Positions 1-64,000 of a stretch of 64,000 bases of DNA are shown here, piece after piece (position 1 is the stretch's first letter; each line of letters opens with the position of its first letter). Below the pieces are notes generated by a model. It saw nothing but the letters and a program-made list of their open reading frames with translations. It ran no database searches and had not been told where the DNA came from. Origin of the DNA: Xanthomarina arctica (GTDB lineage: Bacteria; Bacteroidota; Bacteroidia; Flavobacteriales; Flavobacteriaceae); assembly GCF_014638915.1 (NCBI RefSeq), contig NZ_BMFQ01000001.1:1315142-1379141 (forward strand), written 5' to 3'. Position numbers and translations under genes: made by a program.

Positions 1-513
1 AATAGAGGTAGAGCTTTAACCACATTTTTAATGGGTACAAAACGTTTATATGATTATGTAGATGATAACCCATTTATTGAAATGAGAGCTTCAAATTATA
101 CAAATAATGTGTCTATAATTAAGCAAAACCCTAAAATGGTGGCTATAAATTCTGCTATTGAAGTGGATGTTACCGGACAGGTTTGTGCAGATTCTATTGG
201 AGCACACATGTATTCTGGTGTTGGGGGACAAATAGATTTTATTCGTGGTGCCTCGTTAAGTGATGGAGGGAAAGCAATTATAGCTTTGCCTTCTACAACA
301 AAATCTGGAATTAGTAGAATTGTTCCAACATTAAAACCTGGAGCTGGCGTTGTTACAACTCGATCGCATGTTCACTATGTGGTTACGGAATATGGTATTG
401 CAAATCTGTATGGGAAAACAATCAAAGAGCGAGTAAAATCCTTAGTTAATATTGCTCATCCAGATCATCGAGAATCGATCGATAGAACCTATTTTGAATT
501 AATAGGGTATTAA
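1..513 (+). CDS. Acetyl-CoA hydrolase/CoA-transferase family protein, C-terminal part
   Basis: This is the C-terminal part of a CoA-transferase of the 4-hydroxybutyrate CoA-transferase / acetyl-CoA hydrolase family, which moves CoA between acyl groups through a glutamyl-CoA intermediate. The frame is open from base 1, so the gene starts outside the window; the first ATG (31) is internal. Visible family motifs are NSAIEVDVTGQV, whose Glu is the likely catalytic residue, GVGGQIDFIRGA, and the late VVTEYGIANLYGKT segment. The C-terminus (HPDHRE...LIGY) is normal for the family. A strong hairpin lies 17 bases after the stop. Substrate cannot be told from this fragment; the family assignment is secure. 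Confidence 0.9.
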   Translation, partial: NRGRALTTFLMGTKRLYDYVDDNPFIEMRASNYTNNVSIIKQNPKMVAINSAIEVDVTGQVCADSIGAHMYSGVGGQIDFIRGASLSDGGKAIIALPSTTKSGISRIVPTLKPGAGVVTTRSHVHYVVTEYGIANLYGKTIKERVKSLVNIAHPDHRESIDRTYFELIGY

Positions 514-529
514 TTTATTGTAAAAAAAT

Positions 530-577
530 AAGCCACGAATTCACTTTTTTTAAAACGATGAATTCGTGGCTTTTTAT
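530..577. terminator. Bidirectional Rho-independent terminator
   Basis: A perfect 14-bp stem (530-543 with 559-572, containing GCCACGAATTCA) has a 15-nt loop, a T run on the + side and an A run on the other. It lies between the convergent CoA-transferase and HAD genes and can serve both. Confidence 0.85.
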
Positions 578-580
578 ATT

Positions 581-994
581 TTATCTTCTAAAAAAATAAA
601 AGAAACCTTTCTTTTTTTCTAGTTTAAGAGGGTTGTAGTTTGGATTAGACAATATTTGGTATACTTCTCCCCAACCAATAAAACCACCAATATTTCGATC
701 GTCTATAAATAAATCGGCATGGATTTTTCTACTTTTTGAAGAATCAAATTCTTCTTCGGGAAAACTTCTATTTACGGCATAAAAATTTAATCCATTGTCT
801 TGGCAAAAGTCAACAGCTTCTTGGAGCCTAACATCACTTCTGTAAGTCCATAGAATTAATCGATGACCATCTTGTTGTAAGCGTTTTAAAGTTTCGAAAG
901 CAAAAAGTTTAGGTCTGCCAATTTTCGGGTAAGCATCATCAACGATGGTTCCATCAAAATCTATAGCAAGAATAAGTTTATCGTTAAAATTCAT
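581..994 (-). CDS. Small HAD-superfamily hydrolase
   Basis: A 137-aa protein with the HAD phosphatase core. The nucleophile motif IDFDGT has Asp12 and Asp14, a Thr-containing motif II follows (LWTYRS), and a late acidic pair is seen in ADLFIDDRNIGG. The protein is short and has no obvious cap domain, like the small Bacteroides HAD proteins. A phosphomonoesterase or pyrophosphatase on a small metabolite is the likely activity; the substrate is unknown. It follows gpmI by 38 bp on the same strand but has its own -7 box at 1011-1018, so it can be transcribed alone. The basic tail KKKGFFYFFRR is unremarkable. Confidence 0.8.
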   Translation of the reverse strand: MNFNDKLILAIDFDGTIVDDAYPKIGRPKLFAFETLKRLQQDGHRLILWTYRSDVRLQEAVDFCQDNGLNFYAVNRSFPEEEFDSSKSRKIHADLFIDDRNIGGFIGWGEVYQILSNPNYNPLKLEKKKGFFYFFRR

Positions 995-1010
995 ACCTTA
1001 AAGTTGGTGT

Positions 1011-1018
1011 CAAAAATA
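1011..1018 (-). promoter_or_regulatory. -7 promoter box (TATTTTTG) for the HAD gene
   Basis: Reading the minus strand, TATTTTTG matches the Bacteroidota -7 consensus TAnnTTTG, 16 nt before the ATG at 994. No clear -33 TTG was found. Confidence 0.55.
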
Positions 1019-1032
1019 CGTAATTTATAGTT

Positions 1033-2550
1033 TTAGACTAACGAATGTTGTGTCATTTTTTCTGGTTGCTCAATTCCCATAAGTTTTAAAATAGTTGGCG
1101 CAATATCACCTAAAACACCATCTTTTATAGCCTTTAAATCCTTATCGATTAAAATAACTGGAACTGGATTCGTGGTATGTGCTGTATTTGGCGAGCCATC
1201 TGGATTTATCATGGTTTCGCAATTACCGTGATCTGCAATTAAAATAGTTGTATAATTATTTTCCAAGGCAGTTGTCACCACATTTTTTACACAAATATCT
1301 ACTGCTTCACAAGCTTTTATGGCAGCACTCATAACACCTGTATGTCCAACCATGTCACCATTAGCAAAGTTTAAACATACAAAATCTACCTGCCCTTTTT
1401 TAAGTTCCGGGATTAAAGCATCTGTTAATTCAAAAGCACTCATTTCTGGTTTTAAATCGTAAGTAGCTACTTTTGGTGAATGACGTAATAGACGTGTTTC
1501 CCCATTAAAAGCAGCTTCTCTTCCTCCAGAAAAGAAAAAAGTAACATGTGGATATTTTTCTGTTTCTGCAATTCTGATTTGCGTTTTATGATGTTTTTCT
1601 AGAACTTCACCTAAGGTATCGGTAAGGTTGTCTTTATTATAAACAACGTGTATGTTGTTATAGGTTTCATCGTAATTAGTCAAGGTTACATAATATAAAC
1701 TTAATTTGTGCATATTTTGTTCATGAAAATCTTGCTGGGTCAAGGCTTCTGTAAGTTGTCTGCCTCGATCTGTTCTAAAGTTGAAAAAGATTACGACGTC
1801 ACCATCTTTTATTTTTGCTACAGGTTGATTATTATCATCAACCATAATAATTGGTTTGATAAATTCGTCCGTAACCTCATTGTCGTAACTATCTTGAATA
1901 GATTTTAAAGCATTTTTAGAATGCGCTCCAGTACCATGTACCAAAGCATCATAGGTTAATTTTATGCGTTCCCAACGTTTGTCTCTATCCATGGCGTAAT
2001 AACGCCCAGTAATTGTGGCTAATTTTGTTGGAGAGTTAATTATAAATTCTTCCAAATGTGAAACAAAACCGTAACCTGATTTTGGGTCTACATCGCGACC
2101 ATCTGTAAATGCATGAATATAAGATTCTTCGACACCTGATGTTTCTGCAGCAGAAATTAACCCTTTTAAATGATTGATGTGAGAATGTACCCCACCATCG
2201 CTTAGTAAACCTAAAAAATGAATGGGCTTATTATTGATTTTCGCATAATTAAAAGCGGCAATTAAAGCAGGTTCTTGAGCTAAGGTGTTATTCTTTACAG
2301 CAAGATTTATCCTAACTAAATCTTGATAGACTATGCGGCCAGCACCTAAATTCATGTGTCCAACTTCGCTATTTCCCATTTGTCCTTCTGGTAAGCCTAC
2401 ATGTAAACCATCTGTTCTTAAACTGGCATTTGGATATTTGGAATAAAGTGAATCTATAAAAGGAGTATAGGCATTGTCTATGGCAGATACTTTTGGGTCT
2501 GGAGATTTCCCCCAACCGTCAAGTATCATTAAAATAACTTTCTTATTCAT
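1033..2550 (-). CDS. gpmI: 2,3-bisphosphoglycerate-independent phosphoglycerate mutase
   Basis: A cytosolic glycolytic enzyme that interconverts 3- and 2-phosphoglycerate using two Mn ions and a phosphoserine. The 505-aa protein has the N-terminal metal motif LMILDGWG (Asp11), catalytic Ser61 in GQMGNSEVGHMNLG, the transferase segment HAFTDGRDVDP, and C-terminal metal motifs (NGDMVGHTG, ADHGNCE, TAHTTNPVP). Length matches the family. A longer frame begins at 2571, but that start lies within the -7 box at 2569-2576; MNKKVILMILDGWG at 2550 is the natural N-terminus and leaves an 18-nt gap after the box. Assignment is secure. Confidence 0.97.
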   Translation of the reverse strand: MNKKVILMILDGWGKSPDPKVSAIDNAYTPFIDSLYSKYPNASLRTDGLHVGLPEGQMGNSEVGHMNLGAGRIVYQDLVRINLAVKNNTLAQEPALIAAFNYAKINNKPIHFLGLLSDGGVHSHINHLKGLISAAETSGVEESYIHAFTDGRDVDPKSGYGFVSHLEEFIINSPTKLATITGRYYAMDRDKRWERIKLTYDALVHGTGAHSKNALKSIQDSYDNEVTDEFIKPIIMVDDNNQPVAKIKDGDVVIFFNFRTDRGRQLTEALTQQDFHEQNMHKLSLYYVTLTNYDETYNNIHVVYNKDNLTDTLGEVLEKHHKTQIRIAETEKYPHVTFFFSGGREAAFNGETRLLRHSPKVATYDLKPEMSAFELTDALIPELKKGQVDFVCLNFANGDMVGHTGVMSAAIKACEAVDICVKNVVTTALENNYTTILIADHGNCETMINPDGSPNTAHTTNPVPVILIDKDLKAIKDGVLGDIAPTILKLMGIEQPEKMTQHSLV

Positions 2551-2568
2551 GGTTTTGGCATTATATGT

Positions 2569-2576
2569 CAAAGATA
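2569..2576 (-). promoter_or_regulatory. -7 promoter box (TATCTTTG) for gpmI
   Basis: TATCTTTG on the minus strand fits TAnnTTTG and lies 18 nt before the ATG at 2550. It rules out the more upstream start at 2571. Confidence 0.6.
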
Positions 2577-2657
2577 AAAGTTTAAAACTCTTTAGCTTTA
2601 TAATGAATAAAAAAGTTAAGGCAGTCGTCGTAAATTTGAATTGTTTGGAAAAAATCT

Positions 2658-3098
2658 TTAATTTAATTTTTTAAACATAACATGATGGATTCCAATATTT
2701 GGGATATTAAAAGTATCTCCAATTATTTTAAAACCATGGTTTTTATAAAATTTAACGGCTATTTCACGCGCATTAAACCAGAGTACATTTACTTCTTCCT
2801 GATTTAAAATGCATTCGCCTGCTTCGATCAGTTGTGCTCCTAAACCTTGATGTTGAAATTCTTTTAATATAGCCATACCTCGGAGTTGGTATTGCTTTTC
2901 TTCAGAAAATAATAGAGATTTATTTTTCATAAAAGATGCTACACCAATTAATTGTTTTTTAGAAAACAGACCTAAATGAAAAGTGTCTTTGTCTGTATCT
3001 CCTTCAAATACGCAAGTTTCAATGGGTTTTCCTTCACGTAAAATAGGTTGTCTAACACGATAGGTCTCTGTATGTGAAACTTGTGTTACTTGATACAT
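2658..3098 (-). CDS. GNAT family N-acetyltransferase
   Basis: A 146-aa single-domain GNAT acetyltransferase, predicted to transfer acetyl from acetyl-CoA to an amine. The acetyl-CoA-binding motif A is visible as LKEFQHQGLGAQLIEAGE (Q-H-Q-G-L-G), and the terminal beta-bulge region as NAREIAVKFYKNHGFKIIG. It resembles the ElaA/YjcF-like small GNATs. Nothing nearby suggests a substrate. It stands alone between gpmI and the tRNA gene, with 107 bp to gpmI. Confidence 0.85.
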   Translation of the reverse strand: MYQVTQVSHTETYRVRQPILREGKPIETCVFEGDTDKDTFHLGLFSKKQLIGVASFMKNKSLLFSEEKQYQLRGMAILKEFQHQGLGAQLIEAGECILNQEEVNVLWFNAREIAVKFYKNHGFKIIGDTFNIPNIGIHHVMFKKLN

Positions 3099-3242
3099 TT
3101 TTCTTTGTTTGAATTCAATTTTGATAAAAATTTAATATGTTTTTATTTAAAAAACTAGCTCACTTTGAGGTTGTTAGTTTTAAAAGTGTCTAGCAATCTA
3201 TAAACTTATAATTTTTTTCTTTTATTAGATGAAATACTTATA

Positions 3243-3250
3243 TATATTTG
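3243..3250 (+). promoter_or_regulatory. -7 promoter box (TATATTTG) for tRNA-Gly
   Basis: TATATTTG matches TAnnTTTG exactly and lies 10 nt before the first base of the tRNA, a spacing that suits a short 5' leader. Confidence 0.65.
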
Positions 3251-3260
3251 CACCGGAAAT

Positions 3261-3333
3261 GCGAGAGTAGCTCAGTTGGTAGAGCGTCAGCCTTCCAAGC
3301 TGAATGTCGCCGGTTCGAACCCGGTCTCTCGCT
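3261..3333 (+). tRNA. tRNA-Gly (anticodon UCC)
   Basis: A 73-nt cloverleaf: acceptor stem GCGAGAG/CTCTCGC, D arm GCTC-AGTTGGTA-GAGC, anticodon stem TCAGC/GCTGA with loop CTTCCAA (anticodon TCC, glycine), T arm GCCGG/CCGGT with loop TTCGAAC, discriminator T. The CCA end is not encoded. The 3' end, from the T arm onward, recurs twice downstream within a 117-bp tandem repeat. Confidence 0.95.
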
Positions 3334-3601
3334 CTAAAGCCTCATCAAATCGATGAGGCTTTTTTTATGGGATCCTAATTACCTTAATCTGCAAAATTTA
3401 GGGTGAGAAGTTTATGCTGAGTTTCGTCGAAGTAAACCCGGTCTCTCGCTCTAAAGCCTCATCAAATCGATGAGGCTTTTTTTATGGGATCCTAATTACC
3501 TTAATCTGCAAAATTTAGGGTGAGAAGTTTATGCTGAGCTTCGTCGAAGTAAACCCGGTCTCTCGCTCTAAAGCCTTATCTAATCGATGAGGCTTTTTTT
3601 A
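3318..3601 (+). repeat. 117-bp tandem repeat carrying the tRNA-Gly 3' end and terminator
   Basis: Two full units (3318-3434 and 3435-3551) and a partial third (3552-3601). Each begins with the last 16-18 nt of the tRNA (AACCCGGTCTCTCGCT), then a hairpin terminator, a unique stretch and a palindromic element of the TGCTGAG..TCGAAG type. Units 1 and 2 differ at one visible base (gagTttcg / gagCttcg); unit 3 has two changes in the hairpin (ccttatcta). The copies cannot form tRNAs because everything 5' of the T loop is missing. Confidence 0.9.
3336..3366 (+). terminator. tRNA-Gly terminator, copy 1
   Basis: The 11-bp stem AAAGCCTCATC/GATGAGGCTTT has a 5-nt loop and runs into seven T. Copies 2 (3453-3483) and 3 (3570-3600) lie at exact 117-bp spacing. 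Copy 3 has a G-T wobble, and its T run overlaps the pepE stop codon. Confidence 0.9.
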
Positions 3602-4306
3602 TTTCAAATGGTTTAGCTCTGTATTGACCTCAATTTCAAAAGCGACTTTCTTGTATTCAAAAATCCTTGCTGATAGCGTCCCTTTTAAAACAATTGATTT
3701 TCCTTTAACTCTCAACCAACTGCCTTCTCTCAGTCCAATTACAGGTTGTGAGTAGAACGCATGAAACTCATTAATTCTTGTCTCTCTAGTTTCACCCATG
3801 TGTGTATTATTTTTAATAGGATCTAGATAATGCGGATTGATATTGAAAGGTACAAAACCTAAAGCTTTAAAACTTGGCGGATACACAATGGGCATATCAT
3901 TAGTGGTGTTTATAGTTAGGCCACAAATATTGCTTCCAGCGCTTGTCCCTAAATAAGGAGTTCCTTTTCGAATCGCCTTTTTTAATGGTTCTATTAACTG
4001 GTTTTTATATAATTGATACAATAGGACAAAGGTATTGCCACCTCCTGTAAAAATAGCTTCGGCGTTTTCAATGGCTTCCGCAGGATTATCAAATTCATGG
4101 ATGCCTTTCACGTTTTTATTGATCTTCTTAAAAGCATCTTTAACTTTAGCCGTATAATCTTCATGCGAAATGCCACTAGGTCTTGCATAAGGTATGAAAA
4201 CAATGGTTTCTACATCTTCAAAGAACAGCGATAATTCATCTAATAAATATTCTAAATAACCACTTCCATGAAGGGTTGAAGTACTTGCTATAATTAAGTT
4301 TTTCAT
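3599..4306 (-). CDS. pepE: Dipeptidase E (peptidase family S51)
   Basis: A cytosolic serine peptidase related to PepE, which cleaves Asp-X dipeptides. The 235-aa length is close to E. coli PepE (229). The nucleophile is Ser122 in LGTSAGSNI, preceded by the glycine-rich AIFTGGGNTF motif; the INPHYLDP segment supplies the conserved His. The stop codon lies at the T run of the third tRNA-terminator copy, so the tandem repeat abuts this gene exactly. Close relatives include cyanophycinase, but length and motif favour PepE. Confidence 0.9.
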   Translation of the reverse strand: MKNLIIASTSTLHGSGYLEYLLDELSLFFEDVETIVFIPYARPSGISHEDYTAKVKDAFKKINKNVKGIHEFDNPAEAIENAEAIFTGGGNTFVLLYQLYKNQLIEPLKKAIRKGTPYLGTSAGSNICGLTINTTNDMPIVYPPSFKALGFVPFNINPHYLDPIKNNTHMGETRETRINEFHAFYSQPVIGLREGSWLRVKGKSIVLKGTLSARIFEYKKVAFEIEVNTELNHLK

Positions 4307-4401
4307 TTACAGTAATTTGTTGTAAATTTAAGTAAATACATACCAGAACAATAGTTAAATGGTTTTGTATTTTAAATTGCTAACCTTCAAAAATTTAAAT
4401 T

Positions 4402-5205
4402 ATGAGAAACATTTTACCTTTAATTGTCTTTTTTATGAGTTTTTCCATTGCTGTGGCTCAAAATAGTGATAGAATTGAAATTTCTGGAAAAGTTATTGTG
4501 GATTCTAACGATGTAGAAGGACTTACCGTTAATAATTTAACATCAAATAGAATTGCAGTTACAGACTTGAATGGTAATTTTAATATTTATGTGGCATTAA
4601 ATGATCAAATTAAAATATCTGCTTTACAATTAGATACCATCTTAATTATCGTTACTCAAGACATTCTAGATTCTAAACAAATTACTGTTTTTCTTGATGA
4701 AAGATTAACAACTTTAGACGAAGTCGTTATTTTGCCTTTCAGTTTAACTGGCGATTTGGAAACAGATTTAACGAATGTGAGAACCTTTAATCCAGAATTC
4801 GAGTCTATGTATTTTGGGGATTTTGATTGGGAAGATGCTCCTAATGCTGAAATATATTATCAAAAAGTTGAAAACACGATTATGAATCGAGGCAAGTTTT
4901 ATAATGGTGTCGATTTTGTAAAATTAACGAATTGGTTGGTAAAACCTATGTTTGCCTCTAATACGTCTAGAGTTGATAAGAATACAGAGAATTCAAATTT
5001 TGATACGTTAAGAAATACGTATACCACGGATTTTATTAGTACAAACTTTAATATTCCTGAAGATCAAGTTATAGATTTTATAGCTTTCGCTGAAGTTAAC
5101 AATGCAGATCCATCCTTATATGATAATGGAAAAGAAATTGAATTAATCGAATACTTGGTAAGCCAAAGCCATTTGTTTTTAGATACTAAATCCAAAAAGA
5201 ATTAA
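4402..5205 (+). CDS. Secreted protein with carboxypeptidase-like regulatory (SusC N-terminal-type) domain, paralog 1
   Basis: First of four tandem paralogs. It is 267 aa with a signal peptide (about 1-19, ending AVAQ). A carboxypeptidase D regulatory-like beta-sandwich spans about residues 24-105: IEISGKV start, VTDLNGNFNIYV turn, and the closing TLDEVVIL motif seen where SusC-type receptors join their plug. No plug or barrel follows; the rest (about 110-267) is a helical domain with no motif I recognise (SGDL-like segment TGDLETDL, late NFNIPEDQVIDFI). Paralog 2 shares that late motif. Likely periplasmic or surface-associated; function unknown. Confidence 0.75.
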   Translation: MRNILPLIVFFMSFSIAVAQNSDRIEISGKVIVDSNDVEGLTVNNLTSNRIAVTDLNGNFNIYVALNDQIKISALQLDTILIIVTQDILDSKQITVFLDERLTTLDEVVILPFSLTGDLETDLTNVRTFNPEFESMYFGDFDWEDAPNAEIYYQKVENTIMNRGKFYNGVDFVKLTNWLVKPMFASNTSRVDKNTENSNFDTLRNTYTTDFISTNFNIPEDQVIDFIAFAEVNNADPSLYDNGKEIELIEYLVSQSHLFLDTKSKKN

Positions 5206-5302
5206 TTTTTTTCTATTGGTTTGCATTTAAAGGGCTTCAGGTTTTAACATAAGTTTAATTCCTTGTTGTATTTATTTTAAGATTTGAAATGGTTTCTTTA
5301 GC

Positions 5303-6106
5303 ATGACTAAACCAAACCATTTGAAACAACATTATTTAGCTATTACTTTTTGTCTTGTTACTTCCTGTTTATATGCACAAGAGGTTACACGGATTGAGGT
5401 TTCAGGTAAATTAATTGGAACTGATGATGCGGAAGGTGTCACCATTTTTAATACCTCTTCAAATAAAGGAACTGTTGCAGACAGTCAAGGTTATTTTATT
5501 CTTGAAGTAGCACTAAACGATGTTTTAGAAATTTCAGCCTTACAATACGAAGCAAAGACTGTGAGCGTAAATCAAGAAGTCATATCTTCAAAACAATTAC
5601 GTCTTTTTTTAGTAGACAAAGTAAATGCTTTAAAAGAAGTTCTCTTATTATCATCTAGTCTTTCGGGAAATCTACTGGCAGATATTGATAATGTTGTAGC
5701 CCAAAAAAAAATGGAAATGAACTTCGGAAATTTAAGCGATTTAGAATTTCCTGAAGATGAATTTACAAAAGTAGATAATGAATTAGTAAAACAAGGACAG
5801 CTCAATAATGGCTTGAATGTGGCCTCTGTTTTTGGTCTTAATAAATTAATTAACAGACCTATTAAAAAGCGATCACTACCTGTAGAAGAAGTAAAACTTG
5901 AAAAAGTCTTAGCTGAAAAATATACGCCTGAATTTTTTAATAATAATTTTCAGATTCCTCTAAATCAGGTTGAAGCTTTTATCAGGTTTGTTGTTTTAAA
6001 TGGATTGACAAAAAATCTGTTACATAATGATCAAGAATTTATGTTTTTAGAATTTCTTCAGAAACAAAGTTTAGAATTTAAAAAGCAAGATGATGAAAGG
6101 AATTAA
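5303..6106 (+). CDS. Secreted carboxypeptidase-like regulatory domain protein, paralog 2
   Basis: A 267-aa paralog with signal peptide (about 1-25, ending LYAQ). The beta-sandwich repeats the pattern IEVSGKL, VADSQGYFILEV, ALKEVLLL. The C-terminal part has SGNLLADIDNV and NFQIPLNQVEAFI, matching the NFNIPEDQVIDFI segment of paralog 1, so 1 and 2 form one sub-pair. It lies 97 bp after paralog 1 and overlaps paralog 3 by 17 nt, which suggests translational coupling. No catalytic motif is visible. Confidence 0.75.
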   Translation: MTKPNHLKQHYLAITFCLVTSCLYAQEVTRIEVSGKLIGTDDAEGVTIFNTSSNKGTVADSQGYFILEVALNDVLEISALQYEAKTVSVNQEVISSKQLRLFLVDKVNALKEVLLLSSSLSGNLLADIDNVVAQKKMEMNFGNLSDLEFPEDEFTKVDNELVKQGQLNNGLNVASVFGLNKLINRPIKKRSLPVEEVKLEKVLAEKYTPEFFNNNFQIPLNQVEAFIRFVVLNGLTKNLLHNDQEFMFLEFLQKQSLEFKKQDDERN

Positions 6107-6860
6107 AAGCATTCTAATCTTGTTAGTAATTGCGAGTTTTCAAACAGCATTTTCTCAAACAGTCGAAATTTCCGGACAAGTTTCTACTGCCTTGGATGCC
6201 GAAAATATTCACGTAATTAATAAAACAGCACAAGTATTTACAACTACCAATACCTTTGGAGGCTTTAAAATTTCTGCAAAATTAAACGATACCTTACAGT
6301 TTACATCCATTCAACATAAATTAAAGGAAGTGGTTGTAAATGCCAACATTCTGGTTGAAAAACAATTAGACGTCCATTTGGAAGAACTTACCTATTCGCT
6401 AGACGAAGTTGTGGTGGGACGAATGCTTTCTGGCGATTTAATGGAGGATGTTGGTAATGTAACAGGAAGTCCTATTACGGCTAAAATGTTAGGGATTCCA
6501 AGTTACCAAGGTAAGCTAAAAACTCAAAGTGAAAGACGACTAAATGAAGCTACAACTGGAGGGCCTTTAAATTCACTCATAAATACTATTTCAGGAAGAA
6601 CTAAAGAATTAAAAAACCACATAAAATTAGAGAATCAAGACAATTTACTGTACGATGTAAGACAAAGAACAGAAACTTTATTGTTTTTAGATGAAACACT
6701 TCCCGAAGCATCTAGAACTGATTTTTTTTATTTCTGTTCTGAAGACAATGATTTTGTAGCCCGTTGTAAAGGAAAGAGCGACATTGAAATTATAGAATTT
6801 TTAAAAGAAAAATTAGTACCGTATAAGGCAAATCTAAAACTGGAAAATGAAAAAGATTAA
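6090..6860 (+). CDS. Secreted carboxypeptidase-like regulatory domain protein, paralog 3
   Basis: A 256-aa secreted protein (signal peptide about 1-23, ending AFSQ) with the same beta-sandwich (VEISGQV; TFGGFKISAKLNDTLQF; YSLDEVVVGRMLSGDL) and a helical C-terminal domain including GIPSYQGKLKTQSER, ISGRTKELK and the Cys-containing DFFYFCSEDNDFVARCKG. Paralog 4 is nearly identical over most of its length, so the 3/4 pair is a recent duplication. Starts at ATGATG; either Met is possible. It overlaps paralog 2 by 17 nt and paralog 4 by 14 nt. Confidence 0.75.
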   Translation: MMKGIKSILILLVIASFQTAFSQTVEISGQVSTALDAENIHVINKTAQVFTTTNTFGGFKISAKLNDTLQFTSIQHKLKEVVVNANILVEKQLDVHLEELTYSLDEVVVGRMLSGDLMEDVGNVTGSPITAKMLGIPSYQGKLKTQSERRLNEATTGGPLNSLINTISGRTKELKNHIKLENQDNLLYDVRQRTETLLFLDETLPEASRTDFFYFCSEDNDFVARCKGKSDIEIIEFLKEKLVPYKANLKLENEKD

Positions 6861-7617
6861 CCTGTTTCTATTCTTGTTTTTAATCATTTGCTTTGAAACG
6901 GTCTTTTCACAAACAGTTGAAATTACCGGAAAAGTTACGACCACTTTAGATGTCGAAAATATTCATGTCATAAATAAAACAGCTCAAGTTTTTACAACGA
7001 CGAATGCCTTTGGAGGATTTAAAATTTCAGCTAAACTAAACGATACTTTACAGTTTACATCCATTCAGCACAAGCTTAAAGAAGTTGTTGTAGACGCCAA
7101 CATTCTTGTTGAAAAACAATTAGATGTCCATTTGGAAGAACTTACCTATTCGTTAGACGAAGTTGTGGTTGGGCGTATGCTTTCTGGTGATTTGATGAAA
7201 GACCTTAATAACGTAGAAGGTAACCTGGTAACAGCAAATCAATTGGGTATTCCTAGTTATCAAGGAAAACTAAAAACTCAAAGTGAGAGAAAATTGAACG
7301 AAGCTACAACAGGAGGAGGGTTTATTCCATTAAATCCCATTTTGAATGCTATTTCTGGACGAACTAAGGAATTAAAAAATCAGATAAAATTAGAGAGACA
7401 AGACGATTTGCTATACGATGTGAGAAGAAGAACCGAAAAGCTTTTATTTTTAGATGAAACCCTCCCAGAAACATCCAGAACGGATTATTTTTATTTCTGT
7501 TCCGAAGATAGCAACTTTGTATATAGGTGTAAAGGAAGAAGCGACATTGAAATAATAGAATTTTTAAAAGAAAAACTAATAGAATATAAAGCCAATTTAA
7601 AAATTGAAACTAATTAA
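6847..7617 (+). CDS. Secreted carboxypeptidase-like regulatory domain protein, paralog 4
   Basis: The 256-aa twin of paralog 3: signal peptide about 1-22 (ending VFSQ), beta-sandwich (VEITGKV, AFGGFKISAKLNDTLQF, YSLDEVVVGRMLSGDL) and the same helical domain with YFYFCSEDSNFVYRCKG. Differences from paralog 3 concentrate in the signal peptide, around ATTGGGFIPLNPIL and at the C-terminus. The start overlaps paralog 3 by 14 nt. The DUF6702-like gene follows after 61 bp, so the array probably forms one transcript with it. Confidence 0.75.
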   Translation: MKKINLFLFLFLIICFETVFSQTVEITGKVTTTLDVENIHVINKTAQVFTTTNAFGGFKISAKLNDTLQFTSIQHKLKEVVVDANILVEKQLDVHLEELTYSLDEVVVGRMLSGDLMKDLNNVEGNLVTANQLGIPSYQGKLKTQSERKLNEATTGGGFIPLNPILNAISGRTKELKNQIKLERQDDLLYDVRRRTEKLLFLDETLPETSRTDYFYFCSEDSNFVYRCKGRSDIEIIEFLKEKLIEYKANLKIETN

Positions 7618-7678
7618 TAGGTTGTGAAATACTTTTTGAAAAATCAAATCAGTAGCTTTGCTTCATTAACTCAAACGT

Positions 7679-8182
7679 ATGTTGTTTATTAAAAAATCTT
7701 TACTCGTTCTACTGTTGCCTTTAATGGCCTTCACTACCATTCATAAATATTATGTAAGTGTCACACAAATAGATTATATAAAGGAGAAGCAATCGGTTCA
7801 AATAACAACACGAATTTTTCTGGACGATTTAGAAGATGTCCTTCAATTGAGATACGACAAAAATTTGATTTTAGATCCGCAATCTGAAGCGGGCGATATC
7901 AATTTCAACCTTGAAAAATACTTAAAAACCAAATTAGTTATTCGTATTAATGGGGAAGAAAAATCCTTAAAATATATTGGAAAAGAATATGATAACGACA
8001 TTGTGATATGTTACCTTGAAATTGAAGACGTAACAGAAATAAAAACTTTTCGAATACAAAACACAGTGCTTTTCGATCTACATGAAGAACAACAGAATAT
8101 TGTTAGGACTAAAATAAATTCCAAAAATAAGAGCTTCATCTTAACAAAATCAAATGATAAAGGTTTGTTAAACTTTAAATAA
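7679..8182 (+). CDS. DUF6702-like exported protein
   Basis: A 167-aa protein with an N-terminal hydrophobic signal (about 4-20) followed by HKYYVSVTQIDYIKEKQSVQITTRIFLDDLEDVL. This opening and the pattern of a small all-beta domain match DUF6702 family proteins as I remember them, which often sit just upstream of an M1 peptidase gene in Bacteroidota. Such an M1 gene follows here after 64 bp. No enzyme motif is visible. It may assist the peptidase or the preceding secreted paralogs; that is inference from position only. Confidence 0.75.
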   Translation: MLFIKKSLLVLLLPLMAFTTIHKYYVSVTQIDYIKEKQSVQITTRIFLDDLEDVLQLRYDKNLILDPQSEAGDINFNLEKYLKTKLVIRINGEEKSLKYIGKEYDNDIVICYLEIEDVTEIKTFRIQNTVLFDLHEEQQNIVRTKINSKNKSFILTKSNDKGLLNFK

Positions 8183-8246
8183 AAGCAGGTCGAATTCTTA
8201 AAATTTCGTTAATTTACTTACGATTTTTTGTAACTAAATTTTAACG

Positions 8247-10553
8247 ATGAAAACATTAAAGTATTTTATTCTTTCTGTTTTGTTCATTTCAGCTAGTACT
8301 TTTGCTCAAGAACAAGACCAACCAGTTCGTAAACCGGGACACACCAACACCAACAAATTCAAGCAACTTTACGACGAGTTTTCGACTCCGAACATGTTTC
8401 GTACAGCATCTGGAGCTCCAGGACCTGCTTATTATCAGCAACAAGCCGATTATAAAATGGATCTTATTTTAGATGATGAAAAAGCTACAATTTCTGGTTT
8501 TGAAACCATTACTTATCATAACAATTCACCCGATCCGTTAAATTACCTTTGGGTTCAATTAGATCAAAACATGCGTGCCTTAGGCTCACAAACGCCTTTA
8601 ATTGAAGGTGGAGGAGTAGCAGAAGCACAACAAGCAGGTGCTTTTACTGCCGCTTACATGACAGAAGGTTTTGATGGAGGTTTTAAAATACAAGCTGTAA
8701 AGGAAGTAAATGGTACAGATTTACCTCACATGATTAATCAAACCATGATGCGTGTTGATTTACCTAAAGTTTTAAAACCTGGTGAAGTTTTTTCATTCAC
8801 TATTAAATGGTGGTATAACATAAACGATTATGTTAACTTAGGTGGTCGTTCAGGGTATGAGTACTTTCCTGAAGATGGAAATAGAAATTATATTATTGCA
8901 CAGTTTTTTCCAAGAATGGCTGTTTATAGCGATGTGGAAGGATGGCAAAACTCTCAGTTCTGGGGTCGTGATGAATTTGCATTACCATTCGGAAATTATG
9001 ATGTGAATATTACAGTACCAGCAGATCATATTATGGAAGCTACCGGAGAATTAGTTAACCGTAAAGAAATCTTCTCTAAAGAAATGATGAAACGTTATGA
9101 ACTGGCTAAAAAATCTTACGATAAGCCTGTAGTAATTGTAACACAAGAAGAAGCTGAACTAGCAGAGAAAGGGCATGCTAAAGGTACTAAAACATGGAAG
9201 TTTCATGCAGAAAATGTACGTGATTTTGGCTTTGCAACTTCAAGAAAATATATTTGGGATATGATGGCTGTTAAAATTGGCGATAAAGACGCCATGGCAG
9301 TATCTTTGTACCCTAAAGAAGGAAATCCTTTATGGGAAGAATGGTCTACTTATGCTGTAGCAAGTACCTTAAAGTCGTATTCAAGAATGACTTTTGACTA
9401 CCCTTACCCTAAGGCAGTTTCAGTTCATGCCAAACAACAAGGGATGGAATATCCAATGATTTGTTTCAACTATGGACGTCCGGATAAAGATGGAAAATAT
9501 ACAGACCGCATTAAATATGGGATGATAAGTGTTATTATTCACGAAGTTGGACATAACTATTTTCCAATGATTGTAAATAGTGATGAGCGTCAATGGACAT
9601 GGATGGACGAAGGTTTAAATACTTTTGTGCAATACGTAGCGGAGCAAGATTTTGGCGAATGGTATCCAGCAGCTTTATCTGCAGGGCATGACACATATCC
9701 TTCAAGTCGTGGTCCAGCAGCTAACATTGTTCCTTATATGGGAGGTGATCAAGATTTTATTGCACCTATAATGACTAAAGGTTTGAATACATACCAGTTT
9801 GGTAACAATGCTTACGGAAAACCAGGAACTGCACTTAATATTTTGCGTCAATCTGTTATGGGACCTGAATTATTTGATTATGCTTTTAAAGAATATTCAA
9901 ACCGCTGGATGTTTAAACACCCAACTCCTGAAGACTTTTTTAGAACCATGGAAGATGCTTCAGCGTTCGATTTAGACTGGTTTTGGAGAGGCTGGTTTTA
10001 CACTACAGATTATGTAGATATGGGAGTGAAAGGTGTGAAAAAATATTATGTAACCTCAGAGCCTAACGAATATGCTAAAATGATGGCAAAACGTTATGGA
10101 ATGGAGTTATCTGAATTACCACCTTTAGTATATATGGTCGAAGAAGGTAGTGCTGAGTTTAATGAAGACATGAAGAATGGAACTCTATTAGAAAACTCAA
10201 CGCCACTTAATGAGTATGTGATGGATAATTTTACCGAGGCAGAACGTAAAGCTTTAAAGGAGCCTAAATATTTCTATAGTGTTACTTTCGAGAAACCAGG
10301 AGGATTGGTTATGCCAATTATCGTAGAATATACTTATGCTGATGGAACTTCTAAAACTGAAAAATATCCTGCGCAAATTTGGAGATTAAATGATAAAGAG
10401 GTTAGTAAATCAGTTGCTTCAGATAAGGAGATTGTAAAAATTACAGTAGATCCTGATTTAGAAACGGCAGATGTGGATACATCTAACAATTCTTGGCCTA
10501 GAGAAGTACAACAAAGTGACTTCGATAAGTTTAAAGAAGACTCTAAAGATTAA
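8247..10553 (+). CDS. M1 family zinc aminopeptidase, exported
   Basis: A 768-aa gluzincin metallopeptidase exported by a signal peptide (about 1-20, ending TFAQ). The zinc site is complete: HEVGH at 432-436 and the third ligand Glu455 in WTWMDEGLNTF, spaced 18 residues as in M1. The exopeptidase motif is QGMEYPM in place of GAMEN, as in other Bacteroidota M1 proteins. It probably removes N-terminal residues from peptides in the periplasm. A good terminator follows, ending the run of genes that starts at 4402. Confidence 0.92.
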   Translation: MKTLKYFILSVLFISASTFAQEQDQPVRKPGHTNTNKFKQLYDEFSTPNMFRTASGAPGPAYYQQQADYKMDLILDDEKATISGFETITYHNNSPDPLNYLWVQLDQNMRALGSQTPLIEGGGVAEAQQAGAFTAAYMTEGFDGGFKIQAVKEVNGTDLPHMINQTMMRVDLPKVLKPGEVFSFTIKWWYNINDYVNLGGRSGYEYFPEDGNRNYIIAQFFPRMAVYSDVEGWQNSQFWGRDEFALPFGNYDVNITVPADHIMEATGELVNRKEIFSKEMMKRYELAKKSYDKPVVIVTQEEAELAEKGHAKGTKTWKFHAENVRDFGFATSRKYIWDMMAVKIGDKDAMAVSLYPKEGNPLWEEWSTYAVASTLKSYSRMTFDYPYPKAVSVHAKQQGMEYPMICFNYGRPDKDGKYTDRIKYGMISVIIHEVGHNYFPMIVNSDERQWTWMDEGLNTFVQYVAEQDFGEWYPAALSAGHDTYPSSRGPAANIVPYMGGDQDFIAPIMTKGLNTYQFGNNAYGKPGTALNILRQSVMGPELFDYAFKEYSNRWMFKHPTPEDFFRTMEDASAFDLDWFWRGWFYTTDYVDMGVKGVKKYYVTSEPNEYAKMMAKRYGMELSELPPLVYMVEEGSAEFNEDMKNGTLLENSTPLNEYVMDNFTEAERKALKEPKYFYSVTFEKPGGLVMPIIVEYTYADGTSKTEKYPAQIWRLNDKEVSKSVASDKEIVKITVDPDLETADVDTSNNSWPREVQQSDFDKFKEDSKD

Positions 10554-10572
10554 TACAAAAAGTTAAATATTT

Positions 10573-10606
10573 AAAAGCCGACCATAAAAATGAGTCGGCT
10601 TTTTTT
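10573..10606 (+). terminator. Terminator after the M1 peptidase gene
   Basis: The stem AAAAGCCGAC/GTCGGCTTTT (10573-10582 with 10594-10603) has an 11-nt loop and a run of T. It closes the 4402-10553 gene run. Confidence 0.85.
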
Positions 10607-10626
10607 ATTCTCAATAAACAACTCAC

Positions 10627-10634
10627 TATATTTG
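10627..10634 (+). promoter_or_regulatory. -7 promoter box (TATATTTG) for tatA
   Basis: An exact TAnnTTTG match ending only 4 nt before the GTG start at 10639, which suggests a leaderless or near-leaderless mRNA. Confidence 0.6.
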
Positions 10635-10638
10635 CATC

Positions 10639-10926
10639 GTGATACAAGCAAGTATTTTTTTATTTATCGGTACTACCGAAATCATGTTTATACTATTTAT
10701 AGTAATCATGGTGTTTGGTGCGGACAAAATTCCTGATATAGCCAAAGGTATGGGGAAGGGCATGCGCATGCTTAGAGATGCGACCAACGATGTCAAGTCT
10801 GAAATATCTAAAAGTGCCGAAAAAAATGGCCTGGATACAAGCATTACCAAAGATGTTCAAGATGAACTCAAAAAAGTAAAAGACGAATTAGAGGATTTTA
10901 CGGGTTCTGTAAGACGGAAGATGTAA
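10639..10926 (+). CDS. tatA: Sec-independent protein translocase TatA/TatE family
   Basis: A 95-aa pore-forming subunit of the twin-arginine translocase, which moves folded proteins across the inner membrane. It has one N-terminal transmembrane helix (about 3-25), the invariant FG hinge (VMVFGADKIPDI), an amphipathic helix (AKGMGKGMRMLRDATND) and a charged C-terminal tail. The start is GTG at 10639. The next ATG (10684) would leave only about ten residues before the FG, too short for the helix, so GTG is preferred. The C-terminal TatB-type extension is short, so TatA/E is the better name. Confidence 0.88.
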   Translation: MIQASIFLFIGTTEIMFILFIVIMVFGADKIPDIAKGMGKGMRMLRDATNDVKSEISKSAEKNGLDTSITKDVQDELKKVKDELEDFTGSVRRKM

Positions 10927-10929
10927 CAC

Positions 10930-10950
10930 ATTCCTACGAAAGCAGGAATC
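10930..10950. repeat. Palindromic element, family C (ATTCCTACGAAAGCAGGAAT)
   Basis: An imperfect inverted repeat ATTCCT..AGGAAT just after the tatA stop. It is related to the copy at 15381-15400 and more loosely to 12130-12149. These look like short repetitive palindromes dispersed between genes. Confidence 0.6.
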
Positions 10951-11051
10951 TCTTAGTTTAACGAAACTGTAGTCTAGTTGAAAAACAGGTATCTATTTAA
11001 TTTTTCTATTCTCTTAATTTAGTCTCTTCTATTTATATACTCACAGTTTAA

Positions 11052-11456
11052 TTATCTATACCATATTAAAGCACTTATAAACAAGGCTAATGGTCCAACC
11101 ATTCCCAATATATAGTAGAAAAGTATTTGTATGTGGATAAAGAGCTTGGTAATGAGGCTGACCTCTCCCTCAATATTAAAAGAACCGGAGGTGTTAGTAA
11201 CAATTGTCACTTTATGTTTTCTCTCCAAATATTCCAATATCTTTTGTTTCCAAACAAATAGAATGTGGTAAGTCCATAACAAAAAGCCATTGATAAAAAG
11301 CAAACTTAACATTGCTATTACTGTCTCTTTGGAAGTCCAAACATCCCAAGGCATGGAAATAGCGCTTATTATAGTTAAGGTAGAAATACCTATTAAAACA
11401 ATCCTTATAATTTTTTTACTTTTTTCGGATGTTTCGTGTGGTTTAAGCTCTTCCAT
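11052..11456 (-). CDS. Small integral membrane protein of unknown function
   Basis: A 134-aa protein with three or four hydrophobic segments: about 18-38 (IIRIVLIGISTLTIISAISM), 47-66 (AMLSLLFINGFLLWTYHILF) and 103-131 (LFIHIQILFYYILGMVGPLALFIS split). A basic loop (KQKILEYLERKHKVT) and a short polar stretch lie between. The N-terminus is charged and cytoplasmic-looking. No family recognised. It is followed on the same strand by no other gene for 126 bp before tatA in opposite orientation. Confidence 0.6.
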   Translation of the reverse strand: MEELKPHETSEKSKKIIRIVLIGISTLTIISAISMPWDVWTSKETVIAMLSLLFINGFLLWTYHILFVWKQKILEYLERKHKVTIVTNTSGSFNIEGEVSLITKLFIHIQILFYYILGMVGPLALFISALIWYR

Positions 11457-11550
11457 TTTTAAAGATACTTATAATTTTCCTATTGAGAATGAGTGTGGAA
11501 AGATTAATAGTAATGGAGATTCTAATGTAAGGTTTTTGAATATCTAATGA

Positions 11551-12051
11551 TTAAAATTCAATCTCATGTTCCTTACAAAACCAATAAGGTTCACAACCTG
11601 TAATTTCACATCCTCCTAGTTTTACTTTACCCTTTTTCTTTTTTGCCATCGTTTTGGCGTTTGGCAAACCATAAACTATGGGAATAACTGATTTTGACTT
11701 TGAATCAATGGGACACAAATTTGGAATCTCCTTTTCAAAACACTCTCCAGGCGGTAATGCTATGATTAATTTAGTAAGCTCATTTTCCTTAACTTCTATA
11801 TTGCTCAAAGTATCTTTTCCATATCCAAGAAATTCAAACAATAAATCATATTTGCCTATTGGTAGTTCGGAAAATTTGAAATTTCCCTCAATATCAGATA
11901 TAGTTCCATAGGTTGTATTGGAAAGAGTAACAATGGTTCCAGGAAGAATAGAATTATCTTTTTTAAAAACTGATTTGCCTTCAATAGAACCAGTTTGAGA
12001 AAAAGTGATCGAACAACTAAAGATTAATAAAGATTTAAAAATTCTATTCAT
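11551..12051 (-). CDS. Exported carboxypeptidase-like regulatory domain protein with C-terminal Cys-rich zinc-ribbon-like module
   Basis: A 166-aa protein: signal peptide about 1-19 (ending TFSQ), a carboxypeptidase regulatory-like beta-sandwich (about 22-98; GSIEGKSVF, GTISDIEGNFKF, LPIGKYDLLFEFLGY), then a short module with the order CPID, VIPIVYGLP, KLGGCEITGC, WFCKEHEIEF. I associate this module with a small metal-binding ribbon usually found alone in cytoplasmic proteins, so joining it to an exported beta-sandwich is unusual. Metal binding is inferred from the Cys/His spacing. Function unknown. Confidence 0.65.
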   Translation of the reverse strand: MNRIFKSLLIFSCSITFSQTGSIEGKSVFKKDNSILPGTIVTLSNTTYGTISDIEGNFKFSELPIGKYDLLFEFLGYGKDTLSNIEVKENELTKLIIALPPGECFEKEIPNLCPIDSKSKSVIPIVYGLPNAKTMAKKKKGKVKLGGCEITGCEPYWFCKEHEIEF

Positions 12052-12129
12052 TCTATAAATCTACAATAAATAGGATTAAATATTATCTCAAAATTTTTTA
12101 TAAACAGATTAGCTTTGCTGAATCGTCGA

Positions 12130-12149
12130 TTTCCTGCCTGCGCAGGAAT
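12130..12149. repeat. Palindromic element, family C-like (TTCCTGCCTGCGCAGGAA)
   Basis: A perfect 7-bp inverted repeat (TTCCTGC/GCAGGAA) around a 4-nt loop, just after the stop of the O-methyltransferase gene (12151) on the minus strand. It is followed by T-rich sequence in + orientation; as a terminator it would be weak. Confidence 0.55.
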
Positions 12150-12150
12150 T

Positions 12151-12792
12151 TTATTTCTTCCTACTAATAGTCAAGCCGTCTCTGATGGGTAACATAACAG
12201 TTTCAATTCGTACATCCGTTTTTAAAAGGGTATTAAACTCCAAAACAGCTTTGGTTGAAACATCCTTAGGATCTAGTTTTTCAACCACTTTCCCGTGCCA
12301 AAGCACATTATCTGATATAATGATACCTCCAGGATTTAGCTTATCTATAATAGCGTGAAAATAATTTGAGTAGTTGGGTTTGTCAGCATCTATGAAAACC
12401 AAATCGAAGGTTTTATCTAAAGTAGGAATGATGTCTAAAGCATTTCCTAAATGTTGGTGAATTTGTTTACCATAATTAGATTTATCAAAATACTTACGTT
12501 GAAAATCTACCAATTCTTCATTCACATCAATCGTATGTACTTCTCCTGACGCTTGAAGACCTTCAGCTAAACATAAAGTAGCATAGCCTGTAAAGGTTCC
12601 TAATTCTAAAATGGTATTAGGCCTAATTAACTTAGAAATCATGCTTAAAACACGCCCTTGATAAGGTCCGCTAAGCATGATGGGTTGTAATATTTTTTGA
12701 TAAGTTTCGCGTGTTAATTGCTGTAATAATTCTGGCTCTTTTTCAGAATGAGCAACCACATAGTTATCTAATTTTTCTGGGAGGAAGTACAT
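12151..12792 (-). CDS. Class I SAM-dependent O-methyltransferase (Methyltransf_3 family)
   Basis: A 213-aa enzyme of the catechol O-methyltransferase / caffeoyl-CoA type, which uses a divalent metal and SAM. SAM motif I is ILELGTFTGYA (about 61-71), the acidic HTIDVN follows, and the metal-binding FIDADKPNY segment is at about 134. It is the last gene on the kynurenine strand, 52 bp after ACMSD, with a hairpin (12804-12836) in the gap. It could methylate a catechol-like intermediate such as 3-hydroxyanthranilate-derived phenols, but that is guesswork; many flavobacterial homologues are uncharacterised. Confidence 0.88.
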   Translation of the reverse strand: MYFLPEKLDNYVVAHSEKEPELLQQLTRETYQKILQPIMLSGPYQGRVLSMISKLIRPNTILELGTFTGYATLCLAEGLQASGEVHTIDVNEELVDFQRKYFDKSNYGKQIHQHLGNALDIIPTLDKTFDLVFIDADKPNYSNYFHAIIDKLNPGGIIISDNVLWHGKVVEKLDPKDVSTKAVLEFNTLLKTDVRIETVMLPIRDGLTISRKK

Positions 12793-12803
12793 AATTATTT
12801 AGT

Positions 12804-12840
12804 AGACCTTTCAGGTTTTATAAACATGAAAGGTCTTTTT
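12804..12840. terminator. Hairpin between ACMSD and the O-methyltransferase
   Basis: The 10-bp stem AGACCTTTCA/TGAAAGGTCT lies at 12804-12813 with 12827-12836. The T run is on the + side, opposite to transcription of the flanking genes, so on the minus strand it may only attenuate or stabilise the mRNA. Confidence 0.4.
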
Positions 12841-12844
12841 TGAC

Positions 12845-13933
12845 CTAGGGTAAAATTCTATTAACTAATTTTTGTTTTGCCTCTTCATCATCTCCGCATA
12901 ACCATTTAATAACGTTGTCTTCCCAAATAGCATCTCGTTCAGTTTCATTTATAATTTTACGTTCTACGGCTAAGTCTAAAATCTTACCAGGATACGATGA
13001 TTGTTTTTCGCTTTCCATTTCACCTAAAGGATAAGGATCGTCTAGTCCCATTAATACTTGTTTAGAACCTTGATTTCTAATTAATAATTCCAAACCTCCA
13101 GTATCATGAACTAAGGTGTCAAAAAAGATATTTTTATGTCCAACGGCTTTTCTTGGGTGACTTTTGCCTTCAAATAAATCGGGTCTCCCATCAAAACCTT
13201 GAATACGTCGTCCTAAATTAATTTGAGCTAATTGTCCTCCATGAGCAAAACAAGTTCTCATGTTCGGATATTTGTCTTGATAGCCATTTAAAGTTAAAAA
13301 ATGATAAGCATCCGCACATTGAGCTAACATCCAAATTAAGTGAAAACGCCAAGAGGTGTTTTCAAGTTTGATGAATTTTTCACCATCATAAGGATGAATT
13401 TCTACAGCCAGATTATATTTGTTTGCCAATTCAAAAATAGGCTCATTTTCTTCATCAAAAATACAACGCCACGTTCCAATAGTATCCATGTAATGAGTTG
13501 GTAAGCAAAGAAGTTGCATCCCTAATTCTTCCACACATCTTTTTATTTCCCAGCAGGCTCCTTGAACAAACCCTGGATGTACTACAAAGCCACAGGTGAA
13601 TTTACTCGGATTTTCACGTTGCACTTTTGCATTAAAATCGTTTTGAAAACGAAGCGCTTGTTTCATTTCTTCCACACGCAAACCATTTCCATAAAGTTGA
13701 GATAGGTTTAAAACAACAGCATGATCTATGTTGAAACGTTCCATCCATGCTAATTTTTCATCAAGGAAGAAACTAGAATCCGTTATTGGTCGATTCCAAT
13801 CTTTTTGAAGCATGAATTTTCTGTCTTTATCAACCCAAAAAATCTCTTTGTCTTTCATAAACTGAGGGATTTCCTCAGGGTAGGGAAGTAGGTGTGAATG
13901 GCCGTTAATTCTTAATTTGCGTGTTGTTTTCAT
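12845..13933 (-). CDS. 2-amino-3-carboxymuconate-6-semialdehyde decarboxylase (ACMSD), amidohydrolase family
   Basis: Catalyses decarboxylation of ACMS to 2-aminomuconate semialdehyde, steering 3-hydroxyanthranilate carbon away from quinolinate/NAD. The 362-aa protein has the amidohydrolase metal ligands: HSH (His12, His14), VEIHPYDG, FAHGGQ and the late GLDDPYPLGEM (Asp). It lies next to HAAO and shares the operon with the aminomuconate enzymes, which supports the call. The leader immediately upstream of the ATG contains a palindromic element (13938-13959). Confidence 0.93.
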   Translation of the reverse strand: MKTTRKLRINGHSHLLPYPEEIPQFMKDKEIFWVDKDRKFMLQKDWNRPITDSSFFLDEKLAWMERFNIDHAVVLNLSQLYGNGLRVEEMKQALRFQNDFNAKVQRENPSKFTCGFVVHPGFVQGACWEIKRCVEELGMQLLCLPTHYMDTIGTWRCIFDEENEPIFELANKYNLAVEIHPYDGEKFIKLENTSWRFHLIWMLAQCADAYHFLTLNGYQDKYPNMRTCFAHGGQLAQINLGRRIQGFDGRPDLFEGKSHPRKAVGHKNIFFDTLVHDTGGLELLIRNQGSKQVLMGLDDPYPLGEMESEKQSSYPGKILDLAVERKIINETERDAIWEDNVIKWLCGDDEEAKQKLVNRILP

Positions 13934-13937
13934 ATGT

Positions 13938-13959
13938 CCTGCTGAGCTAGTCGAAGTGT
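13938..13959. repeat. Palindromic element, family A, intergenic
   Basis: CTGCTGAGCTAGTCGAAGTG shares the GAGc..GTCGA core with the coding copies in valS and the alpha-2-macroglobulin gene. It lies in the 90-bp HAAO-ACMSD spacer, 5 bp upstream of the ACMSD start. Confidence 0.7.
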
Positions 13960-14023
13960 CTCATTATTTTTTATTCAATCTGTTTCTCCCATTTTTGGAA
14001 ATGTCCGTAGGACAATGTGCGGT

Positions 14024-14560
14024 TTAGTTTTCTATTTGAACTTTTTCTGGAGGTTGCATGATTTCACCACAATTTGGACAGCTTCGTTTGTCTTGATCTC
14101 CATAATACTTGTCGAAAATCTTTGGCATATCAGTTTCAATATTTTCAACCGTAAAATCTTCTTCATACAATTTGGTTGTACAATTTTCGCAAAACCAAAG
14201 AAGCGCGTCTTGAACTCCTTTTTCTCTTGGATATTCTATAACTAACCCTACGGTATTCGCTTCTCGTTGTGGAGAATGCGGTACTTTAGGAGGTAGTAAA
14301 AAAATATCTCCTTCTTTAATATGAATGTCTTTAGGTTTGCCTTCCTCAATCACTTTTAAAACCATATCGCCTTCAATTTGATAGAAGAATTCAGGGGTTT
14401 CGTTATAGTGATAATCTTTTCTACTATTTGGTCCACCAACAACCATGACAATAAAACCGCCATCTTTCCAGACAACTTTATTCCCAACTGGTGGTTTTAA
14501 AAGATGTCTGTTTTCTTCAATCCAAGCTTTGAAATTTAAAGGGGATACAAGTTTGCTCAT
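14024..14560 (-). CDS. nbaC: 3-hydroxyanthranilate 3,4-dioxygenase (HAAO)
   Basis: An iron dioxygenase that opens the ring of 3-hydroxyanthranilate to ACMS. The 178-aa cupin has the Fe(II) ligands His51, Glu57 and His95 (KDYHYNETPEFF, KVPHSPQ), with Arg48 and Arg99 placed for substrate. The C-terminal rubredoxin-like knuckle is intact: Cys124, Cys127, Cys161, Cys164 (CENC, CPNC), as in bacterial HAAO. It is 34 bp downstream of the SDR gene and 90 bp upstream of ACMSD. Confidence 0.95.
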   Translation of the reverse strand: MSKLVSPLNFKAWIEENRHLLKPPVGNKVVWKDGGFIVMVVGGPNSRKDYHYNETPEFFYQIEGDMVLKVIEEGKPKDIHIKEGDIFLLPPKVPHSPQREANTVGLVIEYPREKGVQDALLWFCENCTTKLYEEDFTVENIETDMPKIFDKYYGDQDKRSCPNCGEIMQPPEKVQIEN

Positions 14561-14594
14561 GATTATCTGATTTTAATTAAATAATGATATAAAG

Positions 14595-15377
14595 TTACAA
14601 AGATTTTGTTCGTCCACCATCAACAGGAAGGTTAATTCCGTTAATATAGCTAGCGCATTCACTAGCCAAAAAAGTTACGGCATAAGCTAATTCTTCAGGT
14701 TTTGCAAAACGTTTTGCTGGTACCGCATTTTTCATTGCATTGGCAGCTTCTTCTTCTGTATTCCCAGTTTTAGCCGATTTGTTTTTAATAATTTCAGTTA
14801 AACGTTCTGTTCCAGTGGCTCCTGGAAGGACGTTGTTTACTGTAATTCCAAATTGACCAAGCTCATTAGCCAATGTTTTACTCCAACTAGCTACAGCTCC
14901 GCGAATAGTGTTACTAACTCCTAATCCATCTAAGGGTTGTTTTACTGAGGTTGAAATAATATTGATAATACGTCCATAACTTGCCTCTTTCATGAAAGGA
15001 ACAACGGTTTGGGCTAATACATGATTACATTTTAAATGTTGCGTAAAAGCACTTTCAAATTCATCCAATCCTGCTGAAAAAACAGGTCCACCTTTTGGCC
15101 CTCCAGTATTATTTACTAAAATATGAAAGCCATGATTTTTTGAAATATAATCTGAAACTTTTGTTTTTAATTCTTCAGGATTTGAAAAATCAGCCACAAT
15201 ATAATCATGGTTTCTTTGTTGAGGTAATTCTGCTAAAACAGCTTTTAGTTTGTCTTCGTTTCTAGCTATTAAAGTAATAGTTGCTCCTTCAGTCGCTAAA
15301 GACATGGCTGTTGCTTTTCCTATTCCTGCTGTACTACCACAGACTAATGCGTATTTGTTGTTTAAGTTTAAATTCAT
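14595..15377 (-). CDS. Divergent short-chain dehydrogenase/reductase in the kynurenine operon
   Basis: A 260-aa Rossmann-fold SDR. The cofactor motif is GSTAGIGKA (14-22) with NNTGG (89-93), and Ser142/Ser144 occupy the catalytic Ser position. The classical YxxxK pair is replaced: residues 155-159 read SNTIR, so the expected Tyr and Lys are Ser and Arg. The C-terminal VNNVLPG and DGG motifs are normal. I know of SDR subgroups with this replacement, but their reactions are unclear to me. The position inside the operon, between the aldehyde dehydrogenase and HAAO, suggests a role in handling an aminomuconate-type intermediate. Confidence 0.85.
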   Translation of the reverse strand: MNLNLNNKYALVCGSTAGIGKATAMSLATEGATITLIARNEDKLKAVLAELPQQRNHDYIVADFSNPEELKTKVSDYISKNHGFHILVNNTGGPKGGPVFSAGLDEFESAFTQHLKCNHVLAQTVVPFMKEASYGRIINIISTSVKQPLDGLGVSNTIRGAVASWSKTLANELGQFGITVNNVLPGATGTERLTEIIKNKSAKTGNTEEEAANAMKNAVPAKRFAKPEELAYAVTFLASECASYINGINLPVDGGRTKSL

Positions 15378-15380
15378 AAT

Positions 15381-15400
15381 ATTCCCTGCGAAGGCAGGGA
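15381..15400. repeat. Palindromic element, family C (TTCCCTGCGAAGGCAGGGAT)
   Basis: An inverted repeat ATTCCCTGC/GCAGGGAT-type, 3 bp upstream of the SDR start, inside the operon leader. Related to the copy at 10930. Confidence 0.65.
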
Positions 15401-15467
15401 TCTTTTTAATGAGATACGGAAATAAGCTTGTATATCATATGATTAATATTTCGTTTCAATTTAAAAT

Positions 15468-15495
15468 GAGATGCTGAAACTAGTTCAGCATGACA
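15468..15495. repeat. Palindromic element, family B (TGCTGAAACTAGTTCAGCA)
   Basis: An inverted repeat (TGCTGAA/TTCAGCA, 15472-15490) followed by TGACA, in the spacer between the aldehyde dehydrogenase and SDR genes, which also holds the family C copy. Nothing else is visible in that 126-bp spacer. Confidence 0.65.
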
Positions 15496-15503
15496 ACGGG
15501 TTG

Positions 15504-16943
15504 TCAGTATTTTATACAAACATTCTTAGCTTCCGTAAAAAAGCGTAAGGCTTCAAAACCACCTTCACGTCCAACACCTGAAGCTTTTACGCCTCCAAAA
15601 GGTGTTCTTAAATCTCGCATCATCCAGGTGTTTACCCAAACTATTCCAGCTTGTAATTGGTTGCTCATCCTCATGGTGCGTTTTAAGTTGTTTGTCCAAA
15701 GTGTTGCCGATAGACCGTATTTTACTTTGTTTGCCATTTCTAATACTTCATCTTCATTATTAAAAGGCATGATGGTTACAACAGGTCCAAAAATTTCTTC
15801 TTGATTGACGCGACAATTATCATTTGGAACTTCAATAACCGTTGGCTCCAAATAATAACCGTTTTCAAAACCTTTAACAACGACTTTATTTCCACCGCAT
15901 AAAATAATTCCGTTTTCTTCTTTTGCAATGTTGATGTATTCCATCACTTTTTCCAAATGTGGTTTTGATACTAAAGCTCCAATGTTTGTTGAGGCTTCCG
16001 AAGGGTGTCCAACTTTGAGTGCTTTTATTTTTGCAACGAAATCTTTTTTGAATTTTTCATAAATGGAAGCTTCTACAAAAATGCGACTTCCACATAAACA
16101 AATCTGACCTTGATTAGCAAACGATGAACGGACAGTAGTTTCTAGCATATCATCATAATCACAATCTGCAAAAATGATGTTTGGATTTTTCCCGCCCAAT
16201 TCCAATGATAATTTTTTAAACATAGGTGCTGCTACTCTTGCAATATGTGCTCCTGTGGCAGTCCCTCCGGTAAAGGAAATGGCTTTAATGTCTGGATGCT
16301 CAATAATGGCTTGTCCTGTTGAGGTTCCTAATCCATGAACGATATTTAAGACACCTTTAGGTAAACCTGCTTGGTTGCAAATGTCGCCTAATAAATAAGC
16401 CGTCATAGGTGTGACTTCACTAGGTTTAGCAACCACACAATTTCCGGCAGCAAGAGCTGGAGCTATTTTCCAAGTAAATAAGTAAAGAGGAAGGTTCCAT
16501 GGTGAAATGCAACCAACAACTCCAATAGGTTGACGCAAGGTATAATTAATAGCGTTTTGACCAATACTCTCATGACTTTCGCTAGAGAATTGCGTAATAG
16601 CATTTCCAAAGAAACGAAAGTTGCTTGCTGCTCTTGGAATATCGACAGCTTTGGCTAAGGAAATTGGTTTGCCATTGTCCTTACTTTCAGCTTCTGCAAA
16701 ACGTTGTAAGTTGGTTTCTAATAATTCAGAAATCTTTATTAGAATTCTGCTTCGTTCTTCCAAAGTGGTTTGGGACCAACTTGGGAAAGCTGTCTTTGCG
16801 GCAGTGTATGCATTTTCTACATCTTCTTTAGTGGAGTTTGGAATTTGTCCGTAAACCTCTCCAGTTGCCGGGCAATAATTATCAATCCATTCATTAGAAA
16901 TGGGATTTGAAAATTGTCCGTTTATGTAGTTTTTAATAGTCAT
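15504..16943 (-). CDS. amnC: 2-aminomuconate 6-semialdehyde dehydrogenase-like aldehyde dehydrogenase
   Basis: An NAD-dependent ALDH, predicted to oxidise 2-aminomuconate semialdehyde (the ACMSD product) to 2-aminomuconate. The 479-aa protein has the full ALDH set: Asn150 in SPWNLP, Glu248 in LELGGKNP, catalytic Cys282 in NQGQICLCGSR, and EEIFGPVV near the end. The chemistry is assigned from its place between HAAO/ACMSD and the aminomuconate deaminase; sequence alone would also fit betaine or hydroxymuconic semialdehyde dehydrogenases, which are close relatives. Confidence 0.88.
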   Translation of the reverse strand: MTIKNYINGQFSNPISNEWIDNYCPATGEVYGQIPNSTKEDVENAYTAAKTAFPSWSQTTLEERSRILIKISELLETNLQRFAEAESKDNGKPISLAKAVDIPRAASNFRFFGNAITQFSSESHESIGQNAINYTLRQPIGVVGCISPWNLPLYLFTWKIAPALAAGNCVVAKPSEVTPMTAYLLGDICNQAGLPKGVLNIVHGLGTSTGQAIIEHPDIKAISFTGGTATGAHIARVAAPMFKKLSLELGGKNPNIIFADCDYDDMLETTVRSSFANQGQICLCGSRIFVEASIYEKFKKDFVAKIKALKVGHPSEASTNIGALVSKPHLEKVMEYINIAKEENGIILCGGNKVVVKGFENGYYLEPTVIEVPNDNCRVNQEEIFGPVVTIMPFNNEDEVLEMANKVKYGLSATLWTNNLKRTMRMSNQLQAGIVWVNTWMMRDLRTPFGGVKASGVGREGGFEALRFFTEAKNVCIKY

Positions 16944-16995
16944 TTCTATTTATAAATAATAGACATAAGAAAGAAGCTTCTTGAGTCTTGATTCT

Positions 16996-17433
16996 TTAAT
17001 CTTGTTTCTTAAAAGCCATCACCTTAATCTCCACAACCAAATCTGGATGAGGTAATTGATGTACTGCAACAGTTGTTCTAGTTGGTCCAGTTTCCTTGTC
17101 AAAAAACTCAGCATAGGCTTTGTTATAACCTGCAAAATCATTCATGTTTACTAAAAAGGAAGTAACATCTACGACATCTTTTATACTTGCACCAACCTTT
17201 TTAAGGTTCGTGTCTATGTTTTTTAAAACCTCACGAGTTTGTACTTCTGCGTTTAAATGTTTTGTTCCCATCTCGTCAATAATATCTACTCCAGCAATGG
17301 TATTGTCTGCTCTTCGAGAACTTGTTCCTGAAACAAAAATGAAATCGCCCACTTGTTTTACGTGTGGATAAGCTCCTCTTGGGGTTACATTAGTTCCAGC
17401 CGAAGCAGCACTTTCTTCTTTATCTTTGTTCAT
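16996..17433 (-). CDS. amnD: 2-aminomuconate deaminase-like RidA family protein
   Basis: A 145-aa RidA/YjgF-fold enamine deaminase, predicted to hydrolyse 2-aminomuconate to 4-oxalocrotonate and ammonia. Visible motifs are the ARG-like [19 protein letters not shown] and the conserved Arg119 in GPTRTTVAV. The N-terminal extension ([15 protein letters not shown]) differs from the general RidA group and matches aminomuconate deaminases. It lies 5 bp after kmo and 52 bp before the dehydrogenase. Confidence 0.88.
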
Positions 17434-17438
17434 ATTTA

Positions 17439-18854
17439 TTATTTTTTTAATCCAGCAATTTGATCGTCTTCTAAAATGGCTTCCGTTGCTGTTTTTACTT
17501 TTTCTAAAGTGTTTTTTAAAGTTTCATTTGTCATATCGTTCACAGATGAAATATCGCCATCTGCTAACATATTTAAAATAGCCTTGTCTTGTGCACGACC
17601 TCTTAGCATAGCTTCTCTATATCCAATATTTTCATTGAAGGTAACCAAAGAATATTTTGAGGAATAATCATTTGGAAAGGTCTTTTCAAAAGCCATTTCT
17701 AAACTTCGTTTTTCTCTGAAATTCGCATGATTGACATGTCCTTTCATTTCATGAAAATTATCAATAGCAAGGTCTGCAATAGCGTCTGTATCTTTTTTGC
17801 GAGATTTTTCATAAACTTCAAAGATGGTTTCCCAATCTGGATGTCCTTGGTCTAAAACTTTATCAAATTCCGTAACATCTTCAAAAGAAGCGTTCATTCC
17901 TTGTCCGTAAAAAGGAACAATAGCATGTGCTGCATCTCCCATTAAAAGGGTGTTTCCTTTATAATGCCAAGGAGAACATTTTACAGTTCCTAAAGGTGAT
18001 GTAGGGTTTTCAAAAAAGTCATCGACTAGATTTGGCATCAGTTCTAGCGCGTCTTTAAAGTTTTTTGAAAAGAATTCTAGAACGCGTTCTTTAGTCGTTA
18101 GGTTATTGAAATTATATTCCCCTTCATCAAAACTTAAAAATAAAGTTACCGTAAAACTGCCGTCTAAATTTGGGAGGGCTATAAGCATAAAGGCTTCTCT
18201 TCCCCAAATGTGTAATGCGTTTTTGTAAGTTTTATAACCGCCATTTTCAGCTGGAAGGATACTTAATTCTTTGTAGCCATGAGTTAGATAATTTTGAGAA
18301 AAACTGAATAAGAATTTTTTACCCAGATAATAACTTTGTCGCATGGCCGAACCTGCACCATCAGTTGCGAAAATAGCATCGGCATCTTCTACAAATTCTG
18401 CACTAGTGATGTAATCTTTAAAAAGTGCTGTGGTATTTTCAAAATCAACCGATTTACATTTTTGATTAAAATGAATTTTTACATTTTCATGTTTTTCGGC
18501 TTCATCCAATAATAAAGCATTTAATTGACCCCGAGAAATGGAGTTAATATATTCATGTTCTCGTCCGCTGTATGGGGCTAACATGGTATTACCTTCTAGA
18601 TCGTGAAGCATGCGTCCATTCATTGGAATACACAAAGGTTTCACCAATTCTTCAAGTCCAACTAATTTTATTGCTTTGATACCACGATCTGAAAATGCTA
18701 GATTTATGGAACGACCAGCAGAAATGTCTACTTTTCGTAAATCGGGACGCATTTCCATAACCGTTACGTTATAACCTCTTTGACCTAAGCGTAAAGCCAA
18801 TAAGCTTCCGCAAAGTCCAGCGCCAATAATGAGTATATTTTGTTGTTTATGCAT
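17439..18854 (-). CDS. kmo: Kynurenine 3-monooxygenase
   Basis: A flavoprotein hydroxylase converting kynurenine to 3-hydroxykynurenine with NADPH and O2. The 471-aa protein has the FAD dinucleotide fold [20 protein letters not shown] (about 7-26), the second FAD motif [19 protein letters not shown] (about 305-323) and the substrate-side segment near [14 protein letters not shown]. It has no C-terminal membrane helix, unlike the mitochondrial enzyme, and is probably cytosolic. Its start overlaps the upstream membrane-protein gene by 8 nt. Confidence 0.95.
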
Positions 18855-19407
18855 GCATTCTTTTTCTTAAAATTTGTATTCTCATTCTGTGGTGTCTCTG
18901 TAAAATTATTGGATATAAATTTCCTAATATATTTATTAATAAAGTAAGTATCGCTAATTTAATTAAGCCTAAAATAATGAAATAAATACAGACTGCAGTA
19001 ATAATTACAAATGGAATTAAATGCCCGAATTCAGATTTCTTGGATTGAATATCTAATGTTTTAATGCCTTCCAAGGTGCCATCAAAATATCTTTTTCTTT
19101 GATTCTTATTTCTCCAAAAAGTGGCTAATAAAAAATCTCGAAAATAATCTACTTTCATCAAAGCAAATACTTTTTTCAATTTTTTGGTGTTTGTAACCTT
19201 ATAATATGAGGAAGGGATTAAGTTTTGTGTTGGTAAAGCAAATCCTAAAAAAGCGAAAACACCGGTGATAAATAAATTAACTAAAAAAGCCACTAAGCCA
19301 ATAGACAACCAAGTTTTTAACTCTATGTGGATTATATAATTTAGTAAACTAATGGATTGCCATAATAAAAACAGAGAAGCAACAAGTAAGATGAATTTTT
19401 TTACCAT
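18847..19407 (-). CDS. Four-helix membrane protein, CrtO (glycosyl-diaponeurosporenoate acyltransferase)-like
   Basis: A 186-aa integral membrane protein with hydrophobic segments at about 4-24, 33-57, 130-148 and 148-165. The terminal NLYPIILQRHHRMRIQ resembles the NxYPIxLQRxNRxR signature that I associate with CrtO-type acyltransferases, but the assignment is tentative. It sits between kynU and kmo with an 8-nt overlap to kmo, so it is co-expressed with tryptophan catabolism. A transporter is unlikely with so few helices. Its role in the pathway, if any, is unknown. Confidence 0.6.
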   Translation of the reverse strand: MVKKFILLVASLFLLWQSISLLNYIIHIELKTWLSIGLVAFLVNLFITGVFAFLGFALPTQNLIPSSYYKVTNTKKLKKVFALMKVDYFRDFLLATFWRNKNQRKRYFDGTLEGIKTLDIQSKKSEFGHLIPFVIITAVCIYFIILGLIKLAILTLLINILGNLYPIILQRHHRMRIQILRKRMHA

Positions 19408-19434
19408 TTTTATTTCTGTTTTAATACATGCCTT

Positions 19435-20700
19435 TTACAAAAGTGTTCTAAGAGTTTCAGTCATTCTATACACATCTTCAAACGTGTTATATAGAGGAAT
19501 AGGAGCACAACGTATCACGTCTGGTTCTCTCCAATCGGTAATTATGTTGGCTTCAGTTAATTTTTTATGTAAATTTTTATCAGCATCTTTAACTTGAATA
19601 GAAAGCTGACAACCTCTTTCTTTAGGATTTGAAGGCGTAATGATTTTAATCTTATCGTTATTTAATTCGTTGATTAAAAACTCAAAATAACCAGTTAGTT
19701 TTTCAGATTTTTCTCGAATGGCATCCATGCCCACTTCATTAAACATATCTAAAGATGCTTTAATGGCAGCCATAGACAAAATTGGGGGATTACTAAGTTG
19801 CCATCCTTCCGCTCCTGGAATAACATCCAAGGGTTGACGCATATTAAAGCGAGTCGATTTATTATGACTCCACCAGCCAGCAAAACGTTTTAGTTTTTTA
19901 TTATGTGCATGTTTTTCATGAACAAATAAACCACCTAAACTTCCCGGACCGGAATTTAAATATTTATAAGTACACCAAGCGGCGAAATCTACTCCAGAAT
20001 CATGAAGTTCTGGTTTGATATTTCCCACGCCATGTGCTAAATCTATTCCAACCATACAGTTTTTTGCATGACCTAATTCTGCTATTTTCTTAATGTCTAA
20101 ATATTGTCCTGTGTAATAATTAACACCTCCAATTAGTAGTAACGCAATTTCATCTCCTTGTTCTTCAAGTATGGTTTCTAAATCTTCAATATTTAAAAGT
20201 TCTTCACCTTGTCTTGGTTTCCATTCAATCACTCCATCTTTAGCATCATACCCATGAAATTCTAATTGAGTTTGAACCGCATATCTGTCTGAAGGAAAGG
20301 CATCACTTTCAATAACAATTTTATATTTTGTTTTGGTAGGTTGGTAAAACGAAACCATTAACAAATGAAGATTGGTAGTTAAGGTATTCATGATAACGAC
20401 CTCAATAGGTTTTGCGCCAACAACTTTAGCCATGGCCTCTGTTAAGAATTCATGGTATGGCATCCAAGGGTTTTTAGCTTCAAAATGTCCTTCTACTCCA
20501 AAATTTGCCCAATCGTCTAATTCTTGTTGAATGTATTTTTGGGTGCTTTTTGGCTGTAAACCAAGAGAGTTTCCGGTAAAGTATAACCAATCATTTCCTT
20601 CCTTATTTTTTGGAATGTGAAATTGATCTCTAAAAGTGGATAATGGATCGTTTTTGTCTTGTTCTCTTGCGTATTCAAGACCTAATTTGTAGTTGGACAA
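19435..20700 (-). CDS. kynU: Kynureninase
   Basis: A PLP enzyme that cleaves 3-hydroxykynurenine (or kynurenine) to 3-hydroxyanthranilate and alanine. The PLP lysine lies in AWCTYKYLNSGPGSLGG, with the Asp of VGIDLAHGVGN upstream and GNSLGLQPKS near the N-terminus. The frame is open to TTG codons at 20727 and 20724, but both touch the -7 box at 20725-20732; TTG at 20700 (MSNYKLGLEYAREQD, 421 aa) leaves a normal 24-nt leader and is preferred. It is the first gene of the kynurenine operon. Confidence 0.95.
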   Translation of the reverse strand: MSNYKLGLEYAREQDKNDPLSTFRDQFHIPKNKEGNDWLYFTGNSLGLQPKSTQKYIQQELDDWANFGVEGHFEAKNPWMPYHEFLTEAMAKVVGAKPIEVVIMNTLTTNLHLLMVSFYQPTKTKYKIVIESDAFPSDRYAVQTQLEFHGYDAKDGVIEWKPRQGEELLNIEDLETILEEQGDEIALLLIGGVNYYTGQYLDIKKIAELGHAKNCMVGIDLAHGVGNIKPELHDSGVDFAAWCTYKYLNSGPGSLGGLFVHEKHAHNKKLKRFAGWWSHNKSTRFNMRQPLDVIPGAEGWQLSNPPILSMAAIKASLDMFNEVGMDAIREKSEKLTGYFEFLINELNNDKIKIITPSNPKERGCQLSIQVKDADKNLHKKLTEANIITDWREPDVIRCAPIPLYNTFEDVYRMTETLRTLL

Positions 20701-20724
20701 AGTGAACTGTTTTTCGGTTTCCAA

Positions 20725-20732
20725 CAAAAATA
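20725..20732 (-). promoter_or_regulatory. -7 promoter box (TATTTTTG) of the kynurenine operon
   Basis: TATTTTTG on the minus strand matches TAnnTTTG and would start the kynU-to-methyltransferase transcript. No operator was recognised. Confidence 0.55.
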
Positions 20733-20815
20733 AGAATTATAATTTTAGGAAGGAAGCCTTAAGGATGAGATAATTTAAATCTGTATTTTTTGTATATTTA
20801 ATAAAATATCAGGTT

Positions 20816-21235
20816 ATGGGTAAAACTAAAAATTATACAAACGAAGAAGTTACTATTGTTTGGGAACCAGAAAAATGCATTCATTCGGGGATTTGTGTGA
20901 GAGGTTTAGGAAATGTTTTTAAGCCTAAAGAAAAACCATGGATTAAAATTGAGGCTGCTAGTACGGACGAATTGATAAGACAAGTAAAAGCATGTCCTTC
21001 TGGAGCATTGAGTTTTTTTATGAATTCTGAAGGAGACAAAACAGCAGAAACTTTAGAAACAAAAGTTGAAGTTTTGGAAAATGGACCTTTATTGGTTTAT
21101 GGCACTTTGAAGGTTACCTACAAAGATGGGAGCAAAGAAGTTAAGGATAAAACAACTGCTTTTTGTAGATGTGGTTCGTCTAATAACAAACCCTTTTGTG
21201 ATGGAACCCATGTAAAAGAAAACTTTATTGGGTAA
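20816..21235 (+). CDS. Fer4_19 (YjdI-like) and CDGSH iron-sulfur two-domain protein
   Basis: A 139-aa cytosolic protein with two iron-sulfur modules. Residues about 10-68 form a divergent single-cluster ferredoxin-like domain (Cys21, Cys27, Cys60; CIHSGICVRG, ACPSGAL). Residues about 90-139 form a CDGSH domain binding a 2Fe-2S cluster by Cys117, Cys119, Cys128 and His132 (FCRCGSSNNKPFCDGTH). In E. coli YjdI has only the first part. Electron transfer or redox sensing is likely; the partner is unknown. It is divergent from kynU, 88 bp away, and followed by a strong hairpin. Confidence 0.88.
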   Translation: MGKTKNYTNEEVTIVWEPEKCIHSGICVRGLGNVFKPKEKPWIKIEAASTDELIRQVKACPSGALSFFMNSEGDKTAETLETKVEVLENGPLLVYGTLKVTYKDGSKEVKDKTTAFCRCGSSNNKPFCDGTHVKENFIG

Positions 21236-21240
21236 AAGAG

Positions 21241-21272
21241 AAAGTGCTTCAACTTGTTAGTTGAAGCACTTT
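21241..21272 (+). terminator. Hairpin after the Fer4_19-CDGSH gene
   Basis: A 14-bp perfect stem with 4-nt loop (21241-21254 with 21259-21272; AGTGCTTCAACT). It has no long T run beyond the stem, so it may be a weak terminator or mRNA-stabilising hairpin. Confidence 0.6.
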
Positions 21273-21342
21273 GAATATATATAGACGCATATTGCGGGAT
21301 ATTTACACTATATATACGTTTGTTTTATTATTTTGGATGTTT

Positions 21343-22017
21343 CTATTCTAATTCAATAGATACATTGGTGAAAAATAATTCCCAATTGCCATCTTCTTTT
21401 GCATGTTTTTGGGAAATTAAAATGTTTTTGAAATTGGTGTTATTCTCCCAAGTGGTTGTCATAGTTGGTTCTTTGGAATTTTCTTTTCTATAAGTCCATT
21501 CTTCAATAATATAATCGTTGTTATAATAAAAATCGTAAGCATCACCTGGGGTGTAACCTCCTTCATTAGAATAAGTAAGGGTTATTTTATTGAGTTCTTT
21601 TTTGCTTATTGGACTTATCTCCATTATCGGACTGGAAATACTAGTTCCTTCGTCCCAAATCAAATTAAAAGGCGCGAGTAACCAATACTTGTCATTTATA
21701 AAAGCCTTGTCAGAAGCCATATTCGTACTATCCAGTTTCGTTCTATTGTAATGAATGGTGTCCTTTTTTGAAATTAAAGTGACTTGGTTATTTTTTGGTT
21801 GCCAAATCCAAGAACGTTCAAAATGGGAACTGTCTTTATCTACATTAAAAGTGAAAGCAATCTCTTCAACCTTGTTCCAATGATCAATTCCATAGGCAAA
21901 GGTAATTTTTTCAGCTTCAGTGAGCGTCTTTTCTGGTTCTGAAACGTGTTCTTTTTTATCCGATTTACAAGATGAAAAGAGGAATAGAATACAAATAATA
22001 TAGCTCAGGTTTTTCAT
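21343..22017 (-). CDS. Lipoprotein of unknown function
   Basis: A 224-aa lipoprotein: hydrophobic signal and lipobox LFLFSSC with Cys17, then charged residues KSDKKE. The body is rich in aromatic and beta-prone segments (FAYGIDHWNKVEEIAFTFNVD, RSWIWQPKNNQVTL, DKYWLLAPFNLIWDEG). This pattern recalls a lipoprotein group with LolA/RseB-like folds, but no defining motif is visible. Probably attached to a membrane facing the periplasm. It stands alone between the iron-sulfur gene and a divergent methyltransferase. Confidence 0.65.
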   Translation of the reverse strand: MKNLSYIICILFLFSSCKSDKKEHVSEPEKTLTEAEKITFAYGIDHWNKVEEIAFTFNVDKDSSHFERSWIWQPKNNQVTLISKKDTIHYNRTKLDSTNMASDKAFINDKYWLLAPFNLIWDEGTSISSPIMEISPISKKELNKITLTYSNEGGYTPGDAYDFYYNNDYIIEEWTYRKENSKEPTMTTTWENNTNFKNILISQKHAKEDGNWELFFTNVSIELE

Positions 22018-22100
22018 AATCTTTATTAGCTAAGATAATAAAAACAGATCACTATAAAACACCTTTAAAAATTATATGATATCTTAGTTTCTTCAACTAT

Positions 22101-22907
22101 ATGACAATGAGTAAAAACGATTCTTATTTTAATGCAAATAAAGCTACTTGGAATGAAAAAGTAAAAATTCATTCAAAAAGCACTATGTACCAACTCGAAG
22201 ATTTTAAAAATGGAAAATCTTCGTTAATGCTATATGAAATAGAAGCTCTGGGAGATGTTAAAGGCAAAAGCCTGTTGCATTTGCAATGTCATTTTGGACA
22301 AGACACTTTAAGTTGGTGTCGGATGGGAGCAACTAGTGTTGGCGTTGATTTAAGTGATGAAGGGATTAAATTAGCAGAAGCGCTGAACGAAGAACTTCAG
22401 TTACACGCCAAATTTGTTTGTTGCAATGTATTGGATACGTCTAAACATATTTCAGAAACATTTGATATTGTTTTCACCAGTTATGGAGTGATTGGCTGGT
22501 TGCCAGATTTAAAACCTTGGGGAAAAATGATTGCTGAACGTTTAAATAAAGGTGGGACCTTTTACATGGTGGAATTTCACCCAATAGTTTGGATGTTCGA
22601 TTATTTAGAAAAGAAACCAGTTATGAAATACGGGTACATGCAAGACGAAGTGATTTATGAAGAATATGAAGGCACTTATGCCAATACAGAATCTAAAATG
22701 ATAAGCAAAGAGTACGGTTGGAACCATGGGTTAAGTGAAGTAATAAATGCTTTAACCGAAGCAGGTTTACATATAGACTATTTAAATGAATATGATGAAA
22801 GTCCGTATAACGTCTTGCCTGATTTAGTTGAAAATGAATCTGGTATGTTTGTAACTAAAGACAAATTATATCCTTTAATCTTTGAGATAAAAGCGACTAA
22901 AAAATAG
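22101..22907 (+). CDS. Class I SAM-dependent methyltransferase
   Basis: A 268-aa cytosolic methyltransferase. SAM motif I is SLLHLQCHFGQDTLSW (about 54-69), the acidic strand end is GVDLSDEGI, and motif IV region is FDIVFTSYGVIGWLPD. It belongs to a Bacteroidota group of small-molecule methyltransferases of unknown substrate. ATG at 22101 and 22107 are both possible starts; the second gives MSKNDSYFNANKATWN, typical of the group. Stands alone. Confidence 0.82.
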   Translation: MTMSKNDSYFNANKATWNEKVKIHSKSTMYQLEDFKNGKSSLMLYEIEALGDVKGKSLLHLQCHFGQDTLSWCRMGATSVGVDLSDEGIKLAEALNEELQLHAKFVCCNVLDTSKHISETFDIVFTSYGVIGWLPDLKPWGKMIAERLNKGGTFYMVEFHPIVWMFDYLEKKPVMKYGYMQDEVIYEEYEGTYANTESKMISKEYGWNHGLSEVINALTEAGLHIDYLNEYDESPYNVLPDLVENESGMFVTKDKLYPLIFEIKATKK

Positions 22908-22950
22908 ACCTTTGAAGTTTTTAAATCATAAAAAGACTAAATAATTTGTT

Positions 22951-22976
22951 TGTCATGCTGAGCCTGTCGAAGCCTC
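22951..22976. repeat. Palindromic element, family A, intergenic (GCTGAGCCTGTCGAAGC)
   Basis: The core GAGcctGTCGA with GCT/AGC arms and TGTCAT flank, 1 bp from the msrA stop codon. Confidence 0.65.
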
Positions 22977-22977
22977 T

Positions 22978-23649
22978 TTAATGATTATTCTTTTCTCCCA
23001 ATAACTCTGGAAACTTAGCTTTAAATTTATTCAATCTTGGAATAGATACATTCTGAATATATGGGTTTTCTGGATGAAGCTTTTCATAGTTTTGATGATA
23101 ATCTTCAGCCTTCCAGAATTTTTGAAAAGGATACACTTCCGCTGCAACAGGAGCATTTAGCTCTTTTGCTAGGGCATTCTTTTTAGAATCTATAATTTGT
23201 TTTTGCTCAACATTTTGATAAAAAATAATGGAGCGATATTGAGAGCCTTTATCTGGGCCTTGACCATTTACCTGAATGGGATTTTGAGATCCAAAATACA
23301 CATCTACTAAAGTAGCGAAACTAACAATTTTTGGATTGTAAATAACTTCAACAGCCTCGGCATGTCCTGTTTGCCCTGTATTACTAGATGCATATGTTGG
23401 GTTTTTAGTATGTCCGCCAGCATAGCCAGAAATTACTTCTTCCACACCATTTACGCTTTCATAAATAGCTTCTACACACCAAAAACAACCGCTAGCAAAA
23501 TAGGCTCGCGCTTCGCCATTATGTAAAGGGACTTCAATAGGTTCGGAGTTTATAACAGCTTGCTGATCTGATTTTTGTTGTGCCATGTTATTACAACTAA
23601 ACAATAAGGCTATTAAAAATGTAGGTAATATAGATTTTATGTGAAACAT
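22978..23649 (-). CDS. msrA: Exported peptide-methionine (S)-S-oxide reductase
   Basis: Repairs methionine S-sulfoxide. The 223-aa protein has an N-terminal lipoprotein-type signal (LLFSCNN, Cys19), so it probably acts outside the cytoplasm. The catalytic motif ASGCFWCVEAIY and the GYAGGHTKNPTY segment are intact, as is the late EDYHQNY. Apart from the GCFWC pair I see no C-terminal resolving cysteine, so reduction may use those two cysteines and an external thioredoxin-like partner. Length fits MsrA plus signal. Confidence 0.93.
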   Translation of the reverse strand: MFHIKSILPTFLIALLFSCNNMAQQKSDQQAVINSEPIEVPLHNGEARAYFASGCFWCVEAIYESVNGVEEVISGYAGGHTKNPTYASSNTGQTGHAEAVEVIYNPKIVSFATLVDVYFGSQNPIQVNGQGPDKGSQYRSIIFYQNVEQKQIIDSKKNALAKELNAPVAAEVYPFQKFWKAEDYHQNYEKLHPENPYIQNVSIPRLNKFKAKFPELLGEKNNH

Positions 23650-23722
23650 CGTGTTTTCCTTTTTTATATTTTGTCGGAAAAGAAGTGGAAAACTTATAAA
23701 ATATAAATAGAATTTTTAGAAT

Positions 23723-23751
23723 AAAAAAAGCCTTCATAAAATGAAGGCTTT
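23723..23751 (-). terminator. Terminator of the Nif3/coiled-coil gene pair
   Basis: The 10-bp stem AAAGCCTTCA/TGAAGGCTTT (23727-23736 with 23742-23751) has a 5-nt loop and a T run on the minus strand, 24 nt after the coiled-coil gene. Confidence 0.85.
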
Positions 23752-23774
23752 AAAATGTATATGTTTAAAAAGGA

Positions 23775-24554
23775 TTACAGTTTAGAAAACAGTTTGTCCA
23801 TTTTTACTTTTTGTTCTTCAGCCAAAGCTGCATCTACAAGAATACGACCACTGTGCTCATCTGTAATAATTTTTTTACGAGCAGCAATTTCCATTTGTAC
23901 TTGTGGTGGAATAGTAAAGAAAGAACCTCCAGAGGCACCTCTTTCAATGGCAACAACAGCAAGACCGTTTTTTACATTGGTTCTGATACGTGCATAAGCT
24001 TTTACTAAACGCTCTTCGATGTTTTCTTTATATTCATCAGATTTTTTAATTAAAGCTGTTTCTTCTTTTTCAGTTTCAGCTAAAATAGCATCTAATTCAC
24101 TCTTTTTATGCTTTAAGTGAGTTTGACGTGCTTTTCCGCGTTCTTTGGTTTCAGTAATAACTACTTTTTTCTGATCTATTTGAACCTTAAATTCTTTGAT
24201 GTTTTTATCAGCAAGTTCAATTTCTAATTCTTGGAATTCAATTTCCTTAGTAATAGAATTGTATTCTCTGTTATTTCTAACATTTTTTTGTTGTTCGCTG
24301 TATTTTTTTATTAACGCTTTAGATTCCTCAATTTGATTCTTTTTATCGTTAATTTGATTGTCTATAGACTCTAAGCTAGACTCTAATTTCTCTAATCTAG
24401 TGTTTAGTCCAGCAACTTCATCTTCTAAATCACGAACTTCTAAAGGAAGTTCTCCACGAACATTTCTAATTTCATCGATTCGAGAATCGATTAGTTGTAA
24501 GTCGTATAAATCTCTTAAACGCTCTTCTACAGTTGCTTCTTTCTTTTTTGCCAT
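23775..24554 (-). CDS. Coiled-coil protein of the C4 zinc-ribbon (zf-RING_7) family, without the cysteines
   Basis: A 259-aa protein made mostly of a long antiparallel coiled coil (about 15-185) and a short C-terminal domain. The family normally ends in a four-Cys zinc ribbon. Here the corresponding part reads IERGASGGSFFTIPPQVQ and ITDEHSGRILVD: the ribbon framework (GGSFF.IPPQ, GRIL) is retained while all four Cys are missing. The partner of Nif3 in many genomes, it follows that gene by 3 bp, so the two are co-translated. Function unknown. Confidence 0.85.
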   Translation of the reverse strand: MAKKKEATVEERLRDLYDLQLIDSRIDEIRNVRGELPLEVRDLEDEVAGLNTRLEKLESSLESIDNQINDKKNQIEESKALIKKYSEQQKNVRNNREYNSITKEIEFQELEIELADKNIKEFKVQIDQKKVVITETKERGKARQTHLKHKKSELDAILAETEKEETALIKKSDEYKENIEERLVKAYARIRTNVKNGLAVVAIERGASGGSFFTIPPQVQMEIAARKKIITDEHSGRILVDAALAEEQKVKMDKLFSKL

Positions 24555-24557
24555 AGT

Positions 24558-25652
24558 TTAAAAATACTTAACAGGATTGGTGTTTGTCTTTGATAAAACG
24601 ATTGCAAAATTAGTGATTTTTTTCATAAGATATGCAACTAAAAGGTTTTTTGTGAATTGTTCACTTTCATAATGACCAATATCTGCCAAAACAATCTGGT
24701 TTTCAGCAGTAAAAAAGTCGTGATACTTTAAATCTGCGGTTATAAAAATGTCTGCTTCTGATGCTTTTGCGGCTCCAATTGCAAAACTCCCTGAGCCACC
24801 CAGAACAGCTACTTTTTTAATGGGTTTGTTTCTAAATTTGGAATGTCTGATGGCTTCTGTTTTCATGTTCGTTTTTAGAAAAATCAAAAAATCTTTTTCA
24901 GTCATCTCATGTTCTAACTCTCCAATCATTCCCATACCTATATTCTGATTTTTGTTTTCAAGAGTAGTTACTTCATAAGCTACTTCCTCATAAGAATGGG
25001 TTTTGAAAAGTGTTTTTAATATTTGTGACTCCAAATGCTTTGGAAATGTTACAGAAATTTGAATTTCAGCTTCTTGATGGATGATCCCTTTTTTACCAAT
25101 AGTAGGATTAGAGTTTTCATTGCCTTTATAGGTGCCAATACCATCTGTATTAAAACTACAATGATCGTAATTTCCTATATTTCCAGCACCAACTTCAAAT
25201 AAAGCATTCCTTAGATGTTCTGCTTCATTTTTAGGAGCATAAGTGATAAGTTTTTTGATGGTACTAGCTTGCGGAATTAATATATTTCGGTTTTTTAGAC
25301 CTAATTTTTCACAAATCATATTATTAACGCCTAAAATGGAATTATCTAAAGCGGTGTGCATGGCATAAATGGCAATGTCATGTTTTAAAGCTTTCATGAC
25401 TACGCGTTCCACATAAGTTTTTCCAGTAAGCTTTTTTAAGCCTTGAAAAATAATGGGATGAAAACTAACAATTAGGTTGCAATTGCTTTCAATAGCCTCA
25501 TCTATAACAGCTTCCAAGGTGTCTAAGGTTACTAAAACACCCGTTAAATTATTGTTTTTATCTCCTACAAGCAAACCAACATTGTCAAAATCTTCAGCAT
25601 ATGCTAATGGTGAAAGTGCTTCAATATGATTTATGACGTCTTGAACTATCAT
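24558..25652 (-). CDS. Nif3-like dinuclear metal centre protein
   Basis: A 364-aa Nif3/YbgI family protein (GTP cyclohydrolase 1 type 2 homologue), which forms hexameric toroids with a two-metal site. Conserved metal motifs are VSFHPIIFQG, AMHTALDN and the late DIGHYESEQ. The long insert between the two halves (about 125-235, PII-like) is typical of the longer form. The biochemical role of the family is unsettled. Its own -7 box lies 24 nt upstream of the ATG. Confidence 0.9.
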   Translation of the reverse strand: MIVQDVINHIEALSPLAYAEDFDNVGLLVGDKNNNLTGVLVTLDTLEAVIDEAIESNCNLIVSFHPIIFQGLKKLTGKTYVERVVMKALKHDIAIYAMHTALDNSILGVNNMICEKLGLKNRNILIPQASTIKKLITYAPKNEAEHLRNALFEVGAGNIGNYDHCSFNTDGIGTYKGNENSNPTIGKKGIIHQEAEIQISVTFPKHLESQILKTLFKTHSYEEVAYEVTTLENKNQNIGMGMIGELEHEMTEKDFLIFLKTNMKTEAIRHSKFRNKPIKKVAVLGGSGSFAIGAAKASEADIFITADLKYHDFFTAENQIVLADIGHYESEQFTKNLLVAYLMKKITNFAIVLSKTNTNPVKYF

Positions 25653-25676
25653 AATTTTATGTTATTAAGTTTCAAA

Positions 25677-25684
25677 CAAAGATA
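25677..25684 (-). promoter_or_regulatory. -7 promoter box (TATCTTTG) for the Nif3 gene pair
   Basis: An exact TAnnTTTG match on the minus strand. A weaker box TAATTTCG (25691-25698, +) sits just before lpxK, so the two genes diverge from overlapping promoters. Confidence 0.6.
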
Positions 25685-25704
25685 AAATTTTTAATTTCGC
25701 TTTA

Positions 25705-26709
25705 ATGAAATTCTTGCGCTACATATTATTTCCTGTTGTTCCAATTTACTATTTAGTGACTTGGACTAGAAATAAATTGTATGATTTTGGTTGGAAGAAA
25801 AGTGAATCTTACAACTTTCCACTAATCTGTGTTGGTAATTTAAGTGTAGGAGGTACTGGAAAATCTCCCATGATTGAATATTTAATACGTTTATTAAAAG
25901 CCGATTATAAGATAGCCACTTTAAGTAGAGGCTATAAACGAGAAACTAATGGGTTTAAATTAGCGAATGTTTCCGATACTGCAAAAACTCTTGGAGACGA
26001 ACCTTTTCAATTTTACAATAAATTTGGAAGTGATATTCTAGTTGCAGTAGATGCGGATAGACAGAATGGCATTGAAAAATTAAGAAATTTAGGCAATAAA
26101 CCTGAGGTTGTTTTGCTTGACGATGCATTCCAACATAGAAAAGTAAAAGCGGGATTTAATATCTTACTTTCAACTTACAACGATTTATATTGTAAGGATT
26201 TTGTTTTGCCAACAGGGAATTTGAGAGAGCCGAAAAGTGGAGCGAAACGTGCAAATATTATTGTAGTTACCAAATGTCCAGAAAATCTTTCCGATGAGGA
26301 AAAGGCACAGATTAAAAAGCAATTGAATCCTGAAATTTATCAGATGGTGGTTTTTAGTTCTATAAATTATTCTAAAAATGTGTTTTCTAAAACCAAACAA
26401 ATTGGGTTAAACCATTTAAAACCCTTTACGCTAGTCACAGGTATTGCAAATCCAAATCCATTAATTCAATATTTAAAGTCCAATAATTTAGAGTTTGAGC
26501 ATCTAAATTTTAAAGATCATCATAGTTTTTCAAACAAGGAGATTGATGAATTAGCTCAATTAGATTGTATTCTTACTACCGAAAAGGATTATATGCGTTT
26601 AAAGGATGAAACAAAATTGCAGGAAAAATTATACTATTTGCCAATTGAAGTTTCTATAGATCAAGCAGACGTATTTAATAACCAGATTTTAAGTTTTGTA
26701 AGTTCTTAA
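25705..26709 (+). CDS. lpxK: Tetraacyldisaccharide 4'-kinase
   Basis: Phosphorylates the 4' position of the lipid A precursor at the inner membrane. The 334-aa protein has an N-terminal membrane-associated helix (about 5-20), the P-loop NLSVGGTGKSP (about 45-55) and DDAFQHRKV, which is typical of LpxK. The C-terminal FKDHHSFSNKEI and TEKDYMRL motifs are also present. It ends 4 nt inside the convergent histidine kinase gene. Supports a Gram-negative outer membrane with lipid A. Confidence 0.95.
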   Translation: MKFLRYILFPVVPIYYLVTWTRNKLYDFGWKKSESYNFPLICVGNLSVGGTGKSPMIEYLIRLLKADYKIATLSRGYKRETNGFKLANVSDTAKTLGDEPFQFYNKFGSDILVAVDADRQNGIEKLRNLGNKPEVVLLDDAFQHRKVKAGFNILLSTYNDLYCKDFVLPTGNLREPKSGAKRANIIVVTKCPENLSDEEKAQIKKQLNPEIYQMVVFSSINYSKNVFSKTKQIGLNHLKPFTLVTGIANPNPLIQYLKSNNLEFEHLNFKDHHSFSNKEIDELAQLDCILTTEKDYMRLKDETKLQEKLYYLPIEVSIDQADVFNNQILSFVSS

Positions 26710-28931
26710 GCAGTTTCTGAATTTGGTTGAATTAAAGCTTCATAAAGTTTTTTCTCAAAATCCTCTTGTTTAAATGGTTTCGAGATAATGTCATCGAATC
26801 CAGCTTCGTCAAACTCGTGCATTTTATCTTCAAGAGTCACGGCTGTAAGCGCAAAAATGGTAATTTCTTTATTAAAAGTTCGTATCAATCTGGTAGCTTC
26901 TAGACCACTTATTCCAGGCATGTGAATATCCATTAAAATAACGTGGTATTCTTTGTCCTTAACCATGTTTACAGCATCTTCACCATTATCAACCACATCG
27001 CAACTTAGTTTCATTTTGCTAAGGATTTTCTTTGTAATCATCTGGTTAATTTTATTATCCTCAACAACTAAAATATTAATGTCTTTTAAGTCTATTTCAT
27101 TAATATCCTTAAAGTAGTTTCTTACTACTTGTTTTTCAACTTTTTCAGCATATTTTAAAGGAATTTCAAAGATGAATTTAGAGCCTTTTCCAAGTTCACT
27201 TTGCAATGAAATAGTTCCTTTTAATATTTGAATCAAGCCTTTTACTATTGAAAGACCTAAGCCGGTTCCTCCATATTTTCTATTAATTTGAATAGACCCT
27301 TGTGAGAAACTTTCAAAAAGTTGATTTTGTTTTTCTTCACTAATACCAATTCCGTTGTCTTCGATTTCGAATCTTACATTAAAAATTTTGTCTGTTTCTT
27401 CTGTTCTAATAGCTCTTACCCAAATGTCTCCATCTTTGGTGAATTTGATAGCATTTCCTACTAAGTTTATTAAAATTTGAGAAATCTTAATTTGATCTGC
27501 CATAAAATTTTCAGGCAAATTTTGGTCGTATTCCAAATGAATTTTAACATTATTGTCGTTCGCAGAATTATTTAATGCTGCAATAATGTTGGTCATTTTC
27601 TTTTTTAGACTAAAAGCTTCTGGTTCGATATCGACTTTGTTGGCTTCAATTTTATTAATTTGAAGGATGTCGTTAATAAAAGTTAAAAGGTATTCTCCAG
27701 AAAATTTAAGAGATTTTAAATGCTGAATCTGATTAGGTTTAGGGTCTTCTTCTAAAAGCATGTTAGTTAATCCTGTAACGGCATAAAGTGGTGTTCTTAA
27801 CTCGTGAGTTACCGTGGATAAGAAGTTTGCTTTAGTTTTAGATGCAAGTTCAGCCTTTTCTTTTGAAACAATTAACTCTGCATTTTTTTTATGCAGCATG
27901 TTGTTAGTCTTTAAACGGATGTTATTGTTTTTGTAAAGTGATAAGGTTAAAAGGGACAAAATTGTAATTAATGCAATACTTAAAATAGTAGTTAACTTGT
28001 TTAAATTATTGGCAGCCTTTTGCTCTTCTAAATCTGCCAATTGCTTTTTTTGATACTCGGTTTGGTTGTCAATTAACAACTGCATGCGCTTTTCCTGAGA
28101 AGAACTATTTCTTTTAATGGATAATAACGAATCGTTAAGAGTCATGTGCTTTCTTAAATATTCGTTAGCTAATTTATAATTTCCCGTTTCTTGGTTAAGG
28201 TCGCTTAAAACTAAATAACCATCATTTAAAACATTATTGAAATTATTTTTTATAGCAATGTTTACACCTTCGTTGGCTTGTTTTAAAGCATCTTCAGTTT
28301 CTCCTAAATTTATAAGTGCTATTCCTAGATTTATTTTTGAGCTACTAACTATTTTGTCTAAATCGTATCTTTTCGCTAGTACTGCCGATTTTAATAAATG
28401 TGCCTGAGCGTTCGGGTAATCTTTTAAATTGATGTAAGTTATCCCTTCGTTTAAAAGTACTTCGGCAACAAAATTGGTTAAATCTTCTTGTTCAAAAAGT
28501 GTTTTTGCAGATTTATAATAATCTAAGGCTTGTTGGTATTGCTTTTTGCTAGTATAAACATTTCCAAGAGTTTTGTATGTTTCAGCAAGATTGATATCGT
28601 CTTTGGCAAAACGTTGTACTTCGTTTGCTTTAATCAGTGATTTGATGGCTTCATCAGGTTCTTCAATAATGTATTGAAGTTTTCCAATTTTAGAGTAAAT
28701 GATGCCAATACTTTTCTGGTTATCTATTTTAATAGCAAGTTTTAAAGCCTCATCATATTTTTCTTGAGCTTCAAAATAGGCGTTTTTTCGAATATCTTTT
28801 TGTGCTTGATCTATACGATAGTCAATAGTGTTTTGTATGGTTTCACTGTCTTCATCTATAGTTGATTGAGATGATACACTGAAACTCAACAACAGTATAA
28901 TAGCACATATGTAATTGTTGAATCGAGACAT
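26706..28931 (-). CDS. TPR-containing hybrid sensor histidine kinase/response regulator
   Basis: A 741-aa signalling protein. Order: signal peptide (about 1-21), tetratricopeptide repeats in the periplasm (about 35-270), coiled coil, a transmembrane helix (about 313-333), HisKA with phospho-acceptor His376 (STVTHELRTPL), HATPase with the N, G1 and G2 boxes (NLVGNAIKF, EDNGIGIS, GGTGLGLSIVKGL), and a C-terminal receiver domain with phospho-acceptor Asp668 (ILMDIHMPG). No DNA-binding domain is attached, so output goes to a separate partner. No cognate regulator lies nearby. Signal unknown. Confidence 0.93.
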   Translation of the reverse strand: MSRFNNYICAIILLLSFSVSSQSTIDEDSETIQNTIDYRIDQAQKDIRKNAYFEAQEKYDEALKLAIKIDNQKSIGIIYSKIGKLQYIIEEPDEAIKSLIKANEVQRFAKDDINLAETYKTLGNVYTSKKQYQQALDYYKSAKTLFEQEDLTNFVAEVLLNEGITYINLKDYPNAQAHLLKSAVLAKRYDLDKIVSSSKINLGIALINLGETEDALKQANEGVNIAIKNNFNNVLNDGYLVLSDLNQETGNYKLANEYLRKHMTLNDSLLSIKRNSSSQEKRMQLLIDNQTEYQKKQLADLEEQKAANNLNKLTTILSIALITILSLLTLSLYKNNNIRLKTNNMLHKKNAELIVSKEKAELASKTKANFLSTVTHELRTPLYAVTGLTNMLLEEDPKPNQIQHLKSLKFSGEYLLTFINDILQINKIEANKVDIEPEAFSLKKKMTNIIAALNNSANDNNVKIHLEYDQNLPENFMADQIKISQILINLVGNAIKFTKDGDIWVRAIRTEETDKIFNVRFEIEDNGIGISEEKQNQLFESFSQGSIQINRKYGGTGLGLSIVKGLIQILKGTISLQSELGKGSKFIFEIPLKYAEKVEKQVVRNYFKDINEIDLKDINILVVEDNKINQMITKKILSKMKLSCDVVDNGEDAVNMVKDKEYHVILMDIHMPGISGLEATRLIRTFNKEITIFALTAVTLEDKMHEFDEAGFDDIISKPFKQEDFEKKLYEALIQPNSETA

Positions 28932-28951
28932 TTTTTTGGTAACTAGTAAAA

Positions 28952-28959
28952 CAAATATA
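28952..28959 (-). promoter_or_regulatory. -7 promoter box (TATATTTG) for the hybrid kinase
   Basis: An exact TAnnTTTG match on the minus strand, 20 nt before the ATG at 28931. Confidence 0.6.
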
Positions 28960-28978
28960 AATATTTATTCGATTAAAG

Positions 28979-29977
28979 TTACTTTTTCATCGATAAATTG
29001 CAAATTAAATCAATGAGTCTACTGGAATATCCTGTTTCATTATCATACCAGCCAATTATTTTAACCATATTGCCTATAACTGATGTCATTTGAGAATCGA
29101 AAATACAAGAATGCGTGTTTCCAACTATGTCAATAGAAACAATCGGGTCTTCAGTATATTCTAAAATACCTTTATAGCTGTTTTCTGAAGCAAATTTGAA
29201 AGCATTATTAATTTCGTCTATCGTGACGGTTTTTTCTACATTAAAAGTAATATCAGTCAGTGAGCCATTAGCTACTGGAACTCTTATGCCACAGCCACCA
29301 ATAACGTTAGAAAGCTCTGGAAATATTTTAGTTAAAGCTTTTGCAGCTCCCGTTGTTGTTGGAATTATGGATTGTCCAGCAGCTCTTGCACGACGTAAAT
29401 CTTTATGTGGTTGGTCGTGTAAACTTTGGTCGGATGTGTAAGAGTGAATGGTAGTGATATAGGCTTGCTTTACACCACATAACTTGTTGATAATATCTAT
29501 CATTGGAGCCGCATTGTTTGTAGTGCAAGATGCGTTAGAGACTATCGTTTCATCTCCTGTAAGAATGTTGTTATTAACTCCTAAAACAATCGTTTCAATA
29601 TCGTCTTCTAAAGGAGGAACACTTAGGATAACCTTTTTTGCTCCATTTAAAATATGAAGTTCTAATTCTTCCTTAGTTTTAAATTTCCCAGTTGCTTCTA
29701 TCACAAAATCGACGTCGTAAGGTTTCCAATTGATGTCTTTTGGATGGCTCGCATTTGAAAAAGGAATCTTTTTATTGTTAACAATTACATGATTTTCATC
29801 AAAAGAAACATCTTCTTTAAAAACGCCATGAATACTATCGTACTTTAATAAATGACTAAGTGTTCTAGTGTCTGCTAAATCGTTTACTGCTACTACTTCT
29901 ATGTTTTTGTTGTCTTGCAATAATCTAAAAACGCGTCTACCAATGCGACCAAAACCGTTTATTCCAACATGTATCAT
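28979..29977 (-). CDS. gap: Type I glyceraldehyde-3-phosphate dehydrogenase
   Basis: Catalyses the NAD(P)-linked oxidation of glyceraldehyde 3-phosphate in glycolysis, or the reverse in gluconeogenesis. The 332-aa protein has the Rossmann motif GINGFGRIGRRVFR (about 4-17) and the active-site SNASCTTNNAAP with Cys151. The start overlaps the lipA stop by one base (TAATG), so the two genes are translationally coupled. Many Bacteroidota have a second gap gene; which one is the main glycolytic enzyme cannot be told here. Confidence 0.94.
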   Translation of the reverse strand: MIHVGINGFGRIGRRVFRLLQDNKNIEVVAVNDLADTRTLSHLLKYDSIHGVFKEDVSFDENHVIVNNKKIPFSNASHPKDINWKPYDVDFVIEATGKFKTKEELELHILNGAKKVILSVPPLEDDIETIVLGVNNNILTGDETIVSNASCTTNNAAPMIDIINKLCGVKQAYITTIHSYTSDQSLHDQPHKDLRRARAAGQSIIPTTTGAAKALTKIFPELSNVIGGCGIRVPVANGSLTDITFNVEKTVTIDEINNAFKFASENSYKGILEYTEDPIVSIDIVGNTHSCIFDSQMTSVIGNMVKIIGWYDNETGYSSRLIDLICNLSMKK

Positions 29978-30855
29978 TAATTAATGTGTTTTTGTGCTTT
30001 ATACGAAGATCTCACCAAGGCGCTACTTTCAACATGTCTGAAACCTAGATCCAATCCAATTTGTCTGTATTCGTCAAATTGTTCTGGTAAAATAAACTGT
30101 TTCACCGGTAGATGTTTTTTGCTTGGTTGTAAATATTGTCCAATAGTAACCACATCCACATTATTATCTCTAAGATCATGAAGCGTTGTAATCACTTCTT
30201 CACGAGTTTCTCCAAGTCCAAGCATGATACCTGATTTTGTTCTGCGTTGACCTTGATCTTTTAAATATTTTAAAACGCCAAGGCTTCTATCGTATTTAGC
30301 TTGAATTCTAACCTCTCTGGTTAAACGTCTAACCGTTTCAATGTTATGCGAGACCACTTCAGGAGCTACGTCTATAATTCGATCGATATGTTGTTCTATG
30401 CCTTGAAAATCTGGAATAAGAGTTTCTAAGGTAGTTTCAGGATTCATTCTACGAACAGATTTCACAGTTTCCGCCCACATAATGCTTCCCATATCTTTTA
30501 TATCGTCTCTGTCTACACTTGTTAAAACAGCATGTTTAATTTTCATCAATTTGATGGAGCGTGCTACCTTTTCAGGTTCATCCCAATCAAGAGTTTCTGG
30601 TCTTCCAGTTTGCACGCCACAAAAACCACAAGAACGAGTACAGATATTTCCCAAAATCATAAAGGTAGCAGTACCTTCTCCCCAGCATTCTCCCATATTT
30701 GGACAGCTTCCAGAAGTACAAATGGTGTTTAATTTGTACTTGTCAACAAGACTTCTTAGTTCGGTGTATTTTTTACCAGTAGGTAATTTTACGCGTAACC
30801 ATTTGGGTTTCGCTACCCTTGTAGGTAAAATGTTTGAAGCTGTTTCAGAGTTCAT
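29977..30855 (-). CDS. lipA: Lipoyl synthase
   Basis: A radical SAM enzyme inserting two sulfur atoms into octanoyl groups to make lipoyl cofactor. The 292-aa protein has the radical SAM Cys triad in [10 protein letters not shown] (about 73-82) and the auxiliary cluster Cys triad in [13 protein letters not shown] (about 46-58); the C-terminal RSSYKAQ holds the conserved Ser ligand. Lipoyl is needed by the glycine cleavage system (gcvP is at 45042) and 2-oxoacid dehydrogenases. Two -7 boxes lie upstream. Confidence 0.96.
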
Positions 30856-30876
30856 TTACTGTTATTTTTTGTGGCA

Positions 30877-30892
30877 CAAATATACAAAAGTA
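30877..30892 (-). promoter_or_regulatory. Two abutting -7 promoter boxes for lipA-gap
   Basis: On the minus strand TACTTTTG (30892-30885) is followed directly by TATATTTG (30884-30877). Either could serve; the second leaves a 21-nt gap to the lipA ATG. Confidence 0.55.
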
Positions 30893-30963
30893 AGGTGTAA
30901 CTATTGCTTAACGATGTTAAAATTGGAAGTCAAAATAAGGCGTCTTAAATGAGATACTTAAAC

Positions 30964-31512
30964 CTATTTGTTCTTAATTATTTCGGCAAGAAGTTTCTTT
31001 GCACGTAATAATTTCACCTTTATGTTATTGATTGGTTCGTTAAGTTCTTCTGAAATATCTTTGTAACTTAACTCTTGAAAGTACCTTAAATTAATGATTT
31101 CCTGATAATGAGGTTTCAGTTTTTTAATGTCGCGTAATAATTTGGCTAGGTTTTGTTCTGTAATTAACTTGTCTTCAGCCGAAGGTGATTCATCTAAAAT
31201 ATCATAAAAAGAATCTTTAGTATCGTTTAAGATGGTGTTTAAAGGTTGTCTTTTTTCTTTTCTCAATAAATCAATATGAATATTTTTTGAAATGGTAATT
31301 AACCAGGTCTTAAAAGTGTATTTATCGTCGAAGGTGTTTATTTTATCAAAGGCTTTTGAGAAAGTTTGAATCGTAATGTCTTCAGCATCGTTTTCATTCT
31401 CAATGCGTTTTAATTGAAATCCATAAACATAATCCCAATATTTGTCAAATAGGAAGTTGAATGCTTTTTGATTGTTTTGTTTCGCCTTTTCTATGGCTTC
31501 TTTTATTTCCAA
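30964..31512 (-). CDS. ECF RNA polymerase sigma factor
   Basis: A 182-aa sigma-70 family protein of the extracytoplasmic-function type. Region 2 runs about 10-80 (FDKYWDYVYGFQLKRIENENDAEDITIQTFSKAF) and region 4 about 120-175 (LKPHYQEIINLRYFQELSYKDISEELNEPINNIKVKLLRAKK). It overlaps the upstream glycosyltransferase gene by 10 nt, and no anti-sigma gene is adjacent. It is the last gene of the three-gene group 32825-30964. Confidence 0.92.
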   Translation of the reverse strand: MEIKEAIEKAKQNNQKAFNFLFDKYWDYVYGFQLKRIENENDAEDITIQTFSKAFDKINTFDDKYTFKTWLITISKNIHIDLLRKEKRQPLNTILNDTKDSFYDILDESPSAEDKLITEQNLAKLLRDIKKLKPHYQEIINLRYFQELSYKDISEELNEPINNIKVKLLRAKKLLAEIIKNK

Positions 31513-32615
31513 TGTTTTGGTTTAGAGATCAGATTATTGATAAAGATACTTAATTGAAAACCAATTAAAAAAAGTTCTAACAAAGGAATGTAAATTAATA
31601 AATCACCTTCGTTTAATTTTTTTGCAGCTTTATTATAAACTATAAACTGCGCAAGGTTTCTAAGGAAGATTAAAATAAGTACAATTTGCCAATGAAATAG
31701 AGGAATTAACAAAACGATTGCCAAGGTCCAAAAAACCAATTGTGATATATAAAACAGGGCTAACAAAATTTTATGCTTTGTCTTATAATGTTTTGCCGTA
31801 GTTATATGTCTTCTTTTTTGGATTATCCAGTCTTTGTAAGTGGTTTTGGGAGTTGACTCCGTAAAGCTTTCTTCTGAAAAACAAATTTCGGTGTTTTGCG
31901 CCGTTGCTATTTGGTTTATAAACAAATCGTCATCTCCAGAACGAATATACATATGACTCATAAAACCATTCGCATTAAAAAAATCTTCTCTTTTATAAGC
32001 TAAGTTTCTTCCAACTCCCATGTATGGCATTCCAAGTTTAGCAAAAGAAAAATATTGAATGGCAGTTAAAAGCGTTTCAAAACGAATCAGTTTATTAAGA
32101 AATGAATTTTTAATTTTCGTATAACTACCATAGCCTAACACAATGGATTTAGTATCAGAAAAACATGAACTCATTTCCGTGATCCAGTTTTTGGAAAGAG
32201 GTTTGCAATCGGCATCTGTAAAAAGTAAATGATTGTATTTTGCCGCCTTTATTCCAAGAGTTAGAGCGTATTTTTTATTCGCCCAAAATGCTTCGGTGTT
32301 AACTACATTAACTAGTTTGATATTGTCATGTATATTCGCAAACTCTTCCATGACCTCAAAAGTGTCGTCATATGATGCATCGTTGATAAGTACAATTTGA
32401 AAATTTGGATAGTCTTGTTCTAAGACTGAAGGTAGAAACTTTTTTAAGTTTTTAGCTTCGTTTTTAGCACAGATAATAACGGAAATTGGTAAGTTTTGGG
32501 GGCTTTGTTTTTGCTCTTTTAAAAAGGCGAATTTTCCAAATAAAATAAAAAAGTATATAATTTGTATGACAACTGCCACTACAAAAATGTAGAGCAAAAC
32601 ATCAAATAGCATCAT
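31503..32615 (-). CDS. Membrane-bound family 2 glycosyltransferase
   Basis: A 370-aa inner-membrane glycosyltransferase: an N-terminal transmembrane helix (about 6-28), a GT-A catalytic domain with VIICAKNEAKN, LINDASYDDT and the metal-binding TDADCKP, and two or three C-terminal helices (about 285-360). The topology resembles processive or lipid-modifying GT2 enzymes, for example carotenoid or cell-envelope glycosylation. It lies between a small Cys-rich membrane protein (3 bp gap) and an ECF sigma gene (10-nt overlap). Substrates unknown. Confidence 0.88.
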   Translation of the reverse strand: MMLFDVLLYIFVVAVVIQIIYFFILFGKFAFLKEQKQSPQNLPISVIICAKNEAKNLKKFLPSVLEQDYPNFQIVLINDASYDDTFEVMEEFANIHDNIKLVNVVNTEAFWANKKYALTLGIKAAKYNHLLFTDADCKPLSKNWITEMSSCFSDTKSIVLGYGSYTKIKNSFLNKLIRFETLLTAIQYFSFAKLGMPYMGVGRNLAYKREDFFNANGFMSHMYIRSGDDDLFINQIATAQNTEICFSEESFTESTPKTTYKDWIIQKRRHITTAKHYKTKHKILLALFYISQLVFWTLAIVLLIPLFHWQIVLILIFLRNLAQFIVYNKAAKKLNEGDLLIYIPLLELFLIGFQLSIFINNLISKPKHWK

Positions 32616-32618
32616 GTA

Positions 32619-32825
32619 TTATGAGATGTGTTTAGGTTCGTTGCAATCGCTATATTGTTCAGGAGTTTTTCCGCAAAAACCACAAGACTCCCCACTTTTG
32701 TTAAGCATTGGATTTTGACTAGCACAAGTACCAGCAAATTTTCCATCTTTTTTTGCCCAAATTTTAATGGCAATTCCTGCTACGGCTAGACTTAATAATA
32801 CTAAAGTTATAAATAATAATTTCAT
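32619..32825 (-). CDS. Small membrane-anchored four-cysteine protein
   Basis: A 68-aa protein with one N-terminal transmembrane helix (about 3-22) and a short exposed tail with four Cys (34, 48, 51, 61; CASQNP, CGFCG, SDC). The CxxC spacing suggests a metal or disulfide site. Similar small proteins are common in Flavobacteriia as far as I recall, with no known role. It leads the group with the glycosyltransferase and sigma factor. Confidence 0.75.
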   Translation of the reverse strand: MKLLFITLVLLSLAVAGIAIKIWAKKDGKFAGTCASQNPMLNKSGESCGFCGKTPEQYSDCNEPKHIS

Positions 32826-32882
32826 AATTTACTTATTTTCCAAGTAATCAGGCTCGGTTATTTGAACCTTTTAAATATTATG

Positions 32883-32890
32883 CAAATTTA
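32883..32890 (-). promoter_or_regulatory. -7 promoter box (TAAATTTG) upstream of the small Cys protein
   Basis: An exact TAnnTTTG match on the minus strand, 57 nt before the ATG at 32825. Confidence 0.45.
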
Positions 32891-32913
32891 AATATTTTTA
32901 GTGAGAATATAGA

Positions 32914-32957
32914 ATAATAAAGCCTCACTTTAAAATTTTAAAGTGAGGCTTTATTTT
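32914..32957. terminator. Terminator of the sigma/anti-sigma operon
   Basis: A perfect palindrome, 32916-32955, with 20-base half-sites including AAGCCTCACTTTAAA. The T-rich end on the minus strand closes the 34316-32977 operon. Confidence 0.85.
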
Positions 32958-32976
32958 AAAAAGCTGAGGGTGCTTT

Positions 32977-33774
32977 TTAATTGTGTTTTTGAAGTGATAT
33001 TTCTGCCACAGAATTTTCTTTCGATCCTGTGTTATTACCTCCTTTAGATTCAATGGTTATGCTTAATCCTAGAGCATTTTCAGTATATGGAATTTGCTTT
33101 AATTCTCTATCAGTTTCACTTAATATACCTAAATTAACCATTTTGTCTTGAACTTCTGCCCAGATTTGATAAGATTGATCTTCTGGAAGTTGCGGTAAAG
33201 AAACCACATCTATCATAGATGTTTTATCTTTTGGGTTAATATAAGCGACTGTTTTAAGATTTTTTGCTCTGCTGTTTCCTTTAATAATGTACTTTTCTGT
33301 TTCAGGATTGTTAAGCTGTTTAAATTGTAGCATAATATCTGTAAGCCTGCTGTTGTTTAAGCTTATATCATTTCTTAAATCGTAGATTTCATCAACAATT
33401 TTCTGATTTTCAGTTTTTAAATTCATGTTTTGAGTATAAAACACGAAAGAACTTCCTGCGAAAATTAAGGTTGCAAAACTTGCAGCGATACTTAAATGGT
33501 ACCATTTTCTATATTTTCTTGTAGGCTTTAAAGCGATTACAGGAGAATTATCTAACTCACTTAAAATTGAATTTAAAATATGTTTTGGAGCTTCAACCCC
33601 ACGACTTTTTGAAACTATTTCTAAATTAGTTTGTAGTGTGTTGTATGCATTCTGTACTTCTGGGTAATTGGAAAGGTATGTTTCAACTTTTTCTGTTTCG
33701 GCAGTAGTAGTGTCACCTAAAAGATATTTTTCTAATAGGTCAGAATTTAAAAATGTAGTTATTTTATCATTCAT
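32977..33774 (-). CDS. Anti-sigma factor, RskA/RsmA type
   Basis: A 265-aa membrane-bound anti-sigma factor. The N-terminal cytoplasmic domain (about 1-75; LLEKYLLGDTTTAETEKVETYLSNYPE) is the sigma-binding zinc-free fold seen in this family. One transmembrane helix follows (about 93-112, SIAASFATLIFAGSSFVFY), then a short coiled coil and an extracytoplasmic RskA domain (about 175-265; LPQLPEDQSYQIWAEVQDKMVNLG). It overlaps the upstream sigma gene by 4 nt, the usual co-regulated pair. Confidence 0.92.
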   Translation of the reverse strand: MNDKITTFLNSDLLEKYLLGDTTTAETEKVETYLSNYPEVQNAYNTLQTNLEIVSKSRGVEAPKHILNSILSELDNSPVIALKPTRKYRKWYHLSIAASFATLIFAGSSFVFYTQNMNLKTENQKIVDEIYDLRNDISLNNSRLTDIMLQFKQLNNPETEKYIIKGNSRAKNLKTVAYINPKDKTSMIDVVSLPQLPEDQSYQIWAEVQDKMVNLGILSETDRELKQIPYTENALGLSITIESKGGNNTGSKENSVAEISLQKHN

Positions 33775-34316
33775 GACTCGTTTTGTTCTGGATCGTAAAT
33801 TTTTTTCAGTTCACGTAATCCAATTTTTAATCTTGATTTTATTGTACCAAGTGGAATAGCCAATTCATCACTTGCTTCTTGTTGCGTCATACCCTCAAAA
33901 AAGAGTGCATTTATAACTATTTGATATTTTTCATCTATAGATTTTAGATGGGTTTTAATATCCATAACATCATGATTCAAACTCTCAGATGTTAACATAT
34001 ATACGTTAGAAGCGTCTATTTGGATTTCCTTATTCGTTTTATTTGTATGAGATCTCACTTTATCTATAGCAGTATTGTAGGCAATACGATATAACCAAGT
34101 GAATAATTTGGCTTTTTTTGAATTGTATGACTTTGCATTTTTCCATACTTTAATAAAAGTTTCTTGTAATGCATCTTTTGCTAGATCATCGTCGTTTAAT
34201 ACCTTTAAAATAACACCATACAGAGCATCTGCATAATTTTCATATAGCAATGTAACGGCTTTTTTGTCTCCCTTTTGGAGTAAGCCTACTATTTCTATTT
34301 CGATGGGTGTGCTCAA
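33771..34316 (-). CDS. ECF RNA polymerase sigma factor, paired with RskA-type anti-sigma
   Basis: A 181-aa ECF sigma factor. Region 2: LYENYADALYGVILKVLNDDDLAKDALQETFIKVW; region 4: EKYQIVINALFFEGMTQQEASDELAIPLGTIKSRLKIGL. The pairing suggests SigK-like regulation, with release from the membrane anti-sigma by a signal. The start codon is TTG (MSTPIEIE); the -7 box at 34341-34348 sits 24 nt upstream, so this TTG is credible, and no ATG lies near. Confidence 0.92.
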   Translation of the reverse strand: MSTPIEIEIVGLLQKGDKKAVTLLYENYADALYGVILKVLNDDDLAKDALQETFIKVWKNAKSYNSKKAKLFTWLYRIAYNTAIDKVRSHTNKTNKEIQIDASNVYMLTSESLNHDVMDIKTHLKSIDEKYQIVINALFFEGMTQQEASDELAIPLGTIKSRLKIGLRELKKIYDPEQNES

Positions 34317-34340
34317 GGTTGGTCTAATTAATGGTTATTT

Positions 34341-34348
34341 CAAAGTTA
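34341..34348 (-). promoter_or_regulatory. -7 promoter box (TAACTTTG) for the sigma/anti-sigma operon
   Basis: An exact TAnnTTTG match on the minus strand, 24 nt before the TTG start at 34316. Confidence 0.55.
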
Positions 34349-34364
34349 GAGTTTTCTTTTTAAT

Positions 34365-35378
34365 TTAAATAATATTTACCTCTGCTTCAATTGTGATGTT
34401 AAAAAGTTGCTTAACAGTTGTCTGGATTAATTTTGCTAATTCTAAAATTTCTTGGCCACTAGCATTGCCATAATTAACTAAAACTAAGGCTTGCTCCTTA
34501 TGAACGCCATAATCTCCAAATTGTTTTCCTTTAAAGCCTGCTTTTTCAATTAACCAACCCGCAGGAACCTTGATTTCAGTTTCTGAAACTGGATAACCTG
34601 GAATATCTTGAAAATTTTCTTTTAAAATGGCATAATTTTCTTTTGAAATAACCGGGTTTTTAAAGAAACTACCACTGTTACCAATTTTTTTAGGATCTGG
34701 AAGTTTACTCTGTCTAATTATTATTACCGCTTGTGATACATCTTGAATGGTTGGATTAATAATATCCATTTCAGCTAATTGGTTTGAAATGGAGCCATAA
34801 GAAGTATGAAGAGTGTGATTGTTTTTTGAAAGTTTAAATGTCACATTACAAATGATAGATTTTCCTTTTTCTTCTTGTTTGAAAATGGAATTTCTATAGT
34901 CGAATTGACATTCTTCCTTGGTGTAAGTTTTTAATGTTTTTGTTTTTTTGTCTAGGACTTGGCAAGAAACAAAGGCATCTTTTAATTCGATGCCATAAGC
35001 GCCAATATTTTGAATAGGAGCAGAGCCTACATTTCCTGGAATTAAGGATAGGTTTTCTAGGCCGCCAAAATTCTTGTCTAAACACCAAAGTACAAATTCA
35101 TGCCAATTTTCACCTGCATTAGCTTGAACAATTGCGAAATTTTCATCTTCCGAAATAATAGAAATGCCCTTAATGTTTAAATGTAACACAAGGGCATCCA
35201 TGTTTTTGGTTAAAAGCATATTACTGCCGCCTCCCAATACAAAAATGTCTGGATAATTTTCTAACGAAAGTGCGTGCTTTAACTCGTCGATACTATGTAT
35301 GGTTATAAAGTGCTTTGCCAAAGCGTCTATACCAAAAGTGTTATAAGGTTTTAAAGATATGTTGTGTTGAATATTCAC
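34365..35378 (-). CDS. murB: UDP-N-acetylmuramate dehydrogenase
   Basis: A FAD enzyme reducing UDP-GlcNAc enolpyruvate to UDP-MurNAc for peptidoglycan. The 337-aa protein has the N-terminal NTFGIDALAKHFI, the FAD motif VLGGGSNMLL (about 46-55), NLSLIPGNVGSAPIQNIGAYG, and the catalytic Ser in NSGSFFKNP; length fits the E. coli-like type I enzyme. Its start overlaps the aminotransferase stop by one base, so the genes are translationally coupled. Confidence 0.95.
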   Translation of the reverse strand: MNIQHNISLKPYNTFGIDALAKHFITIHSIDELKHALSLENYPDIFVLGGGSNMLLTKNMDALVLHLNIKGISIISEDENFAIVQANAGENWHEFVLWCLDKNFGGLENLSLIPGNVGSAPIQNIGAYGIELKDAFVSCQVLDKKTKTLKTYTKEECQFDYRNSIFKQEEKGKSIICNVTFKLSKNNHTLHTSYGSISNQLAEMDIINPTIQDVSQAVIIIRQSKLPDPKKIGNSGSFFKNPVISKENYAILKENFQDIPGYPVSETEIKVPAGWLIEKAGFKGKQFGDYGVHKEQALVLVNYGNASGQEILELAKLIQTTVKQLFNITIEAEVNII

Positions 35379-36568
35379 TAATCTTTATACACTTTTAGAG
35401 CTTCTTTTAAAATATGGACTGCTTTTTTAAGACTTTCTTGGTTTAATACATAAGCAATTCTAATTTGGTTTAATCCAACTCCAGGAGTGGAATAAAATCC
35501 AGCCGCTGGGGCAACCATTATAGTTTCTCCATTTACATCAAAACTTTCTAAAAGCCATTGAGCAAAAGCATCTGAATTTTTAATAGGTAGTTCCACAATG
35601 CAATAAAAAGCACCTTTTGGTTTTGCTACTTTAACTCCTTCAATTTTTTCAAGTTCAGAAATTAACGTGTTTCTTCTAGCAACATATTCTTCAATAACAT
35701 CATCAAAATAACTTTGTGGAGTTTGTAAAGCAGCTTCACTAGCAATTTGGGCTAATGTTGGAGGACTTAATCTGGCTTGAGCAAATTTTAAGGCTGTGGC
35801 AATAACTTCTTTGTTTTTTGATACTAAGCATCCAATTCTAGCCCCACACATACTGTATCGTTTAGATACAGAATCTATCATAATGGCGTTTTCGGCAATG
35901 CTTTCTTCTTGCATGATGGAATAATGAGTCGCTCCATCATAAACAAACTCTCTATAAACTTCGTCCGAAATTAAAAACAAATCATGCTTTTTTACTATGG
36001 CCGCTAATTTTTTAATTTCTTCCTTAGAATATAAATATCCAGTTGGATTTCCAGGATTGCAAATTAAAATAGCTTTTGTTTTTGGTGTGATCAATTTTTC
36101 AAACTCTTCAATAGGAGGTAAGGCAAAATTATCTTCAATTTTAGAAATTACAGGAATAATATTTACTCCTGAAGCTGTAGAAAAGCCATTATAATTCGCG
36201 TAAAAAGGTTCTGGAATGATAATTTCGTCATCCGTATCCATAATACTTCCAAAAGCAAATAATAAAGCTTCACTTCCGCCTGTAGTTACAATAATATTTT
36301 CTTTGGTTAGGTGGATATCGTGTTGGCCGTAGTAAGCAGCGATTTTATTTCTATATTCATCAGAACCTTCAGATCTTGTATAGGCTAAGATTTCCAATGA
36401 ATGGACTTTTACAGCATCTAAGGCTATTTCTGGAGTTTTAATATCTGGTTGTCCAATATTTAAATGATAAACCGTTTTTCCTTGTTTATAAGCAGCTTCC
36501 GCATAAGGAACTAGTTTTCTAATTGGCGATTGTGGCATGTGTTGCCCTTTTTTTGATATACTTGGCAT
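35378..36568 (-). CDS. PLP-dependent class I aminotransferase (aspartate aminotransferase-like)
   Basis: A 396-aa fold-type I aminotransferase. Motifs: the N-terminal LNIGQPDIKTPEIAL, NPGNPTGYLYS, SDEVYREFVYDG and the PLP lysine in DSVSKRYSMCGARIG; a C-terminal Arg sits in QIRIAYVLN. It belongs to the aspartate/prephenate aminotransferase group, so aspartate transamination is likely but the exact substrate is not certain. It is followed by murB with a one-base overlap. Confidence 0.9.
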   Translation of the reverse strand: MPSISKKGQHMPQSPIRKLVPYAEAAYKQGKTVYHLNIGQPDIKTPEIALDAVKVHSLEILAYTRSEGSDEYRNKIAAYYGQHDIHLTKENIIVTTGGSEALLFAFGSIMDTDDEIIIPEPFYANYNGFSTASGVNIIPVISKIEDNFALPPIEEFEKLITPKTKAILICNPGNPTGYLYSKEEIKKLAAIVKKHDLFLISDEVYREFVYDGATHYSIMQEESIAENAIMIDSVSKRYSMCGARIGCLVSKNKEVIATALKFAQARLSPPTLAQIASEAALQTPQSYFDDVIEEYVARRNTLISELEKIEGVKVAKPKGAFYCIVELPIKNSDAFAQWLLESFDVNGETIMVAPAAGFYSTPGVGLNQIRIAYVLNQESLKKAVHILKEALKVYKD

Positions 36569-36695
36569 GATACAATTGAATTAAGTAAGCAAAGTTCCGA
36601 AATTTATCTTGAAGATTTTTTAAAAAAACATACTAAATAAAAAATTTAAGCCGAAAGTTTCGTAAATTTAAAAGGAAACTCTATTCTAAATATTT

Positions 36696-38039
36696 ATGAA
36701 AAAAATTATCTTGGTCATCTCATTGATGTTTTTTTTCAATAATCTAGGGTTCTCTCAAAGTAAGTTTGTTATTCAGAATAAAAAGGAAACGGTTAAGATT
36801 CCTTTCAAATTAATTAATAATATCATTATCATTCCTGTTGAAATTAATGGCATCGAATTGTCTTTTTTAGTTGATACAGGCGTTAATAAGTCAATCATTT
36901 TTAATTTTTTAAATATTTCGGATAGTCTTCAAATAAAAAATACAGAGACATTTTTTTTAAGAGGTTTGGGTGAAGGTGAAGCTATTAAAGCCTTAAAATC
37001 GAAAGGCAATATCTTAAAAATAGGTGATGCTATTAATGTCGATCAGGAATTATTTGCTGTTTATAATCCAAATCTCAATTTTGCTCCAAGACTTGGGATT
37101 CCATTAAATGGCATAATAGGTTACGATTTGTTTAAAGATTTTGTAGTTGAAATAAATTATACATCTAAATATATACGACTTACAAATCCTAGTTCTTATA
37201 CTTACAAAAATTGTAATTCCTGCGAAACTTTAGAGATGGAATTTTATAAAAACAAGCCTTATATTTATTCTAATATTGTAATTAAAGAGAAACAGATTCC
37301 TGTAAAATTATTAATAGATTCAGGAGGAAGTGATTCCTTGTGGCTTTTTGAAGAAGATAGTTTAGGGATTCATCCTGGTAACCTCTATTTCGAAGATTTT
37401 TTGGGTCATGGTTTGACGGGAAGTGTTTATGGTAAACGTAGTAAAATAAAAGGTTTTTCGATAAATCATTTCAATTTTAATATGGTTAATGTGTCATTTC
37501 CTCATCCTGAATCGCTAATCTATGTGAGACAACATAAAGAACGGAATGGAAGTATTGCTGGTAACATTTTAAAGAGGTTTAATTTAATAATTAACTACCC
37601 AGATGGAACTATTACATTTAAGAAAAACAGACATTTTTATGATCCATTTAGTTATAACAAAAGTGGGATTGAGTTGGAACAAGACGGTTTAAGACTTGTT
37701 AAACAAAAGGATTATGATTATAAAAATACAGATGATTTTTTAGGAGAATATCATCAAGGGTCGAAAACAACGGTTGTATTAGGTACCAAGTATAAAATGG
37801 AACTAAAGCCTGTTTATTCAATTGTAGAATTAAGAAAAGATTCACCGGCAGATAACGTAGGACTCATGGTTGGAGATGTTATTTTAACTATTAATGGAAA
37901 ATCCACAGATAAATATGATCTTCAAGAAATTTCACATATGTTTTATGAAAAACAAGGAGAGCGAATTAAACTGGAAGTTGAAAGAAATGGGGTAGAGTTA
38001 ACATTCGTGTTTTATTTAGAAGATGTTTTTGAACAATAA
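36696..38039 (+). CDS. Exported retropepsin-like aspartyl protease with PDZ domain
   Basis: A 447-aa exported protein (signal peptide about 1-20, ending GFSQ). Two aspartyl-protease half-sites are visible, FLVDTGVNKSIIF (about 55-67) and LLIDSGGSDSLWLF (about 208-221), so a single chain may form the active site that retropepsins make by dimerising. A C-terminal PDZ domain (about 355-445; ELRKDSPADNVGLMVGDVILTINGK) probably binds peptide ends. Function likely periplasmic proteolysis or quality control. It has a bidirectional terminator after the stop. Confidence 0.85.
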   Translation: MKKIILVISLMFFFNNLGFSQSKFVIQNKKETVKIPFKLINNIIIIPVEINGIELSFLVDTGVNKSIIFNFLNISDSLQIKNTETFFLRGLGEGEAIKALKSKGNILKIGDAINVDQELFAVYNPNLNFAPRLGIPLNGIIGYDLFKDFVVEINYTSKYIRLTNPSSYTYKNCNSCETLEMEFYKNKPYIYSNIVIKEKQIPVKLLIDSGGSDSLWLFEEDSLGIHPGNLYFEDFLGHGLTGSVYGKRSKIKGFSINHFNFNMVNVSFPHPESLIYVRQHKERNGSIAGNILKRFNLIINYPDGTITFKKNRHFYDPFSYNKSGIELEQDGLRLVKQKDYDYKNTDDFLGEYHQGSKTTVVLGTKYKMELKPVYSIVELRKDSPADNVGLMVGDVILTINGKSTDKYDLQEISHMFYEKQGERIKLEVERNGVELTFVFYLEDVFEQ

Positions 38040-38074
38040 AAAAAGCCTTAAGAATTAACTCTCAAGGCTTTTTA
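38040..38074. terminator. Bidirectional terminator between the aspartyl protease and DUF1573 genes
   Basis: The 10-bp stem AAAAAGCCTT/AAGGCTTTTT (38040-38049 with 38064-38073) has A and T runs on both sides, between convergent genes. Confidence 0.85.
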
Positions 38075-38094
38075 AATTGTATAATAAAATGTAA

Positions 38095-38511
38095 TTATTG
38101 TTGCATAACACTTTCATTCTTTTTTTCAAGAACGCTTGTTTTACTTGGGTCAATAACTTCACCTTTAATTTTTAAAGCTACAGTTGGAGTCTCTGCATTA
38201 GAGATTACTGTTATGGTCTTTCTAATAGGGTTTACTCTATTTGTATCGTACTTAACCTCAATTTCTCCTGTTGCACCTGGTTGAATAGGTCCTTCCGGTT
38301 TTTTTGGAACGGTACATCCACAACTAGAATTTACTTTTGAAATAATTAAGGGTTGGTCACCTGTATTTGTAAATTCGAATACGCGAACACCATTAGATCC
38401 TTTGTCAATTGTACCATAGTCAATAGTATCTGTTTTAAACACAATTTTTGCTTGAGCTGAAACTGAAAAACTAATTAAACCAATAAACAATACTGTTAAT
38501 AAATGTTTCAT
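38095..38511 (-). CDS. Exported DUF1573 domain protein
   Basis: A 138-aa exported protein (signal peptide about 1-19, ending VSAQA) with an immunoglobulin-like DUF1573 fold: IDYGTIDKGSNGVRVFEFTNTGDQPLIISKVNSSCGCTVPKKPEGPIQPGATGEIEVKYDT. The SSCGC motif and the beta pattern are diagnostic. Bacteroidota have many such proteins, sometimes tied to the cell surface; the role is unknown. The length is one domain and a short polar tail. Confidence 0.9.
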   Translation of the reverse strand: MKHLLTVLFIGLISFSVSAQAKIVFKTDTIDYGTIDKGSNGVRVFEFTNTGDQPLIISKVNSSCGCTVPKKPEGPIQPGATGEIEVKYDTNRVNPIRKTITVISNAETPTVALKIKGEVIDPSKTSVLEKKNESVMQQ

Positions 38512-38658
38512 AATTTTATAATTTATAAGATTGTAAACTTAGTACCTTTTTAATCATTTTGCAAAATTTTTAGACGTACGACACACTTATATTCATATTA
38601 AACAAATATAAAAGGACATTATGCATCCATAAAGTTTTATCAAAAAAATAAATATAAG

Positions 38659-38666
38659 TACTTTTG
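38659..38666 (+). promoter_or_regulatory. -7 promoter box (TACTTTTG) for valS
   Basis: An exact TAnnTTTG match. It includes the TTG at 38664, which excludes that codon as a start; the ATG at 38697 lies 30 nt downstream. Confidence 0.6.
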
Positions 38667-38696
38667 CATGTTATATTTCAAAAACTATTCCAAAGT

Positions 38697-41348
38697 ATGC
38701 AAATTCCATCAAAATATGATGCCAGTCAAGTAGAAAGTAAATGGTACGACTACTGGATGAAACACAATTATTTTCATTCTACTCCAGACGAAAGAGAGCC
38801 ATATACCATTGTAATACCTCCGCCAAACGTAACGGGAATATTACATATGGGACATATGCTTAACAATACCATTCAAGATGTTTTAATACGTCGTGCTCGT
38901 TTATTGGGTAAAAATGCGTGTTGGGTTCCTGGAACAGATCATGCCTCTATTGCTACTGAAGCGAAAGTAGTTGCCAGATTAAAAGAGCAAGGAATAGATA
39001 AAAACGATTTAACTCGCGAAGAATTTTTAGCACATGCTTGGGAATGGACTGAAGAATATGGTGGCGTTATCCTTGAACAACTTAAGAAATTAGGATGTTC
39101 TTGCGATTGGGACAGAACCAAATTCACCATGGATGACGATATGTCTGAAGCTGTAATAAAGGTTTTTGTCGATTTACATAATAAAGGCTTAATTTATCGT
39201 GGTTACCGAATGGTAAACTGGGATCCTGAAGCAAAAACAACCTTGTCTGACGAGGAGGTGATCCATGAAGAACGTCAAGGGAATCTATATTATATCAATT
39301 ATAAAATTGAAGGAAGTGATGATACCTTAACTATTGCTACAACACGTCCTGAAACAATTTTTGGAGATACAGCTATTTGTATTAATCCAAATGACGAACG
39401 TTTTGCACATTTACGTGGAAAAAAAGCTATCGTGCCTATTTGTAACCGTGTCATTCCAATTATTGAAGATGACTATGTAGATGTTGAATTTGGAACAGGG
39501 TGTTTAAAAGTGACCCCTGCTCATGATGAAAACGATAAGAATTTAGGAGATAAGCACAATTTAGAAGTGATTGATATTTTCAATGAAGATGCTTCATTAA
39601 ATAGCTTCGGATTACATTACCAAGGACAAGATCGTTTTGTTGCTAGAAAAAATGTAGCTACAGAATTAGAAGAAACTGGTGTTTTAATTAAAACTGAAAC
39701 ACATATCAATAAAGTAGGAACTAGCGAACGTACCAAAGCCGTAATCGAACCAAGATTAAGTGACCAATGGTTCTTAAAAATGGAAGACTTAGTAAAGCCT
39801 GCAATAGAAGCGGTTTTAGGTGAAGATGCAGAAATTAAGTTGTTTCCTAAAAAGTTCGAGAATACCTATAGACATTGGATGGAAAATATTCGCGATTGGA
39901 ATATCTCTAGACAATTACTTTGGGGGCAACAAATTCCAGCTTACTTCTATGGAGATGGGAAAGAAGATTTTGTAGTTGCAGAAAACATCGAAGAGGCTGT
40001 TATTCTTGCGAATCAAAAACTAAGTTTGGACACTGAGCGTAGTCGAAGTGTAACTAAAGAAAATTTACGTCAAGATACCGACGCACTGGATACTTGGTTT
40101 TCATCTTGGTTATGGCCAATGAGTGTTTTCGATGGTATTCGTAATCCTGAAAACGAAGACATCAAGTATTACTATCCAACAAACGACTTAGTGACAGGTC
40201 CGGATATTTTATTCTTTTGGGTAGCACGTATGATTATTGCTGGTTACGAATACAAAGGAGAAAAACCTTTTAACAATGTATATTTAACTGGTTTGGTTCG
40301 TGATAAGCAACGTCGTAAAATGAGTAAATCTTTAGGGAACTCACCAGACGCTTTAAAACTTATAAACGATTATAGTGCAGATGGGGTTCGTGTGGGCTTA
40401 CTTTTAAGTAGTGCCGCCGGAAACGATTTGATGTTCGATGAATCACTTTGTCAGCAAGGAAAAGGTTTTGGAAACAAAATTTGGAATGCTTTCAATTTAA
40501 CCAACTTATGGGAAGTTAGTGATACTATCGAGCAACCACAGTCTAGTAAAATAGCCTTAGAATGGTATGAAGCTAAGTTTCAAGAAGCTTTAGTAGAAAT
40601 AGATGATCATTTTAGTAAATACCGTTTAAGCGATGCCTTAATGAGCATCTATAAATTGATTTATGATGATTTCTGTGGGTGGTTATTAGAAATTGTGAAA
40701 CCAGCTTACCAACAGCCAATCGATGCTAAAACATACCATAGTGTGATAGCTTGTTTCGAAGATAATTTAAAAATTCTTCATCCGTTTATGCCATTTTTAA
40801 CTGAAGATATTTGGCAATATATTGCTGAACGTACTCCAGAAGAAGCATTAATTGTTGCAAAATGGCCAGAAGCGAAACCTATAAATAAAGATTTAATTTC
40901 TCAGTTTGAATTTGCTTCTGAAGTGATTTCAGGAATTAGAACAGTACGTAAAGAAAAGAACATTGCGTTTAAAGATGCGATTGGTTTTTCTGCTATTAAT
41001 AATGAAAATGCAAATACAGCTTTCGATGCCGTTATTTCAAAATTAGGAAATCTAGAGGCTATCGAATATGTTTCAGAACCTGTTGAAGGTGCTTTAACTT
41101 TTAGAGTAAAATCTAACGAGTATTTCATTCCTATGGAAGGTGCGATTGATGTAGAAGCAGAAATCATTAAACTTTCTGAAGAATTAAAATATACAGAAGG
41201 GTTTTTGAAATCTGTTCAAAAGAAATTATCAAACGAACGTTTTGTGGCTGGAGCTCCAGAACAAGTTATTACTAACGAGCGTAACAAAGAAGCAGATGCT
41301 TTAGCTAAGATTGAAACCTTGAAAGCTAGTTTGGCATCTCTAAAATAA
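38697..41348 (+). CDS. valS: Valyl-tRNA synthetase
   Basis: Charges tRNA-Val. The 883-aa class I synthetase has HMGH in [13 protein letters not shown] (about 40-52) and KMSKS in [10 protein letters not shown] (about 540), the CP1 editing domain between them, and a C-terminal coiled coil ([25 protein letters not shown]). A 20-bp palindromic element (40031-40050) lies in frame before the conserved DALDTWFSS segment, adding roughly residues 445-452 DTERSRSV. The frame is intact, so the enzyme is probably functional. Start chosen at 38697 because the upstream TTG lies in the -7 box. Confidence 0.97.
40030..40051. repeat. Palindromic element, family A, inside valS
   Basis: CACTGAGCGTAGTCGAAGTG with arms ACACT/AGTGT at 40030-40034 and 40047-40051. 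It is read as D-T-E-R-S-R-S-V in the valS frame, between the editing-domain end and the DTWFSS region, and breaks no motif. Confidence 0.85.
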
Positions 41349-41357
41349 AAATCAATT

Positions 41358-41392
41358 TACCTGCAAGGTTTCAAAAACCTTGTAGGTTTTAT
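41358..41392 (+). terminator. Terminator after valS
   Basis: A 13-bp stem (ACCTGCAAGGTTT/AAACCTTGTAGGT, one G-U pair) with a 3-nt loop and T-rich tail, only 3 nt before the nuclease start at 41396. The nuclease may depend on read-through or a promoter inside the hairpin region. Confidence 0.75.
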
Positions 41393-41395
41393 TAA

Positions 41396-42205
41396 ATGAC
41401 AAAAAGAACCACATATTCCATAGTTGCTATTTTACTCTTATGTGGTGTTTATTATTTTGAGTTTTATCTGGAACAGAAGGAGCAACAGGTTATAGTTGAT
41501 TCCGGTAAAACAGTAAAAAATAATACCAACGAATTCTTTCTACCCACAAGTACTACAGGACAAATAATTCATCACAATGGGTATTCGTTGTCTTATAGCG
41601 AACCTCATGAACAAGCTGAATGGGTTGCTTACGAGTTAAAGAAAGAACACCTTTCTAATACCAATTTTAAAAGACCTTATTTTGAAATAGATCCAGCCGT
41701 GAAAACTGGAGCAGCAGATTGGAGAAATTATAAAAAGTCGGGATTTGATAGAGGTCATTTATGTCCAGCAGGAGATAAAGCCTACAGTCAAGAAGCCTAT
41801 AATGAAACTTTTTTAACAAGCAATATAAGTCCGCAGAACCATGAATTTAATTCTGGAATTTGGAATACTTTAGAACAGAAAGTGAGATATTGGGCAGGTA
41901 AATACAATGGTGTATTTGTTATTACTGGAGGTGTTTTAGAAGAGAATTTAAGGACAATAGGAGATGAAAGAGTTTCAGTTCCAAATCAGTTTTATAAAAT
42001 ACTGATTGATACCAATTCTGGTAAAACGAAGATGATTGCTTTTTTAATGCCTCATGAGAATTCTAATCTTCCTCTGTACAAATTTGTTGTGTCTGTAGAT
42101 TCTATCGAATCTCTCACTGGAATTGATTTCTTTCCGGAATTGGATGATGCTTTAGAAAATGAGCTAGAATCTTCAACTAGTTATAAAAATTGGAGTTTTA
42201 ATTGA
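41396..42205 (+). CDS. DNA/RNA non-specific endonuclease (NUC1 family), membrane-anchored
   Basis: A 269-aa beta-beta-alpha-metal nuclease. An N-terminal hydrophobic helix (about 7-24) anchors or exports it; then the catalytic DRGHLCPAGD motif (His in FDRGHL) and the metal Asn in NISPQNHEFN(S)GIWNTLE. It probably degrades nucleic acids in the periplasm or outside for nutrient use. The start lies directly behind the valS terminator. Confidence 0.9.
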   Translation: MTKRTTYSIVAILLLCGVYYFEFYLEQKEQQVIVDSGKTVKNNTNEFFLPTSTTGQIIHHNGYSLSYSEPHEQAEWVAYELKKEHLSNTNFKRPYFEIDPAVKTGAADWRNYKKSGFDRGHLCPAGDKAYSQEAYNETFLTSNISPQNHEFNSGIWNTLEQKVRYWAGKYNGVFVITGGVLEENLRTIGDERVSVPNQFYKILIDTNSGKTKMIAFLMPHENSNLPLYKFVVSVDSIESLTGIDFFPELDDALENELESSTSYKNWSFN

Positions 42206-42213
42206 CACCTTCC

Positions 42214-42325
42214 TGTCATGCAGAGCGAAACTGAAATATCTCATTTCTTAATAAGATTCTTGTTTTCTTCGTAAAATACTTTCAATCAAAATATATTTTG
42301 ATTTCAATAGTGTTCAGAATGACAT
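42214..42325. repeat. Composite palindromic element between nuclease and glycosyltransferase
   Basis: A 110-bp stretch flanked by TGTCAT (42215-42220) and ATGACA (42319-42324) as inverted ends, beginning with a TGTCATGCAGAGCGAAA part of the family B type. A 20-bp perfect palindrome (42284-42303; AATCAAAATA and its complement) lies inside. No ORF. Confidence 0.55.
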
Positions 42326-42326
42326 C

Positions 42327-43175
42327 TTATTTGAACTTACTTAATATGCCTTTCCAACGAAGATTTCTAATAAAAGCCCCTTGTTCTTCAGAAACTAAAA
42401 ATGAAAGTTTTTCTTTCTTAGCTTTAAAAAAACCAGCCATATAGTCTTTAAATAAATTGAAACTCCCTTTTTTGTATGCCAATTTTAAAGCTGAAATAAG
42501 CGTAATAACAAATCCATATCGCATTTTGTACATGGCTTCCCCTTGCAAGTGCTTAGATGCTTTGTTATAACTAATTCCTGTAGGTTTTAAATGTTTTACA
42601 TGAAGTGTTTCGTCAGTTAGTAATTCCCAACCATAGAATTTTGCAAGTAGCTCGTCAACGGTATCCCAACCCATAGATGGTTTTAGTTTTCCAATTTCCT
42701 CAAAGCACGTTTTTCTGTAAGCTTTTAAAGCCCCTCGAATATGATCTTTTCTTGTTAGGTTTTCTAAAATCCAAGAGTTGTTTTTTTCAATATAACAAAA
42801 CCCAGATGCCATTCCAAGTTTCTTATTTGCGTTAAAATGAAAAGCTAATTGCTTTAAATAGTTCTTCGGAAAAATTAAATCGGCATCAAATTTACAGATC
42901 ACATCAAAATCTTCATCTAAAGTTTCATAGCCTTTATAAAAGGCATTAATGATTTTGGAACCGGGTAAATGTTTGTCTGAAGAAATTGTGTTTACTAAAG
43001 AAATCCAGTTGTATTTTGAAGCGAATGTTTCTACAATTTGTTGTGTATTGTCTGTGGAATGATCATTTACAATTACAACCTTTTTTGGTAAGAGGGTTTG
43101 TGCAACCAAGGAATCTAAAGTTTGCTTGATGCAAGCTTCTTCGTTATGAGCAGGAATAACAATGTAGAAATTCAA
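42327..43175 (-). CDS. Family 2 glycosyltransferase
   Basis: A 282-aa GT2 enzyme with NFYIVIPAHNEEACIKQTLDSLV, VVIVNDHSTDNTQQI and the metal motif CKFDADLIFP; a C-terminal KDYMAGFF segment is also present. The frame is open to 43319, but that overlaps the methyltransferase by 86 nt and would add an improbable, repeat-encoded N-terminus; TTG at 43175 gives the clean start MNFYIVIPAHNEE. It shares a strand with the methyltransferase and KAS III genes, and probably glycosylates a lipid or surface compound made with them. Confidence 0.82.
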   Translation of the reverse strand: MNFYIVIPAHNEEACIKQTLDSLVAQTLLPKKVVIVNDHSTDNTQQIVETFASKYNWISLVNTISSDKHLPGSKIINAFYKGYETLDEDFDVICKFDADLIFPKNYLKQLAFHFNANKKLGMASGFCYIEKNNSWILENLTRKDHIRGALKAYRKTCFEEIGKLKPSMGWDTVDELLAKFYGWELLTDETLHVKHLKPTGISYNKASKHLQGEAMYKMRYGFVITLISALKLAYKKGSFNLFKDYMAGFFKAKKEKLSFLVSEEQGAFIRNLRWKGILSKFK

Positions 43176-43260
43176 GATTTGAAGTTTAAGATTCAAAGTT
43201 AATCTTAATTTATGTCTTTTTGGAATTTGGTTTTTAGCTTTTTGGAATTTGTGCAATTCT
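43176..43260. repeat. Low-complexity AAATTCCAAA-type repeat
   Basis: On the minus strand, CAAATTCCAAAAAGC is followed by a second CAAATTCCAAAAAGA and TTGAATCTTAAACTTC-like units. The methyltransferase stop codon lies within it. A related stretch flanks the element at 52483-52525. Confidence 0.5.
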
Positions 43261-43773
43261 TTCAGCATATACAATATAATACCTTGGAGTAAACCAACGT
43301 AAAATAGGGCGTATTCCAATTTTTTTGGTTGGATTGGTCCATTTCTGTCTGTCTATAATTTTCCAACCTGCTTTTTCTAAAAGCCAGTCAAACTGCCAAT
43401 CTTCAAATTCGTGATAATGTCTATCTAACATATCCGTTTTACTTCTATATGCTGAAGAAAACCATAATTTTAATGGAATACTAGCTACGAGTTTATCAGT
43501 TTTTATAGATTTCAAAACAGTAAAAGGAGAGAGTAAATGTTCGAAAATTTCAAAAGCAGTTACAACGTCAGCATTTGAATTTTCAATAGTAGATGTATCT
43601 ATGTCTAAATCTTCGCCTTGCGTATTTTCAACTTTAAAACCATGTTGTTTCATGATTTCTGTAAACGGATTTTCAACACCTAAATCTAAAATATCAGAAT
43701 CGGTTGAAATATGTTTCGTTAAAAATTCAGCTGTATGTTTAAAGCGTTTATTTGGAAAAGTATTTTCGTACAT
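43234..43773 (-). CDS. SAM-dependent methyltransferase
   Basis: A 179-aa methyltransferase. The SAM region is DSDILDLGVENPFTEIMKQHGFKVEN (about 24-49) with the acidic TQGEDLDIDT, and motif IV is ADVVTAFEIFEHLLSPF. The fold is complete but short, lacking a clear substrate domain. It lies 35 bp after the KAS III gene and just before the glycosyltransferase, all on the same strand. Confidence 0.8.
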   Translation of the reverse strand: MYENTFPNKRFKHTAEFLTKHISTDSDILDLGVENPFTEIMKQHGFKVENTQGEDLDIDTSTIENSNADVVTAFEIFEHLLSPFTVLKSIKTDKLVASIPLKLWFSSAYRSKTDMLDRHYHEFEDWQFDWLLEKAGWKIIDRQKWTNPTKKIGIRPILRWFTPRYYIVYAERIAQIPKS

Positions 43774-43807
43774 CTTAAGTTTCCGAGAAAACGGAAATCA
43801 TTTTGAG

Positions 43808-44869
43808 TTAATATTTATACACGATTGCGTTGATGTTCATTCCTGCGCCAACACTTGCGAACATAATAACATCTCCTTTATTAATTTCTTGACCTTCCAA
43901 TTGACCTTTTAAAATCAAATCGTATAAAGTAGGAATAGTAGCTACGCTTGAATTCCCTAACTTGTTTATAGTCATTGGCATAATACCTTTTGGCATGTCC
44001 ATGTTATAAAGTTTATAAAAGCGTTGCACAATGGCTTCATCCATTTTTTCGTTAGCTTGATGAATGAGGATTTTCTTTAAATCACCTATGTTATAACCAC
44101 TTCTATCTAAACAAGATTTCATAGCGGCAGGAACATGATTTAAGGCAAATTCATAAATCTTTCTGCCATACATTTTTATATAACGACGTTTGTCTGTGAT
44201 TTCTGGATGGTTGGTTTCACCAAAATAAATAAAATGCGCTTCGTCAACAGCATAGGTTGCACTTTCATGAGTAATAATACCACCTTCTTCATCTGTTTCT
44301 TCAAGGATAACGGCTCCAGCTCCATCGCTATAAATCATGGAATCTCTGTCGTGTTTATCAATGACACGAGATAATGTTTCGGCACCAATAACTAAACATT
44401 TTTTTGCAATTCCTGACTTTATAAAGGCATTGGCTTGAATCAGTCCTTCATTCCAGCCTGGGCATCCAAAAAGGAGGTCGTAAGCTACACATTTAGGATT
44501 TTTAATTCCAAGAAGATGCTTTACTCTAGAGGCTATGCTAGGAACTGTATCACTTTGTTCTGCTAAGTGTTTTACATCTCCATAGTTATGACCTACAATG
44601 ATGTAGTCGAGTTCTTCTTGATTTATTTTTGAATCTTCAATTGCTTTTTGAGCAGCAAAAAAAGCAAGATCTGAAGTTGTTAGATGATCTTCCGCATATC
44701 GGCGTTCGCCAATTCCAGTAATTGCTTTGAATTTTTCAATAATGACTTCATTATGATGTTTTATAGAAGAACCATCTTCATTATGAAATTCATGCTTATT
44801 AAAAGCTTCATTTCTTTCAATGTTGTTTGGAATGTAGCTGCCAGTTCCTGTGATTTTTGTTGACATCAT
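43808..44869 (-). CDS. Beta-ketoacyl-ACP synthase III-like protein (FabH family)
   Basis: A 353-aa thiolase-fold condensing enzyme. The catalytic triad is Cys136 in LLFGCPGWNEG, His in ILIHQANEK and Asn in KLGNSSVATIP. The family starts fatty acids or polyketide-like chains with acetyl-CoA or related acyl-CoA. Its neighbours, a methyltransferase and GT2, differ from a fab operon, so it may have a specialised role such as a lipid or pigment tail. Start is ATGATG, either Met. Confidence 0.88.
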   Translation of the reverse strand: MMSTKITGTGSYIPNNIERNEAFNKHEFHNEDGSSIKHHNEVIIEKFKAITGIGERRYAEDHLTTSDLAFFAAQKAIEDSKINQEELDYIIVGHNYGDVKHLAEQSDTVPSIASRVKHLLGIKNPKCVAYDLLFGCPGWNEGLIQANAFIKSGIAKKCLVIGAETLSRVIDKHDRDSMIYSDGAGAVILEETDEEGGIITHESATYAVDEAHFIYFGETNHPEITDKRRYIKMYGRKIYEFALNHVPAAMKSCLDRSGYNIGDLKKILIHQANEKMDEAIVQRFYKLYNMDMPKGIMPMTINKLGNSSVATIPTLYDLILKGQLEGQEINKGDVIMFASVGAGMNINAIVYKY

Positions 44870-44995
44870 GTTGCTATTAATCTGTTATTCTTATGCTAAA
44901 TTAATCAATAATAAATGGTTAGCATATTCATTTGTTAATAATTATTTAATATTTATGAAATTCTTAAAAAAGAAGCAATATTATTTTGTATTCAG

Positions 44996-45023
44996 CAAAA
45001 AAGCTCTCGAAAAGAGAGCTTTT
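44996..45023 (-). terminator. Terminator of gcvP
   Basis: The 9-bp stem AAAGCTCTC/GAGAGCTTT (45000-45008 with 45014-45022) has a GAAAA loop and a T run on the minus strand, 19 nt after the gcvP stop. Confidence 0.85.
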
Positions 45024-45041
45024 AAATAATTACTTATGCAA

Positions 45042-47891
45042 TTATGCTTCCATGTATGCTTCAATGGGTGCACAGGTACAAATAAGGTTTCTATCCCCAT
45101 AAGCATCGTCTACACGTCTTACGCTTGGCCAGAATTTATTATCTCTAATATAATCTAATGGAAAAGCAGCAGTCTCTCTTGAATAAGGCATTGACCAGTC
45201 AGAAGACGTTAGCATTTCTAGTGTGTGAGGTGCATTTTTAAGAACATTGTTGTCATCGTCTTTTGAAGCCATATCAATTTCTTTTTTAATAGAAATCAAT
45301 GCATCACAAAAGCGATCCATTTCAGCTTTACTTTCGCTTTCAGTAGGTTCGATCATTAAAGTTCCAGCTACAGGGAATGAAACAGTTGGCGCATGGAAAC
45401 CATAATCCATTAAACGTTTTGCGATGTCTGTTACCTCAATACCATTAGCTTTAAAAGGTCTGCAATCAACAATCATTTCGTGAGCTGCACGACCACATTC
45501 TCCAGAATACAACGTGTCGAACTGACCTTGTAAACGATGTTTGATGTAATTAGCATTTAAAATGGCAGATTTAGTAGAGTGTGTTAACCCTTCTGCGCCT
45601 AACATCTTAATATAAGCATATGATATTAAGCAAACCAAGGAAGATCCATAAGGTGCTGCTGAAATAGCAGTAATCGCTTTTTCTCCTCCAGTTTTAATAA
45701 TTGGGTTTCCTGGTAAAAATGGTGCCAATTGTTTTGCAACACAAATTGGGCCAACTCCAGGACCTCCACCTCCATGAGGAATTGCAAAGGTTTTATGTAA
45801 GTTTAAATGACAAACATCTGCACCAATATTTCCTGGATTTGTTAATCCTACTTGGGCATTCATATTTGCTCCATCCATGTATACTTGCCCTCCATTATCA
45901 TGAATTATTTGCGTGATTTCTTTGATAGCTGATTCGTAAACACCATGCGTTGATGGGTAAGTAACCATAATGCAAGAAAGATTATCTTTATGTAACTCTG
46001 CCTTTTCACGTAGATCTTCAACGTCTATATTTCCTTTCTCGGTAGATTTTGTAACAACTACTTTCATTCCAGCCATCACTGCACTTGCAGGATTAGTTCC
46101 GTGTGCGGAAGAAGGAATTAAACAGATGTTTCTATGATGATCTCCACGTGACTCATGATAGGCTTTAATAACCATTAAACCTGCATATTCGCCTTGTGCA
46201 CCAGAATTAGGTTGTAAAGAGGTAGCTGCAAAACCAGTAATTTCTGTTAATTGGTCTTCAAGCTCTTTTAAAATTGTTTGGTATCCTTGTGCTTGTTCCA
46301 CTGGAACGAAAGGGTGAATGCTTCCCCAGTTAGGTGAACTTAAAGGCAACATTTCGGCAGCGGCATTTAATTTCATGGTACAAGAGCCTAAAGCAATCAT
46401 AGAATGATTTAAGGATAAATCTTTTCGTTCTAACATTTTGATGTAACGCATCAATTCCGTTTCAGAATGATGAGAATTAAAGACGTCTAATGTTAAAAAC
46501 TCGGATTTTCTTTGAAGGTTTTCAGAAATATAATTGTTTTCTGAAAGCGAGGTCATTTTAAGAGTGTCTTTTCCTGTTGCTTCAGCAAAAATGGCAACAA
46601 TTTGGTTGGCATTTTTTAGGTTTGTTGTTTCATTAATTGAAATAGTAACCGTATTCGCATCAGGATAAAAGAAATTTACTTCATTTTTTTCAGCAAGCGC
46701 TTTTATTTTTGAAGCATCAGCTTGTATGCTTAACGTATCAAAATAAGAAGTGTTAGTTTGTTTAAAACCTAACTTTTCAATGGCATTGGAAATGGTTGTT
46801 GCTGTATTGTGGACTTTATTAGCTATAAATTGTAAGCCTTTTGGACCATGATATACAGCATACATTCCGGCCATCACAGCTAGTAATACTTGAGCGGTAC
46901 AAATATTAGAAGTTGCTTTGTCGCGTTTAATGTGCTGTTCTCTAGTTTGTAAAGCCATACGTAAAGCTCTATTACCATTTACGTCTTTGGTAACACCAAT
47001 AATACGTCCAGGAATATCTCTTTTATAAGCATCTTTTGTAGCAAAAAACGCCGCGTGAGGTCCACCATAACCCATTGGGATTCCAAAACGTTGGGTTGTT
47101 CCAACTACAACGTCTGCACCAAATTTACCTGGAGCTTCTAACATAACCAGGCTTAAAATATCTGCAGCTACTGCAACTTTTATTTGTGCTTTATTTGCTT
47201 TTTCAATAAACGATTTAATATCAGTTACCTGTCCATTTTTTCCAGGATATTGAAGGATTGCTCCAAAAAATTCTGAAGAAAAATTAAATGTATCTTCATT
47301 TCCTATCTCCAATTCAATTCCAATTGGAGTTGCTCTTGTTTGAAGTAATGATAGCGTTTGTGGTAAAATGTTTTCGGAAACAAAGAATTTATTCACACCA
47401 GCTTTTTTCTGATCGCGCTCTCTAACGGAAAACAATAAACTCATAGCTTCTGCAGCAGCTGTACTCTCATCTAGAAGTGAGGCATTTGCTAATTCCATTC
47501 CCGTAAGGTCTGTAACCATGGTTTGGAAATTTAATAAAGCCTCTAAACGACCTTGAGCTATTTCTGCTTGGTAAGGTGTGTAAGCAGTATACCAACCCGG
47601 GTTCTCAAGAATGTTTCTTTGAATTACCGGAGGTAATATGGTTGGATGATATCCAAGTCCAATATAGGTTTTGTATGTTTTATTTAGTTTAGAAAGATCA
47701 TGAATATGAGTAAGATATTCATACTCACTCATAGGTTCGTCCAAATCTAATGGTTTTTTTAATCGAATACCATCAGGAAGTGTTTCAAAAATAAGTTGAT
47801 CTAAAGAGTCCACACCAATGGTTTTTAACATTAGGTTTTGGTCTTCTTCTCTAGAACCAATGTGGCGAAGTGCGAAATTAGTTGTGTTCAT
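45042..47891 (-). CDS. gcvP: Glycine dehydrogenase (aminomethyl-transferring), P protein
   Basis: A PLP-dependent P protein of the glycine cleavage system; decarboxylates glycine and passes the aminomethyl group to the lipoyl of GcvH. The 949-aa protein combines both halves, as in E. coli: the PLP lysine lies in HLNLHKTFAIPHGGGGPG (about residue 700), and the N-terminal half keeps YTPYQAEIAQGRLEALLNFQTMV. The other gcv genes are not in this window; lipA at 29977 supplies its cofactor. Confidence 0.97.
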   Translation of the reverse strand: MNTTNFALRHIGSREEDQNLMLKTIGVDSLDQLIFETLPDGIRLKKPLDLDEPMSEYEYLTHIHDLSKLNKTYKTYIGLGYHPTILPPVIQRNILENPGWYTAYTPYQAEIAQGRLEALLNFQTMVTDLTGMELANASLLDESTAAAEAMSLLFSVRERDQKKAGVNKFFVSENILPQTLSLLQTRATPIGIELEIGNEDTFNFSSEFFGAILQYPGKNGQVTDIKSFIEKANKAQIKVAVAADILSLVMLEAPGKFGADVVVGTTQRFGIPMGYGGPHAAFFATKDAYKRDIPGRIIGVTKDVNGNRALRMALQTREQHIKRDKATSNICTAQVLLAVMAGMYAVYHGPKGLQFIANKVHNTATTISNAIEKLGFKQTNTSYFDTLSIQADASKIKALAEKNEVNFFYPDANTVTISINETTNLKNANQIVAIFAEATGKDTLKMTSLSENNYISENLQRKSEFLTLDVFNSHHSETELMRYIKMLERKDLSLNHSMIALGSCTMKLNAAAEMLPLSSPNWGSIHPFVPVEQAQGYQTILKELEDQLTEITGFAATSLQPNSGAQGEYAGLMVIKAYHESRGDHHRNICLIPSSAHGTNPASAVMAGMKVVVTKSTEKGNIDVEDLREKAELHKDNLSCIMVTYPSTHGVYESAIKEITQIIHDNGGQVYMDGANMNAQVGLTNPGNIGADVCHLNLHKTFAIPHGGGGPGVGPICVAKQLAPFLPGNPIIKTGGEKAITAISAAPYGSSLVCLISYAYIKMLGAEGLTHSTKSAILNANYIKHRLQGQFDTLYSGECGRAAHEMIVDCRPFKANGIEVTDIAKRLMDYGFHAPTVSFPVAGTLMIEPTESESKAEMDRFCDALISIKKEIDMASKDDDNNVLKNAPHTLEMLTSSDWSMPYSRETAAFPLDYIRDNKFWPSVRRVDDAYGDRNLICTCAPIEAYMEA

Positions 47892-48064
47892 TAAAAATTA
47901 GTTGTGTTAAGAATACGGTTTCTCGAAAATACTGTTTTAATGTTGCTATGATAATAAAAAATATAGCGCTTTTTTTCAAGCGCAAAATTACGGAATAATT
48001 CACTCTTTTTTGTTAATGAAAACTAAAGTTTTTAACCAATTAAAAAGGTTATTAACACTTTACG

Positions 48065-48072
48065 TACATTTG
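48065..48072 (+). promoter_or_regulatory. -7 promoter box (TACATTTG) for the UbiA-like gene
   Basis: An exact TAnnTTTG match ending 4 nt before the ATG at 48077, the same spacing as at tatA. Suggests a leaderless mRNA. Confidence 0.55.
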
Positions 48073-48076
48073 TTTT

Positions 48077-48910
48077 ATGCGTTTGTTAAAGCAAATATTT
48101 AATTTTTATATCGATAGTAGTATTCATGTGGCTTTAGCTGTAATGGCTCTGTCATGGATCACGCTTTTAGAGTTTCAAGTTCCTTATGATGGAGCGGTGC
48201 TATACTTTATATTTTTTGCTTCAGTTTCTGGTTATAATTTTGTGAAATACTTTGGTTTAGCGCGATTCCATCATAGAAGTTTAACAAGCTGGCTAAAGTT
48301 AATTCAAATATTTTCTTTAGTGTGTTTTCTGCTTATGTGCTATTATGCATGGCAGTTAGAACTTAAAACTCTTATAATTATTCTTGTTTTTGGAGTGGTA
48401 ACTTTTTTATACGCCATACCATTTTTGCCAAATAAAATAATTTATGATAGTCAGAAAAACCTCAGAAATATTAGTGGTTTAAAAGTGTATATTATTGCTT
48501 TGGTTTGGGCAGGAGTAACGGTTGTATTACCTTTAATAAATAATAATGTACACTTAAATGCAGATGTGGTAATTACCGTTATTCAAAGGTTTGTTTTTGT
48601 AACGGTTTTAATGTTCCCTTTTGAGATTAGGGATTTAAATTATGATAGTTTGAAACTTGCCACTATTCCGCAACAGATAGGGATAAAAAACACGAAGATT
48701 ATTGGAGTTCTCTTATTAATGTTGTTTTTCTTTTTGGAATTGTTTAAAGATGAGATTAGTGAGTATAATCTGATAATTCTGCTTGTGATTATCCTTATAA
48801 CTCTAATGTTTCTAATATTTACAAATAGAAATCAAAAAATATACTACTGTTCGTTTTGGGTTGAAGGTATCCCAATTTATTGGTTGTTATTAATGCTCTT
48901 GTTTTTTTAA
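48077..48910 (+). CDS. UbiA-like polytopic membrane protein
   Basis: A 277-aa membrane protein with eight or so hydrophobic segments between about 15 and 275. It resembles the UbiA prenyltransferase fold in topology, and has the late acidic FEIRDLNYDSLKLATIPQQIGIKNT at the position of the second D-rich motif; the first DxxxD motif is not obvious (NFVKYFGLARFHHRS instead). A prenyltransferase role is thus doubtful. The end overlaps the convergent small gene by 21 nt. Confidence 0.7.
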   Translation: MRLLKQIFNFYIDSSIHVALAVMALSWITLLEFQVPYDGAVLYFIFFASVSGYNFVKYFGLARFHHRSLTSWLKLIQIFSLVCFLLMCYYAWQLELKTLIIILVFGVVTFLYAIPFLPNKIIYDSQKNLRNISGLKVYIIALVWAGVTVVLPLINNNVHLNADVVITVIQRFVFVTVLMFPFEIRDLNYDSLKLATIPQQIGIKNTKIIGVLLLMLFFFLELFKDEISEYNLIILLVIILITLMFLIFTNRNQKIYYCSFWVEGIPIYWLLLMLLFF

Positions 48911-49153
48911 TTCCTTCTGAAGTGTTTCTTTTAAATTTTCTTTTTCAGATTGTTTTAAACAAGTCACTTTTGATTGTTTCAATGATTGGGTTAGTTTTTT
49001 ATTTTTACTAACATAAGTTCTAGTAATTCTACACCATAAAAAACGAAGGCTCAGCTTAAATTTTTCCCACAAAGTAGCTTCTTTGTACTGAGATTTATCA
49101 CAAATAATCTGTGCTTCTTCACACGATATAAATAAAAAGGATTTATTTTTCAT
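48890..49153 (-). CDS. Putative small anti-sigma-like protein
   Basis: An 87-aa soluble protein starting MKNKSFLFISCEEAQIICDKSQYKEATLWEKFKLSLRFLWCRITRTY, 5 bp behind an ECF sigma gene. It has the layout of small anti-sigma factors that use an HxxxCxxC zinc site, with 'SCEEA' and 'LWEKFKLSLRFLWC' in place, but the His and the second Cys are lacking. A longer frame starts at 49183 and would overlap the sigma gene by 25 nt, so 49153 is preferred. Role inferred from position. Confidence 0.6.
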   Translation of the reverse strand: MKNKSFLFISCEEAQIICDKSQYKEATLWEKFKLSLRFLWCRITRTYVSKNKKLTQSLKQSKVTCLKQSEKENLKETLQKELKKQEH

Positions 49154-49158
49154 CTTTC

Positions 49159-49710
49159 TTAAAACCAATTTTTTTCCATACACTCTGCCATTGTTATTCT
49201 TGCTCTATGGATTATTACCCACAGATTAGACGGAGTGATGTTCAGTTCATTACAAATAGTATCAGTTTCTAATCCTTCTATAGTTTTCATTCTAAAAACG
49301 GTAGCCTGTTTTTGCGGTAATTTGTTTAAACAATTGTAAATGGCATCCCCCAGTTCTTCATTAATAATGGTGTCTTCAGCTGTTTTATAATCTGGATCTG
49401 CTACTCTTTTTTCCAACCAGCTTCCTTCGTCATCTTCAGAATTAAATTCTACACGAATTTCAGCTTTACCTTTATTTGAATTTATTTTTCGGTAATGGTC
49501 AATTATTTTTCGTTTTAAAATTGATATGAGCCATGTACGTTCACTTGCTTCACCTTTGAAATTCTTCATAGATTTTAAGCCAGCAAAAAACGTATCCTGA
49601 ACCAGATCTTTTGCTTTTTCTCTATCATTAACGCGAGAAACAGTAAAATTGAAAAGGTAATCGGAATACAGGTCGATCCATTGGTTAGGATCTATTGTGT
49701 GTTTAGGCAT
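49159..49710 (-). CDS. ECF RNA polymerase sigma factor
   Basis: A 183-aa ECF sigma factor: region 2 in DLYSDYLFNFTVSRVNDREKAKDLVQDTFFAGLKS and region 4 in LNKLPQKQATVFRMKTIEGLETDTICNELNITPSNLWVIIHRARITM. It resembles flavobacterial ECF factors that sit with a small anti-sigma gene. It starts from its own -7 box and is followed by the anti-sigma-like ORF after 5 bp. No target genes can be named. Confidence 0.92.
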   Translation of the reverse strand: MPKHTIDPNQWIDLYSDYLFNFTVSRVNDREKAKDLVQDTFFAGLKSMKNFKGEASERTWLISILKRKIIDHYRKINSNKGKAEIRVEFNSEDDEGSWLEKRVADPDYKTAEDTIINEELGDAIYNCLNKLPQKQATVFRMKTIEGLETDTICNELNITPSNLWVIIHRARITMAECMEKNWF

Positions 49711-49732
49711 ATTTATTTTTAAACAGTTTTAT

Positions 49733-49740
49733 CAAAAATA
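49733..49740 (-). promoter_or_regulatory. -7 promoter box (TATTTTTG) for the third ECF sigma gene
   Basis: An exact TAnnTTTG match on the minus strand, 22 nt before the ATG at 49710. Confidence 0.55.
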
Positions 49741-49751
49741 GAATAAATATT

Positions 49752-51788
49752 CTACTTCTCAATCAATCCAGCACGCTTTAATAAGGCATCTGGTTTAGGT
49801 TCTTGTCCTCTAAAACGTTTATAAAGAATCATTGGATCTTCCGTTCCTCCCTGAGAAAGTACATGTTCTTTAAATTTAGTTGCGACTTCTATATTAAAAA
49901 TTCCTTTTTCTTGAAAAAATTCAAAAGCATCAGCATCTAAAACTTCTGCCCATTTATAGCTGTAATACCCAGAACTATATCCTCCTTGAAAAATATGTGA
50001 GAATGCTGTACTCATGCAATTCTCAGCCACATCTGGATATAATTTTGTGTTTTCAAAAGCTTCCAATTCATGTGCCTTTACAGATGTAATAGATTCTGGG
50101 GAAGCTGTTGCATGCCAACTCATATCAAGTAGTCCAAAACTAATTTGACGTAAGGTTTGCATCCCTTCATGAAAAGTTGAAGAGGCTTTGATTTTTTCAA
50201 TTAAATCCATAGGAATAACTTCGCCTGTTTCATAATGCGTGGCAAATAACTCTAAGGCTTCTTTCTCATAACACCAGTTTTCCAATACTTGACTTGGTAA
50301 TTCTACAAAATCCCAAAAGACACTGGTTCCTGAGATACTAGGATAGGTTGTGTTGGCCAGCATGCCATGTAAAGCATGACCAAATTCATGAAACAAAGTT
50401 GTTACTTCATTAAAAGTTAATAATGAAGGTTTGCTTTTTGTTGGTTTTGTAAAGTTGCAAACTATGGAGATGTGAGGACGTGAATTTTCGTCGTTTTTTA
50501 CATATTGTGGCTTGTAAGAAGTCATCCAAGCCCCATTTCGTTTTCCAGGTCTTGGAAAGAAATCGGCATAGAAAATGGAGACTAAATCCCCTTTATCGTT
50601 AGTTACTTTATAGGTTAAAACATCTTCGTGATATTTGTCTATGGTTGAAATTTCTTCAAAATGTAAACCATATAATTTTTCTGAAATAGTGAAAACACCT
50701 TGAATCACATTTTCAAGTTTAAAATAAGGTTTTAATTTTTCGTCGTCTAAATTGAAACGCTTTTGCTTTAATTTTTCAGCATAATAAGAACCGTCCCATT
50801 TCTGTAATTGGTCGATGTTATCTAATCCTTTTGCAAAGGCTTCCAATTCGTTAAACTCATTTAAAGCTGCAGGTTTGGCTTTCTCTAAAAGTTCATTTAA
50901 AAAAGAATTAACTTTTTCTGGTGTTTTAGCCATGCGTTCTTCAAGAACAAAATGTGCATGTGTTTTATAACCTAGTAATTTAGCTCTTTGATAACGAAGT
51001 TTTACAATTTGTAAGACATTATCTTGATTGTCCAAAGCATCGTTATGAAATGCTTTTGCACCAGAAGCAATGGCTAGTTTTTTACGCAGTTCGCGATTAT
51101 CAGCATAAGTCATAAACGGAATGTAACTAGGATAATCTAAGGTGATTAACCAGCCTTCCTTGTCTTTAGATTCTGCTAATTGTTGTGCCGCTTCTTTTGC
51201 TCCTTCTGGTAAACCAGACAGATCTTCTTCATTTGTAATTAGCATTTCAAACTTATTTGTTTCTGCTAATACATTTTCGCCAAACGTCAGTTTTAATTTG
51301 CTTAAAGCTTTGTCGATATCCCTTAGTTGTTGTTTTTTACCTTCTGGTAAATTAGCACCATTTCTAGAGAAACCTTTGTATTTTTTATCTAAAAGTGTTT
51401 TTTGTTCTGTGGATAAATCTAAGCTATCTTTCTCGTTGTAAACTGTTTTAACACGTTTAAACAAGGTTTCGTTTAAAGTAATATCGTTACTGAATTCAGA
51501 TAATAACGGAGAAACCTCTTGAGCAATTTTTTGAATATCGTCATTAGTTTCAGCAGAATTTAAATTAAAAAAGATGCTTGAAATTCTATCTAATTGTTCA
51601 CCTGAAAAATCTAAAGCTTCAATCGTATTTTTAAAGCTTGGTTTCTCTGGGTTATTTGCTATTTCGTCAATTTCTTTTTTAGCTTTTTCAATGGCTTTTT
51701 CAAAAGCAGGTAAAAAATGTTTGTTTTCTATTTTCGAAAAAGGAGCTGTATGAAACTCTGTGTCAAATGGTTTATTGAGAATATTCAT
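49752..51788 (-). CDS. M3 family oligopeptidase (Dcp/PrlC-like)
   Basis: A 678-aa zinc metallopeptidase of the thimet oligopeptidase family. The zinc site is TLFHEFGHALHGML (HEFGH, about 458-466) with the family's following Glu in FWDFVELPSQ. Length is near E. coli Dcp (681 aa), so it probably acts as a dipeptidyl carboxypeptidase in the cytosol or periplasm; there is no signal peptide. Monocistronic, 41 bp ahead of the third sigma gene on the same strand. Confidence 0.92.
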   Translation of the reverse strand: MNILNKPFDTEFHTAPFSKIENKHFLPAFEKAIEKAKKEIDEIANNPEKPSFKNTIEALDFSGEQLDRISSIFFNLNSAETNDDIQKIAQEVSPLLSEFSNDITLNETLFKRVKTVYNEKDSLDLSTEQKTLLDKKYKGFSRNGANLPEGKKQQLRDIDKALSKLKLTFGENVLAETNKFEMLITNEEDLSGLPEGAKEAAQQLAESKDKEGWLITLDYPSYIPFMTYADNRELRKKLAIASGAKAFHNDALDNQDNVLQIVKLRYQRAKLLGYKTHAHFVLEERMAKTPEKVNSFLNELLEKAKPAALNEFNELEAFAKGLDNIDQLQKWDGSYYAEKLKQKRFNLDDEKLKPYFKLENVIQGVFTISEKLYGLHFEEISTIDKYHEDVLTYKVTNDKGDLVSIFYADFFPRPGKRNGAWMTSYKPQYVKNDENSRPHISIVCNFTKPTKSKPSLLTFNEVTTLFHEFGHALHGMLANTTYPSISGTSVFWDFVELPSQVLENWCYEKEALELFATHYETGEVIPMDLIEKIKASSTFHEGMQTLRQISFGLLDMSWHATASPESITSVKAHELEAFENTKLYPDVAENCMSTAFSHIFQGGYSSGYYSYKWAEVLDADAFEFFQEKGIFNIEVATKFKEHVLSQGGTEDPMILYKRFRGQEPKPDALLKRAGLIEK

Positions 51789-51892
51789 TTTTGAATGAGT
51801 CTATTTGAAAATCAATGTCTTAATTTTCCTACTAAGAAGTTGATTTTCTGATTATTAACTTTTTATTATGATTTATTTTTGAATATAAGTGC

Positions 51893-51900
51893 TACTTTTG
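51893..51900 (+). promoter_or_regulatory. Orphan -7 promoter box (TACTTTTG)
   Basis: An exact TAnnTTTG match on the + strand followed by CATCAG, with no annotated gene downstream on that strand; the strong terminator at 51960 ends the unit. Confidence 0.5.
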
Positions 51901-51906
51901 CATCAG

Positions 51907-51990
51907 ATTTTTCATGAGAGTTTTAAGTGACTCTTTTAAATAGTTGATTAATAGCGATTAAAACCTCGACCAAAAGTCGAGGTTTTTTTT
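51907..51990 (+). ncRNA. Candidate small RNA or micro-ORF transcript
   Basis: A predicted 80-85 nt transcript from the orphan promoter at 51893 to the terminator at 51960-51990. It contains a small hairpin (AGAGT..ACTCT) and a nine-codon ORF at 51914-51943 (MRVLSDSFK, then TAG). It lies between purE and the M3 peptidase, both on the opposite strand. Support is limited to the sequence signals. Confidence 0.35.
51960..51990 (+). terminator. Strong + strand terminator near the purE end
   Basis: The 11-bp stem AAAACCTCGAC/GTCGAGGTTTT (51960-51970 with 51976-51986) has a 5-nt loop and an eight-T run on the + strand. On the minus strand, where purE ends at 51989, it has only four T. Confidence 0.85.
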
Positions 51991-52468
51991 ATTTCAAATC
52001 TTTTGAAGAGGCTATAACTTTAGCTTTTAATTCTTCTTTGTATTGTATTATTTTATCTAAAACTAGAGGATTTGAACTTCCAATAATTTGGGCAGCTAAA
52101 ATACCTGCATTTTTAGCACCGTTTAGAGCTACAGTTGCTACAGGAACTCCTCCAGGCATTTGCAAAATGGATAAAATTGAATCCCAACCATCAATAGAAT
52201 TACTGCTTTTTACTGGAACTCCAATAATTGGAAGAGGAGATAAAGAGGCTATCATTCCAGGTAGATGTGCTGCGCCACCAGCTCCAGCAATAATTACTGA
52301 AAAGCCACGTGTGTGTGCGTTTTTACCATAATCGAATAATTTTTCTGGTGTTCTATGTGCCGAAACAATATCCACTTCCACTTCAATATTGAAACTTTTT
52401 AAAATATCTATGGCTTCTTGCATAACAGGAAGATCGCTTTTGCTTCCCATAATAATTCCTACTTTCAT
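51989..52468 (-). CDS. purE: 5-(carboxyamino)imidazole ribonucleotide mutase
   Basis: Moves the carboxyl group of N5-CAIR to give CAIR in purine synthesis. The 159-aa protein shows IMGSKSDLPVM (about 6-16) and SAHRTPEKLFDYG (His of the active site), and the GAGGAAHLPGM loop, all standard. It lies 79 bp after purK with a palindromic element in the spacer. Confidence 0.96.
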   Translation of the reverse strand: MKVGIIMGSKSDLPVMQEAIDILKSFNIEVEVDIVSAHRTPEKLFDYGKNAHTRGFSVIIAGAGGAAHLPGMIASLSPLPIIGVPVKSSNSIDGWDSILSILQMPGGVPVATVALNGAKNAGILAAQIIGSSNPLVLDKIIQYKEELKAKVIASSKDLK

Positions 52469-52482
52469 AATAAATTCTAAAT

Positions 52483-52525
52483 TTCAAATTTCCTGTCTAG
52501 CCGACAGGCAGGCAAATTCCAAATT
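52483..52525. repeat. Palindromic element, family D, with AAATTCC flanks
   Basis: The inverted repeat CCTGTC/GACAGG (52492-52497 with 52503-52508) plus CAGG, set between AAATTTCAAATTT and AAATTCCAAATT, in the purK-purE spacer. Confidence 0.6.
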
Positions 52526-52547
52526 ATTAGAATTTCCTTATTCTTAT

Positions 52548-53702
52548 TTATTCACAAATTACTTTAATGGTATTTTTAACTTCTTCAGCAATTCTTCTTG
52601 CTTCATTTAGGTCCTCATTTACTATGGTAACATGTCCCATTTTTCTGAAAGGTCTGGTTTGTTTTTTACCATAAATATGTGGTGTTACACCAGGCATTTT
52701 CATAATGTCTTCAATGTTTTTGTAAACCACGTTTCCTGTGTAACCTTCAGCTCCAACCAAATTTACCATAATTCCTCCAACTTTACTATCGGTTTTTCCT
52801 AAAGGTAAATTTAAAATAGCTCTTAAATGTTGTTCAAATTGCGAAGTGTAACTTGATTCTATGGTGTGATGTCCTGAATTATGAGGTCTTGGAGCAACTT
52901 CGTTTACAAGAATCTCATCATCTTTTGTCTGAAACATTTCAACAGCTAATAAGCCTACATGATTAAAAGCTTGAGAAACTTTTAAAGCAATTCCAGTAGC
53001 TTTTTCAGCCACTTTTTTGTCTATTCTTGCAGGACAGATAACGTACTCTACTTGGTTGGCTTCTGGATGAAACTCCATTTCAACCACTGGATAAGTAGCA
53101 ACTTCTCCATTAGAATTTCTAGCAACAATTACTGCTAATTCATTTTTAAAAGGAATCATTTCTTCTGTAATACACTCCACATTTGGAAGGTCTTTTAAAT
53201 CAGATTCTGTTCTAATAATTTTCACACCATTCCCATCATAACCAAATTGTGCGCTCTTCCAAACAAAAGGGAATTTTAAACCACCATTGTTTATGGCGTC
53301 TAGAATTTCGGAGGCATAGGCGAATCTTGAAAATTCTGCCGTTGGAATATCATGATCTCTATAAAATAATTTTTGTTTGCCTTTGTTTTGAATCGTTTTT
53401 AAAGTTTTAGAGGAAGGGTATACTTTTACGCCTTCTTTTTCTAAAGCTTCAAGTGCATTAACATTGACGTTTTCAATTTCAAACGTAAGCACGTCTACTT
53501 GTTTGCCAAAATTATAAACAGCATCATAATCCATTAAATCTCCTAGATGAAATTCGTTACACGCAACTTTACTTGGAGCTTCGTTACTGGAATCTAAAAC
53601 ACTTGTGTAGATATCAAATTTCCGGGTGTCGTAAAGTAGCATTTTACCTAATTGTCCACCACCTAAAATTCCAAGTTTAAAAGTTGAAGAGAAAAAATTC
53701 AT
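52548..53702 (-). CDS. purK: 5-(carboxyamino)imidazole ribonucleotide synthase
   Basis: An ATP-grasp enzyme forming N5-CAIR from AIR, bicarbonate and ATP. The 384-aa protein has the N-terminal LGILGGGQLGKML (about 10-22), the ATP-grasp region FVWKSAQFGYDGNGVKI, and NEVAPRPHNSGHHTIE. The frame extends to a TTG at 53720, but that codon lies in the -7 box (53718-53725); ATG at 53702 is the start. With purE directly downstream, it forms a purine pair. Confidence 0.96.
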   Translation of the reverse strand: MNFFSSTFKLGILGGGQLGKMLLYDTRKFDIYTSVLDSSNEAPSKVACNEFHLGDLMDYDAVYNFGKQVDVLTFEIENVNVNALEALEKEGVKVYPSSKTLKTIQNKGKQKLFYRDHDIPTAEFSRFAYASEILDAINNGGLKFPFVWKSAQFGYDGNGVKIIRTESDLKDLPNVECITEEMIPFKNELAVIVARNSNGEVATYPVVEMEFHPEANQVEYVICPARIDKKVAEKATGIALKVSQAFNHVGLLAVEMFQTKDDEILVNEVAPRPHNSGHHTIESSYTSQFEQHLRAILNLPLGKTDSKVGGIMVNLVGAEGYTGNVVYKNIEDIMKMPGVTPHIYGKKQTRPFRKMGHVTIVNEDLNEARRIAEEVKNTIKVICE

Positions 53703-53717
53703 TGATTTGATTTTCCA

Positions 53718-53725
53718 CAAAAGTA
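53718..53725 (-). promoter_or_regulatory. -7 promoter box (TACTTTTG) for purK-purE
   Basis: An exact TAnnTTTG match on the minus strand, 15 nt before the purK ATG at 53702. Confidence 0.6.
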
Positions 53726-53799
53726 CAAATCAAATGTCTTTGAAAAAACTAAATCCTAAACTATCTAAATTAGAATTCGTAAAACGTTAATCAAATGAT

Positions 53800-53807
53800 T
53801 ATCTTTG
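53800..53807 (+). promoter_or_regulatory. -7 promoter box (TATCTTTG) for hpt-adk
   Basis: An exact TAnnTTTG match, 23 nt before the GTG at 53831. It overlaps the longest-frame start at 53795, which is therefore rejected. Confidence 0.6.
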
Positions 53808-53830
53808 CATTTCTAAAAAAATTAAAACAA

Positions 53831-54940
53831 GTGGTTCAGCTTCACGATTTACAATTCAAGCCATTTATTTCCGAAGAGGAAATACAACAGACAGTGCAAC
53901 GAATGGCAAAAGAAATAGCAGAAGACCTTAAGGATGAAGTTCCTGTGTTTATAGGGATTTTGAATGGTTCCTTTATGTTTGTTAGCGATTTTGTTAAAAA
54001 GTATCCCAAACCTTGCGAGGTTACTTTTATAAAACTGGCGTCTTATGAAGGTGTAAAATCTACTGAAGATATTCAAAGGTTAATTGGATTGACACAAGAT
54101 TTAAGTGGTAGAACAGTTGTGATTCTAGAAGATATTATCGATTCTGGAAATACCCTTGAAGAAGTACATAGAATATTTAAAAGCGAAAATGTAAAACAGC
54201 TTATTATTGCCACTTTGTTTTACAAGCCTACAGCTTATAAAAAAGATTTTAAACTACATTATGTAGGGATTGAAATACCAAATAAATTTATTGTAGGCTA
54301 TGGTTTAGACTATAATAATTTAGGTAGAGATTTACCTGCAATATACCAACTAAAAACGACTCAACACATGACTAACATCGTGCTATTTGGCCCTCCAGGT
54401 GCAGGCAAAGGAACTCAAGCGAACTTTTTAAAGGAAAAATACAGCTTAATTCATATCTCAACAGGAGATGTGTTTCGTTTTAATATAAAAAACGAAACAG
54501 CTCTTGGAATGATTGCAAAATCTTACATGGATAAAGGTGAATTGGTTCCAGACCAAGTAACCATAGATATGTTAAGTGCAGAAGTTGAGAAAAATGCAGA
54601 TGCTAATGGTTTTATATTCGATGGTTTTCCACGAACAAATGCACAAGCAGATGCTTTAGATAAATTAATGGATAGTAAAGATTCTCAAATCGATGCTATG
54701 GTTGCGCTTGAAGTTGCAGATGAAGTTCTAGTGGGACGTTTATTAGAAAGAGGTAAAACTAGCGGTCGTGTAGATGATGCAGACGAGAGTATTATTAGAA
54801 ATAGAATTAAAGAATACTACAATAAAACAGCGATCTTAAAGGATTACTATTCTGCTCAAAATAAATATTTTGGAGCCGATGGGGTTGGAAGTATTGAAGA
54901 TATTACAGTTCGATTGAGTGCTATAATTGATAAATTATAA
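53831..54940 (+). CDS. Fused hypoxanthine phosphoribosyltransferase-adenylate kinase
   Basis: One 369-aa frame holds two purine enzymes. Residues 1 to about 178 are an HPRT: MVQLHDLQFKPF start, FIGILNGSFMF, the PRPP motif VVILEDIIDSGNTLEE (about 95-110) and the late YGLDYNNLGRDLPAIYQL. Residues 180-369 are adenylate kinase: MTNIVLFGPPGAGKGTQ P-loop, the DGFPRTNAQADAL segment and short LID, no zinc Cys. The ATG at 54368 could serve as an internal start, giving both free and fused products. Start chosen as GTG 53831 because upstream codons overlap the -7 box. Next gene: obg. Confidence 0.9.
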   Translation: MVQLHDLQFKPFISEEEIQQTVQRMAKEIAEDLKDEVPVFIGILNGSFMFVSDFVKKYPKPCEVTFIKLASYEGVKSTEDIQRLIGLTQDLSGRTVVILEDIIDSGNTLEEVHRIFKSENVKQLIIATLFYKPTAYKKDFKLHYVGIEIPNKFIVGYGLDYNNLGRDLPAIYQLKTTQHMTNIVLFGPPGAGKGTQANFLKEKYSLIHISTGDVFRFNIKNETALGMIAKSYMDKGELVPDQVTIDMLSAEVEKNADANGFIFDGFPRTNAQADALDKLMDSKDSQIDAMVALEVADEVLVGRLLERGKTSGRVDDADESIIRNRIKEYYNKTAILKDYYSAQNKYFGADGVGSIEDITVRLSAIIDKL

Positions 54941-55017
54941 GCTTTAGATTGTTTACAGGGATCGTCCCAAAAAATAATTACAATTAAAATGATTTCCACT
55001 TTTTGTGGAAAATACTT

Positions 55018-56016
55018 ATGACAGAAGGAAATTTCGTTGACTACGTAAAATTACATGTGTCTTCCGGAAAAGGAGGTAAGGGTTCTATGCACTTACATCG
55101 CGAGAAATTTATTGAAAAAGGTGGCCCAGATGGTGGAGATGGTGGTCGTGGCGGTCATGTAATTATGAGAGGGAATTCTAATTTGTGGACACTCTTTAAT
55201 TATAAATTTAAAAGACACTTTAGAGCAGAACATGGAGAGCACGGAAGTAAAAGTAGAAGTACTGGAGCTGATGGTGCCGATGTGTTTATGGATGTTCCTT
55301 TAGGAACTATAGTTAGAGACAGAGAAACCAACGAAATTATCTTCGAAATCACTGAAGAGGGAGAAGAAGTTATTGTTGCTAAAGGTGGCATGGGTGGTCG
55401 TGGTAACTGGCACTTTAAAACGCCAACAAATCAAACACCTAGATATGCGCAACCAGGAACGTTAGGTGAAGAATTAGATATTATTTTAGAATTAAAAGTA
55501 TTAGCTGATGTTGGTTTGGTAGGATTCCCTAATGCAGGAAAATCTACTTTGCTTTCTGTAGTTAGTTCGGCAAAACCTAAAATTGCCGATTACGAGTTTA
55601 CCACTTTGAAACCCAATTTAGGCATCGTAGAATATCGCGAGTTTAAAAGTTTTGTCATGGCAGATATCCCTGGGATTATTGAAGGAGCTGCTGAAGGAAA
55701 AGGACTTGGACATTACTTTTTGAGACATATTGAACGTAACTCCGTATTGTTATTTTTAATTCCTGCAGATGCTGCCGATATTAGAAAACAATACGATATT
55801 CTTTTAGATGAATTAAAACGATACAATCCAGAAATTCTTGATAAAGAGCGTTTTATAGCAATTTCTAAAAGTGATATGTTAGATGATGAGTTAAAAGCAG
55901 AGCTTAAAGTAGAGCTTGACAAAACACTTCCAGTTAGTTATATGTTTATTTCTTCTGTAGCACAGCAAGGTCTTACAGAATTGAAAGACAAACTTTGGGT
56001 GATGTTGAATTCGTAA
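55018..56016 (+). CDS. obg: Obg family GTPase
   Basis: A ribosome-associated GTPase involved in 50S maturation. The 332-aa protein has the glycine-rich N-terminal Obg fold ([20 protein letters not shown] through about 158) and the G domain with [27 protein letters not shown] and ISKSD. The C-terminal OCT domain is absent, as usual in Bacteroidota. The frame extends to 55003, but MTEGNFVDY at 55018 is the natural N-terminus. It follows hpt-adk after 77 bp. Confidence 0.95.
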
Positions 56017-56022
56017 ATCTTT

Positions 56023-56724
56023 ATGAGGGAACGTATTAGGAGTATTGTTGAAATAAACGATAATAAGGCGAGTAAAATATTTGGTATTTTTATTCAAGTT
56101 TTGATCTTAATTTCTATTGTAACATTCACTATAGAAACGCTCCCTAATTTAAAACCAGAAACACGTTCAATATTATATATTATTGAAGTTTTTAGTGTTA
56201 TTGTTTTTACCATTGAATACCTCTTACGTATTTATGTCACGGATAAGAAACTAAAATTTATATTTAGTTTTTATGGAATTATAGATTTATTAGCATTTTT
56301 GCCTTTTTACTTAAGCTTTGGTGTCGATTTACGATCTTTAAGAGCCTTACGTTTTTTAAGACTTTTCAGAATTTTAAAATTAGTACGTTACAATCGTGCT
56401 ATGAATCATTTTGCTTCTGCTATAAAATCGGCCAAAGAAGAAATATTCTTGTTTCTTTTTATTACTGTGATATTGATTTATTTCGCAGCAGTTGGTATTT
56501 ATTACTTCGAAAATAAAGCACAACCAGAAAATTTTGCCTCAATTTTTGATAGTTTATGGTGGGCGATTGTTACACTAACAACTGTAGGTTATGGAGATGT
56601 TTATCCTATAACAGTTGGTGGAAAAGTGTTCACCTTTTTTATCTTGTTAATTGGACTAGGAATTGTGGCTATTCCTACAGGAATTATAACTGCAGCCCTG
56701 ACAAGATCTGTTGATAAAAAGTAA
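56023..56724 (+). CDS. Voltage-gated-type potassium channel
   Basis: A 233-aa six-helix ion transporter. The S4-like segment has regularly spaced Arg (LRSLRALRFLRLFRILKLVRY, about residues 105-125) and the selectivity filter is TTVGYGD (about 185-191), typical of K+. S5 and S6 flank it (FLFLFITVILIYFAAVGIYY; VFTFFILLIGLGIVAIPTGI). No large cytoplasmic regulatory domain. It starts 6 bp after obg and so is probably in the same transcript. Confidence 0.93.
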   Translation: MRERIRSIVEINDNKASKIFGIFIQVLILISIVTFTIETLPNLKPETRSILYIIEVFSVIVFTIEYLLRIYVTDKKLKFIFSFYGIIDLLAFLPFYLSFGVDLRSLRALRFLRLFRILKLVRYNRAMNHFASAIKSAKEEIFLFLFITVILIYFAAVGIYYFENKAQPENFASIFDSLWWAIVTLTTVGYGDVYPITVGGKVFTFFILLIGLGIVAIPTGIITAALTRSVDKK

Positions 56725-56780
56725 ACAGTATCATTATTCTAAGGTATTATTACTACTTATTTCATATATTTAAAATAAAA

Positions 56781-57302
56781 ATGAAAAAGCTAGCCTCAAT
56801 ATCTTTTCTGTTATTTTGTTTATCCTGCGGTGTTACAGTTAATTATGATTACGAAAAAACCGCAGACTTTTCAAAGTACAAAACTTACAGTTATTTCTCG
56901 AACATGAATACCGGTTTAAGCGAATTGGATGCTGCTCGTTTATTTGAAGCCATGAATCAAGCTATGACTTTAAAAGGAATGACACTTTCAGAAGAATCCG
57001 ATTTTATCATTAACATTCAAAGTTCTACTTTTCAAGAAACACAAAATAATTCGTCCGTTGGTGTTGGTATGGGTGGAGGTGGAGGTAATTTTGGAGGAGG
57101 TGTTTCCGTAGGAATTCCTATTGGACAGCCAAATATGTCCAGACAAATTAAATTCGAATTTGTTGATGCCGAAACCAATCAATTATTTTGGCTAGCCATT
57201 ACTAGTGAAACAAATGTTCCAACAAACAATCCTAATGATCGAGAAGAAAAGTTTAAGGTTTTAGTAAATAAAGTATTAGAAGGTTACCCGCCTAAAAAAT
57301 AA
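56781..57302 (+). CDS. DUF4136 lipoprotein
   Basis: A 173-aa lipoprotein: signal and lipobox LLFCLSC with Cys16, then YDYEKTADFSKYKTYSYF, a hallmark of DUF4136 proteins. A glycine-rich stretch (GVGMGGGGGNFGGGVSVGIPIG, about 93-114) follows and the C-terminal half reads RQIKFEFVDAETNQLFWLAITSETNV. Likely outer-membrane or periplasmic; function unknown. Confidence 0.88.
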   Translation: MKKLASISFLLFCLSCGVTVNYDYEKTADFSKYKTYSYFSNMNTGLSELDAARLFEAMNQAMTLKGMTLSEESDFIINIQSSTFQETQNNSSVGVGMGGGGGNFGGGVSVGIPIGQPNMSRQIKFEFVDAETNQLFWLAITSETNVPTNNPNDREEKFKVLVNKVLEGYPPKK

Positions 57303-57404
57303 TAACATCCTATTGATTTCCTTTAATGCGTTAAGTCTCTGTTAAATAGAAATGGGAATTGGTTTCCTTTTCTTTATTTTGGTATAAACTAAAACCAACT
57401 TAAT

Positions 57405-57965
57405 ATGAACACCTTAGGAAAACTACTTGCCTTATTTATTATCTCTATTACTACTCAAGCACAAAACATAATTGGACCACAACCAGGATATTCACCTGAA
57501 GTAGGAACTTTAGTTTCCATGCTTAACGATTTGAGCGATAGAGTTGATTATACCGTTAAAGATTTAGATACCGAACAATTAGATTTTTTAATGGACGATC
57601 AAGCGAATAGGATAGGTTCTTTAATTATGCACTTGGCAGCAACAGAAGCTTTTTACCAGGTGTATACTTTTGAACATCGAGAGTTTAATAAGGCAGAAAA
57701 AAAGCAATGGGAAGATGCTATGAATCTAGGAGATAAGGCGCGTAAAGAATACCAAGGTCACGATGTAAGCTACTATTTAGATATTTTTAAAACAGTTAGA
57801 CAGAAAACCTTGGATTTAATGAAGGAGAAGGACGACGAATGGTTAGCAAGTATTCCAGAAGGTTATAATATGAATAATTATTGGGCTTGGTTTCATGTTA
57901 TGGAACATCAATCAAGTCATTTAGGTCAGATTTTATTGATTAAAAAACGACTTCCAAAACAATAA
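57405..57965 (+). CDS. Exported DinB family protein
   Basis: A 186-aa protein with an N-terminal signal peptide (about 1-20, ending TQAQ) and a DinB-like four-helix bundle. Metal-site His residues are visible in LIMHLAATEAFYQ and the late FHVMEHQSSHLGQILLIKKRLPK. Export is unusual for DinB proteins, though common in Bacteroidota. Its activity (thiol transferase-like?) is unknown. Terminator follows. Confidence 0.88.
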   Translation: MNTLGKLLALFIISITTQAQNIIGPQPGYSPEVGTLVSMLNDLSDRVDYTVKDLDTEQLDFLMDDQANRIGSLIMHLAATEAFYQVYTFEHREFNKAEKKQWEDAMNLGDKARKEYQGHDVSYYLDIFKTVRQKTLDLMKEKDDEWLASIPEGYNMNNYWAWFHVMEHQSSHLGQILLIKKRLPKQ

Positions 57966-57984
57966 ACTTTATACCAATAAAACA

Positions 57985-58017
57985 AAAAAGAGGCTTCTAT
58001 AAAGAGGCCTCTTTTTT
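57985..58017. terminator. Bidirectional terminator between DinB and M64 genes
   Basis: The 10-bp stem AAAAAGAGGC/GCCTCTTTTT (57985-57994 with 58007-58016) has a 12-nt loop, between convergent genes. Confidence 0.85.
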
Positions 58018-58061
58018 GATAAAATGTAATTTGCTTTCCTGCAACTAGACAAGAAATTCAA

Positions 58062-59453
58062 TTAATTCTTAACCAATTTTTTATTAGCAATTAACACGTT
58101 GTTAGAATAAAAATTAACCAAATAAATACCTGCACTAAAACTGCTAATATCTATAGTAGATCTCTCATTATTAGAAAGATTGGTAGTCATTATTTTTTTG
58201 CCATCTAGGCTAACAATATCAATTGTTAAGCTAGAACCTAAAGTGTTTTTAAATGAAAAATTCAATAGATCTTGAGATGGATTTGGAAACATGTTAATGC
58301 TAAGATTGTTTTCTTCGCTAGTAATTTCTTCAATCCCAATGGTAGACATGGTGATGCTCCAATTTACTGTGTAAGCATGAATAGTTTCATGGTTATCGAC
58401 TCTTACTAGGGTTGTATTATCTGTTACCACAACCGTTAAATTGTTTGAACCTTGGTTTAAACTAGTTTCTAAAACACTCAAATTATCAACGTCTGAAGCC
58501 AGTTCCGTGGAATTAAGTGTCCAAGTATTTACTAGGGTATTAGGTAAAGGTTGCACTAGAGATAAGCTAAATTCAATAGGGAAACTTGGGTCTTCAATGG
58601 TATTCGAGGTTGGAAGATAAGAATCTATTGGAGAAACTAAATCGTGTACTTTTTCAATAATACCTTGCTTACAAACAGAGCAAAAAGCATAACCTAAATA
58701 GCGCATTTTACAAGATTGATGTGGTCTAAACCAAGTGGCGCAATTTCCTGAAGTGCAATAAGCATAAATTCCAATGCCGTTAGTATTCATCCAATTAGAC
58801 CATTTTACTAAAGTAGGATCTGTTTGTTGCGTCATGTTTATGCCTTCCTCAGCCAAGATGTCTCCAGGATAATATTCGTCTTTTAGGTCGATTAGTGAGT
58901 GACCCATTTCATGAATAGCAATTTCGCTAGCACTTGTACCTGTTGAAGCTATAGGAAAAGTTCCTCCACTTCCACCATAATAAGGAGAATTTACCAAGAT
59001 AAGTCCTTGATCGTAAAGAGGGAAATTATCTGCCAAAACACTCATAATGGTAGCAGAATTCTCAGTATATAATAATCGGTGTGTGCCATAACTATCGTAG
59101 CTAGTCCCAAAGTAGTTGTCTACGGTAGAAACAGGAACATTATAGCCTCCTTCATCTGAAGCCGTTCCAGGATGACTCGCTCCACTTTCGTTTGATGGGA
59201 CTTTTATAATATAGACATTAAAATAATTACTGTATTCAGCAAAAGGAGATTGACTGAACATGTCGTTTACAAAGTTAGTAGCATCAGTCTCAAATTTATC
59301 AAACTCACTTGCTTGATAACCATCACCCATAATAACAATATTGATACGGTTTTCCATATCTCCAGAATTTTTAATAATTTGAACTTCAAACTCCTGAGAA
59401 AAAGATGTATGAATTGTTAGCAGAGTAAGAATAAAGAGTAAAGTGTGTTTCAT
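58062..59453 (-). CDS. Secreted M64 (IgA) peptidase with T9SS sorting domain
   Basis: A 463-aa zinc peptidase of family M64 (IgA peptidase group). Signal peptide (about 1-19, ending TSFSQ), catalytic zinc motif EIAIHEMGHSLIDLKDEYY (about 180-198), and Cys-rich CTSGNCATWFRPHQSCKMRYL plus CSVCK after it. The last 75 residues are a T9SS sorting domain (SINMFPNPSQDLLNFSF, GIYLVNFYSNNVLIANKKLVKN), so it is exported to the surface or released through type IX secretion. It lies 4 bp after the lipoprotein gene. Confidence 0.93.
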   Translation of the reverse strand: MKHTLLFILTLLTIHTSFSQEFEVQIIKNSGDMENRINIVIMGDGYQASEFDKFETDATNFVNDMFSQSPFAEYSNYFNVYIIKVPSNESGASHPGTASDEGGYNVPVSTVDNYFGTSYDSYGTHRLLYTENSATIMSVLADNFPLYDQGLILVNSPYYGGSGGTFPIASTGTSASEIAIHEMGHSLIDLKDEYYPGDILAEEGINMTQQTDPTLVKWSNWMNTNGIGIYAYCTSGNCATWFRPHQSCKMRYLGYAFCSVCKQGIIEKVHDLVSPIDSYLPTSNTIEDPSFPIEFSLSLVQPLPNTLVNTWTLNSTELASDVDNLSVLETSLNQGSNNLTVVVTDNTTLVRVDNHETIHAYTVNWSITMSTIGIEEITSEENNLSINMFPNPSQDLLNFSFKNTLGSSLTIDIVSLDGKKIMTTNLSNNERSTIDISSFSAGIYLVNFYSNNVLIANKKLVKN

Positions 59454-59457
59454 ATAA

Positions 59458-59919
59458 TTAAAGTTTGGTGGTAAGCAGTTTTTTAGTTTGTTTATCTTTA
59501 GAAAATTCGCTTATTTCAAGATACTTTGTGTTTTCTATGTAAGGAGCTCTAATAATAAATTGGGTACTATCCAGTTCGATGATACGTTTTTCTAGATTAT
59601 CGGAATCATTTACGTATTCAACAATTTTCCTTAATGGGTTTTCAATATTTACTACTTGTAAAACATTCTTTTTGGCATCTAAAAAGGTGCATTCTAAATC
59701 TCCTTCAGATTGAAATTTATCATTATTCGCATAGCCTTTAATTTTTCCTACTACAAGTTTTTGCTTTAGAAAGGTAATCTGCGTCTCAGGATTCTTTTGA
59801 ATACTATAAGTTAAGAACACAATTTTAGCTGGTTCTTCCTTCTCATCCTTTTGATTCTTAGTATTGGCACAAGAATGAATTAAAAATAAAATAATTAAAA
59901 ATTTCAAGGAATGCTTCAA
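59458..59919 (-). CDS. Lipoprotein of unknown function upstream of the M64 peptidase
   Basis: A 153-aa lipoprotein with signal and lipobox FLIHSC (Cys17), then a charged stretch NTKNQKDEKEE. The body is beta-rich (KIVFLTYSIQKNPETQITFLKQKLVVGKIKGY, LECTFLDAKKNVLQVVNIENPL) without a recognised motif. The start is TTG at 59919, 29 nt from the -7 box. The 4-bp gap to the M64 gene makes co-translation likely, so it may be a partner or chaperone of the peptidase. Confidence 0.7.
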   Translation of the reverse strand: MKHSLKFLIILFLIHSCANTKNQKDEKEEPAKIVFLTYSIQKNPETQITFLKQKLVVGKIKGYANNDKFQSEGDLECTFLDAKKNVLQVVNIENPLRKIVEYVNDSDNLEKRIIELDSTQFIIRAPYIENTKYLEISEFSKDKQTKKLLTTKL

Positions 59920-59948
59920 ATTAGATTTTCAAATAGATTAGTAAGTTG

Positions 59949-59956
59949 CAAAGGTA
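59949..59956 (-). promoter_or_regulatory. -7 promoter box (TACCTTTG) for the lipoprotein-M64 pair
   Basis: An exact TAnnTTTG match on the minus strand, 29 nt before the TTG at 59919. Confidence 0.55.
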
Positions 59957-59980
59957 GTAATTAAAGTGTTCGTTATGAGT

Positions 59981-60008
59981 AAAAAAGAGGGGGTCGACCT
60001 TCTTTTTT
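59981..60008. terminator. Terminator of the alpha-2-macroglobulin gene
   Basis: GGTCGACC is the centre of a palindrome with imperfect, wobble-paired arms (AAGAGGG / TTCTTTT) and T runs on both strands; it lies 12 nt after the stop at 60020. Confidence 0.6.
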
Positions 60009-60019
60009 ATTTACTTCAA

Positions 60020-63000
60020 TTAAGGTTCTACAGATATTCTAACACCTTCACTATGACTGCTAAATTCTGGAGCATACATACTTTGTATGGTTGTAATGCC
60101 ATTACTCATATTTCCAGCATTTGTTACACGTAAATCGTATTCAAAAACATAAACTCCTTTTGGTAAATAGTCGAAAAAGAAGTTGGTTGCCGCATCTTTC
60201 GTGCTTTCATAATACCCTAAATTATCTTGCCATTTGTATTGAGATAAAACATTAATAGGCTCTAAACCACTTGCTCTCATGTCTTTCATATGCAAGAATT
60301 CCATATCTCTATCACTTGTTAACTCTATGCGAACACGAACTAAATCGCCAATTTCTAATGGTGTTTCTGTCGTGATTTCTGAAATGGATTCCCCTAAATC
60401 GGTATTTGTTTTTAGGAAGAGTTTTTTCTTTAAACTTAATGGCGTTTCCGCTGAAGTAATTTTATCTAAATCTTCAAAATATTGCCAGTATAAACTTCCC
60501 CAAGCAATACCTTCACCTTTTTTAGTCAAGGTTACTTCTGCCATTTCTGGTTTAATTTCGGAACCTGTCCAAGATGTTTTATAATATCCTGTTCCAGCTT
60601 CAACTTTAACGTCTTCTAATTTTGAAGGATCTATTTTATTTCCTCCTATAACAACATCCACCATATCTGTAACGGACAACCAATCGCTACCTTGAAGCAA
60701 TAGAGCATAAACAGCTTCGGTTGTAGCCTTCGTAGTTTTCCAGCTGTTAGTTTGCTTGTTTTTTAAGAGCCAGATTTTTAGATTGTCTATATCATTGAGA
60801 TTCTTTGACTCACTCTGAATGACAGAACCTACTTCTGCAAAAGCCTCAATCATCAAGGCTTGAGTTTCTATTGGAGCTTGATACCAATACCATGAAGCTT
60901 TATTTTCTTTCCAGTACATGCCTAATTCGTCGCTAGTAACACTGTTTTCTTTTAATGATTTTAAGATTTTTGAAGCTGTAATTTCATCTCCTGCTCTATG
61001 AGATACTAAAGCCATTAATCCTTTGGAATAAATGCTACGTGTTTTCCAATATTTCTGAATTTGTGTCTGATAATAAGCTATAATACTTTCAACTTCTTTG
61101 GATTTTTTTATCTCTGGAAAAAAGCTTCGCATATAAACATAATGTAATTGCGTGTAACTTAAATGGTCTAAGTTTAAATCTGCTTTAGAATTGTATTTGG
61201 TAATGTCTTTATATTCTTCAACAAACTCTTTGTCTAAATAGTTAATGGCTTTCTCAATCATATTATCTTGGTCACTGAGCGTAGTCGAAGTGAGCTTATT
61301 CAAATGCCCAAATCCAGTAATAATATGTTGTGTAATATATCTATTTGGCTTGCCTCCATTAAACCAAGCCCAAGATCCATTTGATTTTTGATTCTGTTTT
61401 AATTTTTTAATGTTCGCCTCTAATTCATTAGTCATTTTGTTTAAATCGAAAAGCAAAGCAATACGTTTCTTTTGTTCGGTTTCACTTTCTGCATCTCGCA
61501 ACCAAGGTGTTTCTTCAATTAGAATCGATTTCAGTTCTTGGTTCTTTTCTAAATTTGAAAGAAGTGCATCTGTGTTTCTCCACTGATTAAAAACTTCCTG
61601 AATTCTAGGATTCGAATTTGCTATATGACTTGCTAAGGAATTTGCATAAAACCTACTAAATATCTGTTCATTACATTCATAAGGATATTCCATTAAATAA
61701 GGAAGCGATTGCACCGCATACCAAGCTGGATTAGACGTTATCTCTAATGTCAACCTATGGTGACTGAGCGTAGTCGAAGTCACATTTTTTAGCTTATCTA
61801 AAGTAAAGGTTTTGGTTTCGTTAGAACGTATCCACATAGGTAAGGTTTCGGTAACCAACATTCTATTAGAAAGTACAGGAAGCGCATTTTGTTCTCCATC
61901 ACTAAAATCGCCTGCTTTAGCAATTATTTTGTATTGAATAGCATCCACATTATCAGGAATGGTTAAACTCCAAGATACTTCGGTATTTCCATTTTCTAAA
62001 ACTGTAAAATCTTGGACACTGAGCGTAGTCGAAGTGTGGTCGTTTCGACTACGCTCAACGTCCATTAGTTCAATAGTAATTTCATTTCCTGTAATTCCAT
62101 CAAAAAGTTGTAAAACCGCTTGTCCTGAAAGTTCTTCTTTAGATAAATTTGAAATTTTAGTACTGATGGTAATTTGATCTCCCTGACGTAAAAAGCGTGG
62201 CACATTTGGAATAACCATCAATTCTTTTTGTGTCACAGTTTCCAAACTAGTTGTAGCAGATTCTAAAGTTTTGGTATGAGCTAGTAATTGCAATTTCCAT
62301 TTGGTTAAAGCTTCTGGGGTGGTGAAACTAAAACTGATATTGCCTTTTTCGTCTGTTTGTAATTGAGGGAAGAAAAAAACCGTTTCTTGAAGGTTTTTTC
62401 TAATTTGAACTTGGGAAAAATCTTCTTTTTTAGGATTAGTAAGTTCGTCCTCTGGGATAATAACTTCATCGTTATTCAAGCCATCCATTGCAATACTTTC
62501 AGATTCTGATTTTGAAACAGCATAACCAATAGACTTTTTCTCTTTTCTTATTCCCATAGCTGTAACAACAACTTCTTCCATATAATTTTCTTCCGGAGAA
62601 ATAGTAGACATACCTCTAATTATTAAAGTAGAATTGTAGCCAAAACTAAACCCAAACCAATCTAATTGATCATAATCATTTTGAACATAATTAAGGTAAT
62701 CCCAATATAAGCTTAGAATACTAAAACCTTCGGTTGAAAAACTAACTCTAGCTGTTCTATTATGATATGAACGATAAGTAGGAAGATTAATTGGGTTAAA
62801 ATTCCAATTATGTCCTTTAAATTGGTCCAGAGAAACGTCGTACATGCTTGCTAATATTTCAGCAGACACCTGTTCTCCTTTTGGACCTTTAATTTTAAAA
62901 CTCCAAGTTTCATCTTGTCCTGGTTGTAATTTGTCTCTAAACGTGGTGGTTTCAATTTCTAAATCGGTTTTTGGATAAGGCACAGAAATAGCTCTGGTGC

Positions 63001-64000
63001 CAGATTCAAAACTATTGGCATAAGCAAAACTGTAATGGACCGCAAAACCGCCTAAATCTTCTTTGTTTACGGGAATACTTAAGGTTTTCTTATTATTACT
63101 TAACTGCACCATGAAAGTGTTTACAGTTTGTTTGTTCTTTTCAATTTCAACAGTTACTAAAATATTTTCTGCTGAAGAACCCAGAGTCAATTCCACTGTT
63201 TCGTTAATTTGATAAGTTTCTTTATTAGTAGAAATACTGAAAAGCTCCTTGTCTGCAAGTGTTTTGTCTGTGACGCTGAACAAGGTAGTTCTAACTTCAT
63301 CTTTTACTTCTTGTCCAAATCTGTCTTTGCTTTCTAATTCAATAACATATTGTCCAGATTCCCATTTCTTAATGTTTCCTAATTCTAGTTCTTTAGATTT
63401 TTCGGTATTGAAGGTTTTTTCAAAGACAAGCTTCCCTTTTTTCCAATCGTTAGGATTGTCTTCATCTGTATAAGCTTCATATGGAAACTTATTTTTAAAT
63501 TCAGTTTTAGAAAGCATTTGATAATCTGGCGCTTTCCATGGTCGCGGACGTAAAACATAATCAGGTCCTTGAAGCTTGTATATTTTTATAGTTCCTTGAG
63601 CTGGAACAAATTCGCCATTTAGGTTTTTTGTGTCTATAGAAAGTTGGTTGTCTTTTTTCAGTTTATCCAAATCAGCATTCACATTTATAGTGGCAATCAA
63701 TGCATGATATCCAACTCGAACTGTGGTTGTTGCAGAGCGTGTTTCCCCATTTAAATCGGTAACATCTGCTGTTATTTCATAATTAAAAATAGGAAGGTTA
63801 CTTTGGTTTACGCTAGTGTCTGGCAAAGCTTTGAAGGTGATTTCAAATTCACCTTTAGCGTTTGTAGTAGTTTCACCATGGGTTATTTCTTGTGCATCGC
63901 TATTATAAGAAGGTCTGCTCCAATAATACCAACGAGGATATTGTACTTTTCTATGCACTCTGTAAACCACTTTAGCATCTGTAATGTTACTTCCTGCATA
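60020..64000 (-). CDS. Bacterial alpha-2-macroglobulin family protein, C-terminal 1326 residues
   Basis: The C-terminal 1326 residues of a large protease-trapping protein; the frame stays open to base 64000, so the N-terminus lies outside. Visible parts in order: MG-type beta domains, MG7-like KWKLQLLAHTK, the thioester site YPYECNEQ (CNEQ at 61664-61675), the all-helical thioester domain, and the final receptor-like MG10 domain. The region after IIRGMSTISPEENY holds a SusC-like EEVVVTAMGIRKEKKSIGYAV (62513-62581). Four palindromic elements are read in frame as TSTTLS (three) and VERSRN (one). Probably a periplasmic or surface protease inhibitor. Confidence 0.93.
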   Translation of the reverse strand, partial: YAGSNITDAKVVYRVHRKVQYPRWYYWSRPSYNSDAQEITHGETTTNAKGEFEITFKALPDTSVNQSNLPIFNYEITADVTDLNGETRSATTTVRVGYHALIATINVNADLDKLKKDNQLSIDTKNLNGEFVPAQGTIKIYKLQGPDYVLRPRPWKAPDYQMLSKTEFKNKFPYEAYTDEDNPNDWKKGKLVFEKTFNTEKSKELELGNIKKWESGQYVIELESKDRFGQEVKDEVRTTLFSVTDKTLADKELFSISTNKETYQINETVELTLGSSAENILVTVEIEKNKQTVNTFMVQLSNNKKTLSIPVNKEDLGGFAVHYSFAYANSFESGTRAISVPYPKTDLEIETTTFRDKLQPGQDETWSFKIKGPKGEQVSAEILASMYDVSLDQFKGHNWNFNPINLPTYRSYHNRTARVSFSTEGFSILSLYWDYLNYVQNDYDQLDWFGFSFGYNSTLIIRGMSTISPEENYMEEVVVTAMGIRKEKKSIGYAVSKSESESIAMDGLNNDEVIIPEDELTNPKKEDFSQVQIRKNLQETVFFFPQLQTDEKGNISFSFTTPEALTKWKLQLLAHTKTLESATTSLETVTQKELMVIPNVPRFLRQGDQITISTKISNLSKEELSGQAVLQLFDGITGNEITIELMDVERSRNDHTSTTLSVQDFTVLENGNTEVSWSLTIPDNVDAIQYKIIAKAGDFSDGEQNALPVLSNRMLVTETLPMWIRSNETKTFTLDKLKNVTSTTLSHHRLTLEITSNPAWYAVQSLPYLMEYPYECNEQIFSRFYANSLASHIANSNPRIQEVFNQWRNTDALLSNLEKNQELKSILIEETPWLRDAESETEQKKRIALLFDLNKMTNELEANIKKLKQNQKSNGSWAWFNGGKPNRYITQHIITGFGHLNKLTSTTLSDQDNMIEKAINYLDKEFVEEYKDITKYNSKADLNLDHLSYTQLHYVYMRSFFPEIKKSKEVESIIAYYQTQIQKYWKTRSIYSKGLMALVSHRAGDEITASKILKSLKENSVTSDELGMYWKENKASWYWYQAPIETQALMIEAFAEVGSVIQSESKNLNDIDNLKIWLLKNKQTNSWKTTKATTEAVYALLLQGSDWLSVTDMVDVVIGGNKIDPSKLEDVKVEAGTGYYKTSWTGSEIKPEMAEVTLTKKGEGIAWGSLYWQYFEDLDKITSAETPLSLKKKLFLKTNTDLGESISEITTETPLEIGDLVRVRIELTSDRDMEFLHMKDMRASGLEPINVLSQYKWQDNLGYYESTKDAATNFFFDYLPKGVYVFEYDLRVTNAGNMSNGITTIQSMYAPEFSSHSEGVRISVEP
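61272..61293. repeat. Palindromic element, family A, coding copy 1 in A2M
   Basis: CACTGAGCGTAGTCGAAGTG (61273-61292) with arms TCACT/AGTGA. It is read on the minus strand as T-S-T-T-L-S in HLNKLTSTTLSDQDN. Confidence 0.85.
61760..61783. repeat. Palindromic element, family A, coding copy 2 in A2M
   Basis: A copy with the same GAGCGTAGTCGA core and 6-bp arms GTGACT/AGTCAC. It is read as V-T-S-T-T-L-S-H. Confidence 0.85.
62016..62037. repeat. Palindromic element, family A, coding copy 3 in A2M
   Basis: Same core with arms ACACT/AGTGT. It is read as H-T-S-T-T-L-S-V. The inverted copy 4 starts 4 nt later, so the two form a long hairpin. Confidence 0.85.
62041..62060. repeat. Palindromic element, family A, coding copy 4 in A2M, inverted
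   Basis: The reverse orientation of the core with arms CGTT/AACG. It is read as D-V-E-R-S-R-N-D, and its TTCGACTACGCTC pairs with GAGCGTAGTCGAA of copy 3 over 13 bp. Confidence 0.85.

Follow-up and report, generated by a model that had tools for sequence, protein, structure and literature searches.

Four copies of a palindromic repeat, read in frame within one alpha-2-macroglobulin (A2M) gene of Xanthomarina arctica, belong to a REP-like hairpin family of Flavobacteriaceae that consists of a fixed core, GAGCGNAGTCGA, and about four free but paired base pairs. Comparison of A2M genes across many genera shows that the loops holding these copies are reused by this family and by unrelated palindromes. 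The window, i.e., the whole stretch of 64,000 nucleotides that was analysed, contains the following features.

60020-64000, minus strand: C-terminal 1326 codons of the A2M (bacterial alpha-2-macroglobulin) host gene, identified by its ORF and the Pfam matches A2M, A2M_BRD, and bMG10
61272-61293, plus strand: element 1, arms TCACT/AGTGA, read TSTTLS, at the hot spot called site 1
61760-61783, plus strand: element 2, arms GTGACT/AGTCAC, read TSTTLS, at site 2, where six of six congeners encode TSTTLK without a change in length
62016-62037, plus strand: element 3, arms ACACT/AGTGT, read TSTTLS, at site 3, in an inverted pair with element 4
62041-62060, minus strand: element 4, arms CGTT/AACG, read ERSR, in an inverted pair with element 3
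60797-60823, minus strand: older palindrome of related type, GTCATTCAGAGTGAGTCAAAGAATCTC on the coding strand, read VIQSESKNL, at site 5
40030-40051, plus strand: fifth exact copy in the window, in the valyl-tRNA synthetase (ValRS) gene, arms ACACT/AGTGT, read TERSRS

Hairpins in the A2M gene and their family

The A2M reading frame is unbroken over its 1326 codons up to the window edge and amounts to 2047 aa in the genome. Exact GAGCGTAGTCGA cores lie in A2M at 61277-61288, 61766-61777, and 62021-62032 on the plus strand and at 62045-62056 on the minus strand, and in ValRS at 40035-40046. Six core matches with at most two mismatches were found in the window, a number that 0 of 100 shuffles reached (mean 0.92, maximum 4). 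The initial annotation had placed four shared-core copies in this gene with coordinates that are right to within one base. It had read three as TSTTLS and one as ERSR in one codon register with the frame kept, and codon boundaries are indeed common to all four. It had also held that at least five of the six element frames are free of stops; five are open and one carries a stop (TGA). The arms of all four elements differ and yet pair, as it had described.

In a predicted model of modest quality (mean pLDDT 60.2), all four A2M copies are situated between secondary-structure elements or at their ends. The sole match of an Rfam search of the window was tRNA, and a PDB chain with a sequence matching the A2M segment was not found. 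The segment (window 60701-62410, minus strand) carries a CNEQ at residues 246-249 that is invariant in 41 of 41 aligned sequences; C-x-E-Q is the thioester motif.

The genome (3.906 Mb) holds 15 exact copies of TGAGCGTAGTCGAA and none of its backwards control, a genome-wide count that confirms a multi-copy palindromic family. Four of the 15 lie within 0.8 kb of A2M, so their clustering exceeds chance. Among 60 genomes of the bacterial family, 38 contain YGAGCGNAGTCGAR, with 27 copies in the window genome and up to 39 elsewhere, against two matches in total for the backwards control. Single elements measure 20-24 nt and pairs about 45-60 nt. The A2M hairpins thus share with REPs a palindrome of 20-40 bp present in many copies per genome, although their copy numbers are low compared with REPs, and they share with REPINs the arrangement of two palindromes in inverted orientation, which is seen in elements 3 and 4, in the LeuRS pair, and in nine pairs at 44-50 bp listed for genome G026; singletons are also common. 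The GTAG or CGTC end tag of REPs was not found; the base N within GCGNAG is T, C, G, or A, and an invariant end tag was not seen.

Like REPs, the copies are mostly outside genes; ORFs contained 33 of the 147 unique copies by the scoring used. This sample comprises 30 loci, 60 stretches from seven genomes, and the earlier loci rather than every copy of the 60 genomes. A copy was called coding when it lay in an ORF of at least 200 codons with 50 codons on each side, a rule that leaves gene ends and short genes unscored and drops the MetRS copy of the window genome.

Conservation of the hairpin under changing arm sequences, which the initial annotation suggested from four elements, was confirmed and widened with 182 unique GAGCGNAGTCGA copies from the collected loci. 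The inner four arm pairs were paired in 96, 95, 92, and 83% of copies, compared with 59, 49, 29, and 34% when right arms were re-dealt. The fifth pair reached 52% against 42% in shuffles, and no excess was seen further out. Sixty-one of 109 distinct five-plus-five arm combinations were fully paired over the inner four positions, whereas shuffles gave a mean of 3.8 and a maximum of 11. Because pairing so far exceeds shuffles, the hairpin is kept as the arms vary. Only copies with identical 54-nt surroundings were dropped from the test, so near-identical relatives may be counted repeatedly, and the shuffles leave this relatedness in; many different paired arms occur even within the window genome.

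Recurrence at A2M loops and the fate of native DNA

Among 81 A2M segments, 35 exact cores were found, all at four places (0, 0, 1, 0, and 0 in synonymous shuffles). Sites 3 and 2 lie between strands and sites 1 and 5 between helices of the predicted model (mean pLDDT 60.2). In the 80 named loci, the segment holds 31 core matches spread over 24 loci, while the exact core is absent from 232.8 kb upstream, taken as A2M, and from 52.2 kb of gene remainder; the 179.8 kb beyond the A2M stop contain two. As A2M was chosen for its four copies, its richness is biased for the window genome and unbiased for the others. Scanning the A2M alignment for hairpins of any kind gave too much noise, with 1,143 hairpins compared with 895-1,029 in ten synonymous shuffles and densest bins that differ from the repeat sites; the core-motif scan was therefore used instead.

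On the A2M tree, the exact-core state requires at least 14, 7, 6, and 2 changes at sites 1, 2, 3, and 5. Several of the copies at sites 1 and 3 may go back to a single ancient event, as decayed forms are found between carriers; there are thus fewer events than carriers. The loop at site 3 also houses other palindromes, which by eye are of CTTCCCC...GGGGAAG, TTCTCTCCC...GGGAGAGA, and TCTGAGGCTCTCGAAGA types, with a CCTTCGACAAGCTCAGG palindrome in one Mangrovimonas. Site 1 likewise holds other palindromes in other genera, and a second palindrome is nested there in seven loci (L193, L201, L221, L237, L243, L265, and L267). Flavivirga algicola (L232), although distant from the window genome on the A2M tree, carries at site 3 an inverted pair that closely resembles elements 3 and 4 and has a longer spacer.

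The initial annotation had likened the elements to mobile repeats that add peptides to proteins, and had proposed an alignment of A2M orthologues as the check. Judged by A2M, Xanthomarina species are the nearest named relatives, and a codon alignment was made with the A2M genes of six congeners (80-84% identical). For elements 3 and 4 the reading stands: among these genes they are present in the window genome alone, are absent from all six congeners, and add a net 33 nt. It does not stand for element 2, where all six congeners lack the element and yet have TSTTLK in that position, equally long and written in different codons, the outcome that the annotation itself had named as refuting its reading. 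An exact core at site 2 is lacking in 74 of the 80 named loci; 37 of these 74 read TSTTL, 32 of the 37 as TSTTLK, and the rest are TSTTLK variants or other inserts. As all six element-free congeners encode TSTTLK, the alignment indicates that a TSTTL-type peptide at site 2 predates the DNA element in the genus.

Element 1 likewise departs from a clean insert, as it is length-neutral relative to five of six congeners. The congeners themselves carry varied DNA at site 1. GTCATTC...GAATCT palindromes stand there in two of them, and a nested palindrome (+8 aa) in a third; a fourth has a palindrome of the hairpin family that has decayed and lies in the opposite orientation, and the other two have decayed forms. 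The opposite orientation, a single case, would fit loop inversion by template switching. At site 5, three of six congeners lack the palindrome and are 7 aa shorter.

Length comparisons at other places are equally mixed. At site 3, seven of eight carriers have the commonest repeat-free length, as do four of seven exact-core carriers at site 2. The GlnRS copy has a net length of 0 relative to four of seven congeners, the other three having a linker 2 aa longer, and the MVD copy adds 3 nt relative to five of six congeners, the sixth having a longer, repeat-like stretch. Larger gains are seen for ValRS (+15 nt relative to six of six congeners), site 5 (+21 nt), and the LeuRS pair (+51 nt relative to two palindrome-free congeners). 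Since net gains are mostly below element size, most of the single entries listed here lost target DNA. At several of the sites, though not at every one, the alignments thus show that the element took the place of native DNA about as long as itself. Length neutrality could reflect selection on loop length; the same loops take much longer palindromes in other species, which argues against tight length limits.

At site 2, the exact cores at native length (window genome, L201, L209, and L257) share one orientation and register and need four changes on the A2M tree, a quick tree built without the site columns in which 29 of 78 inner branches are open. Two exact cases in Winogradskyella may share one origin, as their relatives show S, N, or T at the position of the K found in others. 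The three further exact-core carriers (L233, L245, and L251) are 4-8 aa longer than native. In 63 repeat-free sequences, left after 18 of 81 judged repeat-carrying were excluded, the native 18 nt at site 2 match the repeat at 8-13 positions. Their median rank is 2 of about 3,686 segment positions (rank 1 in 27 and rank 5 or better in 48 of the 63), whereas 40 shuffled repeats on 25 of these natives gave a median rank of 1,747 and a best of 73. With 24-nt repeats and 15 nt allowed on either side, site 2 ranked 1-6 in the six congeners, and 1-23% of random windows matched as well. The similarity signal at site 2 is clear across many species and modest in each. A comparison of intact-core carriers, with a core identity of 100% and a 4-fold identity of 38%, is biased by that choice and is no proof.

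Guidance by similarity as a general rule was rejected after tests at four other genes and other A2M sites. For GlnRS, ValRS, MVD, and A2M site 3, native DNA in most species matched no better than random windows, and LeuRS gave mostly nothing. The exceptions are the LeuRS relative L327 (rank 1) and A2M site 1 in L055, L057, and L058 (rank 1-2), whose relatives already have repeat-like DNA there. A near-match being absent at most other sites, similarity can explain site 2 and not the rest.

Beyond A2M, coding copies in the window genome reside in LeuRS (the pair), ValRS, GlnRS, MetRS, MVD, and PolA; those in GlnRS and MetRS are one base off the window core, and that in PolA has two core mismatches and lies outside the search pattern. 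The LeuRS loop varies within the genus (L320-L327), with the inverted pair in the window genome, a GAGCTTGTCGA palindrome in G002 and G004, others in G003 and G007, a short GAATTCA repeat in G001, and none in G005 and G006. Hosts in other genera include MetRS, a class I/II aminotransferase, an Mfd-like helicase, RNase R, MnmE, a SpoU methylase, and AcrB, among others. Class I tRNA synthetases recur as in-frame hosts (Leu L002, Val L007, Gln L018, and Met L017 and L145). The class I/II aminotransferase contains the core in three genera (L144, L159, and L167), read CQTERSRSPK, CQTERSRSPD, and SHLERSREAS; this may be a further shared site.

Reading frame and routes of spread

The single codon register of the A2M elements fails as a general rule across the hairpin family. 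The 33 coding copies fall into R1 (18), R2 (13), and R3 (2), or by reading into ERSR (10), STTL (8), LSxVE (12), FDxA (1), and RLRS (2). R1 accounts for eight of ten coding copies in the window genome, and the three A2M copies of other genera in this sample (sites 1 and 3) are all R2. The open frames are used unequally, yet more than one is used; the copies being related, these counts carry no probability.

The reading that we favour, with a confidence little better than even, is that REP-like hairpins are tolerated in surface loops, spread by templated replacement, and have their frame set mainly by selection. Copies in genes would persist where a surface loop tolerates them, and such tolerance could be the reason why the same few A2M loops hold both this and unrelated palindromes. 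Spread may be by brief templating while DNA is replicated or repaired, with the hairpin-forming strand serving as the wrong template. Polymerase template switching between the arms would keep them matched and could flip the loop. Selection would act mainly on frame and register, consistent with the absence of the stop-bearing frame and the rarity of the FDxA and RLRS frames. At site 2, the likeness of the native codons to the core may have guided the event, a likeness not seen at the other sites. A donor copy, an enzyme, or an intermediate was not seen.

A more far-reaching version can be offered only tentatively. Here hairpins would multiply by templated overwriting of native DNA of similar length, with the arms re-made at each site, and loops would be persistent addresses rewritten by whichever palindrome is active in a lineage. 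Blocks of 6-8 aa would then change in one step and in parallel without selection on the peptide.

An ordinary REP/REPIN inserted by a RAYT (Y1 HUH) transposase, with survival in permissive loops and later trimming to length neutrality, seems doubtful as an alternative. Short multi-copy palindromes that are mostly outside genes, the nine inverted pairs in G026, the one Y1_Tnp match in the window genome, and entries that add most of the element length all speak for it, but the four site-2 carriers at native length do not. In the 30 Y1_Tnp loci examined, a part of all matches listed, no core lay up to 1.5 kb away, so that a RAYT gene flanked by this palindrome, as in a REPtron, was seen in 0 of 30 loci of PF01797 type, and on these loci RAYT as the resident mover was rejected. 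The match in the window genome is flanked by a different palindrome, GGGACAGCTCGCGAGCTGTCCC, and the hairpin family was accordingly not classed as half of a RAYT-REP pair. A search at E 0.001 gave no Y1_Tnp match in several genomes rich in the repeat (G034 with 15 copies, G060 with 34, G036 with 20, and G031 with 19). The resident gene is itself a weak match to PF01797 (22 bits), so this search may have missed RAYTs that belong to other subfamilies. This Y1_Tnp gene of the window genome (L031 1453-2019, minus strand) has GGACAGCTCGCGAGCTGTCC palindromes in and beside it at 1885-1904, 2046-2067, and 2160-2179, one of which is in frame inside its coding sequence and read GTARELSVQ.

We consider it improbable that the core has a function as DNA, for instance in uptake or protein binding, arises by point mutation from near-matches, and owes its enrichment to selection or to transformation that is biased. 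The fixed core and site 2, with its near-match, its exact core at native length in four loci, and its four tree changes, would suit such an origin, and translation and repair genes recur among the hosts; uptake sequences favour genome maintenance genes. Covarying arms, however, indicate a hairpin, a structure superfluous to a linear motif, the near-match origin was not seen at other sites, and copies number at most 39 per genome among 60.

Least probable is a mobile element akin to the Rickettsia palindromic elements that adds peptides in one preferred frame, the likeness which the initial annotation drew: the palindromes are in frame in coding sequence, elements 3 and 4 are absent from all six congeners, and R1 prevails in eight of ten window-genome copies, but clean insertion fails for some copies, as the element 2 peptide is native in the genus and element 1 is length-neutral relative to five of six congeners, and R1 and R2 are both common across the hairpin family. 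Rickettsia palindromic elements are larger than the about 22 nt of the A2M element.

The coding sites give aligned in-frame states with and without the repeat across many genera, in our judgement a rare situation for intergenic REPs. Such sites make insertion versus overwriting directly testable, and they caution that loop changes of several residues arising in parallel need not signal selection on the protein.

Comparison with known systems

The spread of REPs has been described as poorly understood (PMC8266576). Template switching is reported to homogenise inverted-repeat arms and to invert spacers in yeast genes (PMC8604942), and quasipalindrome template-switch mutation, the subject also of PMC8794818 and PMC7202029, would explain the paired arm changes and loop inversion. 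On its own, it does not copy a core to new places.

Inverted pairs of short dispersed palindromes are common to the A2M family and the REPIN/RAYT system described by Bertels and Rainey 2011 (PMC3116915). The A2M family differs in that its core flanks no Y1_Tnp gene in 30 loci among the matches listed. With the Rickettsia palindromic elements, as cited in PMC3733652, it shares palindromes read within proteins. The A2M family differs in that it is not always added DNA.

The core string was not found in the text of open-licence papers, a search that sequences printed only in figures or supplements would escape. Site reuse on such a scale, free arms, and the overwriting of native peptides were likewise not found in the open-licence literature; overwriting is the mechanism that we infer at the A2M loops.

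The closest counterparts are the intragenic GTAG/CGTC REPs described by Di Nocera et al. 2013 (PMC3733652), short palindromes in ORFs that occur singly or as dimers. Their hosts in other phyla include tRNA synthetases, DNA polymerase I, and repair genes, and different REPs occupy about the same recB site in two Xanthomonas species. The A2M family agrees with this description in its single or dimeric ORF palindromes, its host gene classes, and a site shared by different repeats. It differs in having free paired arms and no fixed GTAG/CGTC tag, in the sharing of loops by unrelated palindromes across genera, and in an entry that is often length-neutral. REPs read in frame and sites used by more than one REP have precedents in kind, and the A2M case looks like a variant of these with variable paired arms and reused protein loops.
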